Shown here one piece after another: positions 1 to 64,000 of a DNA stretch of 64,000 nucleotides. This stretch comes from Clostridiales bacterium. GTDB taxonomy: Bacteria > Bacillota > Clostridia > Lachnospirales > Lachnospiraceae. Position 1 is the first letter of the stretch. Every line of letters begins with the position of its first letter. The stretch lies in contig JAJQIK010000036.1 of NCBI GenBank assembly GCA_021199255.1, positions 1 to 64,000 of the forward strand. The letters run 5' to 3'. A model generated the notes under the pieces. That model searched no databases, had not been told where the DNA came from, and saw nothing but the letters and a program-made list of their open reading frames with translations. Both the position numbers and the translations under genes were made by a program.

Positions 1-61
1 CAAAGGAAAATTTCTTTAATTTACCTCTTGACAAGGGTCACTTCATAACAGGAGGATTTAT

Positions 62-1273
62 ATGCGAAAGACAGAATTAAGACAACAGGATATATTAAAA
101 TTGATTGAAGGATTGGATATATCACCAACTATGTATAAAAACGCAACGGATAAATACAAAGCCGTTGGTACATATTTGCAGGAACAAGGGTTAGAATGTG
201 ATATTTTTCCACAAGGCTCTTTTAGCCTAGGTACAGTTGTTCGCCCATATAGAGAATCTAAAGAAGTGGATTATGATTTGGATTTTATTTGTTGCCTGGG
301 GGAATTAAAGGAAAAGACGACTGCTAAATATGTGAAGAATATCATAAAAGAAACTCTTTGTAAATCGGAAGTATATAAAGAAAAATTACATAATAAAGAG
401 TGGGATAAATGCTGGACATTGGAGTATGCTGAAGTTAATGGTATAGGATTTAATATTGATATTGTACCTGGTGTTGCTGAAGCTGATGATATTGTTCAAT
501 CAATGATTAATACGGCATTGTCTAGAGAAGAGGCTGAACTTGCGGTTGCGATTACAGATAAAAAAGGACAAAACTATTATTGGTGCACGAGTAATTCTAG
601 AGCGTATAAGAATTGGTTTGAAAAAATAAATAATCCGTTTTTGAATTATAATCGTGAAAATAGGAAAAAAGTTCTTTTTGAGAAGAGTAGAGCAATTTAT
701 AATAGTATTGAAGAAATACCAGAGGGGTTAGAACGTTCATCGTTGCAGCGTGTTATACAAATTTTAAAACATCATAGAGATGTATATTATTGTAGAATCA
801 AAAAAGAAAATTTAAAACCAACTTCTGCAATAATTACTACAATCTGTGCAGAAATTGCGTACAGTATGAATCCATCAATGAATGTGTTTGAATTGCTTCA
901 AGCAATTGCCAATGATTTTGAAATTTATTCCAATAATCAAACATTGCAAGAAGAGTTCGCAAGACAATATATAAATAAAAATATTATTCGTAAACGTAAA
1001 GGCAAGTGGTATATTATGAATCCTGTCAATCCAAATGATAACTTGGCTGATTCATGGAATGATAATCCGGAAAAGGCGGAAATATTTTTTAAATGGGTAA
1101 AAGCAATGAAAAAGGATTGCTTAGATTCAATGAATCTTGAAGATAATGATTTTGTGGCATTGTTGGAAAATAATTTTGGAAGAGAATATGTGAAGAAGAA
1201 TGTAAAATTAGAAAACTATGTTAGTGCGGCACCTAATGTCATTATGAATACACCTAAACCATGGGGAAGGTAG
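62..1273 (+). CDS. CBASS CD-NTase (cyclic oligonucleotide synthase, SMODS family)
   Basis: Predicted cytosolic nucleotidyltransferase that makes a cyclic di- or oligonucleotide alarm signal after phage infection. Seen: the pol-beta-like core, with GSFSLGT at residues 52-58, an Asp cluster VDYDLDF at 69-75, and a further Asp in NIDIVPG (D133), which is the expected metal-binding triad layout. The length of 403 aa is normal for the family. The start has a good AGGAGG Shine-Dalgarno 5-8 nt upstream. The gene is first in a tight operon, 3 nt before an E2-like gene, which is followed by a SLATT effector; this context supports CBASS over other nucleotidyltransferases. The C-terminus ends Lys-Pro-Trp-Gly-Arg. 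In E2-bearing CBASS the synthase C-terminus is the known conjugation site, so the near-terminal Gly is notable. The nucleotide product cannot be read from sequence. The gene is much more AT-rich than genes after 10.5 kb, which suggests transfer. Confidence 0.9.
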   Translation: MRKTELRQQDILKLIEGLDISPTMYKNATDKYKAVGTYLQEQGLECDIFPQGSFSLGTVVRPYRESKEVDYDLDFICCLGELKEKTTAKYVKNIIKETLCKSEVYKEKLHNKEWDKCWTLEYAEVNGIGFNIDIVPGVAEADDIVQSMINTALSREEAELAVAITDKKGQNYYWCTSNSRAYKNWFEKINNPFLNYNRENRKKVLFEKSRAIYNSIEEIPEGLERSSLQRVIQILKHHRDVYYCRIKKENLKPTSAIITTICAEIAYSMNPSMNVFELLQAIANDFEIYSNNQTLQEEFARQYINKNIIRKRKGKWYIMNPVNPNDNLADSWNDNPEKAEIFFKWVKAMKKDCLDSMNLEDNDFVALLENNFGREYVKKNVKLENYVSAAPNVIMNTPKPWGR

Positions 1274-1276
1274 ATT

Positions 1277-1930
1277 ATGAAAATTGATAATCGAGATATT
1301 ATAACTATGAAAGAAAAGTACCCTGCTTTTATATTTTTTGAACATGAGAAAGAATATATTTTTACAGGAGAACTTGACATAGATCATATTTATAATGATG
1401 TTCGTATGATAGGAAAGTTTAATTTGGAAATTATAGTTTTCAAGAATCATTCTTCACAAGTACTAGTAGTAAAAGAGATATCAAATAGAATTGATATAAA
1501 ATATCCACATCGGTACAGCGATGGGCAGTTGTGTTTAGCTTCTGATTTGGAACTGAAGATGTATTTTTCACAGAATACAGATATGAGTAGCTTTGTTGAT
1601 ATGTATATAATACCATACTTATACACATATCTTTACTATGAGGAGTATGGTATATATCCATTTGGAGAGCGATCACATGGTATTATGGGGGATTTGGAAT
1701 ATATAAAGGAATTGTTCATCGTTAGTGAATGGAAGCAAGTTTTTGATATTGTGTATTTTATAGCATATTCTTCATATAGAGGCCATTTGTTATGTCCTTG
1801 TGGAAGTGGAAAAAGGATAAGAGATTGTCATAGTAATACTTTGATGAAGGTAATGGATGCAGGTCTTAAGAATGAGTGCAAAACAATTTTGATAGAATTA
1901 AAAAGAATATATGATAGAAAGGTAAACTAA
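1277..1930 (+). CDS. CBASS E2-like conjugating enzyme with C-terminal SEC-C zinc motif
   Basis: Predicted E2-like enzyme that would form a thioester with, and conjugate, the C-terminus of the upstream CD-NTase. Seen: YPHRYSDGQLCLASD around residues 77-90 closely resembles the eukaryotic E2 active-site block (HPN...G.ICL), making C86 the candidate catalytic cysteine. A SEC-C zinc-binding motif (C173-P-C175-GSGK...C184-H185) lies near the C-terminus. No E1/ThiF-like or JAB protease gene is adjacent, so this fits the short, E2-only type of type II CBASS. The SEC-C tail could bind a partner or nucleic acid (inference). The gene starts 3 nt after the CD-NTase stop and overlaps the SLATT gene start by 1 nt, so the three are probably co-translated. 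Confidence 0.82.
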   Translation: MKIDNRDIITMKEKYPAFIFFEHEKEYIFTGELDIDHIYNDVRMIGKFNLEIIVFKNHSSQVLVVKEISNRIDIKYPHRYSDGQLCLASDLELKMYFSQNTDMSSFVDMYIIPYLYTYLYYEEYGIYPFGERSHGIMGDLEYIKELFIVSEWKQVFDIVYFIAYSSYRGHLLCPCGSGKRIRDCHSNTLMKVMDAGLKNECKTILIELKRIYDRKVN

Positions 1931-2457
1931 TGGATAACATAGTTAAACAGTTAAAGCAGTTAAAAACAGATGCAATTTATGAAAAGAAAAAACACTACAA
2001 TGCTGCTGAAAGAAAGCGTAGATATTATAAAATATTATCCTTTACACAAATATTTTTTAATGCAATTACGGGTACTACTTTACTTACATTAGTGTTTGGT
2101 AAAGGAAGTAAAATAGCTGAAATAATTGCCCTGATATTGACTATTATTGCAACCGTATTGGCGAGTATACAAAAAATTGGAGATTATGAAAATCAAGCCC
2201 AGGGAAATGCAAAAGTTGCAGATATGTATTTGAGAATTAGTAAAAAGATTAGTCTTATGTTAAATTTTATAAATGATAAAATGTTGTCAGAACAAGATAT
2301 TATGAAAAGGGCAGAGGAAATTCAGAGTGAAATAAGTCAGGCGAATGAGATGGGATCTCAATTTCCGACAAATCAAAGAGATTATAATAAGGCAAAAAAT
2401 GGTATACAAAATGGAGAAGAAAACTATACGATAGAGGAATTAGATTTGTGGGAATAG
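1930..2457 (+). CDS. SLATT-domain membrane effector of CBASS
   Basis: Predicted two-TM membrane protein of the SLATT type, a pore-forming effector family known to pair with CD-NTases. Seen: 175 aa; a charged N-terminal helix, hydrophobic segments at about 36-57 and 62-82, then a long helical cytosolic tail. On cyclic-nucleotide sensing it would disrupt the membrane and cause abortive infection (family knowledge plus inference; no separate sensor domain is visible). The ATG shares one base with the stop of the E2 gene (TAATG), so translation is coupled. It is the last gene of the CBASS operon; the next convincing terminator is at 2727-2778. Confidence 0.8.
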   Translation: MDNIVKQLKQLKTDAIYEKKKHYNAAERKRRYYKILSFTQIFFNAITGTTLLTLVFGKGSKIAEIIALILTIIATVLASIQKIGDYENQAQGNAKVADMYLRISKKISLMLNFINDKMLSEQDIMKRAEEIQSEISQANEMGSQFPTNQRDYNKAKNGIQNGEENYTIEELDLWE

Positions 2458-2660
2458 CTTTTATATAATGAATATGATTGCAAAATGCTTGCAAAAAGTC
2501 CAAAAGCGAGAAAGAATGCATAGAATATCAAGAATAATTATACAAAATATAGCGATATAACACTTGATTAGACACAATATATAGTTGCCAAAATCGAGTT
2601 CGAATAATGATGTGAGCTAAAGAAAGCCTTATTTTATGCGGGATGCAAGCAAATTTGCTT

Positions 2661-2708
2661 AGTGTCTGGCAACAGATTGGCAACACTTTTACATCATTCA
2701 CTGGATGA
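2661..2708 (+). pseudogene. Possible C-terminal tail of a tyrosine integrase
   Basis: An open stretch ending TGA at 2706-2708 reads SVWQQIGNTFTSFTG, which resembles the extreme C-terminus of Clostridia conjugative-element integrases and sits directly before a strong terminator. No catalytic domain precedes it. An integrase N-terminal remnant lies about 370 nt downstream on the same strand. The call rests on similarity recalled by eye and is weak. The rest of 2458-2726 holds no gene I can support. Confidence 0.3.
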
Positions 2709-2726
2709 AATACTTCAATAATATAA

Positions 2727-2778
2727 AAGCCTTACTGATTTTCAGAAACCAAAATCTGAAAGTCGGTAAGGCTTTTTT
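2727..2778 (+). terminator. Rho-independent terminator
   Basis: AAGCCTTACTGATTTTCAG and CTGAAAGTCGGTAAGGCTT form a 19-bp stem with two G-U pairs and a short A-rich loop, followed by six T. It closes the AT-rich CBASS/integrase-tail segment. Confidence 0.85.
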
Positions 2779-2879
2779 GCGTTTACTGGAAGCGGGGAGA
2801 TGATTATATGAGATTGCTTCCCTCTGAAAGTGAAAGACAGGCGTGTGACACGCGCCTATGTTATGTCAGACAGAGAGAG

Positions 2880-3050
2880 TCATTCATCTGACTGATCTTC
2901 TTTCATCTTTGATACGAGGTAATCGCTGAGTTCCTGTGAAGGAATAACTTTCTTCCAGTGACCGGATGTATCAAATTCCGGGTATTTATACCGCCACTGG
3001 TCGTATTCCTCTTTGGTGATCTCGCCGCGCTCCAGTTTGGCAGCCTGCTC
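2880..3050 (-). pseudogene. C-terminal fragment of an unidentified, probably mobile-element protein
   Basis: The minus strand is open for 56 codons between an in-frame TAG (3051-3053) and TGA (2880-2882), with no usable start. It reads KLERGEITKEEYDQWRYKYP and later WKKVIPSQELSDYLVSKM, protein-like sequence typical of Clostridia mobile-element proteins; I think of a recombinase tail but cannot confirm it. The fragment lies head-to-head with the integrase remnant and is best read as debris of an older insertion. Confidence 0.5.
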
Positions 3051-3075
3051 CTAGATTGAGAAAGGGGATGATGAA

Positions 3076-3455
3076 ATGCTGTATACAAGGACAATGCCAC
3101 GGGAACGTGGCGGGTAATTCATCGTTTCACGAACTACAAAGGGGAACGGAAGCAGACGCAGAAGCGGGGCTTTGCAACGAAACGTGAAGCCTTGGCATGG
3201 GAGCATGAAGTCATGTTGAAACAGGGCGCGAAGCTGGATATGACGTTTGCCAGTTTCTTTGAAATCTATGAGGCCGACAAGAAACAGCGGGTTAAGGAAA
3301 GCACATGGAAATCTAAAAGTCATGTGATACGCACGAAGATACTTCCTTATTTCGGCAACCGTAAAATTGCAGAGATTAAGGCAAGGGGTGTGATCGCATG
3401 GCAGAATGATCTGATGGCTTATCGGAATGAGGAGGGCAGGAACGATGGGAAATGA
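3076..3455 (+). pseudogene. Tyrosine integrase N-terminal remnant
   Basis: The arm-type DNA-binding and SAM-like domains of a Tn916/phage-type tyrosine integrase can be read: NAVYKDNATGTWRVIHRF, then RGFATKREALAWEHE, then TFASFFEIYEADKKQRVKES and ILPYFGNRKIAEIKA. The likely original ATG (3076-3078) has a GGGGATGATGA Shine-Dalgarno, but the frame after it is off by one, consistent with loss of a single G right after the start codon. The reading ends at a TGA (3453-3455) where TnpV-like sequence begins, so the catalytic domain is missing. The gene is dead; it records an integration event. Confidence 0.75.
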
Positions 3456-3618
3456 GATTCCGAAGGAAATTATCTGAAGGAGTGGAGAAGTAGCCCGTAT
3501 ATTATACTGATGCAAAAGGGAAGGCTGAACGAGCATTTGAATGAGATTGACGACACCGCTCATGAACAGTTGGAACGCAGTGGAGGAGATTATGTTTTCG
3601 TCACTGATTTATGCATAG
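3456..3618 (+). pseudogene. TnpV remnant
   Basis: Directly after the integrase fragment the frame reads NYLKEWRSS, then MQKGRLNEHLNEIDDTAHE, which matches the C-terminal half of the small TnpV family. The last part continues in another frame as MNSWNAVEEIMFSSLIYA and stops at TAG 3616-3618, matching the usual TnpV C-terminus. An internal deletion and frameshift are therefore present. TnpV is a short transposon-associated protein of unknown biochemical role in Firmicutes elements. 3619-3770 holds nothing I can support. Confidence 0.6.
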
Positions 3619-3770
3619 TTCGATGTAGATGCGGAGCGGGTGTCTGTTCTGCATTTTGTAAGAGTATTCAGGAAAATATGATTGTGTTGTAAGCGAGGGT
3701 TTGATACAATAATGTTCGATCAATAAAAGAGATAATGGCTGGAAATATCAGTCTTATGGAGGGTTGGGAG

Positions 3771-4033
3771 ATGGCCTTTGATTTTAAGAAAAAATATAAA
3801 GAGTTTTATATGCCGAAAAAGAAGCCGGAAATTGTAACGGTTCCACCAGCAAATTATGTTGCTGTTCGCGGTGAGGGCGACCCAAATGAGGAAGGTGGCG
3901 CTTATCAGCATGCAATCAGTGTACTTTATGTGGTGCATATACGTTGAAAATGAGTTATAAAACAGACTATAAGATAGAGGGCTTCTTTGAATATATTGTC
4001 CCACCGCTGGAAGGCTTCTGGTGGCAGGAATGA
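3771..4033 (+). pseudogene. GyrI-like small-molecule-binding protein, frameshifted and truncated
   Basis: From ATG 3771 (preceded by a GGAGGG-type ribosome site) the frame reads MAFDFKKKYKEFYMPKKKPE and NYVAVRGEGDPNEEGGAYQ, the start of the GyrI-like/AraC effector-binding family. After HAISVLYVV the frame shifts and continues as AYTLKMSYKTDYKIEGFFEY, ending at TGA 4031-4033 after PPLEGFWWQE. Normal family members continue for roughly 100 residues more. One frameshift plus a 3' truncation make it non-functional. Confidence 0.75.
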
Positions 4034-4055
4034 ATATTCTTGTGCGATGAAATCG

Positions 4056-4092
4056 CACTTCCGGAAATTGGGGAATCAGATGTCCGGAAGTG
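4056..4092. repeat. 10-bp inverted repeat at IS21 remnant edge
   Basis: CACTTCCGGA (4056-4065) and TCCGGAAGTG (4083-4092) form a perfect inverted repeat just outside the broken istB gene. A second hairpin (GCGAGT/ACTCGC near 4114-4126) overlaps the istB stop. They may be part of the element's end or its terminator. Confidence 0.5.
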
Positions 4093-4118
4093 GAAATCAC
4101 CTATGTAATTATGCGAGT

Positions 4119-4857
4119 TTACTCGCGTAATGCTTTATCCAAGCCATATACCTCACGCATTGATTTATCATGTTCAGCATCGACGCTTGTGATATTTATC
4201 CGGTAGCTGTCATGAGCAATGCGGTCGATGATTGCGTCAGCAAGAGGACTGGCGTCACCACCAAGCTGATCATACCATTCCTCGAATTCATACTGGGAGC
4301 AGTTCGAAGATATTCCTCTGTTCTGAATCCGTTGGTTTTAACAGAAGCCATTCATCCAGGATCAGGACAACAGGATTGGCATACTTAGCCATTACTTTTT
4401 TGTAACTGCCATCTGTACGTGCCATCTCCAGATCAATAAGCAGATCAGGAAGACGGACATACTTGGTATTGAAATACTGTTTACAAGCCTCCATGCCAAA
4501 GGCACAGGCCATATAAGTTTTACCGCAGCCTGTAGCACCGGTGATAAAGAGATTCCGGTGTTCAGATATATATTCGCAAGTTGCAAGCCGGTTAATAAGA
4601 TTCTTGTTAAGCTTGCGTCCGGAAGTGTAGTTGATATCCATGATATTTGCTTCCGGCTGGTCGAATCCAGCGTTACGGATCAGTCGTTTCTGACGATTGT
4701 TTTTACGATTGCTGTATTCGATGTCTACCAGCATACCGAAACGATCCTCAAAATGTACTTCTTTAAATTTAGGATCATCCAGCTGGTTACGAAATGCATC
4801 TGCCATAGTGGTAAGGCGCATTTCAATTAATTTATCAATTGTACTCTGATTGGTCAT
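4119..4857 (-). pseudogene. istB: IS21-family IstB ATPase, broken
   Basis: Transposition helper ATPase of IS21-type elements. From ATG 4857 (GGAGG 8 nt upstream) the frame reads MTNQSTIDKLIEMRLTTMAD, carries Walker A GATGCGKTY and a DEW Walker B, and then stops after NIFELLPV at 4288. The expected C-terminus (CSQYEFEEWYDQLGGD ... SMREVYGLDKALRE) continues immediately in another frame to a TAA at 4119-4121. A small out-of-frame deletion between NIFELL and the CSQYEF segment therefore inactivated it. Its partner istA survives only as a tail just upstream. Confidence 0.85.
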
Positions 4858-4863
4858 ATGTGT

Positions 4864-5120
4864 TTACCTCCGATAGTAATCGGCACCTCTTGTGATGCCG
4901 TGTGCTTTATGTGTGGTTTTGGATTCAGTAGTTCCTGATTCCGGTTTTACAGAACCTGTTGCAAGGAGGTTTTTAATACACTTATAACTGGGCGAAGATG
5001 TATAGGATAACGCCTTTTTACAGGCTGCTTCAAGCAATGTATCTGAGTATTTCTCAGCAAGCTTCAGAAGCCCCATACAACTTCGGTAGGTCTGTTGTTC
5101 CACACGTTTGGAGGTTAGGG
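4864..5120 (-). pseudogene. istA: IS21-family IstA transposase, C-terminal remnant
   Basis: The minus strand reads RVEQQTYRSCMGLLKLAEKY, then LEAACKKALSYTSSPSYKCI, and ends HGITRGADYYRR with a TAA at 4864-4866, 6 nt before the istB ATG. This is the usual C-terminus of IS21-like DDE transposases; the catalytic core is absent. The right edge lies around 5105-5125, where the sequence turns into the leader of the XRE regulator gene, so the deletion or insertion junction is there. The element cannot transpose by itself. Confidence 0.75.
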
Positions 5121-5130
5121 AGGTAACGGT

Positions 5131-5703
5131 GTGGATCAAAAGAGAATAGGCTCTTTCTTAAAAGAACTGCGGAGAGAGAAAGAACTGACGCAGGAACAGC
5201 TGGCTGAACGTTTCAATATATCAGACCGCACGGTATCCAGATGGGAAAACGGAAATAATATGCCAGATCTGAGTATATTGGTTGAGCTTGCTGATTTTTA
5301 TGATGTGGATGTCCGTGAAATCATTGACGGAGAAAGGAAAAGCGAGAGTATGAATAAAGAAGAAAAGGAAAAAATGCTGTTGGTTGCCGAGTATGCTGAC
5401 GAAGAGAAAACTGTCCTGTTAAAGAGGCTTAGAATAATTAGCATAATTGGATTGTGCTCTATGGTAGTTGGTTTTGTGATGATGATTCTGGTCGGTTACA
5501 ATTCATTACCAGTGACAGATTATGTTATGGGCGTGGCTTTTGGCGTGGCTATGGGTGCATTGATCACGGCAGTTTTTTATTCGACGGGTGTCTTGGCTAA
5601 GATCAGAGAATCGAAAAATAAAATACCGGCAAAAATCATGGTGGCAGTCTGCACGACGATATGTGTGGTGCTATTTGTGATAGCTTTGGCCAGATCATTT
5701 TAA
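5131..5703 (+). CDS. XRE-family regulator with C-terminal membrane segments
   Basis: Helix-turn-helix regulator of the Cro/CI type anchored in the membrane. Seen: an HTH at about residues 7-61 (LTQEQLAERFNISDRTVSRW), then a charged linker and three hydrophobic segments at about 105-125, 130-150 and 168-188. The GTG start at 5131 follows GGGAGGTAAC. The 5' flank is IS21 debris, so the native promoter may have been lost. Such HTH-TM proteins are common in Clostridia; targets cannot be inferred here. Confidence 0.82.
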   Translation: MDQKRIGSFLKELRREKELTQEQLAERFNISDRTVSRWENGNNMPDLSILVELADFYDVDVREIIDGERKSESMNKEEKEKMLLVAEYADEEKTVLLKRLRIISIIGLCSMVVGFVMMILVGYNSLPVTDYVMGVAFGVAMGALITAVFYSTGVLAKIRESKNKIPAKIMVAVCTTICVVLFVIALARSF

Positions 5704-5751
5704 ATAAATATTCAGAATTTCAGTTTTTAGGGAGTTATTTATGGAAGTATA

Positions 5752-5810
5752 TGTCTGTATTATCAAAAAAGATATTGACACCAAATACGATACCACATAT
5801 AATACAGACA
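5752..5810 (+). promoter_or_regulatory. hicAB promoter within a 12-bp inverted repeat (probable HicB operator)
   Basis: A consensus sigma-A promoter is present: TTGACA at 5775-5780, a 17-nt spacer, TATAAT at 5798-5803. The perfect inverted repeat TGTCTGTATTAT (5752-5763) and ATAATACAGACA (5799-5810) brackets it, the right half covering the -10 box. This layout fits autorepression by the HicB antitoxin (inference from the family). Transcription would begin near 5810, directly before the GGAGGG ribosome site of hicA. Confidence 0.8.
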
Positions 5811-5823
5811 GGAGGGAATTCCG

Positions 5824-6081
5824 ATGGCAAAATGGGATAAACTATTAGCACGAATATGTTCCTTGTCAAAGGATTTTCGATTTGATGAGTTACGCAAAGT
5901 GCTGGAAAGTTATGGATATGAGATGAAAGCTCCGAAGGGTGGCAGCAGTCACTATACTTTTCGGAAAGAAGGTTGTCAACCGATTACGATACCGAAGCAT
6001 GAACCAATCAAGAAGGTATATGTCGAAATGGTAAAGCAGATTGTAGAGAGTGAGGCGAAGAATGATGAAGACGCTGAATGA
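5824..6081 (+). CDS. hicA: HicA-family mRNA interferase toxin
   Basis: Small RNA-cleaving toxin with a double-stranded-RNA-binding-like fold. Seen: 85 aa; RFDELRKVLESYGYEMKAPK and GGSSHYTFRKEG with the conserved His (H43) of the active site, then the IPKHEPIKKVYV ending typical of HicA. It starts 9 nt after GGAGGG. The toxin gene precedes and overlaps its antitoxin gene by 20 nt, a normal hicAB order. Expression should come from the consensus promoter at 5775-5803. Confidence 0.88.
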   Translation: MAKWDKLLARICSLSKDFRFDELRKVLESYGYEMKAPKGGSSHYTFRKEGCQPITIPKHEPIKKVYVEMVKQIVESEAKNDEDAE

Positions 6082-6430
6082 ATATATGGCGATGTCTTAT
6101 CGCATGGAAATCGTAGAGGATAAGGATGAGGGCGGATATGTGGTTTCTTTTCCTGACCTGCCGGGATGCCTTACTTGTGGCGAGACTGTGGAATCAGCAG
6201 TGGCTAATGCTATGGATGCAAAAAAGGCATGGTTGGAGGCGGCTATTGAAGATGGAATAGAAATTCAGGAACCGGATTCTCTGGAGGATTATTCCGGACA
6301 GTTTAAGCTACGGATTCCGCGCAGCCTGCATAGATCACTGGCAGAGCATTCCAAAAGAGAGGGAATCAGCATGAATCAGTATTGTGTGTATCTGCTCTCG
6401 AAAAACGATGCCGTGTATGTTGGGAAATAA
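6062..6430 (+). CDS. hicB: HicB-family antitoxin
   Basis: Antitoxin that neutralises HicA and probably represses the operon. Seen: an N-terminal degenerate RNase-H-like domain (EDKDEGGYVVSFPDLPGCLT) and a C-terminal ribbon-helix-helix-like segment (LRIPRSLHRSLAEHSKREGI). I choose ATG 6062, preceded by GAGG; a GTG at 6050 in the same frame is possible. The gene overlaps hicA in another frame, so translation is coupled. Confidence 0.88.
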   Translation: MMKTLNEYMAMSYRMEIVEDKDEGGYVVSFPDLPGCLTCGETVESAVANAMDAKKAWLEAAIEDGIEIQEPDSLEDYSGQFKLRIPRSLHRSLAEHSKREGISMNQYCVYLLSKNDAVYVGK

Positions 6431-6459
6431 TGAGTGATCATGCTGTAATATTGGCATTA

Positions 6460-6632
6460 TAGGGATTGCATACCGTACGCTTGATTTGCTTGTAAAGGAA
6501 GCACAGGAACAAGGCATTTCGTATATAAGCTTGGAAGCTACTGATGCAGGACGTCCACTGTATGAAATATATGGATTTGTGAAGATGGAAGATGAAATGG
6601 AACTTAAAATATGTAATAGAAAGCAGGTATAG
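6460..6632 (+). pseudogene. GNAT acetyltransferase C-terminal remnant
   Basis: The frame ending at TAG 6630-6632 reads GIAYRTLDLLVKEAQEQGIS, then LEATDAGRPLYEIYGFVKME. This matches the C-terminal acetyl-CoA-binding part of GNAT enzymes and is clearly homologous to the end of the intact GNAT gene at 10538-11002, which has LEATDMGRPLYKKYGFVQME. The DNA has diverged, so it is a separate old relative, not a recent copy. No N-terminal domain precedes it. Confidence 0.75.
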
Positions 6633-6778
6633 TATGAAAAATCACACTGATGTGCTGATTTTTCATACGGCTATTTGTTTCTGGGCGAAAACAAATGGCT
6701 CTGATGGCAGACGAGGAACCGTCTTCACGGATTTCTCGTCGCCGCTTCGCAACAAGTTGCTCAGAAATGGGGATTAGT
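6633..6778 (+). ncRNA. Structured 5'-UTR element, copy 1 (pseudoknotted, family of three)
   Basis: Hairpin A: TATGAAAAATCA (6633-6644) with TGATTTTTCATA (6656-6667), loop containing CTGATG. Hairpin B: ATTTGTTT (6673-6680) with AAACAAAT (6689-6696). CTGATGGCA at 6701-6709. Hairpin C: 6710-6722 with 6727-6740, CTTC loop and a bulged A at 6731. Hairpin D: GCAAC (6749-6753) with GTTGC (6756-6760). The loop of B (CTGGGC, 6681-6686) can pair with GCTCAG (6759-6764), just before the GGGG ribosome site and the ATG at 6779. The pseudoknot strand shares GC with hairpin D, so the two may exclude each other. Homologous elements lie at 32690 and 61220. It looks like a cis-regulatory RNA; the ligand or partner is unknown. 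Confidence 0.7.
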
Positions 6779-7153
6779 ATGGAAAAAAAGTATCTGATAG
6801 AGGCGTGTGATAAAATTTTTAATTTTTGGAAGTTGGAGGAGTATTTTACACCATTGGATTATCCTGAACTGACATTAAAAATATTTGAGGGGAAACAAGA
6901 AGTTCCGTTTGATGCGTATTACAATAATTATAGTACAAGAGATTTACCATTGAATGCATATTGTAGGCATAATGAATATTTAGTTAAGAATAACAAACCT
7001 GCTGAAAAGTTGTATGATAGAGCAAATGTCTATTGTGGTTGTTACAAAATAAAAACATTTGTGGAAAAAATGGCAGAAAAATGTCGATTGGATATGGATA
7101 AATATGCGGAGATAAATGAACTGTCGGGTAGATTTTATATTTTTTATGTTTAA
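6779..7153 (+). pseudogene. N-terminal part of SF1 helicase gene, ended by in-frame TAA
   Basis: ATG 6779 with a GGGG ribosome site begins MEKKYLIEACDKIFNFWKLE and runs 124 codons to TAA at 7151-7153. The following codons (Ile-Asp-Leu-Asn-Gly-Lys) are in the same frame and continue into the helicase core at 7160-9985 without a frameshift. Reading through gives one protein of about 1068 residues. A single-base change in a sense codon (for example GAA or AAA to TAA) would explain the stop. Alternatives are a sequencing error or true readthrough. It is preceded by structured RNA copy 1. Confidence 0.7.
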
Positions 7154-7159
7154 ATTGAT

Positions 7160-9985
7160 TTGAATGGTAAACTTACGGAGGAAGGCATACAAATAAGTCC
7201 TTTCTTTTATGCAGTTGTTTGTATGATAAAATCATCGGGAATAGCTGTTAACTTTACGCAGAAAGATATTAGAAACTTAAATGAAGATATAAATGAAATA
7301 CTCAAGCAAAATGATGTAGAAATCAAGTCCTTTGAAGATATAAAAGTGGTTAGAGATATTGTATTTGATAAATTAGGAATAAAAACTGAAAGTCAAATGG
7401 GATTGGAAGGTGCGTCAAATAATGTATATGCATGTAAGGGATTAAAGAAAGAAGAGGAAAGTAGCGATTTTTCGAGTTTTTATTTGGAAGATATAGAAAA
7501 AGTACAAAAAAATTATAAAAGCAATGAGCATATTATAAAATACACTACAGCACTGCTACCTAAAACACAGAAAAAGACAATGATAGACAGTGATGTTGAG
7601 GCTATCAAAAAATGGTTAAGTGTAGATAGATTTCCAATGGCGAAATACCCATCAAGATTCTCACCTACATTGATGCAGCAAGTGGCAATTAATATAGCTA
7701 TATCAGAAGAGGATAGGGCTGAGAAAATTTTCTCTGTAAATGGTCCGCCTGGAACCGGGAAAACAACACTTTTGAAAGAAATAATTGCATCAAATGTTGA
7801 ACGATTAGCAGAGACATTGATTAAATATGGAATTGATAGCAGTGCTTTTGTTTCTCATGAAGTGGAATCTGCATCTACTTTAAGCTATAAAGAAAAATAT
7901 TATGAAATACCGGAAGAAATAGCTAAATTTGGAATTTTGGTTGTGTCAAATAATAATGGTGCAGTAGAAAATGTCACATTGGACTTGCCTAAAGCAACGG
8001 ATTTAACAAGCCAAAATACAAGAACCCCATATTTTGATAGAACAGAGAATGAGGAAGTGTATTTTTCTTCAGTAGCAGATAAACTTATCGGAGAAGAGAA
8101 AAGTGCCTGGGGTTTAATATCAGCTCGTATGGGAAGAAAAGCATATGTGTCAGAAGTATTAGGAACATGTATATTTGCAAGAAAAAATGATGCTCCGGAT
8201 AAAATAACATTGGATTTAGCAGGGAAGAATAGTGATTCGTGGGATGAGGCAGTAGAAAAATTTAAGACTGCAAAAAGTATTGTTTTGGCGATAAGAAATG
8301 ATATAAAAAATGACCAAGAAATTCTAGAGAATTTTTATACGAAAGAAGAACAATTGGCTGACAGCAGGTTTGTATTACAGCAACTGCTCACGTCTAAAGA
8401 ACAATTAAATGTAAATTTGAATGAGATAAAAACAGAGCTGGAGAAAAACGAAAAGGAAACAGTTGAAGAAGAAAATGAAATTAACTATATAAAAGAACAT
8501 GCATCTATTTTAAATAAGTTGTTAATTTTTTTAAAAATTGGGAGGTTGGGCGAAATTGTTGCCCCAAAACAGCAGCATATTGAAGAGTTGGTTGTCGAAC
8601 ATGAGGATATTAAAAAAAGATATAATCTGATAGTCGCAAGTATAGAAGATGTATGTAAAAAAATAGATGACCAAAATAGAATAGTTTCCACACTGCAAAA
8701 GGAAGTACATAAATTTGAAGAAAAAGTGTTTGGTGAATTTGGCTCGCTGAAATGTAAGTATAAAAATAATTTGGCAGATAAAGACTTCTATAAAAATATA
8801 AAAGACTCAGAAGATGCGCAAAATGCATGCCCTTGGACATACGCTAAGTATGACGAGGCTAGAGAAAAATTGTTTTATGCTTCGTTGCAGGTTCGCAAAG
8901 CTTTTATTTTGAATTCGCCATATATAAAAAGAAATTTATTTGTATATGAGGCTTATAATAACGGAAGGTATACAAATGCAGAGAAAAAAGAGATGTTTCC
9001 GCATTTGTTCAATGCATTGTCGGTCGTAATACCGGTATTGTCTTCAACGTTTGCGTCGGTTGGAAGATTTTTGAAATATGCAGGGAACAGTAGTTTGGGT
9101 ATGCTTATTATTGATGAGTCGGGACAAGCTGTTCCACAGTCTGCTTTGGGAGCGCTTTATAGGACAAAGCAAGCTGTAGTTGTAGGAGATCCGTTACAGG
9201 TAGAACCTGTTGTAACTATTCCTAAAGTGTTAATTGACATATTAGCTGATAGTGTAGGTGTTTCACACGAATATAAGGTGATTGAAAATTCAGCACAGAC
9301 CTTTGCAGATAGTGTGAATGAATTTAATGGTATGATTGGTGAGCGACAGGTTGGGTGCCCTTTGGTTGTACATAGAAGATGTATAGAGCCTATGTTTTCT
9401 ATTTCAAATATGATTTCATATGATAATAGAATGTTTAATAAAACAAATAAAAAAGAAGAATATTTGAAACCAGAACAGCCATTCTTGATAAAAAAATCAG
9501 GTTGGATACAAGTCGAAGGAGCAGAAAATGGTGGAAGGGACCATTTTGTTAAAAATCAAGCCGAAAAAGTATGTCAATTAATCGAAAATGCAATACATGT
9601 ATACACTGCATTGTTTGAGACTGACGATAAAATATTTATAATTACACCTTTTAGAACTGTTGCAGATTCAATGCGTAATTATATCGTTGATTACTTTTGC
9701 GCAAGAGACTATGATAAGCAGAGATTGAAAAAATGGACGAATAATTGCATCGGTACAGTACATACTTTTCAGGGTAAAGATGCTAATGAAGTTATTTTTG
9801 TATTAGGCTGCTCAGATAGAAGTGTAGGCGCGATGAATTGGGTAGTTAGTAAGGCCAATATACTTAATGTCGCGTGTACAAGAGCAAAGTACAGGATTGC
9901 ATTTGTAGGAAATATAGACAATTGGAAAAATAGAAAGTATTTTAATGAGTTTATTCCGAATTTCATAGATGTATTAGATATTTAA
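7160..9985 (+). CDS. UPF1-like superfamily 1 helicase/ATPase core (downstream of in-frame stop)
   Basis: Predicted SF1B nucleic-acid helicase (AAA_11/AAA_12 type). Seen: Walker A GPPGTGKTT at about residues 195-203 and motif Ia VVSNNNGAVENV. A long charged insertion with coiled-coil character (about 370-540) follows. Then come Walker B LIIDESGQA (about 649-657), GDPLQVEPVV, TVHTFQGKDANEVIF and NVACTRAK. The only start in frame after the TAA is a TTG without a Shine-Dalgarno, so this is more likely the bulk of an interrupted gene than an independent one. Its AT-rich composition matches the CBASS operon, and its place in a defence/mobile island suggests an anti-phage role (inference). No nuclease domain is visible. 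Confidence 0.8.
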   Translation: MNGKLTEEGIQISPFFYAVVCMIKSSGIAVNFTQKDIRNLNEDINEILKQNDVEIKSFEDIKVVRDIVFDKLGIKTESQMGLEGASNNVYACKGLKKEEESSDFSSFYLEDIEKVQKNYKSNEHIIKYTTALLPKTQKKTMIDSDVEAIKKWLSVDRFPMAKYPSRFSPTLMQQVAINIAISEEDRAEKIFSVNGPPGTGKTTLLKEIIASNVERLAETLIKYGIDSSAFVSHEVESASTLSYKEKYYEIPEEIAKFGILVVSNNNGAVENVTLDLPKATDLTSQNTRTPYFDRTENEEVYFSSVADKLIGEEKSAWGLISARMGRKAYVSEVLGTCIFARKNDAPDKITLDLAGKNSDSWDEAVEKFKTAKSIVLAIRNDIKNDQEILENFYTKEEQLADSRFVLQQLLTSKEQLNVNLNEIKTELEKNEKETVEEENEINYIKEHASILNKLLIFLKIGRLGEIVAPKQQHIEELVVEHEDIKKRYNLIVASIEDVCKKIDDQNRIVSTLQKEVHKFEEKVFGEFGSLKCKYKNNLADKDFYKNIKDSEDAQNACPWTYAKYDEAREKLFYASLQVRKAFILNSPYIKRNLFVYEAYNNGRYTNAEKKEMFPHLFNALSVVIPVLSSTFASVGRFLKYAGNSSLGMLIIDESGQAVPQSALGALYRTKQAVVVGDPLQVEPVVTIPKVLIDILADSVGVSHEYKVIENSAQTFADSVNEFNGMIGERQVGCPLVVHRRCIEPMFSISNMISYDNRMFNKTNKKEEYLKPEQPFLIKKSGWIQVEGAENGGRDHFVKNQAEKVCQLIENAIHVYTALFETDDKIFIITPFRTVADSMRNYIVDYFCARDYDKQRLKKWTNNCIGTVHTFQGKDANEVIFVLGCSDRSVGAMNWVVSKANILNVACTRAKYRIAFVGNIDNWKNRKYFNEFIPNFIDVLDI

Positions 9986-10019
9986 AGTATAGATAGTGAA
10001 AGTTTAAACAGGAGACAAA

Positions 10020-10333
10020 TAACCTGACTTTGGGAGCATGTTACATCTGCTCCACAACTCAATATAGATGCCTTTTCTTTGACAATTTTGCAAATACAGG
10101 CGGCAGTTGGGACATTAGTAATAGCAATAATAGCTTTGATAACTGGAAATATTTCAGATTCATATATGGGAATCTCGATTAGTGATTTTTATTTTGAATA
10201 TAAAACCATGGAAGTTGAAAATTTGGATATTGATATTGCTTGGATTAAATATAGCGGGGGTTATATTCCATTCATTACGCTTGCTTCGATGGGGCTGTCA
10301 ATCAGCATATACAGGAAAATGGATTTGGCATGA
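10020..10333 (+). pseudogene. Broken membrane-protein gene
   Basis: Open frame after TGA at 10026 reads LWEHVTSAPQLNIDAFSLT and then ILQIQAAVGTLVIAIIALIT, a hydrophobic segment, then GNISDSYMGISISDFYF. The expected continuation (LNIKPWKLKIW...LILLGLNIAGVIFHSL) lies in another frame from about 10190, so there is a frameshift. No confident start with a ribosome site is visible. Function unknown; only the N-terminal region of an integral membrane protein survives. Confidence 0.5.
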
Positions 10334-10352
10334 CGCATATATTCTTTTTGTG

Positions 10353-10409
10353 CGGTTATCATTCTGGAAGCTTCGTAAACATGAGGTTTCCCAGAGTGAT
10401 AGCCGTTTT
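10353..10409 (+). terminator. Rho-independent terminator
   Basis: CGGTTATCATTCTGG (10353-10367) pairs with CCAGAGTGATAGCCG (10391-10405), followed by TTTT. It closes the accessory island before the GNAT gene. Confidence 0.8.
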
Positions 10410-10537
10410 AATCGTATACATGAAAACGTATAGAAATATGCTTTGCAAATGATTCCTTTCGGCATATAATAAGGCCATGCAGGAGTGATTTTATGGCACA
10501 GGCTAGTGTTCGTGTGGAGGATGATGGAAAGAAAATT

Positions 10538-11002
10538 ATGATGAAATATATAAGAGCGACGATAGAAGATATAGACGAGCTTGTCCGTACAAGAATCATT
10601 GTACTTCGTGCGGCGAATAACTTATCCGAGGATACAGATATGTCTGTAGTAGAAAAGGAGTCCCGTGAATATTATCAAGGAGTGCTGGAAAGCGGCGGGC
10701 ATATTGCTTATCTGGTATATGATGGGGATACCTTTGTTGGCGCAGGGGGCGTAAGCTTTTATCAGGTAATGCCGACCTATCATAATCCAACTGGTAAGAA
10801 AGCATATGTTATGAATATGTACACAGCGCCGGAATATCGAAGGCAGGGGATTGCATTTCATACGTTGGATTTACTGGTAAAGGCTGCAAGAAAACAGGGC
10901 GTGTCGCAGATTGCATTAGAGGCAACAGATATGGGACGGCCATTATATAAGAAGTATGGGTTTGTGCAAATGGAAGATGAGATGGAATTGGCTCAGCCTT
11001 AG
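10538..11002 (+). CDS. GNAT-family N-acetyltransferase
   Basis: Acetyl-CoA-dependent acyltransferase. Seen: IRATIEDIDELVRTRIIVLR at the N-terminus, and MYTAPEYRRQGIAFHTLD containing the acetyl-CoA loop (R-R-Q-G-I-A). The C-terminal part reads LEATDMGRPLYKKYGFVQME, the usual GNAT beta-bulge segment. I prefer ATG 10538, where the domain begins and GGAAAG lies upstream; an in-frame ATG at 10493 would add 15 residues without homology. 154 aa. The substrate is unknown. A degraded relative of its C-terminus sits at 6460-6632. Confidence 0.85.
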   Translation: MMKYIRATIEDIDELVRTRIIVLRAANNLSEDTDMSVVEKESREYYQGVLESGGHIAYLVYDGDTFVGAGGVSFYQVMPTYHNPTGKKAYVMNMYTAPEYRRQGIAFHTLDLLVKAARKQGVSQIALEATDMGRPLYKKYGFVQMEDEMELAQP

Positions 11003-11084
11003 CGCTCCGAATCTTTTCTATGGTAAATCAACGGCCGGTGTGATAGAATTTCCTACGAAAGATCTTTCTATGGGGAGGTGCGGC

Positions 11085-11864
11085 ATGACCAATCAGGAAA
11101 TACTGCAAATTGCGCTGGAGCAGTCGGCAAGGGATCTGAATTGTCAGGCGTCAGATTTCTTATGCAGTCATCATGTCATTGTGAAGTCCGGAATAGGCGC
11201 CGGCGCGCGGAAATACTACAAGGAACCGATAGCCTGCAATCTGGTGTCCTACGGCAATAATATTGTGGCGTCGGTTCGTGATGAGTACAGGGAAATCGTA
11301 GAGGAATACATAGGAAAATATGAGTTTTACCATTGCTTTGAAACGCCCAATATGCATTGGCTGAATGGGAAATTGTCGGAGCAGGGGCAGAAAATATGTT
11401 TTATGGCGGAATATTATCTGCCGGATATGGGAAAGGTGCACGCTTCCACGTGCGGGTACGAGATGAAGGTGCTGCGGCAGCCTGATTTTGCGAATCTATA
11501 CCAGCCGGAATGGAGCAACGCACTGTGCAGGGACAGAAAAGAATTAGATGTCTTAGGCGTTGGGGCATATGACCGTGGGAAATTAATCGGTCTGGCAGGC
11601 TGTTCCGCCGATTGCGATACCATGTGGCAGATTGGCGTAGACGTGCTGCCGGAATATCGAAGACAGGGAATCGCGGCCGCGCTTACCGGAACTCTGGCAA
11701 CGGAAATATTGGAGAGGGGCAAGGTGCCCTTTTACTGCTCGGCATGGTCTAATATCAGATCCGTGCGAAATGCGGTGAAAAGCGGATTGATTCCGGCGTG
11801 GGTGGAAATGACGGCAAAGCCGGAGGGAATTGTCGAGGAAATAAATGAAAAGGTATGTTTCTGA
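11085..11864 (+). CDS. GNAT-fold acyltransferase
   Basis: Seen: an N-terminal domain of about 150 residues beginning MTNQEILQIALEQSARDLNC, then a GNAT domain with VDVLPEYRRQGIAAALTGTL at about 185-205 and CSAWSNIRSVRNAVKSG near the end. ATG 11085 has GGGGAGG 7-9 nt upstream; an upstream in-frame extension overlaps the previous gene and has no homology. 259 aa. It could acetylate a small molecule or protein; the substrate is not inferable. It stands 52 nt before recQ on the same strand. Confidence 0.78.
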   Translation: MTNQEILQIALEQSARDLNCQASDFLCSHHVIVKSGIGAGARKYYKEPIACNLVSYGNNIVASVRDEYREIVEEYIGKYEFYHCFETPNMHWLNGKLSEQGQKICFMAEYYLPDMGKVHASTCGYEMKVLRQPDFANLYQPEWSNALCRDRKELDVLGVGAYDRGKLIGLAGCSADCDTMWQIGVDVLPEYRRQGIAAALTGTLATEILERGKVPFYCSAWSNIRSVRNAVKSGLIPAWVEMTAKPEGIVEEINEKVCF

Positions 11865-11916
11865 ATGGCTTGGGGAAACCGGCGGGAGCCATACAAAGGA
11901 TTCATGAAAGACAGGC

Positions 11917-13806
11917 ATGGACAAATACGAGGTTCTGAAAAAATATTTTGGATATGACAGCTTCCGCGAGGGGCAGGAAATGCTGATCGACGCCGTTCTG
12001 AAGGGTCAGGACGCGCTGGGGATTATGCCTACCGGAGCCGGAAAGTCTATCTGTTATCAGGTGCCGGCGCTGCTGCTGCCGGGGGTGACGCTGGTCGTTT
12101 CACCGTTGATTTCCCTGATGAAGGATCAGGTGCAGTCTTTAAATCAGGCGGGGATTCATGCCGCTTATATCAACAGTTCCCTGACGGAAGGACAGATTGC
12201 CAAAGCATTGGGGCTGGCGGCGCAGGGCGCGTATAAAATCATATATGTAGCGCCGGAGCGCCTGGAAAGCTACGGCTTCTTGCAGTTTGCGGCAAAGGCG
12301 CAAATAACGATGCTTACAGTAGACGAGGCGCACTGTATTTCTCAATGGGGACAGGATTTCCGCCCCAGCTATTTAAAAATCGTACAATTTATCCGGCGGC
12401 TTCCCCGGCGTCCTGTAATCAGCGCTTTTACCGCCACCGCCACCGAGACGGTTCAAGATGATATTGTCTGTGTTTTAGGGCTCAGGAATCCCACGGTTCT
12501 GGTGACCGGCTTTGACAGGAAAAATCTTTATTTTGCAGTGGAAACGCCCCGTAAGAAGGACGCCTACCTGCTACATTATGTACAGGAACATGCCGGGGAC
12601 AGCGGCGTGATTTATTGCGCTACCAGAAAAAGTGTGGAAGCGGTGTGTGAAAAGCTGGCGGCGGTACGGATTCCCGTAACCAGATACCATGCCGGTTTAA
12701 GCGGAGAAGAGAGAAAACAAAATCAGGAGGATTTTATCTACGATAGGAAGCCCGTTATGGTTGCCACGAACGCATTCGGAATGGGGATAGACAAATCCAA
12801 CGTCCGTTATGTGATTCACTACAACATGCCCCAGAGTCTGGAGAATTATTATCAGGAGGCCGGAAGGGCGGGACGCGACGGGGAACCCGGAGAATGTATT
12901 CTGCTGTATTCCCCGCAGGATATGGTGACGAATCGTTTCCTGCTGGGGAGTAAGGAGCAAAACGCCGAAATGACGGAGGAGCAGTTGGCGGCGATTCGGG
13001 AGAGGGATGAGGAACGTCTGCAGGCCATGTATCATTATTGTATGACCCGCAACTGCCTGAGGGAATATATTCTTCATTATTTTGGAGAACAGGGGAGCGG
13101 GCGCTGTGAGAACTGTTCTAATTGCCGAAAGGAATTTGAGGAGGTAAACGTTACCGAAGAGGGCAGGCAAATAATCCGCTGTATTTTGGAAATGCGGCAG
13201 CGCTATGGGGTGAATGTGGTCGCGGGAACGTTGCTGGGCGATAACAGGGCGAGATTGAAGGAGTACCATGTTTCGGACTACCCGTCTTATGGAAGTCTGA
13301 AGGGACATACAGAGGCGGAGATTAAAGAAATAATCAATCAGATGATTGTCGAGGGAGTATTGGCGCAGACCAGGGATCGATATGCCCTTTTGCGGATAGC
13401 GCCGAAGGCGCAGGGAATACTGAAAGGGGAAGAGGAGCTTTTCTTAAAAAGGCCGCTCCATGCAGACCCGCCGCCTGCCCCGAACGGCCAGATGGCCGGG
13501 GATTTCGATATCGTTTCGCCGAAGAGAAAAAAGTCAGATATTTTAAATTCCAGAGGTTTAGAATTGTTTGAAACGCTCCGAAAACTACGTATGGAAATCG
13601 CAAGAGAGGAAGCGGTTCCGCCTTATATGATTTTTTCCGATAAGACGCTGGTGGATATGTGCGTGAAGCTTCCCGGGGACAAAAAGGAAATGCTGAATGT
13701 GTCGGGCGTGGGGGAAAATAAGTATCAAAAGTACGGAGAGCGTTTTCTCCGTCAGATGAAGGAATACACTGGCGGCATAAGGAGAGACACAACCAATGGA
13801 AGATGA
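11917..13806 (+). CDS. recQ: ATP-dependent DNA helicase RecQ
   Basis: 3'-5' DNA helicase for recombination and repair. Seen: FREGQEMLIDAVL (motif 0), Walker A MPTGAGKSICYQ at residues 37-48, VDEAHCISQWGQDFRP from about 136, SAFTATAT, YHAGLSGEER, and ATNAFGMGIDKSNVRYVIHY with QEAGRAGRDG. A zinc-binding Cys cluster (RNCLREYILHYFG...CENCSNC) follows, with an RQC region and a C-terminal HRDC-type domain (about 540-620). 629 aa is normal length. It overlaps the MATE gene by 11 nt. The ribosome site is weak. Confidence 0.95.
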   Translation: MDKYEVLKKYFGYDSFREGQEMLIDAVLKGQDALGIMPTGAGKSICYQVPALLLPGVTLVVSPLISLMKDQVQSLNQAGIHAAYINSSLTEGQIAKALGLAAQGAYKIIYVAPERLESYGFLQFAAKAQITMLTVDEAHCISQWGQDFRPSYLKIVQFIRRLPRRPVISAFTATATETVQDDIVCVLGLRNPTVLVTGFDRKNLYFAVETPRKKDAYLLHYVQEHAGDSGVIYCATRKSVEAVCEKLAAVRIPVTRYHAGLSGEERKQNQEDFIYDRKPVMVATNAFGMGIDKSNVRYVIHYNMPQSLENYYQEAGRAGRDGEPGECILLYSPQDMVTNRFLLGSKEQNAEMTEEQLAAIRERDEERLQAMYHYCMTRNCLREYILHYFGEQGSGRCENCSNCRKEFEEVNVTEEGRQIIRCILEMRQRYGVNVVAGTLLGDNRARLKEYHVSDYPSYGSLKGHTEAEIKEIINQMIVEGVLAQTRDRYALLRIAPKAQGILKGEEELFLKRPLHADPPPAPNGQMAGDFDIVSPKRKKSDILNSRGLELFETLRKLRMEIAREEAVPPYMIFSDKTLVDMCVKLPGDKKEMLNVSGVGENKYQKYGERFLRQMKEYTGGIRRDTTNGR

Positions 13807-15133
13807 ATTATTTGAAAAAACGCCTGTTCACAGGGCTTATTTTACGCTGGCGCTGCCGGTAGTGTTTGGTATGGTCATTTCCGTGGTGTATAACATGGTG
13901 GATACGTATTTTATTGCGGGAACGGGAAATACCATGTTAGTGGCGGGAGTCTCCATAGGAGCGCCGGTTTTTACGCTGATGATTGCGCTGGGGGATATAT
14001 TCGGACTGGGAGGAAGCTCCCTCGTGTCAAGGCTTTTTGGGGAGAAGAGAGACGAAGAGGGGAAGCGTATCAGCGCTTTTTGCTTTTACGCGGCGCTGGT
14101 TCTGGGCGTTGCGGTAACTGTTGTCATGCTTCTTTTTCAGCAAAGTATTCTGACCGTTCTGGGCGCGGACGCGGATACCTATCAATATGCGGCGGACTAT
14201 TATAAATGGATTGTGATAGGAGCGCCGTTTATTATTCTGTCTTTTACGCCCTCGAATCTTCTCAGGACAGAGGGCTACGCCAAGGCGTCCATGGTGGGGA
14301 CGGTGCTTGGCTCGGTAATCAATATCATATTGGACCCGATTTTTATCTCGGTTCTGGGTCTGGGCGCCGCCGGGGCGGCCATTGCCACGGTGCTTGGCAA
14401 CGTGGCGGCGGACGGTTTTTATCTGTGGTTTTTGTTGCATAAGAGCCGGAAGCTTTCTGTTCTGCTTAAGGACGCTAGGATAGAGTGGGCGTTTATTCCT
14501 CAGATTCTGGCGATCGGTATTCCGGCTTCCATTACGAATCTGATGCAGAGCTTTGGAACCGCGCTGCTGAACCGGTATCTGCTGCTGTACGGCAGCGATA
14601 AGGTGGCGGCCATGGGAATCGCCATGAAGGTGAATCTTATCGCAGTCCTTATTATGGTAGGCTTCGCGTTTGGAGGGCAGCCCTTAATCGGATATAATTA
14701 TGGGGCGAAAAATAATAAGAGGTTTAAGCAGGTGCTTCGGTTTGCCTATTTGTTTGAAATTGGCATAGCAGGAGTGCTGACCGTCGTTATCTGCCTGTTG
14801 GCGCCGTCGCTGATCCGCCTATTTATGAAGGAGCAGCAGATTGTAGATATGGGGAGCCGGATGCTCCGCTGCCAGCAGATCGGCATGGTATTTATCGCGA
14901 TTGTACTGGTCAGCACCTGCACCTTTCAGGCGGCGGGGAAAGCCCTGGGCGCATTGCTCCTCTCTGTCAGCAGGCAGGGCGTTGTGTTTGCAGTCGTCCT
15001 ATATTGCGCCAACAGGCTGTGGGGCTGCACGGGAGTGTTGGTTTCCCAGGCGATTTCGGATTTCCTGACCGCAGCGCTTGCGGCGGCGCTTTGCGTAAAG
15101 ATGATAAAAGAGATAGAAAGGCAGCGTAAATGA
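13796..15133 (+). CDS. MATE-family multidrug efflux transporter
   Basis: Cation-coupled drug exporter in the cytoplasmic membrane. Seen: 445 aa with twelve predicted TM segments in two six-helix halves, starting LPVVFGMVISVVYNMVDTYF, the family's usual N-terminus, and a central NIILDPIFI segment. It overlaps recQ by 11 nt upstream and the ABC ATPase by 4 nt (ATGA) downstream, so it is co-translated in a larger operon although its function is unrelated to recQ. The substrate is unknown. Confidence 0.92.
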   Translation: MEDELFEKTPVHRAYFTLALPVVFGMVISVVYNMVDTYFIAGTGNTMLVAGVSIGAPVFTLMIALGDIFGLGGSSLVSRLFGEKRDEEGKRISAFCFYAALVLGVAVTVVMLLFQQSILTVLGADADTYQYAADYYKWIVIGAPFIILSFTPSNLLRTEGYAKASMVGTVLGSVINIILDPIFISVLGLGAAGAAIATVLGNVAADGFYLWFLLHKSRKLSVLLKDARIEWAFIPQILAIGIPASITNLMQSFGTALLNRYLLLYGSDKVAAMGIAMKVNLIAVLIMVGFAFGGQPLIGYNYGAKNNKRFKQVLRFAYLFEIGIAGVLTVVICLLAPSLIRLFMKEQQIVDMGSRMLRCQQIGMVFIAIVLVSTCTFQAAGKALGALLLSVSRQGVVFAVVLYCANRLWGCTGVLVSQAISDFLTAALAAALCVKMIKEIERQRK

Positions 15134-16221
15134 AAGTCGTATTGCAGAACCTGACGAAAAAATTTCCGAGCCGCGGCAGAAAAGCCGGCGGTGATGTAAC
15201 GGCGGTCAAGGACTTTACCTTTGAAATTCCCGACGGCAAGCTGGTAGGACTGCTGGGTCCTTCCGGGTGCGGCAAAAGCACTACGCTTTTTATGATATGC
15301 GGGCTTCAGAAGCCCACTGCGGGGCAAATATTCTTCGGCGATTATGAGGTCACGGAGCTTGCGCCGGAAAAAAGGGGCGTGGGTATGGTGTTCCAGAATT
15401 ATGCGTTGTACCCGCATTTGACGGTGAAGCAGAATATTATTTTCCCGCTGCAGAACCTGAAAGGGAAGGACAGGCTTTCTAAGGCGCAGATGGAAGAAAA
15501 GGCATATGAGGCGGCAAGGCTGGTGCAGATCGAAGACCTGATGGATCGTAAGCCGGGGGAGCTTTCCGGCGGCCAGCAGCAGCGAGTAGCCATTGCCAGA
15601 GCCATGGTGAAAATGCCGAAGCTGCTTCTGTTGGACGAGCCGCTGTCCAACCTGGACGCCCGCCTGCGGCTGCAGACCAGGGAGGAAATTAAAAAAATCC
15701 AGAGGGAAACTGAGATTACCACGGTTTTTGTGACTCACGACCAGGAGGAGGCCATGAGTATCTCAGATAGAATCGTGGTCATGAAAGAGGGCGTGATGCA
15801 GCAGGCGGGGGAACCCCAGGAGGTATATGACAGCCCTGTCAATTTATTTGTGGCAAAATTTTTGGGTACGCCGCCGATTAATGTGTTTCAAGGTAAAGTG
15901 AAGCAGGGCGGACTGTATATCGGCAACGCCCGGGTGCTTGAGGTGAAGCGGCTTCCGGATCAGGAGGTGGTTGTGGGAATCCGGCCGGAGGGCTTTGTTT
16001 TGGACGCGAACGGTCCTCTCGAATGTGGACTTTCCGGAGTAGAGGTTATGGGACGGGATATCAGCGTGGTTTCCGTGAATGACTTCTCGCTTAATCCTAC
16101 GATCCGTTCTATTATCGACGCGGAGAGCAAGGTGGATACCGCCTGCGGCGCGGTGAGATTTTCGTTGAAGCCGAATAAGGTGCTGCTTTTTGATAAGAAC
16201 AGCGAAGAGAGGATTTATTGA
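15130..16221 (+). CDS. Carbohydrate ABC transporter ATP-binding protein (MalK/UgpC type)
   Basis: ATPase that powers the sugar importer encoded downstream. Seen: Walker [10 protein letters not shown] at residues 43-51, Q-loop [13 protein letters not shown], signature LSGGQQQR, Walker [17 protein letters not shown], switch His in [10 protein letters not shown], and a C-terminal OB/regulatory domain after about 240 with VGIRPEGF. 363 aa, usual for CUT1 ATPases. It starts inside the MATE stop (ATGA) and is 54 nt before the first permease gene. Confidence 0.93.
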
Positions 16222-16275
16222 TTCGTATGCGGATTCGGCGGCATATGATTTCGCAGGGAAGGGCAGGGTGCTGAG

Positions 16276-17166
16276 ATGGAGAAAAATAATAGGAAGGGCT
16301 GGCTGTATCTTTTGCCGGCGGTTTTGTTCTTGGTTTTCTTTATGGTATATCCTTTGATCGACGTTTTCGTCTATTCCTTTGAGGAGGGATATAATTTTGC
16401 GTCCCAGACCTATTATGATATCGGACTCTATAATTTTTCCTATGTGCTGCATGACGCCTATTTTTTGCAGGCGTTGAAGAATACCTTTCTGCTGGTGGTG
16501 ATTACGGTGCCGCTGTCTACCGCCATTGCCCTGCTGATTTCTGTGGGCTTAAGCTCTATCAGGCCTCTGAGAAAGCTTTTTCAGACGATTTATTTTCTGC
16601 CTTATGTGACCAATACGCTGGCGGTGGGGCTTGTCTTTATGATCTTGTTCCAGAAGACGGCCTATACGGACGGACTGGTGAATCTGCTGATTTGTTGGTT
16701 CGGCGGCGATTCTATTGATTTTATCGACGGGCCTTACTGGGGCAGGATGTTTGTCCTGTGCTTCTATATTATATGGGTGGTAATGCCTTTTAAAATCCTT
16801 CTGCTGACCGGCGCGCTGTCCGGTGTGGATCAGAATTATTATCATGCCGCGAGAGTAGACGGCACATCAGCCTTTCGGATTTTCAGAAAGATCACCCTGC
16901 CTATGATTTCTCCCACGATTTTCTATTTGATTATTACGGGCTTTATCGGAGCCTTTAAGGAATACAGCGATGCGGTGGCGCTGTTCGGGACGGATTTAAA
17001 CGCTGCGGGAATGAATACCTTAGTAGGCTATGTGTACGATATGCTTTACGGCGACAGCGGCGGCTATCCCTCCTATGCCTCGGCGGCGGCGATTATCTTA
17101 TTCGTGATTGTGCTGACCATTACCTGTATCAATCTACTCATCAGCAAGAGGCATGTTTATTACTGA
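16276..17166 (+). CDS. Carbohydrate ABC transporter permease (MalF type)
   Basis: Integral-membrane permease of a CUT1-type sugar importer. Seen: 296 aa, six hydrophobic segments starting LYLLPAVLFLVFFMVYPLID, and the EAA-like loop YHAARVDGTSAFRIFRKITL that docks on the ATPase. It sits between the ATPase gene and a second permease gene, with a binding protein last. The substrate cannot be determined from sequence. Confidence 0.92.
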   Translation: MEKNNRKGWLYLLPAVLFLVFFMVYPLIDVFVYSFEEGYNFASQTYYDIGLYNFSYVLHDAYFLQALKNTFLLVVITVPLSTAIALLISVGLSSIRPLRKLFQTIYFLPYVTNTLAVGLVFMILFQKTAYTDGLVNLLICWFGGDSIDFIDGPYWGRMFVLCFYIIWVVMPFKILLLTGALSGVDQNYYHAARVDGTSAFRIFRKITLPMISPTIFYLIITGFIGAFKEYSDAVALFGTDLNAAGMNTLVGYVYDMLYGDSGGYPSYASAAAIILFVIVLTITCINLLISKRHVYY

Positions 17167-17246
17167 CCGGCGCGCAATACGCGCTTTTGTCCCATTAGAT
17201 TCTACGCAGATCATGGGGCGGGATACCGCTAGAGAGAGGACTGCTT

Positions 17247-18122
17247 ATGTCAAAACCAACTTCCTATGAGCAAATGAAAAAATCGGAGACAAACCGGAAA
17301 AAATGTGTCCATATCCTTGTTTACGCCCTCCTTATCATCTGGGCTGTTATCGTGCTGTTTCCCTTCTACTGGATGCTTCTGACCTCGGTTAAAAGCTACA
17401 GCGCCTATAACGCGGAGCGTATTCCGCAGTTTTTCGTCCTGTCGCCGACGCTGGGCAATTACGTGGACGCGTTTACCGCGGTGCCGCTGGGCAGATATCT
17501 GCTCAACACCCTGATTTTTACGATGGCGACGACGGCGGTTATGATGGTGGTCAGCACTCTGGCCGCTTTTGCCTTTGCAAGACTGCGTTTCCGAGGCAAA
17601 AATCTGGTGTTTACGCTGATTCTTGCTCTGATGATGATTCCCAATGAGCTGGTGGTGATCACTAATTTTGCCACGATTACCAATCTGAACCTGCGCAACA
17701 CCTTTGGGGGACTGATTTTGCCTTCCGTTTCTTCCGTTTTTTATATTTATCTCTTAAAAGAAAACTTCCAGCAGGTGCCCGACTCCCTGTATTATGCGGC
17801 GAAGGTGGACGGCACCTCGGACTTGAGATATCTGCTCAGGGTACTGGTTCCAATCTGCAAGCCTACGCTGATTACCATCGGGATTCTGAAAATCATCGAG
17901 TGCTGGAATGCTTATGTATGGCCGCGGCTGATTACCGATGATGAACGCTATTTCCTTGTCTCTAACGGAATCCAGGAAATCCGTGAAAACGGATTCGGCC
18001 GTGAAAATATTCCGGCCATGATGGCGGCTGTGGTGGTTATTTCCGTACCGCTGATTCTTCTGTTTCTGCTGTTTCGGGACAAAATTATGACAGGTGTGTC
18101 AAAAGGAGGAATAAAAGGGTGA
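17247..18122 (+). CDS. Carbohydrate ABC transporter permease (MalG type)
   Basis: Second permease subunit of the same importer. Seen: 291 aa, six TM segments (first LLIIWAVIVLFPFYWMLLTS), and EAA loop YYAAKVDGTSDLRYLLRVLV. The C-terminus ends MTGVSKGGIKG, typical for MalG-like subunits. It starts 80 nt after the first permease gene with GAGAGAGGA upstream, and its stop overlaps the GTG start of the binding protein by 4 nt. Confidence 0.92.
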   Translation: MSKPTSYEQMKKSETNRKKCVHILVYALLIIWAVIVLFPFYWMLLTSVKSYSAYNAERIPQFFVLSPTLGNYVDAFTAVPLGRYLLNTLIFTMATTAVMMVVSTLAAFAFARLRFRGKNLVFTLILALMMIPNELVVITNFATITNLNLRNTFGGLILPSVSSVFYIYLLKENFQQVPDSLYYAAKVDGTSDLRYLLRVLVPICKPTLITIGILKIIECWNAYVWPRLITDDERYFLVSNGIQEIRENGFGRENIPAMMAAVVVISVPLILLFLLFRDKIMTGVSKGGIKG

Positions 18123-19741
18123 GGAACAGAAAGAGAAGGCTTCTTCCCGTCCTGCTGGTTATTGCGGTGGCTCTGCTGACCGGCTGCCATGGCTCCAGGG
18201 GGCTTGCCGAGTTTCAAATGCCGGAGGAATTGGATACCTCCGTGGATTATGAGATTACTTTTTGGGCGAAAAATGATACCAATAAGACCCAGACGGCGAT
18301 TTATGAGCAGGCGATAGCGGATTTTGAAGCGCTTTATCCCAACATTCGGGTCACGCTGCGGCTGTATACGAATTATGGGGATATATACAACGACGTGATT
18401 ACCAATATTTCCACCAATACCACGCCGAATGTCTGCATTACCTATCCCGACCATATCGCCACATATCTGACGGGAACCAATGTGGTGGTGCCGCTAGATG
18501 ACCTGTTTGCAGATGAAAGGTATGGGTTGGGAGGAAGTGAACTGCTGTTTGACGGCGTGACGCAGGATGAGATGATCGGGCAGTTCCTGGAGGAGTGTTC
18601 CATCGACGGGCAGCATTATGCCATTCCTTTTATGCGCTCCACAGAGGCCTGCTATGTGAATAAGACTTATGTAGAGGCGTTAGGGTATACCCTGCCGGAA
18701 ACCCTCACGTGGGACTTTGTCTGGGAGGTATCGGAGGCGGCCATGGCCACAGATGAGGAGGGCGTTTATCTGGTAAACGGACAGGAGATCATGATTCCCT
18801 TCCTTTATAAATCCACGGATAATATGATGATCCAGATGCTGAAACAAAAGAACGCCGGGTATTCTACGGAGGCCGGCGATATCCTGCTTTTCAATGACAC
18901 CGCCAGAGAGCTGCTTTACACCATCGCGGGGCATGGAGAAAGCAAAGCCTTTTCCACCTTTAAGATATCCGGTTATCCCGCCAATTTCCTCAATGCGGGG
19001 CAATGTATTTTCGCGGTGGATTCCACTGCCGGCGCTACCTGGATGGGGACGGACGCCCCGCTTTCCGATATCAGTGAGGACAAGCTGGTGCGGTTTGAGA
19101 CGGAAGTAATGACGGTACCGCAGTTTGACGCACAGAATCCGCAGATGATATCTCAGGGGCCTTCCATTTGTGTGTTTAACAAGGCGGACTCTCAGGAGGT
19201 GCTGGCGTCCTGGCTTTTCGCCCAGTATCTTCTGACCAATGAGGTACAGATTGCCTATGCCGAGACGGAGGGCTATATCCCGGTCACCGCGAAAGCCCAG
19301 AACGCGGAGGAATATCAAGAGTATCTGTCAAGGAGCGGAGAGGACAATAGCGCCTACTATGAGGTAAAGATCAAAGCCTCCAGGCTGCTTCTGGATCATA
19401 TCGACGATACGTTTGTGACCCCGGTGTTTAACGGTTCGGCGTCCCTTCGGGACGCGGCGGGACAGATGATTGAGAACACGGTTAAGTCTGTCAGACGGGG
19501 AGAAACGGTGGACGGGGCTTATCTGAATCAGTTGTTTGACGATGTGACGGCGCTGTACAGACTGGATCAGGGAAGCGTAGCGGCAGCCGGGAAAACCGAC
19601 TTGGGTCCGCTTCCGGCCGCGGCGAAGCTGCTGCTGGGCGTTCTTGGCGCAGTATGGCTCGTGCTCCTGGTGAATGTGATAGGAAGGGGAATCAGAAAGA
19701 AAAGAACCTTCCGCCGCAACGGAATTGACAAAAAAGATTGA
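18119..19741 (+). CDS. Carbohydrate ABC transporter solute-binding lipoprotein with C-terminal TM
   Basis: Extracellular sugar-binding protein of the importer. Seen: GTG start overlapping the permease stop, signal peptide with lipobox LLTGC at about residues 21-25, and a type 1 solute-binding domain (ITFWAKNDTNKTQTAIYEQA ... FEALYPNIRVTL). Unusually, a hydrophobic segment near the C-terminus (LLLGVLGAVWLVLLVNVIG, about 500-520) is followed by a basic tail RGIRKKRTFRR. The protein would thus be held at both ends. Family members normally have only the lipid anchor. 540 aa is also long. Confidence 0.88.
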   Translation: MRNRKRRLLPVLLVIAVALLTGCHGSRGLAEFQMPEELDTSVDYEITFWAKNDTNKTQTAIYEQAIADFEALYPNIRVTLRLYTNYGDIYNDVITNISTNTTPNVCITYPDHIATYLTGTNVVVPLDDLFADERYGLGGSELLFDGVTQDEMIGQFLEECSIDGQHYAIPFMRSTEACYVNKTYVEALGYTLPETLTWDFVWEVSEAAMATDEEGVYLVNGQEIMIPFLYKSTDNMMIQMLKQKNAGYSTEAGDILLFNDTARELLYTIAGHGESKAFSTFKISGYPANFLNAGQCIFAVDSTAGATWMGTDAPLSDISEDKLVRFETEVMTVPQFDAQNPQMISQGPSICVFNKADSQEVLASWLFAQYLLTNEVQIAYAETEGYIPVTAKAQNAEEYQEYLSRSGEDNSAYYEVKIKASRLLLDHIDDTFVTPVFNGSASLRDAAGQMIENTVKSVRRGETVDGAYLNQLFDDVTALYRLDQGSVAAAGKTDLGPLPAAAKLLLGVLGAVWLVLLVNVIGRGIRKKRTFRRNGIDKKD

Positions 19742-19841
19742 TTTATTCCTTTCAGGTGAGTACAATAACAGGGAATATAAGTCAGAGGCTTGGGAAGAGC
19801 CTTAGACGGCAGTCCCGGAACGGGAGAAAGGTGAGGAGAGA

Positions 19842-20570
19842 ATGATGAAAAAGTATTTGGCGGTAATGTTGACGGCGGCAATGACATTTGTCTTGGCAGG
19901 CTGCGGGGCGTCAGGGGAGTCCGCAGAGGATGGAAAATCCGAGGGCGTTATGACCTATGAGGAATACGCGGCTGCGGATATCGACACAGAGGTTGTGATT
20001 GAGACTTATGTACAGGCTAAGCAGTCCTGGTGGGAAGATAAGGCTACCGTTTACACACAGGATCAGGACGGCGCTTATTTCCTCTATGATATGGCCTGTT
20101 CTGAAGAGGATTATGAGAAGCTGACGCCGGGAACCAAGATTAAGGTGACAGGCTATAAGGCGGAATGGTCCGGCGAGATTGAAATCATCGACGCCGTTTT
20201 TGAAATTGAGGAGGGCAGCTATATCGCGGAGGCTATGGACGTGACGGATATGCTGGGCAGCGACGAGCTGATCAATTATCAGAACCGGTTTGTATCCTTT
20301 CAGGATATGACGGTGGAGGATTGCGGCGGTGGCGCAGCGTTTCTATATAGCTGGGACGGCTCCGGCACGGATGGAGACGATTTGTATTTCAATGTTTCCA
20401 GCAACGGGCAGACCTATACCTTTACGGTGGAATCCTATCTTTGCGATAACACGACGGAGGTATACAATACGGTAGAAAGCCTGCAGGTCGGCGATACTGT
20501 AGATATGGAAGGCTTTCTGTACTGGTATGAGGGCGTGAATCCGCATATTACCTCTGTAACGGTTCAATAG
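19842..20570 (+). CDS. Secreted lipoprotein with OB-fold-like repeats
   Basis: Seen: signal peptide with lipobox VLAGCG (Cys about 21), then two similar beta-rich segments (TYVQAKQSWWEDKATVYTQD ... KIKVTGYKAEWSGEIEI; and FVSFQDMTVEDCGGG ... VGDTVDMEGFLYWYEGVNPH). The pattern is that of OB-fold domains. 242 aa. GGTGAGGAGAG precedes the ATG. It follows the sugar importer by 100 nt and may be co-transcribed. Function unknown. Confidence 0.72.
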   Translation: MMKKYLAVMLTAAMTFVLAGCGASGESAEDGKSEGVMTYEEYAAADIDTEVVIETYVQAKQSWWEDKATVYTQDQDGAYFLYDMACSEEDYEKLTPGTKIKVTGYKAEWSGEIEIIDAVFEIEEGSYIAEAMDVTDMLGSDELINYQNRFVSFQDMTVEDCGGGAAFLYSWDGSGTDGDDLYFNVSSNGQTYTFTVESYLCDNTTEVYNTVESLQVGDTVDMEGFLYWYEGVNPHITSVTVQ

Positions 20571-20642
20571 CCTGCGGGCATCGGGTTTCTATCCCTGTAT
20601 TTTTGAAGAAATATTATTCTTTTCATCTTTCCGGCATTGTGC

Positions 20643-20648
20643 TATAAT
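20643..20648 (+). promoter_or_regulatory. Predicted -10 box for amino-acid ABC operon
   Basis: TATAAT at 20643-20648 with a weak -35 (TTTTCA, 20620-20625) at 17-nt spacing, about 65 nt upstream of the permease start. The 142-nt gap 20571-20712 holds nothing else I can support. Confidence 0.5.
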
Positions 20649-20712
20649 GCGATTCGAGAATGGGAGATGAGGAGAGCTTCCCACAGCGGTACAAAGGAAA
20701 GGATGGCGGCAG

Positions 20713-21402
20713 ATGGCGGAATGGGCGTCAAATTTTTGTGATTTGTTTTATAAATGTTTTATCAAAGAGGATCGTTATAAGCTGCTGATAAGCGGTATCG
20801 GCGTGACCATTAAGGTGTCCCTGCTGGCGATTGTGATCGGTATCCTAATCGGTATGCTGATCGCCCTGTGCAACCTTTCCAGGAAAAAAGTGCTGAGGCT
20901 GATCGGCGGCGTCTATACGGACATTATACGCGGCACGCCTTCCGTAACCCAGCTGATGATTATCTATTTCGTCATTTTCGCGTCGGTGGATCTGGATAAA
21001 TGGATTATCGCCGCAATCGCTTTCGGCGTTAACTCCGGCGCGTATGTATCGGAAATTATCAGAGCCGGTATTATGTCCATTGATAAAGGCCAGACTGAGG
21101 CGGGCAGGTCGCTGGGGCTTGGCGCTTATCATACCATGACAAGGATTGTGATTCCGCAGGCTGTGAAGAATATTTTTCCGGCGCTGTGCAACGAGTTTAT
21201 TGTGTTGATTAAGGAAACCGCGATTGTAGGTTATGTGGGTCTGATGGATATTCAGAAAGCCGGAGATTTCATTAAGAGCGCGACCTTTATCGCGTTTATG
21301 CCCTTGATCGGAACCGCCGTTATCTATTATGTACTGATTAAGCTTTTGACCCTGCTGCTGGGTAGGATAGAAGCAAGGCTCAGAAGAGCCGACGCCAGAT
21401 AG
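20713..21402 (+). CDS. Polar amino-acid ABC transporter permease
   Basis: Membrane subunit of a HisM/GlnP-type importer. Seen: 229 aa, about five TM segments ([20 protein letters not shown]), a [16 protein letters not shown] block and [20 protein letters not shown], the coupling loop of this family. It is followed 14 nt later by the ATPase gene and then the binding protein, forming a complete importer (permease-ATPase-binding protein). The transported amino acid is not inferable. Confidence 0.93.
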
Positions 21403-21416
21403 GAGGAAGGAAGCCC

Positions 21417-22139
21417 ATGATTAAAGTGAAGAATCTGCACAAGAAGTTTGGCGGCCTTACCGTCCTTAACGGAATCGACGAACATATTGAACAGGGTGAG
21501 GTCGTAGTAGTAATCGGGCCTTCCGGTTCCGGCAAAAGCACTTTCCTGAGATGTCTCAACCTGTTGGAGACGGTTACCGAAGGGGAAATTTATGTGGACG
21601 ACGAGCTGATTACCGACCCCAGGGTGAATGTGAACCGAATCCGGCAGAAGATGGGAATGGTTTTCCAGCAGTTTAATCTGTTTCCCCATCTGACCATTAT
21701 GGAGAATATCACTTTAGCGCCCGTGCTGCTGAAGAAAATGACCAAGGCCGAGGCGGTCCGGAAGGGACAGGAGCTGCTGGCCCGCGTCAATTTGTCGGAG
21801 AAAGCGGAGGCGTATCCCGCCCAGTTGTCCGGCGGACAGAAACAGCGTGTGGCGATTGCAAGAGCCCTGGCTATGGATCCTGAGATTATGCTTTTTGATG
21901 AACCCACCTCTGCCCTCGACCCGGAAATGGTAGGGGAAGTGCTGGATGTTATGAAGGATCTGGCCAAGTCGGGTATGACGATGGTGATTGTAACCCACGA
22001 AATGGGATTTGCCAGGGAAGTGGCGTCCAGGGTATTGTTTATCGATCAGGGGATTGTGATGGAGAGCGGTACGCCGGAGGAGGTTTTCTGCAGCCCGAAG
22101 AATGAGAGAACCAGAAATTTCTTAAGCAAGGTATTGTAA
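21417..22139 (+). CDS. Polar amino-acid ABC transporter ATP-binding protein
   Basis: GlnQ-like ATPase. Seen: Walker [10 protein letters not shown] at residues 34-42, [16 protein letters not shown], signature [15 protein letters not shown], Walker [20 protein letters not shown], and [15 protein letters not shown], all diagnostic for polar amino-acid importers. 240 aa. AGGAGG lies upstream. It works with the permease at 20713 and the binding protein at 22232. Confidence 0.95.
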
Positions 22140-22231
22140 CGGTATTATGCCGGCTCCGTTTGCGGAGGAACGGCTTATGATACATAGAATGTCGGCTGAC
22201 AGAGCCGACTTATATTAAGGAGGAGATTGTT

Positions 22232-23062
22232 ATGAAAAGAGCAAAAAAAATTTTGGCGTTGATTCTTGCTATGGCTATGGCGGCATGTACGCTCACAGCC
22301 TGCGGCAGCAGTACGGACGCCTCTGTCGGGGAAACAGAGGACGCTGCCGTTGAGGAAGAGGCTGCAAGCGAGACGGCGGGCGGCGTGATTACCTTCGGCA
22401 CCAACGCGGAATTTCCGCCTTTTGAGTTCGTAACGGCTAACGGCGTAATCGGTGAGTTTGACGGTATCGATATGGCGATTGCCAAGCAGATCGCAGAGGA
22501 AAACGGTATGACGGCGGAAATTGAGAACATGGAGTTTGACTCTCTGTTAGTGGCTCTTCAGAACGGCCAGATCGACGCGGTGATCGCCGGTATGACCATC
22601 ACGGAGGAGAGAGCGGAGGCAGTAGATTTTTCCGTTCCTTATTATACGGCGACTCAGGTTATGATTGTTAAGGAAGATTCCGATATTGCGTCAGCAGCCG
22701 ATATGGCGGACAAGAAGATCTGCGTTATTCAGGGCTATACAGGCGAGGTATGCGTCAGTGAGATGGGATATGCTTACGAGTCCTTTAAAAAAGGTACGGA
22801 AGCGGTTATGGAGCTTGTAAACGGCAAGTGCGACGTAGTAGTAATCGACTCCGCAACCGCCGCCAAGTATGTAAGCGATAATGAGGGCTTAAAGATTGTA
22901 GAGGACCCTGACGCGTTTGAATCGGAAGAGTATGCGATTGCTGTACAGAAGGGCAATACGGAGCTGCTTGACATGATTAATGCCGCGATTGAAACAAAGC
23001 TTGCGGACGGCACGATCTCCGCGCTGGCCGTACAGTATACGGAGGCTGCTTCCGAGGAATAA
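22232..23062 (+). CDS. Amino-acid ABC transporter solute-binding lipoprotein
   Basis: Extracellular receptor of the upstream importer. Seen: signal peptide with lipobox TLTACG (Cys about 24), an acidic linker, then the canonical order of a type 2 binding protein. GVITFGTNAEFPPFEF opens lobe 1, followed by GIDMAIAKQIAEENGM, AVIAGMTITEERAEAVDFS and the hinge YYTATQVMIV. Lobe 2 starts ADKKICVIQGYTGEV, and the end is SEEYAIAVQKGNTELLDMIN. 276 aa. It serves as an in-window control for the permuted relative at 23717-24511. AAGGAGGAG precedes the ATG; GC-rich hairpins lie in the 92-nt gap before it. Confidence 0.94.
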   Translation: MKRAKKILALILAMAMAACTLTACGSSTDASVGETEDAAVEEEAASETAGGVITFGTNAEFPPFEFVTANGVIGEFDGIDMAIAKQIAEENGMTAEIENMEFDSLLVALQNGQIDAVIAGMTITEERAEAVDFSVPYYTATQVMIVKEDSDIASAADMADKKICVIQGYTGEVCVSEMGYAYESFKKGTEAVMELVNGKCDVVVIDSATAAKYVSDNEGLKIVEDPDAFESEEYAIAVQKGNTELLDMINAAIETKLADGTISALAVQYTEAASEE

Positions 23063-23179
23063 GCGGACAGGCGTATTTTAAGAATAACTCAGGAATAATT
23101 TTGCGCCTGCTTTCTCATACTATTTCTGACAGGACGCCGGATACCTTCCGGCCTCCGGACAGAAAGAAGGAGACAGGCT

Positions 23180-23611
23180 ATGGAAGATGATACAATTAAG
23201 CTGTTGCGGGAATGTAACGCGGGGATTAAGATGGGCATTTCTTCTCTCGATGAAGTGATGGAGCATGTACAGGACAGTACCCTGGAAAATCTGCTTAAGC
23301 AGAGCAAGGATACCCATTGCAGGCTGGGAGAGCAAACCCATGACTATCTGCGGGAATGTCACGATGAAGGGAAGGAACCTGCGGCCATGGCGAAGATGAT
23401 GTCTTGGATGAAGACGAACGTCAAGCTGGGCGGCGAGGAGTCTGACAGAGTGGTGGCGGATCTGATTACGGACGGCTGCAACATGGGCGTGAAAACACTC
23501 TATCGGTATCTGCACCAATATCAGGCGGCGGATGAAAAGGCTAAGAAACTGGCGAAGGAAACGATAGAGGCCGAGGAAACGCTGGTCAAGGATATGAGGG
23601 AGTATCTGTAA
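23180..23611 (+). CDS. Conserved helical protein, probably ferritin-like four-helix bundle
   Basis: 143 aa, almost entirely predicted helix: LLRECNAGIKMGISSLDEVM, LLKQSKDTHCRLGEQTHDYL, MMSWMKTNVKLGG, MGVKTLYRYLHQYQAADEKA. The spacing suggests a four-helix bundle of the kind found in small ferritin-like or stress-related proteins, but no clear di-iron ligand set can be assigned. Good ribosome site (AAGAAGGAG). Function unknown. A terminator overlaps its 3' end. Confidence 0.72.
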   Translation: MEDDTIKLLRECNAGIKMGISSLDEVMEHVQDSTLENLLKQSKDTHCRLGEQTHDYLRECHDEGKEPAAMAKMMSWMKTNVKLGGEESDRVVADLITDGCNMGVKTLYRYLHQYQAADEKAKKLAKETIEAEETLVKDMREYL

Positions 23612-23628
23612 GGATACTCTCTTTTTTT
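23600..23628 (+). terminator. Rho-independent terminator
   Basis: GAGTATC (23600-23606) pairs with GATACTC (23613-23619), followed by a run of T at 23622-23628. It overlaps the last codons of the upstream gene and separates the two amino-acid transport operons. Confidence 0.75.
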
Positions 23629-23716
23629 CTGTTGTGCATTTACTTTAGCTTGATGCTGTGATAAAATGTCCACGTCTGGAATTAAGAGGAATCAAAGAAA
23701 AGGAGAGGATTTATCT

Positions 23717-24511
23717 ATGAAAAAGAAACTTGCACTTATGATGGCATGCAGCCTTTGCATGTCCGCACTGTTAACAGGTTGCGGCGGGGCTGATGAAACC
23801 GATGCTGCGGAAATGGTGTACGCTGTGGAGGCAGGCTCCGCCGGAGAAGCGGCAGCCAATGACAACGGTTTTCAGACCAATGTGGTGGCGTCCCAGGCAG
23901 ACGCGCTGATGGAAGTGGCTTCCGGTACCTCCGACGCCGCAATTATTGATCTGCTGATGGCAGGCGCGATGATTGGCGAAGGCACCAGTTATCCGAATCT
24001 GATTCATACGGATGAGCTTACCACTGAAGAATATGGGGTAGGCTGCCGTAAGGGCTCTGATCTGGCTTCTTATATCAACGCCGTTTTCGCGGAGAGCTAT
24101 GCGGACGGTTCGATGGAAGAGATAGCCGCTACATATGGCGTACAGGAGGCGTTGGTGGAGCAGCCTGCTTCCGAGTTTACGGCTTCTGAGACGGATAGCG
24201 ATGTGGCTTATATTCAGGAGAAGGGCGTGCTGATCGTGGGCGTTACGGATTTTGAGCCTATGGACTATAAAGATGATAACGGCCAGTGGATTGGCTTTGA
24301 TGCGGATATGGCCCGTGTGGTAGCGGAGCAATTAGGTGTGGAAGCCCAGTTCGTGGAGATTGACTGGGACAACAAAATCATGGAGCTGGATTCCGGCAAT
24401 ATCGACGTAGTATGGAATGGCATGACCCTGACCTCAGAGGTGACAGAGGCGATGGAGTGTACCAATGCTTACTGCAATAATGCGCAGGTTATTGTCGTAC
24501 CGGAAGACTGA
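23717..24511 (+). CDS. Circularly permuted amino-acid-binding lipoprotein
   Basis: Predicted receptor of the second amino-acid importer. Start ATG 23717 follows AGGAGAGG; lipobox LLTGC places the lipid Cys at residue 22. The two halves of a normal type 2 binding protein are in reversed order. Residues 34-147 (VEAGSAGEAAANDNG ... ALMEVASGTSDAAIID ... LTTEEYGVGCRKGSDLAS) are normally the C-terminal half. After a linker (148-160), residues 161-264 (VAYIQEKGVLIVGVTDFEPM ... FDADMARVVAEQLGV ... VVWNGMTLTSEV ... NNAQVIVVPED) are normally the N-terminal half. The protein stops exactly where the hinge to lobe 2 would begin. Both halves look intact. It is followed by its permease and ATPase genes, so it is probably functional. 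Confidence 0.85.
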   Translation: MKKKLALMMACSLCMSALLTGCGGADETDAAEMVYAVEAGSAGEAAANDNGFQTNVVASQADALMEVASGTSDAAIIDLLMAGAMIGEGTSYPNLIHTDELTTEEYGVGCRKGSDLASYINAVFAESYADGSMEEIAATYGVQEALVEQPASEFTASETDSDVAYIQEKGVLIVGVTDFEPMDYKDDNGQWIGFDADMARVVAEQLGVEAQFVEIDWDNKIMELDSGNIDVVWNGMTLTSEVTEAMECTNAYCNNAQVIVVPED

Positions 24512-24522
24512 TAGGGCATAGT

Positions 24523-24572
24523 CCGCTCCGCAGAAGCCCCCCGGCTTAGCCGGGCGGCTTCTGTGGGAGCGG
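24523..24572 (+). promoter_or_regulatory. Long GC-rich intergenic hairpin
   Basis: CCGCTCC (24523-24529), CAGAAGCC (24531-24538) and CCCGGC (24540-24545) pair with GCCGGG (24549-24554), GGCTTCTG (24556-24563) and GGAGCGG (24566-24572), loop TTA. No T run follows, so it is more likely an mRNA-stabilising or attenuating hairpin between binding protein and permease than a full terminator. Confidence 0.6.
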
Positions 24573-24607
24573 CAGACTTCGACGAAAGAGAACATGGGGA
24601 GAAAAGT

Positions 24608-25264
24608 ATGTTTTGGTCAGTGACACAATCATTGTTGGGAGGTCTGCTTACTACATTTCAGATCTTTATTTTTACGCTGCTGATTGCCCTGCCGCTGGGA
24701 CTTTTGATTGCGTTCGGCGCAATGAGTAAATTTAAGCCGCTCCGTTATCTGGTGGATTTACTTGTCTGGGTGATTCGCGGCACGCCGCTGATGCTGCAGC
24801 TTATTATTATTTTTTATGGTCCCGGCCTTTGGCTTGGACATAATATATGGAGCGGTAACGAGGCCGGGCGTATTACGGCTACGGTAGTGGCCTTTAGTAT
24901 TAATTACGCCTGTTATTTTTCTGTCATTTTCCGAGGCGGTATCGAAGGCGTCCCGGCAGGGCAGCGGGAAGCGGGAGAGGTGCTTGGTATGACCAGGAGC
25001 CAGATTTTCTTTAAGGTTACGCTGCTGCAAATGGTGAAGCGGGTGGTGCCGCCCATGTCCAATGAGATTATTACGCTGGTTAAGGATACCTCCTTGGCGC
25101 GTATCATAGCGGCTTATGAACTGACCTTTGCGGGCTATTCTTTTATGAAGAGCGACGGACTGACCTGGCCGCTGTTTTATACCGGCGTGTTTTATCTGCT
25201 GTTCGTCGGGGCGCTGACGCTGCTGTTTAACTATATTGAGCGTAGGCTGGATTACTTTAGGTAA
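24608..25264 (+). CDS. Amino-acid ABC transporter permease
   Basis: Membrane subunit of the second polar amino-acid importer. Seen: 218 aa, several TM segments (LLTTFQIFIFTLLIALPLGL), LVWVIRGTPLMLQLIIIFYG and the coupling loop REAGEVLGMTRSQIFFKVTL. ATG 24608 has GGGGAGAAAAG upstream; longer in-frame forms lack homology. It lies between the permuted binding protein and the ATPase gene. Confidence 0.92.
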   Translation: MFWSVTQSLLGGLLTTFQIFIFTLLIALPLGLLIAFGAMSKFKPLRYLVDLLVWVIRGTPLMLQLIIIFYGPGLWLGHNIWSGNEAGRITATVVAFSINYACYFSVIFRGGIEGVPAGQREAGEVLGMTRSQIFFKVTLLQMVKRVVPPMSNEIITLVKDTSLARIIAAYELTFAGYSFMKSDGLTWPLFYTGVFYLLFVGALTLLFNYIERRLDYFR

Positions 25265-25277
25265 GGAGAAAAGGGAA

Positions 25278-26063
25278 ATGGCGATTTTGGAAGTAAGAAA
25301 TATAGAGAAGCATTTCGGTTCCACACAGGTACTCAAAGACGTCAGCTTTTCTCTGGAGGAGGGCAATGCGCTGGCTATTATCGGGTCTTCCGGCTCCGGC
25401 AAGACGACGCTGCTGCGCTGCCTGAATTTTCTGGAGACGCCCAATCAGGGAACGGTCAGCGTAAAAGGAGAAATTTTATTTGACGCTGCTTCGCCGCTCA
25501 AACAGCAGGAAAAGGATTTAAGGCGGAAACGGCTTCATTTCGGCATGGTTTTTCAGTCTTTTCATCTATTTCCCCAGTATACGGCGCTGGAAAACGTGAC
25601 CTTGGCCGCGGGGCTGCTCGCCAGAGAACGGGAGGATTATAAGGCCAATAAGAGAGAAATTCTGGCGCAGATGGAAGAACAGGGCAAGGCGCTGTTGGAC
25701 CAGATGGGACTGAAGGATAGAATGGATCATTATCCCCATCAGCTATCAGGAGGGCAGCAGCAGCGCGTAGCGATTGCGAGAGCCCTTGCTTTGAGCCCGG
25801 ATATTCTCTGCTTTGACGAACCTACCTCCGCCCTGGATCCGGAGCTGACCGGCGAGGTATTAAAGGTGATCAGAGGATTAGCGGAGAGGAAAACCACCAT
25901 GATTATCGTAACCCATGAAATGGCGTTTGCCAGAGATGTGGCGGATCAGGTTATTTTTATGGATGATGGAGTAATCGTGGAGCAGGGAGAGCCGAAACAG
26001 GTCATCAATCATCCCAGAGAAGAAAGGACAAGACAGTTTTTGTCAAGATATACGGAAGGGTAG
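25278..26063 (+). CDS. Amino-acid ABC transporter ATP-binding protein
   Basis: ATPase of the second importer. Seen: GSSGSGKTTLLRCLNFLE (Walker A), [49 protein letters not shown] and VTHEMAFARDVADQV. 261 aa, with a small insertion before the signature (REREDYKANKREI). ATG 25278 follows AAGGAGAAAAGGG, 13 nt after the permease stop. The last gene of the operon faces the MATE gene; a shared hairpin ends both. Confidence 0.95.
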   Translation: MAILEVRNIEKHFGSTQVLKDVSFSLEEGNALAIIGSSGSGKTTLLRCLNFLETPNQGTVSVKGEILFDAASPLKQQEKDLRRKRLHFGMVFQSFHLFPQYTALENVTLAAGLLAREREDYKANKREILAQMEEQGKALLDQMGLKDRMDHYPHQLSGGQQQRVAIARALALSPDILCFDEPTSALDPELTGEVLKVIRGLAERKTTMIIVTHEMAFARDVADQVIFMDDGVIVEQGEPKQVINHPREERTRQFLSRYTEG

Positions 26064-26083
26064 CAGGCTATCCTTCCGTTATT
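26052..26083. terminator. Shared hairpin terminator between convergent genes
   Basis: ACGGAAGG (26052-26059) pairs with CCTTCCGT (26072-26079), followed on the plus strand by TATTTTATT. It overlaps the 3' ends of both the ATPase gene and the convergent MATE gene. The T tract is better on the plus strand. Confidence 0.6.
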
Positions 26084-27465
26084 TTATTGTTGTTTTCATC
26101 AAACAGGTTTTCTCTTGTAATATTTTGAAGCCATTTCTGGCTGCGGTAATGCCGGATCACCCACGGCCATTTCACAAATTCGTCGGTGCACAGCAGGAAA
26201 TAAACCGCTAATACGGGAAGCTTCAGCACAAACGCGGAGAGCAGGCCAAGGGGAACCGCGTAGCACCACATATCCACGGAGTCGCAGATCAGGCCGAACC
26301 TGCTGTCGCCGCCTGCCCGGAAGACTCCGGCGATCAGGGTGGTATTGACGGCGGAACCCATGACATAATAGGTGTTGATGAGGAGCATATATTTTAAATA
26401 ATACATGGCGGTATCGCTTAAGTCCGCGAAGTGCAGCACAAAAGGAGTGGCGAGCAGAATCAGGAGGCCGCCGATGGCGCCGGTGATAATGGTCAGCTTT
26501 ACAATTTTGGAGGCGTAGACCTTGGCGCGTTCCATATCATTCTGTCCCATGACATTTCCCAGCAGGATACCGCCGGCGCTTGCCGTGCCGAAGCAGAGCA
26601 CCGTACCGAAATTGCGCACTACCGTTACAAGCGAATTGGCGGCCACCGCGTCTGTTCCCAGATGTCCCAGAATCACGGAATACATGGAGAAAGCGACGGC
26701 CCATGAGACATCATTGCCAAGAGCCGGCAGGGACAGCCTTAAGAAATCCTTAAACAGCAGCCTGTTATGCGTAAATAGATAAGAAGGTTTCAGCTTGACA
26801 TCTTTGCTGAAAACCGATATGAGGATACATCCTGCCAGTTCTGCGGTGCGGGAAGCGGCGGTGGCAATGGCTACGCCCACGGCGCCCAGCTTCGGCGCGC
26901 CCAGCAGCCCGAAGATAAATACGGCGTTTAGGAAAATGTTTAGGGTAAACGCCAGAATGTTTAAAGTCATGGAAACCGTGACCCTGCCGATGCTCCTCAA
27001 AAGCGCCAGATAGACTTCCGTGACGCCCCAGCAGAGATAGGTAACAGCCATAATACGCAGATAATCGGCTCCAATGGCAATCAGCTCCGCGTCGTTGGTG
27101 AAAACCCTCATCATCAGCCGGGGAGCAAAAAAGGCGGCCGCGGAGAAGCAGAGGGAGATCAGGATGGAAAATCGCAGGGCGATTCCTTCGATCACATGGA
27201 TTGCCTGCAGATCCTGTTTTCCCCAATACTGCGCGCTCAGCATGGAAGCGCCTGTTCCCAGGCCATAGTAGACCATGAAAAGGATACTGGCGTAGTTGGC
27301 CGCCAGAGAAACCGCCGAAATGGACGACTGCCCCACGTAATTCAGCATGACCACGTCAGCCGAGCTGACGGCGGCGCTCAACAGGTTCTGAATGACGATA
27401 GGGATCACCAGCTTAATGATTTGGGGATAAAATCTGTCTTTGGCAGAAAGGCTTCGTTTACGCAT
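26068..27465 (-). CDS. MATE-family efflux transporter
   Basis: 465 aa, twelve TM segments in two halves. Seen: LVIPIVIQNLLSAAVSSADV, GTGASMLSAQYWGKQDLQAI, FLNAVFIFGLLGAPKLGAVG and LSLPALGNDVSWAV, all typical of the MATE family. It stands alone on the minus strand, with a GGAGG ribosome site. An extended -10 box lies about 100 nt upstream. The substrate is unknown; drug or metabolite export is the family role. Confidence 0.92.
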   Translation of the reverse strand: MRKRSLSAKDRFYPQIIKLVIPIVIQNLLSAAVSSADVVMLNYVGQSSISAVSLAANYASILFMVYYGLGTGASMLSAQYWGKQDLQAIHVIEGIALRFSILISLCFSAAAFFAPRLMMRVFTNDAELIAIGADYLRIMAVTYLCWGVTEVYLALLRSIGRVTVSMTLNILAFTLNIFLNAVFIFGLLGAPKLGAVGVAIATAASRTAELAGCILISVFSKDVKLKPSYLFTHNRLLFKDFLRLSLPALGNDVSWAVAFSMYSVILGHLGTDAVAANSLVTVVRNFGTVLCFGTASAGGILLGNVMGQNDMERAKVYASKIVKLTIITGAIGGLLILLATPFVLHFADLSDTAMYYLKYMLLINTYYVMGSAVNTTLIAGVFRAGGDSRFGLICDSVDMWCYAVPLGLLSAFVLKLPVLAVYFLLCTDEFVKWPWVIRHYRSQKWLQNITRENLFDENNNKITEG

Positions 27466-27564
27466 TGTTTCCTCCGTATGTCGCGATATATTATGTAGCT
27501 GCGTTCCTTTTTCCTACTGAGGGTTCGGTTTTATATCATGGCTCAGTATTTGCACGCGTTGTCT

Positions 27565-27570
27565 ATTATA
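27565..27570 (-). promoter_or_regulatory. Extended -10 box for the MATE gene
   Basis: On the minus strand TGATATAAT is present, with the TATAAT at 27570-27565, about 100 nt before the MATE start. No good -35. Remaining parts of the 27466-27776 gap hold only this and the apt promoter. Confidence 0.5.
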
Positions 27571-27687
27571 TCATGATACATAACCATTTTCATCTGGAAT
27601 CGCTTCAGAAATTCAGAAATTCTAAAAATGTTTTGCTGTGTTTTCCATTGTTTTTGGCGTTTCCTGTTTTTTTCTTAAAGAATATGT

Positions 27688-27693
27688 TATAAT
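27688..27693 (+). promoter_or_regulatory. Extended -10 box for apt
   Basis: TGTTATAAT places TATAAT at 27688-27693 with the extended TGn element; the -35 is weak. It lies 84 nt upstream of the apt start. Confidence 0.55.
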
Positions 27694-27776
27694 GTCCGCG
27701 TAGGAAATAAGCGATTCCCGAATAAAACATGGCGGAGAAAAGCGGAAATAACCAGTCAGAAAGGCGGATCATACAG

Positions 27777-28301
27777 ATGAAAAAAATAGAAGAATATGTG
27801 CGCAGTATTCCGGATTTCCCAGAGAAAGGAATTATTTTCCGTGATGTAACCAGCGTGCTGCAGGATGCGGACGGACTGGCGCTTGCCATTGATTCGATGA
27901 AGGATTTCCTTAAGGGAGTCGATTTCGACGTTGTGGTTGGGACAGAATCCAGAGGGTTTATCTTCGGCGTACCGATCGCCTATTCTCTGCACAAGGCGTT
28001 TGTGCCGGTTCGCAAGAAAGGCAAGCTGCCGATGGAAACCATTTCCAGGGAATATGATTTGGAATATGGCAGCGCGGTGGTGGAAATGCATAAGGATTCT
28101 ATCAAGCCGGGGCAGAAGGTAGTAATCGTGGACGACCTGGTCGCCACGGGCGGAACCATTGAAGCGAGCATTCAGATGATTGAAGAGCTGGGCGGCGAAG
28201 TAGTGAAGGTGATTTTCCTGATGGAATTAGCCGGATTGAAAGGCCGCGAACGTCTGAAAAATTATGACGTGGACAGCGTAATCATCTATGAAGGCAAATA
28301 A
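27777..28301 (+). CDS. apt: Adenine phosphoribosyltransferase
   Basis: Purine salvage: adenine + PRPP gives AMP + PPi. Seen: 174 aa starting MKKIEEYVRSIPDFPEKGII, FDVVVGTESRGFIFG, FVPVRKKGKLPMETISREYD and the PRPP-binding motif VVIVDDLVATGGT at about 114-126. ATG 27777 matches the usual start; a longer in-frame form is not supported. A purine permease gene follows 39 nt later, forming a salvage unit. Confidence 0.96.
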   Translation: MKKIEEYVRSIPDFPEKGIIFRDVTSVLQDADGLALAIDSMKDFLKGVDFDVVVGTESRGFIFGVPIAYSLHKAFVPVRKKGKLPMETISREYDLEYGSAVVEMHKDSIKPGQKVVIVDDLVATGGTIEASIQMIEELGGEVVKVIFLMELAGLKGRERLKNYDVDSVIIYEGK

Positions 28302-28340
28302 AGTAACTTTATCAACTGATGAGAAAAGGAGAGAAATGTG

Positions 28341-29699
28341 ATGTTAGAGAAACTATTTAAGCTCAAGGAAAACAACACAGACATCAGAACTGAGGTGGTT
28401 GCCGGCGTTACAACCTTTATGACAATGGCGTACATCTTAGCGGTCAATCCATCTATCCTGTCGGCTTCCGGTATGGACAGTCAGGCAATCCTGATGGCAA
28501 CGGCATTAGCGGCCTTTATCGGGACGCTGGCGATGGCGCTGCTTGCCAATTACCCCTTTGCCTTAGCGCCGGGGCTGGGATTGAATGCGTATTTCGCTTA
28601 TACGGTATGCGGCTCTATGGGATATTCCTGGCAGATAGCGCTGCTTGCGGTATTTGTAGAGGGTCTGATTTTTATCGTGCTGTCTGTAACGAATGTGCGG
28701 GAAGCGATTTTTAATGCGATTCCCATGCAGCTAAAGAAGGGCGTATCCGTAGGAATCGGTCTTTTTATCGCTTTTATCGGCTTCCAGAATGCGGGCATTG
28801 TTGTAAATTCCGATTCCACGCTGGTAACCGTGATTGACTTTACGGCGGATTTCCACACGGCGGGCATCAGCGCGTTATTGGCCGTTATCGGTACCTTCCT
28901 GATTGCGATTCTGTATATCAAGGGCGTGAAGGGTTCCATTCTGATTGGAATCTTTGCCACATGGATTCTGGGTATTATCTGCCAGTTCACCGGCCTTTAT
29001 ACGGTTACGCCGGACGCGGGTTATTATTCCCTGATTCCCTCCTGGAGTAATTTTAGCCTGGGCGCCATCGGCTTAACCTTCGGACAGTGCTTCCGGGCGG
29101 ATTTCGGCTCTGTGAAAATTGTAGATTTCATTGTGATTATTTTTGCATTCCTGTTTGTGGATATTTTTGATACGCTGGGAACCTTGATTGGCTGCGCGAA
29201 CAAGGCTGATATGCTGGATCAGGAAGGAAAGCTGCCCCGCATTAAGCAGGCGCTTCTGGCGGACGCCATTGCCACCAGCGCGGGCGCTGTGCTGGGCACC
29301 TCCACAACCACTACCTTTGTGGAAAGCTCCGCAGGCGTATCGGAGGGAGGCAGAACCGGCCTGGCTTCCGTGGTGACAGGTTTTCTGTTCCTGCTGTCCA
29401 TCTTCTTCGCGCCGATCTTTACTACGATACCGAGCTTTGCTACGGCTCCGGCATTGCTGTTTGTAGGCTTCTTGATGATTACGGCAGTGACGCAGATTGA
29501 TTTTGCGGATTTGACAGAAGCGATTCCGGCTTACCTGTGTCTGCTGGCCATGCCGATGATGTATAGCATTTCAGAGGGTATCGCTGTGGGCGTTATTTCT
29601 TATGTAGTGATCAATTTGGTATGCGGCAAGGCAAAGAAGATCACGCCTTTGATGTATATTCTGGCGGTATTGTTTATTGCCAAATATATTTTCCTGTAA
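28341..29699 (+). CDS. NCS2 purine permease (AzgA/PbuG type)
   Basis: Membrane transporter for purine bases, probably adenine, guanine or hypoxanthine. Seen: 452 aa, ten or more TM segments, AGVTTFMTMAYILAVNPSIL, APGLGLNAYFAYTV, FLFVDIFDTLGTLIGCANKA and TSTTTTFVESSAGVSEGGRT, the signature blocks of the AzgA subfamily. ATG 28341 is preceded by AGGAGAG; a GTG directly before it is an alternative. Co-transcribed with apt. Confidence 0.94.
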   Translation: MLEKLFKLKENNTDIRTEVVAGVTTFMTMAYILAVNPSILSASGMDSQAILMATALAAFIGTLAMALLANYPFALAPGLGLNAYFAYTVCGSMGYSWQIALLAVFVEGLIFIVLSVTNVREAIFNAIPMQLKKGVSVGIGLFIAFIGFQNAGIVVNSDSTLVTVIDFTADFHTAGISALLAVIGTFLIAILYIKGVKGSILIGIFATWILGIICQFTGLYTVTPDAGYYSLIPSWSNFSLGAIGLTFGQCFRADFGSVKIVDFIVIIFAFLFVDIFDTLGTLIGCANKADMLDQEGKLPRIKQALLADAIATSAGAVLGTSTTTTFVESSAGVSEGGRTGLASVVTGFLFLLSIFFAPIFTTIPSFATAPALLFVGFLMITAVTQIDFADLTEAIPAYLCLLAMPMMYSISEGIAVGVISYVVINLVCGKAKKITPLMYILAVLFIAKYIFL

Positions 29700-29710
29700 G
29701 ATTTCTGCGC

Positions 29711-29752
29711 GGCGTGCCGTCAGCTTTTCCCATACGCGGAAGGCGGCACGCC
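29711..29752 (+). terminator. Terminator-like hairpin at convergent gene ends
   Basis: GGCGTGCCG (29711-29719) pairs with CGGCACGCC (29744-29752), followed by a T-rich stretch. It lies after the purine permease and overlaps the end of the convergent AraC gene. Confidence 0.55.
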
Positions 29753-30493
29753 ACATTCTTTCTTAAAATATCTGGTAAAATGGGAGAGATTTTCAAAGCC
29801 GGACAGGGCGGCTGCCTGAGAGACAGGAAGCCTTTCTGCCTTCAGCAGATATTTCGCCCTCTCAATCCGCGCGTCCAGCAGCTCTGATTTGGGCGAACGG
29901 TTAAAAAACAGCTTATAATAGCTGTAGAACTGGCTGGTTCCCAGATTCGTAAGGGCGGCCATGCTCTCGGAATCCCAGTCCCGCTCGATGTGGGTCAGGA
30001 TTTCAATCCGCGCCTTTTGGAATTGCGGATAAAGACCGCTGGGGAGGGTGGAATCCGCGCCGTGGGCATGGTACTGTCTGGAAAAAAGGATGAATAGCTG
30101 GTGCATCAGCTTGTCGCTTTGTTCGGCATAATAATCCCTTTTCGTTACATTTTCCATATAAATATTTCTAAGCAGCTCGTGCAAGGCGCCGGGATTGGAC
30201 AGATAGGCAATCCGGTTCACCGGAATATCGTACTGCCGGAGAAAGTCGTCGCTGTCGCAGGTGAAGTGAATGAAGCTGTTTTTAAACTTCTTTACGGCCT
30301 GATAGCTCTGCGGGTAGCCGGGGGAATAGAGCAGGAACGCCCCTTCTCTGGCGATAAGGCTTTCTGCTTTGAGCTGTACCTTCATGGGGGTCAGAAAGTA
30401 CAGGAACAGATAATCTCCGCTGCCGTCCGGGCGGTGGATTTTGTCACAGTCGGGATTGGAACGATTGTAATCACAGTAGGTAATATGAAACAT
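29720..30493 (-). CDS. AraC-family transcriptional regulator
   Basis: 257 aa. Seen: an N-terminal cupin-like sensor region (MFHITYCDYNRSNPDCDKIH ... EGAFLLYSPGYPQSYQAV), then two HTH motifs at the C-terminus: SMAALTNLGTSQFYSYYKLF and SQAAALSGFENLSHFTRYFK, ending KKECGVPPSAYGKS. ATG at 30493 has GGAGAG 7 nt upstream. It is divergent from the GH51 arabinofuranosidase gene and probably controls it in response to a plant sugar (inference). Confidence 0.88.
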   Translation of the reverse strand: MFHITYCDYNRSNPDCDKIHRPDGSGDYLFLYFLTPMKVQLKAESLIAREGAFLLYSPGYPQSYQAVKKFKNSFIHFTCDSDDFLRQYDIPVNRIAYLSNPGALHELLRNIYMENVTKRDYYAEQSDKLMHQLFILFSRQYHAHGADSTLPSGLYPQFQKARIEILTHIERDWDSESMAALTNLGTSQFYSYYKLFFNRSPKSELLDARIERAKYLLKAERLPVSQAAALSGFENLSHFTRYFKKECGVPPSAYGKS

Positions 30494-30620
30494 AAAGGCT
30501 CTCCTTTGGCCGCGGCAGCGTGCTGCGGACGCGGTAAAATCATACCGTATATCGGAAAAAAAGTCAAATAGAACGGAAGAAAAGATATAGATAAAAAATT
30601 TGTCTTTGATAGAATGATAA

Positions 30621-32168
<1,548 letters not shown>

Positions 32169-32199
32169 GCAAAGCTATTTGTGGTAATATCATCGGGCG

Positions 32200-32649
32200 T
32201 CAGGCGTAATCGGTTCCTTTCCAGGCCATTCGTATGACGTCCATGGTATCGTCAGAGGGATAACGCAGGAGGAAGCGGATTTTTCCATAAGCGATGTATT
32301 CGTGGATACTGCTTAAGGCGCTTTCCAGCTGCGCCATCAAAAGACGGATTTGTTGTTCTGTCTCATAACCGCCCTCATAGCGGTAGATTTCGCCGGATTT
32401 TTCCAGCAGGGACAGCTTGCGTCTGGCGTCAATCATAAAACAGCGGTTTTCCGCTTCGACCAGCATACGCTGGCTTTGCGTCCGCTCAGGGAGCGGAATG
32501 AGCCTGGCGCTGTCGATTTCCTTTTGGAAAGCGTCCAGCAGACTGGTAAAAGCATGGACGTATTGATGGCAGCGGGAAGCGTTGAGGACGATATCCTCCC
32601 GGTATCTGTGATATTTTACTTTGTCGTGAAGCTGTAGTAGTTTATTCAT
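32200..32649 (-). CDS. Hypothetical helical protein
   Basis: 149 aa, mostly predicted helix: MNKLLQLHDKVKYHRYREDI, YVHAFTSLLDAFQKEIDSAR, RMLVEAENRCFMIDARRKLS, QQIRLLMAQLESALSSIHEY. I recognise no family. The ATG at 32649 is the first codon supporting this homogeneous helical protein; a longer minus-strand frame runs into the neighbouring leader and is not supported. It sits between the GH51 gene and structured RNA copy 2, transcribed away from the latter. Confidence 0.6.
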   Translation of the reverse strand: MNKLLQLHDKVKYHRYREDIVLNASRCHQYVHAFTSLLDAFQKEIDSARLIPLPERTQSQRMLVEAENRCFMIDARRKLSLLEKSGEIYRYEGGYETEQQIRLLMAQLESALSSIHEYIAYGKIRFLLRYPSDDTMDVIRMAWKGTDYA

Positions 32650-32689
32650 GGTTTTATTATACACCTTTTGAGAAATAAGGAAAAGAACG

Positions 32690-32793
32690 CAAATTTGTGC
32701 CGGAGCGTCACAAATTTGTCTGATGGCAGAAGAGAAACCGCCTTCGCGGATTTCTCTTCGCCCCGTCGCTAACGTTCCGGAATGGAGATTATT
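32690..32793 (+). ncRNA. Structured 5'-UTR element, copy 2
   Basis: Hairpin B: CAAATTTGTG (32690-32699) with CACAAATTTG (32709-32718). CTGATGGCA at 32720-32728. Hairpin C: 32729-32741 with 32746-32759, CTTC loop and a bulged A. The loop of B, CCGGAGCG (32700-32707), can pair over 8 bp with CGTTCCGG (32773-32780), directly before the AATGGAG ribosome site and ATG 32794. Hairpin A, present in copies 1 and 3, is absent. Same architecture as 6633-6778 and 61220-61367 with changed but still paired bases. Confidence 0.7.
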
Positions 32794-34158
32794 ATGGAAA
32801 AAGATATGACGAAGGGCAGTCCCATGAAGCTGATTCTGGGATTTGCGGTGCCTCTTCTGTGCGGATTGCTTTTTCAGCAGTTTTACAGTATGGTAGACGC
32901 TGTGATTGTGGGGAAATACCTGGGGGTGGAAGCTCTGGCCGCGGTGGGGGCAACCGGTTCCGTGAATTTCCTGATTATTGGCTTCTGCATGGGCGTCTGT
33001 AATGGATTTGCGATCCCGATTGCCCAGGAGTTTGGCGCGGGACATGAAAAGAACTTACATAAATATGTGGCGAACAGCGTGTGGCTGTCCTTGATTTTCG
33101 CCGTTGTGATGACGATTCTGGTAGTTATTTTGTGCCGTCCCATTCTGCAGCTGATGCGGACGCCGGAAAATATCATAGATGGCTCCTATGCGTATATTGT
33201 AATTATTTTTGCGGGGATTCCCGTAGTCTATTTATATAACATGACGGCGGCAGTCATTCGGTCGCTGGGGGACAGCAGGACGCCGGTGTTTTTTCTGGTG
33301 ATGGCGGCTCTTTTGAATATTGTCCTGGATTTACTGTTTATTATTGTGATTCCCATGGGCGTGGCGGGGGCGGCTGTGGCCACGGTTATTTCCCAGGCTG
33401 TGGCGGGACTGTGCTGCCTGATCTATATGCGCCGGAAGTTTTCGATTCTTAAGCTGACCAGAGAGGAATGGCGGTGGGACGGCTTCTGCGCGTCCAAGCT
33501 GTGCGGTATGGGAATCCCCATGGGGCTTCAATATTCCATTACCGCCATTGGCACCGTGATCTTACAGAGCGCGGTCAACAGCATCGGCTCTGACGCGGTG
33601 GCGTCAGTGACGGCAGCCAATAAGCTGGCGATGTTAATTATGTGTCCTTTTGACGCCATGGGTTCCACAATGGCGACCTATGGCGGGCAGAATGTAGGCG
33701 CCGGTCAATTGGAGCGCGTGGATCAGGGGCTAAAATCCTGCAGCCTGCTGGGGCTGCTTTATTCTCTGGTGGCGGTAGGCATTGTCTATGCGGCAGGGAA
33801 CAAAATGCTCCTGTTGTTTCTGGACGCCGGAGAGTCGGCCATCTTGAGTAACGCCACCATGTTTATGCGCACCACCGTGTTGTTTTACTTCCCGCTGGCG
33901 CTGGTTAATATTGTACGTTTCCTGATTCAGGGAATGGGGTATAGTAAGCTGGCGGTTTTTGCCGGCGCTTTTGAGATGCTGGCCAGAGGGCTGGCAGGAT
34001 TTGTGCTGGTGCCCCGCTTCGGCTTTCACGCGGTTTGCTATGCGAATCCGCTGGCCTGGATTTTTGCGGATATTTTCCTGATTCCGGCATTTTTCTATGT
34101 CCGCAGCGTGACGGCGAAAATCTTAAACCGGGAAAAGGGACAGGGGGCTGCTGCATGA
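32794..34158 (+). CDS. MATE-family efflux transporter
   Basis: 454 aa, twelve TM segments. Seen: MKLILGFAVPLLCGLLFQQF, YSMVDAVIVGKYLGVEALAA, NIVLDLLFIIVIPMGVAGAA and TAANKLAMLIMCPFDAMGST, typical MATE blocks. I choose ATG 32794, preceded by ATGGAGATTATT; an in-frame ATG 12 nt earlier lies inside the ribosome site. Its leader carries structured RNA copy 2. It overlaps the next gene by 4 nt (ATGA). Confidence 0.92.
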   Translation: MEKDMTKGSPMKLILGFAVPLLCGLLFQQFYSMVDAVIVGKYLGVEALAAVGATGSVNFLIIGFCMGVCNGFAIPIAQEFGAGHEKNLHKYVANSVWLSLIFAVVMTILVVILCRPILQLMRTPENIIDGSYAYIVIIFAGIPVVYLYNMTAAVIRSLGDSRTPVFFLVMAALLNIVLDLLFIIVIPMGVAGAAVATVISQAVAGLCCLIYMRRKFSILKLTREEWRWDGFCASKLCGMGIPMGLQYSITAIGTVILQSAVNSIGSDAVASVTAANKLAMLIMCPFDAMGSTMATYGGQNVGAGQLERVDQGLKSCSLLGLLYSLVAVGIVYAAGNKMLLLFLDAGESAILSNATMFMRTTVLFYFPLALVNIVRFLIQGMGYSKLAVFAGAFEMLARGLAGFVLVPRFGFHAVCYANPLAWIFADIFLIPAFFYVRSVTAKILNREKGQGAAA

Positions 34159-35300
34159 GCGTAACGATTTTTACCATGACCCATAAGAAGTTTCCCGCGC
34201 CGAAGGACGCGACCTATGTGCCGTTGCAGGTAGGCCGCGCCTGCGGTGAGGATTTAGGCTATATGGGAGATGACACGGGTGTCAGTATTTCTGATAAAAA
34301 CTGTTTTTACGGAGAACTGACAGGCGTTTACTGGGTGTGGAAAAATATGCAAACCTCCGGTTATGTGGGAGTGTGCCATTACCGCAGGTATTTCTGTACG
34401 GAAGAAGGGCGGATACTGACAGGGACGGAATATGAGAAGATTTTGTCGGAATATGACATCATTACCTCCAGGAAATTGAAGCTGAATGATTCCTATTTCG
34501 ACGGCTATGCCAGCGATTACAATATCATGGATCTGATCGCTACAGGGGAAGTAATCCGGCAATATTATCCGGGCTATTATGAAGCGTTTGAGCGGCTGGT
34601 GCACGGCAGGGGAACTTATTTTGGCAATATGATGGTCTGTTCCAAGGCGCTCTATGACGAATACTGTGAATGGCTGTTTGGTATTTTTGAGAAGGCGGAG
34701 AGCCGTATTGACGCTTCGGGTTATGATGATTACCACAAGAGAGTGTACGGTTTTATTTCGGAATTTCTGCTGATGGTCTGGATTCAGGTGAAGGGACTGC
34801 GGGTCTATGAGTGCAAGGTAGGCATGACGGATGAGAAGCGGGAGACGGCGGAGATGAAAGAGCAGTTGGCCGGTTATTTCGCGCGTAAGGATATTGCCGG
34901 AGCCAAAGCCTATCTTCTGGCCTGTCTGGAAAAACGTCCGGATGTGCTGATGGAAGCCTCTGACATTACGGGAGAGCTGAAGCTTTCCATGCAGGTTATT
35001 GCGATATGTGAACTGGAACAGCGGGAGTATGGCGGCAGCCTGATTGAGCGGATTCAGGACTTTGGGGGCTTGATGCGGTACGTTCAGAAGCTCAATGATG
35101 TGATTTATGAGGTTCGGGACGGCGGCGTGCCGCTTGGCAAGGGGAAAGAGACGGAAGCGTTTCTGCGGGACGCCTCCGTTACCGACATAGCGCTGGAGGC
35201 GTCCGCAAGACTGTTCTGTTCGCCGGAGGAAGCCCGAAACGCAGCGCATATGATACGAAATGAAATACAACGTCTTCAACAGGGCGATATCCCGGAATAA
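34155..35300 (+). CDS. DUF4422-domain protein, probable glycosyltransferase
   Basis: 381 aa. Seen: VTIFTMTHKKFPAPKDATYV at the start and YGELTGVYWVWKNMQTSGYV with GVCHYRRYF, the DUF4422 signature found in capsule and cell-wall glycosyltransferase loci. RGTYFGNMMVCSKALYDEYC follows, then a C-terminal helical extension of about 130 residues beyond the usual domain. ATG 34155 overlaps the MATE stop, so translation is coupled. A glycan-transfer role is inferred from the family. Confidence 0.8.
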   Translation: MSVTIFTMTHKKFPAPKDATYVPLQVGRACGEDLGYMGDDTGVSISDKNCFYGELTGVYWVWKNMQTSGYVGVCHYRRYFCTEEGRILTGTEYEKILSEYDIITSRKLKLNDSYFDGYASDYNIMDLIATGEVIRQYYPGYYEAFERLVHGRGTYFGNMMVCSKALYDEYCEWLFGIFEKAESRIDASGYDDYHKRVYGFISEFLLMVWIQVKGLRVYECKVGMTDEKRETAEMKEQLAGYFARKDIAGAKAYLLACLEKRPDVLMEASDITGELKLSMQVIAICELEQREYGGSLIERIQDFGGLMRYVQKLNDVIYEVRDGGVPLGKGKETEAFLRDASVTDIALEASARLFCSPEEARNAAHMIRNEIQRLQQGDIPE

Positions 35301-35321
35301 TAGTATGCTTCCCGTTTTAAT

Positions 35322-37373
35322 CTATATCTTAAATTGCCGCAATAGTTCTGTCAGCTCCGCTGCACGGGTCTGCAGGGTTCCGGCTGCGGTATCCAAGGTA
35401 GAGATCGCTTCCCGCTGGGCGTCTACGGTCGCATTGACATTGGAGGAACCGGCCGCGGTCTCGGCGGAAATCGCGGATATGCTCTCAATGGCGTTCAGGG
35501 TGGCGCTTCTTGCGTTCTCCATATTGCGCATGTTGGCGGAAATGCCCGCAACAGAGTCTAAAAGCGTATGAATCTGCTGATCCATGCTCAGGAAGGAGTC
35601 TGTCGTCCGGGCGACGGCCTGTTCCTGAAAATCTACCGTCTCCCTGGCCTCCTGGGCTATGGTGACTACCTCGCCGGTATTGCGGATAATGTCGTCTATA
35701 ATCCGCTGGATTTCTCCGGCGGAAGAGGCAGACTGGTCGGCAAGCTGTCTGATCTGCTCCGCTACTACGGAGAAGCCGCGGCCTGCTTCCCCTGCCCTCG
35801 CCGCTTCTATGGAAGCGTTCAGGGACAGGAGATTGGTTTCCCTGGCAATACTGTTAATGCTCTCTACGATTTGCCCGATGGAACGGGATTTATCCGATAA
35901 GGCTTCAATGGCGTTGATGACGCTGCCGGTAATTTCGGAGGTTTTCCGGGCGCTTTCCGTCAGCGTATTCATGGAAGAAATACCTGTGCCGATGGAAGAA
36001 CCGGTGGATTCCGTCAAGGCGGTAATGGTGTCGGTATCCTTGGTGACGTCGCTGATTTTACCTGATAAAGAGTCCATCTGCGTCAGACAGTCCGCGGAAT
36101 TTTCGTCAAGCTGCGTCACGCCGTTTTCAATCTCCATAATCGCATTCTGGATATCCTCCGCCGTAGTCACGAAGGTGTCGGAGGAAGCCGAGACCTGCCC
36201 GGCAGCCTGGGTGAGCGAATTGCCGGCGTTGGTGACGTTGGTGAGCAGCGATTTCATGTTGTCCGCCATAGAATTGACGCCCTCCGCCAGCAGCTTAAAT
36301 TCATCCTTGCTTTTGGTTTTCAACTGAAGCGTCAGATCGCCGGAAGCAATTTCTTTCAACTGCTTCAGGATATGATAAATATTATGGTTGATATGCCCGG
36401 ATAAGATGCAGCCAAGCAGCGCGGCAATGACCACGGCAATGATCACAAGGAGCATGGCAACCGTCTTGATGCTGGAGGCCTGTGCCAGAATCGTGGACTG
36501 GGGAATCAGCGCGCAGATCATGGCGGAATGATTGGTGATGGGAGAGTAGAGGAACAGATATTCTTCTCCGTCATAGGTCACATATTCCATGCCGCTTTCC
36601 TGACTCTGGACAGCCGTCTGATAAAAGTCCGCTGTGCTAAACAGACCGTCTTTAACCGAGGTGCCGTCGGAATATAGTTCCGTCCCGTCCTGCGTAATAA
36701 ACGCCGCGTGACTGCCTTCCCCGGCGTCTAACGCGGAGAGGGAATCGGTTACAAGGCTCAGCTTGAAATCGATCAGCATCATGGCCCTGCCGCTGGTAAG
36801 GTGCTTGGCAAGACGCAGGGAGTATTGGGAGCTGTCCGTGCCCAAGGCGTCGTTGGCGTCTGACTGGTTGCCAAACAGGTAATAAGTAGAGCGGTTCTCC
36901 AGAACCAAAGCGCCCTCTGGCGTTTCCGCGTATGCGGTGTAGGGAGTAGAGGTGGTGGGCGCCGCCGATGTAATGGAGGTCAGATCGTCGGAGATAAAGG
37001 AAATATTACAGATGAGGTCATTGGTGTTGACGTCGCGGCTGACCTCCTTCGCGTATGTTAAGGCGAGTCCTTTTCCTTCGCTGCTTTCCAGCAGACCCTT
37101 GAAATATTTCGACAGGTCGTCGTCAGACAGATAGGATTTATAATTAGACCGAACCGTATTGATTGCCAGGGCAAGATACTGGTTGGTCATATTCATAGTC
37201 TGGCTGACGGAGGCCTCGTAGTTGGCGATGATTGCCTTGGAAGCCTGTTGGTATGATACAACCCCAAGGACGATAATACATAGGACCGGGATCAAAAAAG
37301 ATGCGATCAGCTTGGAGCGTAGCTGCCGGTATACAGGTACGGTATTGTTTGTTTTCTTTTTTTCTCTTTTCAT
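35322..37373 (-). CDS. Methyl-accepting chemotaxis protein
   Basis: Transmembrane chemoreceptor, 683 aa. Seen: N-terminal TM at about 20-42, an extracellular Cache-like sensor of about 250 residues, and a second TM ([20 protein letters not shown]). A HAMP segment follows, then a long coiled-coil signalling domain whose tip contains [20 protein letters not shown] and [15 protein letters not shown]. The ligand is unknown. The start I chose is the ATG after GGAGATTATC. The gene stands alone; no che or flagellar genes are in the window. Confidence 0.93.
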
Positions 37374-37490
37374 GATAATCTCCATCGATATTTCTTGTAA
37401 AATTTACAGCTATTTTAACATATTTTTTTTCATTTGTCCCAGCAGTTACGAAAAAAACCGAAAAAAATTATGCCCGGGAAACAAAAAGCG

Positions 37491-37519
37491 TTGCGCATTA
37501 CCGGAATAAAAGATATGAT
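37491..37519 (+). promoter_or_regulatory. Predicted promoter for UDP-sugar pyrophosphorylase gene
   Basis: TTGCGC (37491-37496), 17-nt spacer, TATGAT (37514-37519), about 50 nt upstream of the start codon. Confidence 0.55.
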
Positions 37520-37572
37520 AAAAGCATCAAGCAAAGATTCCGGAGGGGATCAGGGAAAGGAATGGTAGCGAT

Positions 37573-38799
37573 ATGGGATATCAGGAAGCGTATGAGAAAC
37601 TGGAAAAATACGGACAATTACACGTACTGCAATATTATGAGGAATTAAGCGAAGCGGAAAAGGCGGCATTGGTCGAGCAGATTGAGAATACGGACCTGGA
37701 CGTGCTTTCCCTGTGCCAAAAGCGGGAAGAACTCAATCCCCGCGGTACCATTACTCCTATCGACGTGATGCGGCTGGACGAGATAGCGCGCAGGAAGGAA
37801 GCCTTTACTGCATGTGGACTGGAGGCCATCAAGGCGGGCAAAGTGGGAGCGGTTCTTCTGGCGGGAGGCATGGGAACCAGGCTGGGCTCCGATGAACCCA
37901 AGGGAGTATATAATATCGGACTGACCAGGGACGTCTATATTTTCCAGCGGCTGGTGGAGAATCTGCTGGACGTGGTACGGCAGGCGGATACCTGGATTCC
38001 CCTTTATATCATGACCAGCGATAAGAATCATGAAGCCACCACCGCCTTTTTTAAGGCCAGGAATTATTTCGGTTATCATCCGGATTATGTGACCTTTTTC
38101 ATGCAGGATATGGCGCCTGCCTCAGATTATCAGGGTAAGGTGTATCTGGAGGCCAGAAATAAGATGTCTACCTCTCCCAATGGCAACGGCGGCTGGTTTT
38201 TGTCTATGATGAAGTGGGGCGTAGCCGATCAGATTCGCGAGGCCGGCGTGGAGTGGCTCAATGTTTTTGCCGTGGACAATGTCCTGCAGCGTATTGCCGA
38301 TCCCTGCTTTGTGGGCGCGGTGATTTCCAGCGGCAGCGCGGCGGGAGCCAAGGTGGTCAAAAAGAACGCGCCGGACGAGAAGGTAGGGGCGATGTGCCTG
38401 GAAGACGGCAGGCCGTCTATCGTGGAATACTATGAGATGACAGAGGAATTGATGAAAGCTGAGGACGCCCAGGGAGAACCGGCATATAATTTCGGCGTGA
38501 TTTTGAATTATCTGTTTCGCGTAAAGGATCTGGAAGAGATTGTGGCTAAGAAGCTGCCCCTTCATATTGTGGAAAAGAAGATTCCCTACCTGAATGAGAA
38601 GGGTGAGCTGGTCAAGCCGGATCAACCCAACGGTTATAAGTTTGAGCAACTGGTTCTTGACATGATTCACGAACTGGATTCCTGCCTGCCCTATGAGGTT
38701 GTGAGGAATTATGAGTTCGCGCCGATTAAAAATAAGACGGGCGTCGATTCGGTAGAGAGCGCGCAGGCGCTGTGCAGAGAGAACCATATTCCGCTGTAG
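37573..38799 (+). CDS. UDP-sugar pyrophosphorylase (UDPGP type 1 family)
   Basis: Nucleotidyltransferase making a UDP-sugar from UTP and a sugar 1-phosphate. Seen: 408 aa, LLAGGMGTRLGSDEPKGVYN (the UTP-binding loop LAGGxGTRLGxxxPKG), PLYIMTSDKNHEATTAFF, and NGNGGWFLSM (the family's P-NGNGG motif). This is the eukaryote-like UAP/UGP type rather than bacterial GalU. Either UDP-GlcNAc or UDP-glucose/galactose could be the product. The start follows GGAAAGGAATGG. It stands alone behind its own promoter. Confidence 0.88.
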   Translation: MGYQEAYEKLEKYGQLHVLQYYEELSEAEKAALVEQIENTDLDVLSLCQKREELNPRGTITPIDVMRLDEIARRKEAFTACGLEAIKAGKVGAVLLAGGMGTRLGSDEPKGVYNIGLTRDVYIFQRLVENLLDVVRQADTWIPLYIMTSDKNHEATTAFFKARNYFGYHPDYVTFFMQDMAPASDYQGKVYLEARNKMSTSPNGNGGWFLSMMKWGVADQIREAGVEWLNVFAVDNVLQRIADPCFVGAVISSGSAAGAKVVKKNAPDEKVGAMCLEDGRPSIVEYYEMTEELMKAEDAQGEPAYNFGVILNYLFRVKDLEEIVAKKLPLHIVEKKIPYLNEKGELVKPDQPNGYKFEQLVLDMIHELDSCLPYEVVRNYEFAPIKNKTGVDSVESAQALCRENHIPL

Positions 38800-38804
38800 A
38801 TATC

Positions 38805-39410
38805 TTAATCCGGGCTGCCTGATGGAGAAGCCGCGGCTGCGTCATGCCCGCCGCGGGTCTCCGTCAGCTCCGGCCGATACCAGTTATTGAACAGCTTTTG
38901 GATAATATCCAGCAGGTCTTCGTCAGGCAGGGCGTTCTGGCTTTGAAGGTTGACCAGTATGGCGTGCATAATTCCATAAAAGTAAATATCCTTTATCACC
39001 TTTATTTTGGCGGTATCGCCGCCCGGCTGATACAGGTTTCCGGGAACCTTTTCTCTCAATCTTCTTACAAAATGGGAACGATTCTGCTCGGACATCAGAA
39101 TGGATATCCGGTCTGCGTTTTCGTGAAAGCAATGAATGACAATCTCAAAAAACTGTCTTTCGCCAATTCCTTTTTCTCCCCGTTGTTCGTTTAATACTTT
39201 CAGCGTGCTTTGCAGAAACTCATCTTCCGCGTATTCTATTAAAGCAAAAATGTCCTCAAAGTAACGGTAAAAAGTCGTGCGGTTGTATCCCGCGAGAGTC
39301 GTTATTTCCCGAATGGTAATCTGTTCCATATTCTTTTTCTGGGCTAATTGAAAAAAAGCGTTCACAAAGGATTCCCTTGTGGCGTCTGTGATTTCCGGCC
39401 GTTTCTTCAT
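38805..39410 (-). CDS. TetR-family regulator
   Basis: 201 aa. Seen: N-terminal HTH (ITIREITTLAGYNRTTFYRY) in the typical TetR position, then a helical ligand-binding domain. It is divergent from a two-gene ABC exporter, and three near-identical palindromic sites lie between them, so it very likely represses that operon and itself and is released by an exported compound (inference). Its 3' end lies 5 nt from the convergent pyrophosphorylase gene. Confidence 0.88.
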   Translation of the reverse strand: MKKRPEITDATRESFVNAFFQLAQKKNMEQITIREITTLAGYNRTTFYRYFEDIFALIEYAEDEFLQSTLKVLNEQRGEKGIGERQFFEIVIHCFHENADRISILMSEQNRSHFVRRLREKVPGNLYQPGGDTAKIKVIKDIYFYGIMHAILVNLQSQNALPDEDLLDIIQKLFNNWYRPELTETRGGHDAAAASPSGSPD

Positions 39411-39455
39411 GTTTTCCTCCCGCTATGTAAGCTTTCCTGATTAATGGAAATTGTA

Positions 39456-39571
39456 CAACACATGTTGCGTTATGGCAAGCGTCAAACCGAGATAATGCGA
39501 CACATGTTGCAAATTGTTGCTTGATGAATCTCCGGCAGGGTGCTAACATAATATCTCGCAACAGGTGTCGC
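39456..39571. promoter_or_regulatory. Three TetR-type operators around the ABC exporter promoter
   Basis: Sites: CAACACATGTTGCG (39456-39469), GCGACACATGTTGC (39497-39510) and GCAACAGGTGTCGC (39558-39571). Site 3 equals the reverse complement of site 2 at 13 of 14 positions. The promoter TTGATG (39521-39526), 17 nt, TAACAT (39544-39549, with extended TGn) sits between sites 2 and 3, a repression layout. Confidence 0.75.
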
Positions 39572-39611
39572 AATTACTGGTTGCAGGAGGATTATGGAAG
39601 GAGGAGGTTCT

Positions 39612-41408
39612 ATGTTTCATATTTTCAGGAATATGAAGACCAAAGACAGATGGCTGGCGCTGGCGTGCCTGCTGCTTGTCTGCGGCCAAGTGTATTTTGA
39701 TTTGCGCTTGCCGGATTATACGGCTCAAATTACGGTTTTAATCAGCAGCGAGGTTACGGAGCTGTCAGAATATTTTGCAGCCGGAGGGCGGATGCTCGGC
39801 TGCGCCCTGTGCAGCGCTTTTCTGACCGTGGTGGTGGGTTATCTGGCAGCCACGATCGCGGCGGATTTTTCCTTTGACGTTCGGGCAAAGCTGTTCCATA
39901 AGGTTGCGGCTATGGGCAGCGGCGAGATCAAGAGGTTTTCCACGGCAAGCCTGATTACCCGTACCACCAACGACATTACGCAGGTACAGATGATCATCGC
40001 CATGGGGCTTCAGATGATGCTCCGCGCGCCTATTATGGCAATCTGGGCGATTGTCAAAATCGTTGGGAAAAGCTGGCAGCTTTCCGCGGTGGTGGCCGCT
40101 GCGGTGGTGATCGTCGTAGGGGCTATGGTTACCCTGCTGACGATTATGATTCCCAAATTCCGTATTGTCCAGAAGCAGATCGACGACGTTAACCGGATCA
40201 CGGACGAAAATTTAAGCGGTATCCGGGTCGTCCGCGCGTTTAATGCGGAAAAGTACCAGGAGGATAAGTTTGAGGGGGCAAACGAATCGCTGACGCAGAC
40301 GCAGCTTTTTACGGGCAGAGGAATGGCGTTTCTGGCTCCTGTTATGATGTTTGTACAGAGCAGCGTGTCGGTTGGGATTTATTATGTGGGCGCTCTGCTT
40401 ATCAATGCGATTGACGTGCCCTTAAGTGGAACGATGGAGAACATTATGGCGTCTGTTTCTGACCGTGCGGTTATGCTCGGCGAGGTCGTTTCTTTCAGCT
40501 CCTATGCCCTGTATGTAATCATGTCCTTTGTGATGCTGCTGATGATCTTTATGCTGCTGCCGCGTGCGCAGGTGTCCGCAAACCGTATCAATGAGGTCAT
40601 CGATGCTGATATTGCGGTTCAGGAAGGCGCGGAAACCACATCCGAAGAAATCGGCAGCATTGAGTTTCGCGATGTGTCTTTTCGCTATCCTGACGCTTCC
40701 GGGGATTGCCTGAAACATATTTCCTTTAAAGCCAAAAGAGGCGAAACCGTAGCGTTTATCGGAGCCACCGGCTCCGGCAAGTCGACGCTTGGCGGGCTGG
40801 CGGCAAGGCTTTATGACGCGACGGAAGGAACCATCTTGCTGGATGGAAAAGAAATATCTAAATATAATTTTGAGACGCTTTACAATAAAATTGGGTATGT
40901 GCCTCAGAAGGCAATCCTGTTTGCGGATACCGTAGAGGGGAATATTGCTTTTGGGAAGAAACGGCGGGAAATGACGGATACCGATGTGGAGAGCGCTCTG
41001 GATATTGCGCAGGCGGCGGATTTTGTCCATGCCATGGAGGAGGGCAAAAACAGCCGGATTTCACAGAGCGGCTCTAATGTTTCGGGAGGGCAGAAGCAGC
41101 GGCTGTCTATTGCCAGAGCCATTGCCAGAAAGCCGGAAATCCTGATTTTCGACGATTCCTTTTCAGCTCTGGATTATAAGACAGACCGTATTTTGAGACA
41201 GAGGATTAGGACAGATTTGAAAGGAACGACCTGTCTGATCGTAGCGCAGAGAATTGGGACGATCAGGGGGGCGGATAGAATTGTGGTGTTGGACGGCGGC
41301 GAGGTTGCCGGAATCGGCACCCATGACGAACTGATGAAAAATTGTCCTGCCTATCAGCAGATTGCCCTGTCGCAGCTCTCGGCGGATGAGCTTGCGGCAA
41401 ATGCGTAA
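39612..41408 (+). CDS. ABC exporter half-transporter, degenerate-site subunit
   Basis: 598 aa with fused membrane and ATPase domains. Seen: six TM segments in the first 330 residues, TNDITQVQMIIAMGLQMMLR, Walker A GATGSGKST, signature VSGGQKQRLSIARAIA and Walker B ILIFDDSFSALD. The catalytic Glu after Walker B is replaced by Asp, the mark of the degenerate subunit in heterodimeric exporters. ATG 39612 follows AAGGAGGAGG. The partner gene starts 14 nt downstream. Probable multidrug or peptide/lipid export under TetR control. Confidence 0.93.
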   Translation: MFHIFRNMKTKDRWLALACLLLVCGQVYFDLRLPDYTAQITVLISSEVTELSEYFAAGGRMLGCALCSAFLTVVVGYLAATIAADFSFDVRAKLFHKVAAMGSGEIKRFSTASLITRTTNDITQVQMIIAMGLQMMLRAPIMAIWAIVKIVGKSWQLSAVVAAAVVIVVGAMVTLLTIMIPKFRIVQKQIDDVNRITDENLSGIRVVRAFNAEKYQEDKFEGANESLTQTQLFTGRGMAFLAPVMMFVQSSVSVGIYYVGALLINAIDVPLSGTMENIMASVSDRAVMLGEVVSFSSYALYVIMSFVMLLMIFMLLPRAQVSANRINEVIDADIAVQEGAETTSEEIGSIEFRDVSFRYPDASGDCLKHISFKAKRGETVAFIGATGSGKSTLGGLAARLYDATEGTILLDGKEISKYNFETLYNKIGYVPQKAILFADTVEGNIAFGKKRREMTDTDVESALDIAQAADFVHAMEEGKNSRISQSGSNVSGGQKQRLSIARAIARKPEILIFDDSFSALDYKTDRILRQRIRTDLKGTTCLIVAQRIGTIRGADRIVVLDGGEVAGIGTHDELMKNCPAYQQIALSQLSADELAANA

Positions 41409-41422
41409 GGAGGTGCGTATCG

Positions 41423-43471
41423 ATGTCAGAAACAAATAATCAGTATCGCAGGCCGGCCGGGGCGCCGATGAGAAGAGGCCCCATGGGCGGAGGCCCGATG
41501 AGGGGTATGGGCGGAGGAAAAGCGAAGGATACAAAGGGGGCTTTGGGGAAACTGATTTCCTATTGCGGCGGTCAGGCAGGAATGATACTTTTCGCGTTAA
41601 TACTTGCCGCGATTGGGGCGGTTTTTACCATCATAGGGCCGAACCGGCTCAGCCTGCTGACCGACTATATTTATGACGGACTGTCCGGCGGAGCCTCGTC
41701 GGAGGAAATGGCGGAGGATATTCAAAATCAAATCATCAATGGTGAGATTGATCTGCTTGCTGTTTTACCGGAGGGAACGGACATAGAAGATATTGATCTT
41801 ACAGATACCGACAATGAGTTGACCAGGGAGGTGCTTTCCCATATCGCGTTAAGCGAAGAATATCAGACGGCTCATGGGAATGACGGAATCGATATGGATG
41901 GGATTCTGGGCGTGGCGCTGCTGCTGATTGGAATTTATCTGGCCAGCGCCGTCTGTAACTTCGTGCAGCATTATATCATGCAGACCGTGACACAGCGGAC
42001 TGCAAAAAGACTGCGGGGGGATATCGACACGAAGATTAACCGCCTGCCGCTCAAATACTTTTCCGGCGCTGCCGCAGGCGACGTCCTGTCCCGTATGACC
42101 AATGATGTAGACATGATTGGACAGGCCATGTCCAACAGTCTGTCGAATCTTGTTACTGCGGTTGCGCAATTTATCGGCTGTCTGATTATGATGTACTATA
42201 CCAACTGGATTATGGCGACGACAACCGTACTGACCACACTTATCGGCCTTATTCTGATGGTAGTCATTATGAGCCGTTCGCAGAAATATTTCACGGCAAG
42301 GCAGGAAAGTCTCGGCGCGCTGAACGGATATATTGAGGAAATGTATAGCGGACACGATATGATCAGGATTCTGAACGCCGAGGAAGAAGTAAAAGAAAAA
42401 TTCTCGTCCATGAATCAGGCGGTTAAGAACGCGAATTTCCGCTCTCAGTTTTTATCCGGACTGATGCAGCCGCTAATGGCCTTTATCGGCAATCTGGGGT
42501 ATGTGGCGGTCTGCGTTGTGGGCGCTGTGCAGATGATTAACGGGCAGATTACCTTCGGCGTGATTACGGCATTTTTGATTTACACCCGCTTATTCGAGTC
42601 GCCGCTGCGCCAGGTTTCTCAGGCTATGACCCAGGTTCAATCCTGTGCGGCAGCTTCGGAACGGGTGTTTGAATTTTTGGCGGAGGAGGAAATGGAGGAT
42701 GAATCCGGCAAGACCCGGCGTATTGAGCGCGTGCGCGGCGAGGTGGAATTTCAGCATGTGAAGTTCGCCTATCCGAGCGCGCCTGAGAAAGAGATCATTC
42801 ACGATTTCAGCATCAGGGTAAAACCGGGCGAGAAGGTAGCGATTGTGGGACCCACCGGGGCGGGCAAGACGACTCTGGTCAACCTGTTGATGCGGTTCTT
42901 TGAACCCACAGGAGGAACCATCCTGATCGACGGCGTTCCGACGCGGGATATTCCCAGAAGTAATGTACACAGCCAGTTTGGCATGGTTTTGCAGGATACC
43001 TGGCTGTTTGAGGGAACCGTCCGGGAAAACCTGCTTTACAACACGGAAGGCGTCTCCGATGAACAGATGATACAGGCGTGTAGGGCCTGCGGTATCCACA
43101 GCTTTATTCAGGCGCTGCCGCAGGGGTATGATTCTGTTCTGCGCGACAATACGGCTATTTCCGCCGGGCAGAAGCAGCTCATGACCATTGCCAGGGCCAT
43201 GATTCAGAACAGTCCCATGCTGATTCTGGATGAGGCGACCTCCAGTGTGGATACCAAGACGGAAATGCTGACGCAGCAGGCCATGGATCGGTTGACGGAT
43301 AAGCGTACCAGCTTTGTGATCGCCCATCGTCTCTCGACCATTAAAAACGCCGATATGATCCTTGTCATGCGGGACGGTGATATTGTGGAACAGGGCAGCC
43401 ACGAGGAATTGCTGCGGCGTAACGGCTTCTATGCAGAACTGTACAACAGCCAGTTCGAGCAGGTATCCTGA
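41423..43471 (+). CDS. ABC exporter half-transporter, canonical-ATPase subunit
   Basis: 682 aa. Seen: a Gly/Met/Arg-rich N-terminal tail (GAPMRRGPMGGGPMRGMGGG), six TM segments, and an insertion of about 75 mostly acidic residues after TM1. The ATPase has Walker A GPTGAGKTT, FGMVLQDTWLFEGTVRENLL, a weakened signature ISAGQKQLMTIARAM and a normal Walker B ILDEATSSVDTKTEM. Together with the upstream subunit this gives one intact and one degenerate ATP site. AAGGAGGTG precedes the ATG. Confidence 0.93.
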   Translation: MSETNNQYRRPAGAPMRRGPMGGGPMRGMGGGKAKDTKGALGKLISYCGGQAGMILFALILAAIGAVFTIIGPNRLSLLTDYIYDGLSGGASSEEMAEDIQNQIINGEIDLLAVLPEGTDIEDIDLTDTDNELTREVLSHIALSEEYQTAHGNDGIDMDGILGVALLLIGIYLASAVCNFVQHYIMQTVTQRTAKRLRGDIDTKINRLPLKYFSGAAAGDVLSRMTNDVDMIGQAMSNSLSNLVTAVAQFIGCLIMMYYTNWIMATTTVLTTLIGLILMVVIMSRSQKYFTARQESLGALNGYIEEMYSGHDMIRILNAEEEVKEKFSSMNQAVKNANFRSQFLSGLMQPLMAFIGNLGYVAVCVVGAVQMINGQITFGVITAFLIYTRLFESPLRQVSQAMTQVQSCAAASERVFEFLAEEEMEDESGKTRRIERVRGEVEFQHVKFAYPSAPEKEIIHDFSIRVKPGEKVAIVGPTGAGKTTLVNLLMRFFEPTGGTILIDGVPTRDIPRSNVHSQFGMVLQDTWLFEGTVRENLLYNTEGVSDEQMIQACRACGIHSFIQALPQGYDSVLRDNTAISAGQKQLMTIARAMIQNSPMLILDEATSSVDTKTEMLTQQAMDRLTDKRTSFVIAHRLSTIKNADMILVMRDGDIVEQGSHEELLRRNGFYAELYNSQFEQVS

Positions 43472-43489
43472 GCGGGATGGCGGGGAATA

Positions 43490-44023
43490 CTATAACTTGC
43501 TTTTCATTAATTCCAGCACCTTGGCAATTTCCTCTGTCGGCTCAGGACGCTCACTGCTCAGCCAGTCATAGAGCACGGTAAAGGTTCCCTGGAAGATAAA
43601 CTGGCGGATGTATTTAGCCTGCGTTTCCGAATAGCTGCTTTCGTCCGCCAGATTTTGAAAAATAATGCTGATGCTGGGAATGGCAAACAGGTGCGCTGAG
43701 AAATCCTGCATGGGAAGAGAGCGGACGAGGAGGCAAAACAGCTCCCGCTGTTCATATAAATAACGCAGGATCGGCAGTAAGGCGTTCGGGCTTTGCGTAC
43801 AGATGGGTTTTAATTCGTCGTCAAGCTGCTGGAGAAAGTCTGCTTCGATTTCATTTAGAAGGTCAGCCTGGCTGCCGTAATATTTATAAAAGGTCGTGCG
43901 GTTAATTTGCGACACAGCGCATAATTCATAAATCGAAATCTGATTCAATGGTTTCTCTTTTAATAATTTTAACAATCCGGATTTCAGCATGGCTTTGCTG
44001 ATCCGGATTCTTTGATTTTCCAT
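43490..44023 (-). CDS. TetR-family regulator
   Basis: 177 aa. Seen: N-terminal HTH with NQISIYELCAVSQINRTTFY and KYYGSQADLLNEIEADFLQQ, the TetR/AcrR pattern, then a helical C-terminal domain of the TetR_C type. I choose the ATG after GAGGTGAAACGAG; a GTG 12 nt upstream is possible. It is divergent from the HXXEE gene pair and palindromic sites lie between them, so it probably controls that pair. Confidence 0.85.
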   Translation of the reverse strand: MENQRIRISKAMLKSGLLKLLKEKPLNQISIYELCAVSQINRTTFYKYYGSQADLLNEIEADFLQQLDDELKPICTQSPNALLPILRYLYEQRELFCLLVRSLPMQDFSAHLFAIPSISIIFQNLADESSYSETQAKYIRQFIFQGTFTVLYDWLSSERPEPTEEIAKVLELMKSKL

Positions 44024-44110
44024 AACTCGTTTCACCTCAACAAATAAGATTTAACTGTTGATTTTAGCACAAATAAGTATTCTGCACTTGACTATGCGAC
44101 ATTTCGCAAA

Positions 44111-44151
44111 TCAACAGTATGTTGACTTTAACTAATAATGTTTATTATAAT
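44111..44151 (+). promoter_or_regulatory. Promoter and palindromic operator of the HXXEE gene pair
   Basis: Promoter TTGACT (44122-44127), 18-nt spacer, TATAAT (44146-44151). The perfect palindrome TCAACAGTATGTTGA (44111-44125) overlaps the -35. Related half-sites occur at 44053-44063 (AACTGTTGATT) and 44169-44174 (TCAACA). This fits repression by the divergent TetR protein. Confidence 0.65.
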
Positions 44152-44199
44152 AAAACAGTGATGGCTTGTCAACATTATGAACGGCAGGAGGTTTGTGTG

Positions 44200-44898
44200 A
44201 TGAAAATTTGGAGACGATACTGGTACTATATTGGGGGCGTGCTTTTTGTGCTGCTTGCCTTTATCATGGGGCTGTGGGGATGCGATTATCTGAGCAAGAT
44301 TCAGGTTCTCCTGATCTTTAGCTGGATGGGGATGCTGATGCATCAATTTGAGGAATACGCGTTGCCGGGAGGCTTCCCGCTTATTTCCAATATGGCCGGA
44401 TTAGGGGAAACGGAGCATCCGGAACGCTATCCCCTGAACGCGAGACAGAGTTTTCTGAGTAATGTGATTTTCTGCTATCTGAGTTATATTCTCCCTATCT
44501 GCTTTCCGAACCTGATCTGGATGGGAGCCAGCCAGGTGTTGGCGGGCGTGTGGCAGCTTCCGGGTCATGGAATCGCCATGAATGTGCGGCTGGGGAGCAA
44601 ATATAATCCGGGTCTTGCGTCTACGGCTTTGCTGCAAACGCCGGTAGCCGTTTATTACATCTGGTATGTATGTACTTATATGCCGGACAAAGCGGGACAG
44701 CTTTGGTGGGGAATCCCCGGCTCCCTGCTTATGCTTCTGCTTACTTTTATCGTGCCTATTCTGTTGATGAAGGATAAAGAATCTCCCTATCCTTTTGAAG
44801 AGCGGGAGCTTTACGGCTATCGCAAGGAGCGCGTAGCGGCTCTCTGGAACGAAAGAAAGGCGGAAAAGGCTGCCAAAAACGCAAAGGAGGACAAATAA
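44200..44898 (+). CDS. HXXEE-domain membrane protein (first of pair)
   Basis: 232 aa, about six hydrophobic segments (YYIGGVLFVLLAFIMGLWGC). Seen: the family motif in LMHQFEEYALPGGFPLISN (H-x-x-E-E) and a second conserved region RLGSKYNPGLASTAL. ATG 44200 has AGGAGG 8 nt upstream; an upstream in-frame ATG overlaps the promoter and is rejected. The biochemical role of HXXEE proteins is not established; the motif suggests metal binding or membrane-bound enzymatic function (inference). It is followed 2 nt later by a paralogue. Confidence 0.8.
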   Translation: MKIWRRYWYYIGGVLFVLLAFIMGLWGCDYLSKIQVLLIFSWMGMLMHQFEEYALPGGFPLISNMAGLGETEHPERYPLNARQSFLSNVIFCYLSYILPICFPNLIWMGASQVLAGVWQLPGHGIAMNVRLGSKYNPGLASTALLQTPVAVYYIWYVCTYMPDKAGQLWWGIPGSLLMLLLTFIVPILLMKDKESPYPFEERELYGYRKERVAALWNERKAEKAAKNAKEDK

Positions 44899-44900
44899 CT

Positions 44901-62527: not shown

Positions 62528-63757
62528 TTACGGCTTTTTGGGCGGGAGCAGGCTGCCCCGGACAACGGCGTTTGCACCGTACCGCCTGCGGATAGAGTCC
62601 AGGGCGTCGTCCAACTGCGCCTGTTTTTGGGCGGAGGGCGGACGGAGGGCGGCTTCCCGTGTCTGGGCGGGAAGGTCAAAAAGGCTTAACTGTACGGGCT
62701 CTTCACAGGAGGACAGCTTGGAGGAACGGATGCCTAAGAGACGTATTGGAGTTCCGTCCCATATTTCATCGAACAGCCCGCAGGCAGTCTGATAGATTGC
62801 GCTGGTGTGATTGGTAGGCGTGGACAGCATAGTCTGATGGGAAACCTTTTGAAAGGTATGGTACTTGATCTCCGTGCTGACCATGCCGGCCGTCTGGCCG
62901 GCGGCGCGCAGCCTGCGGGACACGGATTCCGCCAGAGAAAGCAGTACCCGGTGGGCGGTTTCCCGATCTTCGGCGTCATGGCTGAGGGTGATCGAGTTGC
63001 CGATTCCTTTGGCTTTGGCTCGTGTGGTGACCACGTCGGAGGAGTCGATGCCGTTGGCATATTCCCACAGAAGAATACCGTGGCTTTTTAAGTGGGCGGC
63101 CAGAATCTCCCGGTCTGCGCGGGCCAGGTCGCCGATGGTGATAATTTCCAGCTTCCGCAGGGCTTCGACGCTGGAATGGCCGCACATGAAGAGGGAAGAT
63201 ACGGGCAGCGGCCACATTTTTTCCTGAATTTCGTCTGCATACAGGGTATGCACAAGATTAGGCTTCTTGAAATCGGAAGCCATTTTCGCCAGGACCTTTC
63301 GGTCAGATATTCCCACATTGACGGTAAACCCCAGTTCGCGGCATACCCGCTCGCGGATCAGCTCCGCCGCGTCCCTGGCGGAAGGATATTGGCTGCTGAT
63401 GGGGGTATAATCCATATAACATTCGTCCACGCTGACCTGTTCGATGTCGGGGCAGAAGTCGGCAAGAAGCGCCATCAGCTCCTGGCTTCTGCGGTGATAT
63501 AGCTGATGATCCGGCGCTTCCAGCGTCAGACCGGGACATTTGCGCAGGGCGTTTACGATCGGTTCCCCGGTGACGATGCCGTAAGCTTTGGCCGGAATGG
63601 ATTTGGCTAACACCACGCCGTGCCGTTTGGCCATGTCGCCGCCGATGATGGCGGGAATGGCGCGCAGATCTACTGCGGAGCCGTTATGCAGTTTTTCTAA
63701 GGCGCTCCAGCTCAGATAAGCGGAGTTCACGTCGATGTGCATAATTGTCTTATTCAT
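62528..63757 (-). CDS. Y-family DNA polymerase (DinB/UmuC type)
   Basis: Translesion DNA polymerase, 409 aa. Seen: MHIDVNSAYLSWSALEKLH with catalytic Asp, SVDECYMDYTPISSQYPS with the Asp-Glu pair, VNVGISDRKVLAKMASDFKK, a helix-hairpin-helix region (LRKLEIITIGDLARADREIL) and the little-finger domain. A canonical beta-clamp motif can be suspected in VQLSLFDLP. The start codon at 63757 has only a weak ribosome site. An extended -10 box (TGATATAAT, minus strand, 63933-63928) lies 170 nt upstream. Confidence 0.92.
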   Translation of the reverse strand: MNKTIMHIDVNSAYLSWSALEKLHNGSAVDLRAIPAIIGGDMAKRHGVVLAKSIPAKAYGIVTGEPIVNALRKCPGLTLEAPDHQLYHRRSQELMALLADFCPDIEQVSVDECYMDYTPISSQYPSARDAAELIRERVCRELGFTVNVGISDRKVLAKMASDFKKPNLVHTLYADEIQEKMWPLPVSSLFMCGHSSVEALRKLEIITIGDLARADREILAAHLKSHGILLWEYANGIDSSDVVTTRAKAKGIGNSITLSHDAEDRETAHRVLLSLAESVSRRLRAAGQTAGMVSTEIKYHTFQKVSHQTMLSTPTNHTSAIYQTACGLFDEIWDGTPIRLLGIRSSKLSSCEEPVQLSLFDLPAQTREAALRPPSAQKQAQLDDALDSIRRRYGANAVVRGSLLPPKKP

Positions 63758-63927
63758 AGCTTCTGATGTCCTGTTTTTCCATGTGCCGGTTTGTTTTCTT
63801 TATCTGTCAGTGTTCGTACAGCCATAAAACAGGGATTGGCGGTGAATCGGCTGCTCTCTGTATAAAGCATGGAAGGGTAACGGCTTGCGCCGCCCGTTCC
63901 GTGCGGGGCTTTTTCCTGCCTGCGTTT

Positions 63928-63933
63928 ATTATA
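63928..63933 (-). promoter_or_regulatory. Extended -10 box for the Y-family polymerase gene
   Basis: On the minus strand TGATATAAT, no clear -35. The leader between it and the start contains a GC-rich hairpin (about 63870-63905). I see no LexA-type box that I can defend. Confidence 0.4.
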
Positions 63934-64000
63934 TCACGTCCTGACGGTTTTGTGCGTCGCACACCGGCACTTTACTTTTGGCTCAAATACTGCTAGAATA

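Follow-up and report, generated by a model that had tools for sequence, protein, structure and literature searches.

The element ahead of a helicase-like gene in the 64-kb window (the whole stretch of DNA analysed here, 64,000 nucleotides) is one member of a large family of folded repeats, and is probably a mobile repeat that inserts in the sense orientation between the Shine–Dalgarno (SD) sequence of a gene and its start codon, supplying an SD of its own. According to this reading, a repeat of about 140–185 nt would enter translation-initiation regions in sense orientation, downstream of the gene's SD and typically 2 nt ahead of the start codon. Its 5' end could give a stop codon that closes an upstream gene, and its 3' end would give a new SD at the right spacing, so that the downstream gene would stay translatable. 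As a single strand, the element is predicted to form a hairpin A, a hairpin B, the loop of which pairs with a stretch directly ahead of the new SD in a pseudoknot that encloses a hairpin C, and a weak hairpin D. The downstream gene would be translated from the element's SD, with initiation tuned or insulated by the adjacent pseudoknot. Three unrelated genes in the window share one leader because that leader belongs to an interspersed repeat family.

The three window copies all lie on the forward strand. Copy 1 (6630–6778) runs from TAGTATGAAAAATC to ATGGGGATTA and a 2-nt spacer, and holds hairpin A at 6632–6668 (6632–6644 paired with 6656–6668), hairpin B at 6669–6700, whose loop at 6680–6686 forms the pseudoknot's 5' strand, hairpin C, with one bulged A, at 6706–6743 and the weak hairpin D at 6744–6765, which overlaps the 3' strand of the pseudoknot (6759–6765). 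Its own SD-like GGGGAT (6769–6774) stands 4 nt ahead of the ATG at 6779–6781. Copy 2 (32690–32793) has B at 32690–32718, C at 32725–32762, a pseudoknot between 32700–32708 and 32772–32780, and an SD at 32784–32787 before the ATG of a MATE gene at 32794. For copy 3 (61219–61367) the corresponding positions are 61220–61256 (A), 61257–61286 (B), 61296–61326 (C), 61267–61274 with 61347–61354 (pseudoknot) and 61357–61362 (SD, GGAGGG), with the ATG at 61368. All three fold better than every one of 200 shuffles (z of −6.0, −3.8 and −6.4 for copies 1, 2 and 3).

An earlier note on this DNA had described three related leaders at these places, and both the sequence and a covariance model built from 40 copies confirm that they are true relatives. 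The model finds copy 1, which was in its training set, at 6631–6781 (153.4 bits), and copies 3 and 2, which were not, at 61219–61370 (120.8 bits, E = 1.3e-33) and 32639–32796 (109.5 bits, E = 2.6e-30, where a large local gap replaces hairpin A); no further match appears in the window up to E = 1. The common layout that had been proposed (A, B, CTGAT, C, D, pseudoknot) stands as a shared fold family, but copy 2 lacks hairpin A. The third pair of stem C is C-G, A-T and T-A in copies 1, 2 and 3, and its tips differ, exactly as claimed. The pseudoknot pairs also vary yet remain paired, in helices of 10 pairs in copy 1 (UUCUGGGCGA/UUGCUCAGAA), 9 in copy 2 (CCGGAGCGU/ACGUUCCGG) and 8 in copy 3 (GUCAGAGC/GCUCUGAC), of which 8 are Watson–Crick in each case.

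A family of three, as first described, is far too small a count. In the genome that carries the window (a draft of 3.08 Mb in 93 contigs) the covariance model finds 85 places at E ≤ 0.01, of which 73 are strong (at least 31 bits). A DNA search of the same genome with copy 1 gives 43 matches of 74–100% identity, including copy 1 itself and one 26-base piece; another copy is 95% identical to copy 1. Several draft contigs end within a copy (loci L002, L014, L022 and others); the assembly is probably interrupted by the repeats, and there may be more copies than were counted. In the fetched loci, hairpin A has 253 matches. The core accompanies it in the same direction in 124 of them, another 118 are these places read from the opposite strand, and the remaining 11 are in diverged copies (L051, L060, L064, L281, L285) or lie at a contig end (L062).

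Beyond this genome, the family has a patchy distribution: it was found in 14 of 41 genomes by DNA search and in 25 of 150 Lachnospiraceae genomes by the covariance model, with 20 candidates scored per genome and the window's own genome included in both counts. The named loci among the matches listed come mostly from metagenome-assembled Lachnospiraceae, some labelled Acetatifactor, Eisenbergiella, Roseburia or Lachnospira, together with records under broader labels; one record, Lachnospiraceae bacterium P6B14, is titled like an isolate. Likeness is higher within an assembly than between assemblies: based on 103 copies from 50 assemblies, identity is 0.876 within (92 pairs) and 0.794 between, and none of 500 label shuffles reaches 0.876. 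This pattern fits an interspersed repeat that would have been amplified separately in different lineages. Copy 1 had no match in phage and plasmid collections at E = 1e-5, one core pattern was absent from viral contigs, and no autonomous copy with an internal gene was seen in the fetched loci.

The place of the element relative to genes is mostly exact. Among the matches listed, 79 of 96 model hits end precisely on the start codon of a frame 60 or more codons long, compared with 0.0167 (1.7%) of random same-strand positions, a count to be read in the knowledge that the model's training rows themselves ended in a start codon. Four more hits have a start codon within 11 nt and 13 have none; an opposite-strand start lies at the element's 5' end in 6 of the 96. 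These hits come from 100 of 114 named loci (103 hits, less seven with a short flank). Within the window's own genome, where a locus was fetched for 72 of the 73 strong places and 69 have enough flank, a frame of at least 60 codons begins at the exact codon in 38 of 69; widening the search to −12 to +11 gives 45 of 69, which is weak evidence, as random positions score 0.326. The placement directly ahead of start codons that the earlier note had proposed is thus borne out, and most copies have a fixed sense orientation and spacing to the downstream gene.

On the other side of the element, a second SD-like motif is common. An SD-like tetramer lies within 11 nt to the left in 81 of 101 rows, against 16.0 expected, and in 65 of 84 after excluding rows whose left flank resembles another copy; in the window's own genome the count is 15 of 24, against 4.1 expected. 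Upstream, an open frame of 100 codons or more on the same strand ends between −150 and +45 of the element in 70 of 94 rows, and in 12 of those 70 its stop falls inside the element's first bases, both being counts with no control beside them. All of these counts, and the flank similarity reported below, are subsets with enough flank of 107 rows, which remained from 113 selected for an SD and start-codon ending once six were dropped for a wrong start (L046, L120, L157), a wrong end (L067, L098) or as a window row (one). The window has examples of both features. Directly to the left of copy 3 is a second SD-like GGAGG (61210–61214), which on this reading would be the old ribosome-binding site of the downstream gene, and the frame upstream of copy 1 stops at the element's own TAG (6630–6632). 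Only the C-terminal part of that frame, which we take to be the end of an acetyltransferase, is left (6432–6632), and a HicB-like antitoxin frame lies at 6050–6430.

An old SD on the left and a start codon on the right would make a normal ribosome-binding site once the element was removed, which is what a small intron-like RNA, spliced out to restore the site, would require. We consider such an intron highly improbable: the element's own conserved SD would be useless after splicing, and no Rfam family, intron families included, matches.

Related species mostly lack the element at the same genes. At gatB the element is present at 2 of 30 loci of the genus (the window's own genome and a diverged form in genome G061) and at argF at 1 of 30; each set of 30 was drawn from the genomes in which the gene was matched, 59 for gatB and 72 for argF. 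The junctions were readable by eye with the motif used in 28 of 30 cases for gatB and 12 of 30 for argF, and those that lack the element are mostly a plain SD and start codon. In Eisenbergiella, the junction of trpB and trpA is filled in two species and empty in a third; the third has a copy at another trp junction, which is empty in one of the first two. The trp genes at these junctions are named by our own reading. All of these empty sites are in other species, with flanks about 70–86% identical, rather than in pairs of strains with and without a copy.

Single sites have also been used more than once. Among eight tandem pairs in the window's own genome, the copy adjacent to the start codon scores higher in five, the outer copy in two (pairs C76 and C90), and in the remaining pair (C89), which is cut by a contig end, the scores are equal. 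The five pairs fit a later copy having entered the SD–start gap that an earlier one had created, a pattern seen in five of eight rather than a general rule. Together, the likeness of copies within assemblies, their number, the empty sites and the unrelated genes behind them amount to the behaviour of a mobile interspersed repeat.

The fold is conserved across the family. The 40-row alignment comprises 38 of 56 non-redundant rows and two rows of the window's own genome, with 18 longer or odd variants excluded. Its order is hairpin A, hairpin B, a single-stranded CTGAT, hairpin C with the bulged A, the strand CGCTCCGG (the pairing partner of the B loop), then AATGGRGATTA, followed by two free bases and the start codon. 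With the pseudoknot included, pairing holds in 96.3% of cells, and both sides vary in 23 of the 46 pairs; the covariation score is 0.292, compared with 0.113 for shuffles and at most 0.063 for slid versions. The covariation first seen in three copies therefore holds against both controls in the larger alignment. For the pseudoknot alone, 95.0% of cells are paired and the score is 0.256 against 0.147, with both-side changes in just two of seven pairs, the same number as in shuffles. Of seven members examined singly (the three window copies and four distant ones), six have a pseudoknot helix of 7–8 Watson–Crick pairs and L060 has none, a tally with no null run behind it.

Some copies vary this layout. 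One subfamily (L010, L012–L021, L023, L029 and others of the window's own genome) is about 18 nt longer, with a further small hairpin, AATCCTC...GGATTT, separating A from B, and L027, L032, L033 and L038 have an additional hairpin inside D. The 5' part is missing and most of the 3' end with the SD kept in L022, L025, L028, L030, L031, L036, L037 and L039; L022 is cut by a contig end. Two loci, L024 and L038, are mosaics in which hairpin B and the 3' strand come from different types, so that no more than a weakened pseudoknot is left. Their sequences suggest recombination between copies.

Five of the seven bases in the pseudoknot's 3' strand also belong to hairpin D in the family consensus, and RNAalifold pairs that strand with the segment after C. 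At alignment positions 50/115/136 the triplet is C,C,G or U,U,A in 28 of 40 rows; at 52/117/134 it is G,G,C or U,U,A in 32 of 40. On paper, therefore, two helices compete. The sharing of bases that the earlier note had seen between D and the pseudoknot is therefore real, but a balanced switch is not supported, because D is weak (median −4.1 kcal/mol) relative to the pseudoknot helix (median −17.8 kcal/mol as an isolated duplex, with the loop cost omitted).

The 3' strand whose two partners change together is among the features expected of a cis-regulatory leader (riboswitch, thermometer or protein-binding) of a regulon, in which the pseudoknot and D would be alternative folds. The conserved pseudoknot adjoining the SD, the strongly conserved single-stranded CTGAT and the fixed sense orientation and start-codon spacing also fit such a leader. 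We nevertheless regard it as improbable, as the pseudoknot helix is far more stable than D, the element is absent at most orthologues examined (28 of 30 for gatB, 29 of 30 for argF), copies are more alike within assemblies, and the downstream genes are unrelated. Ten downstream proteins, picked for strand convenience (nine of 45 frames and the helicase piece), fall into nine unrelated groups: galactose-1-phosphate uridylyltransferase, GatB, two glycosyltransferases, a tRNA/rRNA methyltransferase, asparagine synthase, a Cache/HAMP protein, Hsp33, a radical-SAM TRAM protein and the helicase. Copy 2 precedes a MATE transporter and copy 3 a protein with no Pfam match. No regulon is visible among the scanned genes, which have no common function. 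The earlier note was thus right that the neighbours are unrelated, and its reading of the element as a leader or switch is not supported in view of these neighbours, the 73 strong places in one genome, the mostly empty orthologous sites and the lineage-specific likeness of the copies. The helicase-like gene after copy 1 (6779–9985) has an in-frame stop after 124 codons, beyond which the same frame stays open and encodes AAA_11/AAA_12 domains; it is either a broken gene or an assembly error. No useful orthologue turned up when this gene was used as a query.

No Rfam family matches the window or three other loci with copies at the gathering score, in agreement with the note, which did not recognise a known riboswitch class in it. 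At a relaxed E-value, applied to copies 1 and 3 only, the best matches, to microRNA and sRNA models, fall far short of the gathering scores. A leader peptide was also considered, as copy 1 contains a 47-codon frame ending in TAG right before the ATG, and was rejected, since stops or frameshifts break the frame in many of 45 copies printed.

The mobile repeat that we favour may be under selection as RNA, as DNA, or as both. Over 103 model-aligned copies, G-U pairs outnumber A-C mismatches in hairpin B (30:15) and in the pseudoknot (23:12), and are near or below parity in hairpins A (25:21), C (7:14) and D (5:12). Over all helices the ratio is 90 to 74, which is no clear excess, so RNA rather than DNA is not proven as the selected strand, and part of the selection on the fold may, judging from these counts, act at the DNA level. 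The low ratios in A, C and D, the high copy number and the modular variants would all suit a DNA-level repeat of the REP/BIME, BOX or IS200/IS605-derived type, moved in trans as single-stranded DNA, for which the start-codon position would be a target sequence only and the fold would serve a transposase instead of the mRNA. Such a repeat is rather unlikely in our view: in B and the pseudoknot the G-U count is double that of A-C mismatches, the copies mostly run in the same direction as the gene that follows, and the window's own genome has no Y1 match despite a copy 95% identical to copy 1.

The search for a mobiliser covered several classes. The Y1 transposase (Y1_Tnp, PF01797) and the TnpB nuclease domain (PF07282) have no match in the window's own genome; the IS110 transposase (PF02371) is present in 2 of 10 carrier genomes and absent from this one. 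We therefore set aside HUH, TnpB and IS110 movers, each lacking a match in this genome. Reverse transcriptases occur in 7 of 12 carriers, and the 5 of 12 without a match speak against one as the mover; the two in the window's own genome are presumably group II intron proteins. The 5' end AGTGTGAAAAATC and the 3' end GGAATGGAGATTA are not complementary in the alignment inspected by eye, so terminal inverted repeats are not apparent and a classical MITE is not supported. Copies mostly away from start codons with terminal repeats, the pattern that the earlier note had associated with a MITE, were not what we found. Similarity between left and right flanks, a possible sign of target-site duplication, has a z of about 4 over 106 rows but is not significant within genomes (permutation p of 0.14–0.21, 71 rows).

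It is possible, though less likely than not, that the family represents a new kind of mobile element that targets the translation-initiation region, moving by an undescribed, possibly RNA-level route, and that it acts as a portable ribosome-binding cassette. Insertion even in operons with genes such as gatB could then be tolerated because the pseudoknot would tune or insulate translation. A regulatory effect on translation is possible.

Interspersed folded repeats as such are already known, and what is new here is an interspersed repeat with an unusual and exact target. To our knowledge, few interspersed repeats have been described within the bases that set translation, the TAACTGA repeats being one example. 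The bcr1 repeat inserts at a short fixed target. It is described as an interspersed repeat of about 150 nt in the Bacillus cereus group, with one conserved secondary structure and features of a mobile element (PMC2267715). The likeness to our family, also a folded interspersed repeat of about 150 nt, is one of description, and the two differ in bacterial group and in site, which here is the gap between SD and start codon. BOX of Streptococcus pneumoniae is described as modular, high-copy and folded, without a transposase of its own, and as lying in transcribed regions, where it may alter expression (PMC3049150; MITE review PMC10969869). Our family is likewise modular, high-copy, folded and interspersed. 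In contrast, those accounts link BOX to terminal inverted repeats common to an insertion sequence, and no fixed placement between SD and start codon is apparent in them (PMC3049150; PMC10969869), whereas the repeats described here contain a pseudoknot and an SD of their own, and terminal inverted repeats are not visible in them. Palindromic, high-copy and mosaic is how REP/BIME repeats with RAYT transposases are described (PMC2817692). Our family shares these traits; however, REPs are given as 20–40 bp (PMC3733652), and the window's own genome lacks a Y1 transposase match. A parallel in placement is offered by the TAACTGA heptamers of Beggiatoaceae, reported to cluster in forward orientation a few nucleotides before start codons and with stops in all frames (PMC4679880). 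Unlike our folded element of about 150 nt, which supplies an SD, those are short direct repeats with, as described, little SD character. We found no description in the open-access literature of a folded repeat with its own SD between the SD and start codon of a gene. A list of 508 candidate RNAs directly upstream of genes (PMC8040213) could include this family unnamed.

The finding poses the question of what places the element between SD and start codon. Dozens of genes in one genome with the element and its own SD would amount to a natural experiment on swapping a whole 5' leader while the gene is still used, and the family would be an un-catalogued source of expression change in gut Lachnospiraceae.
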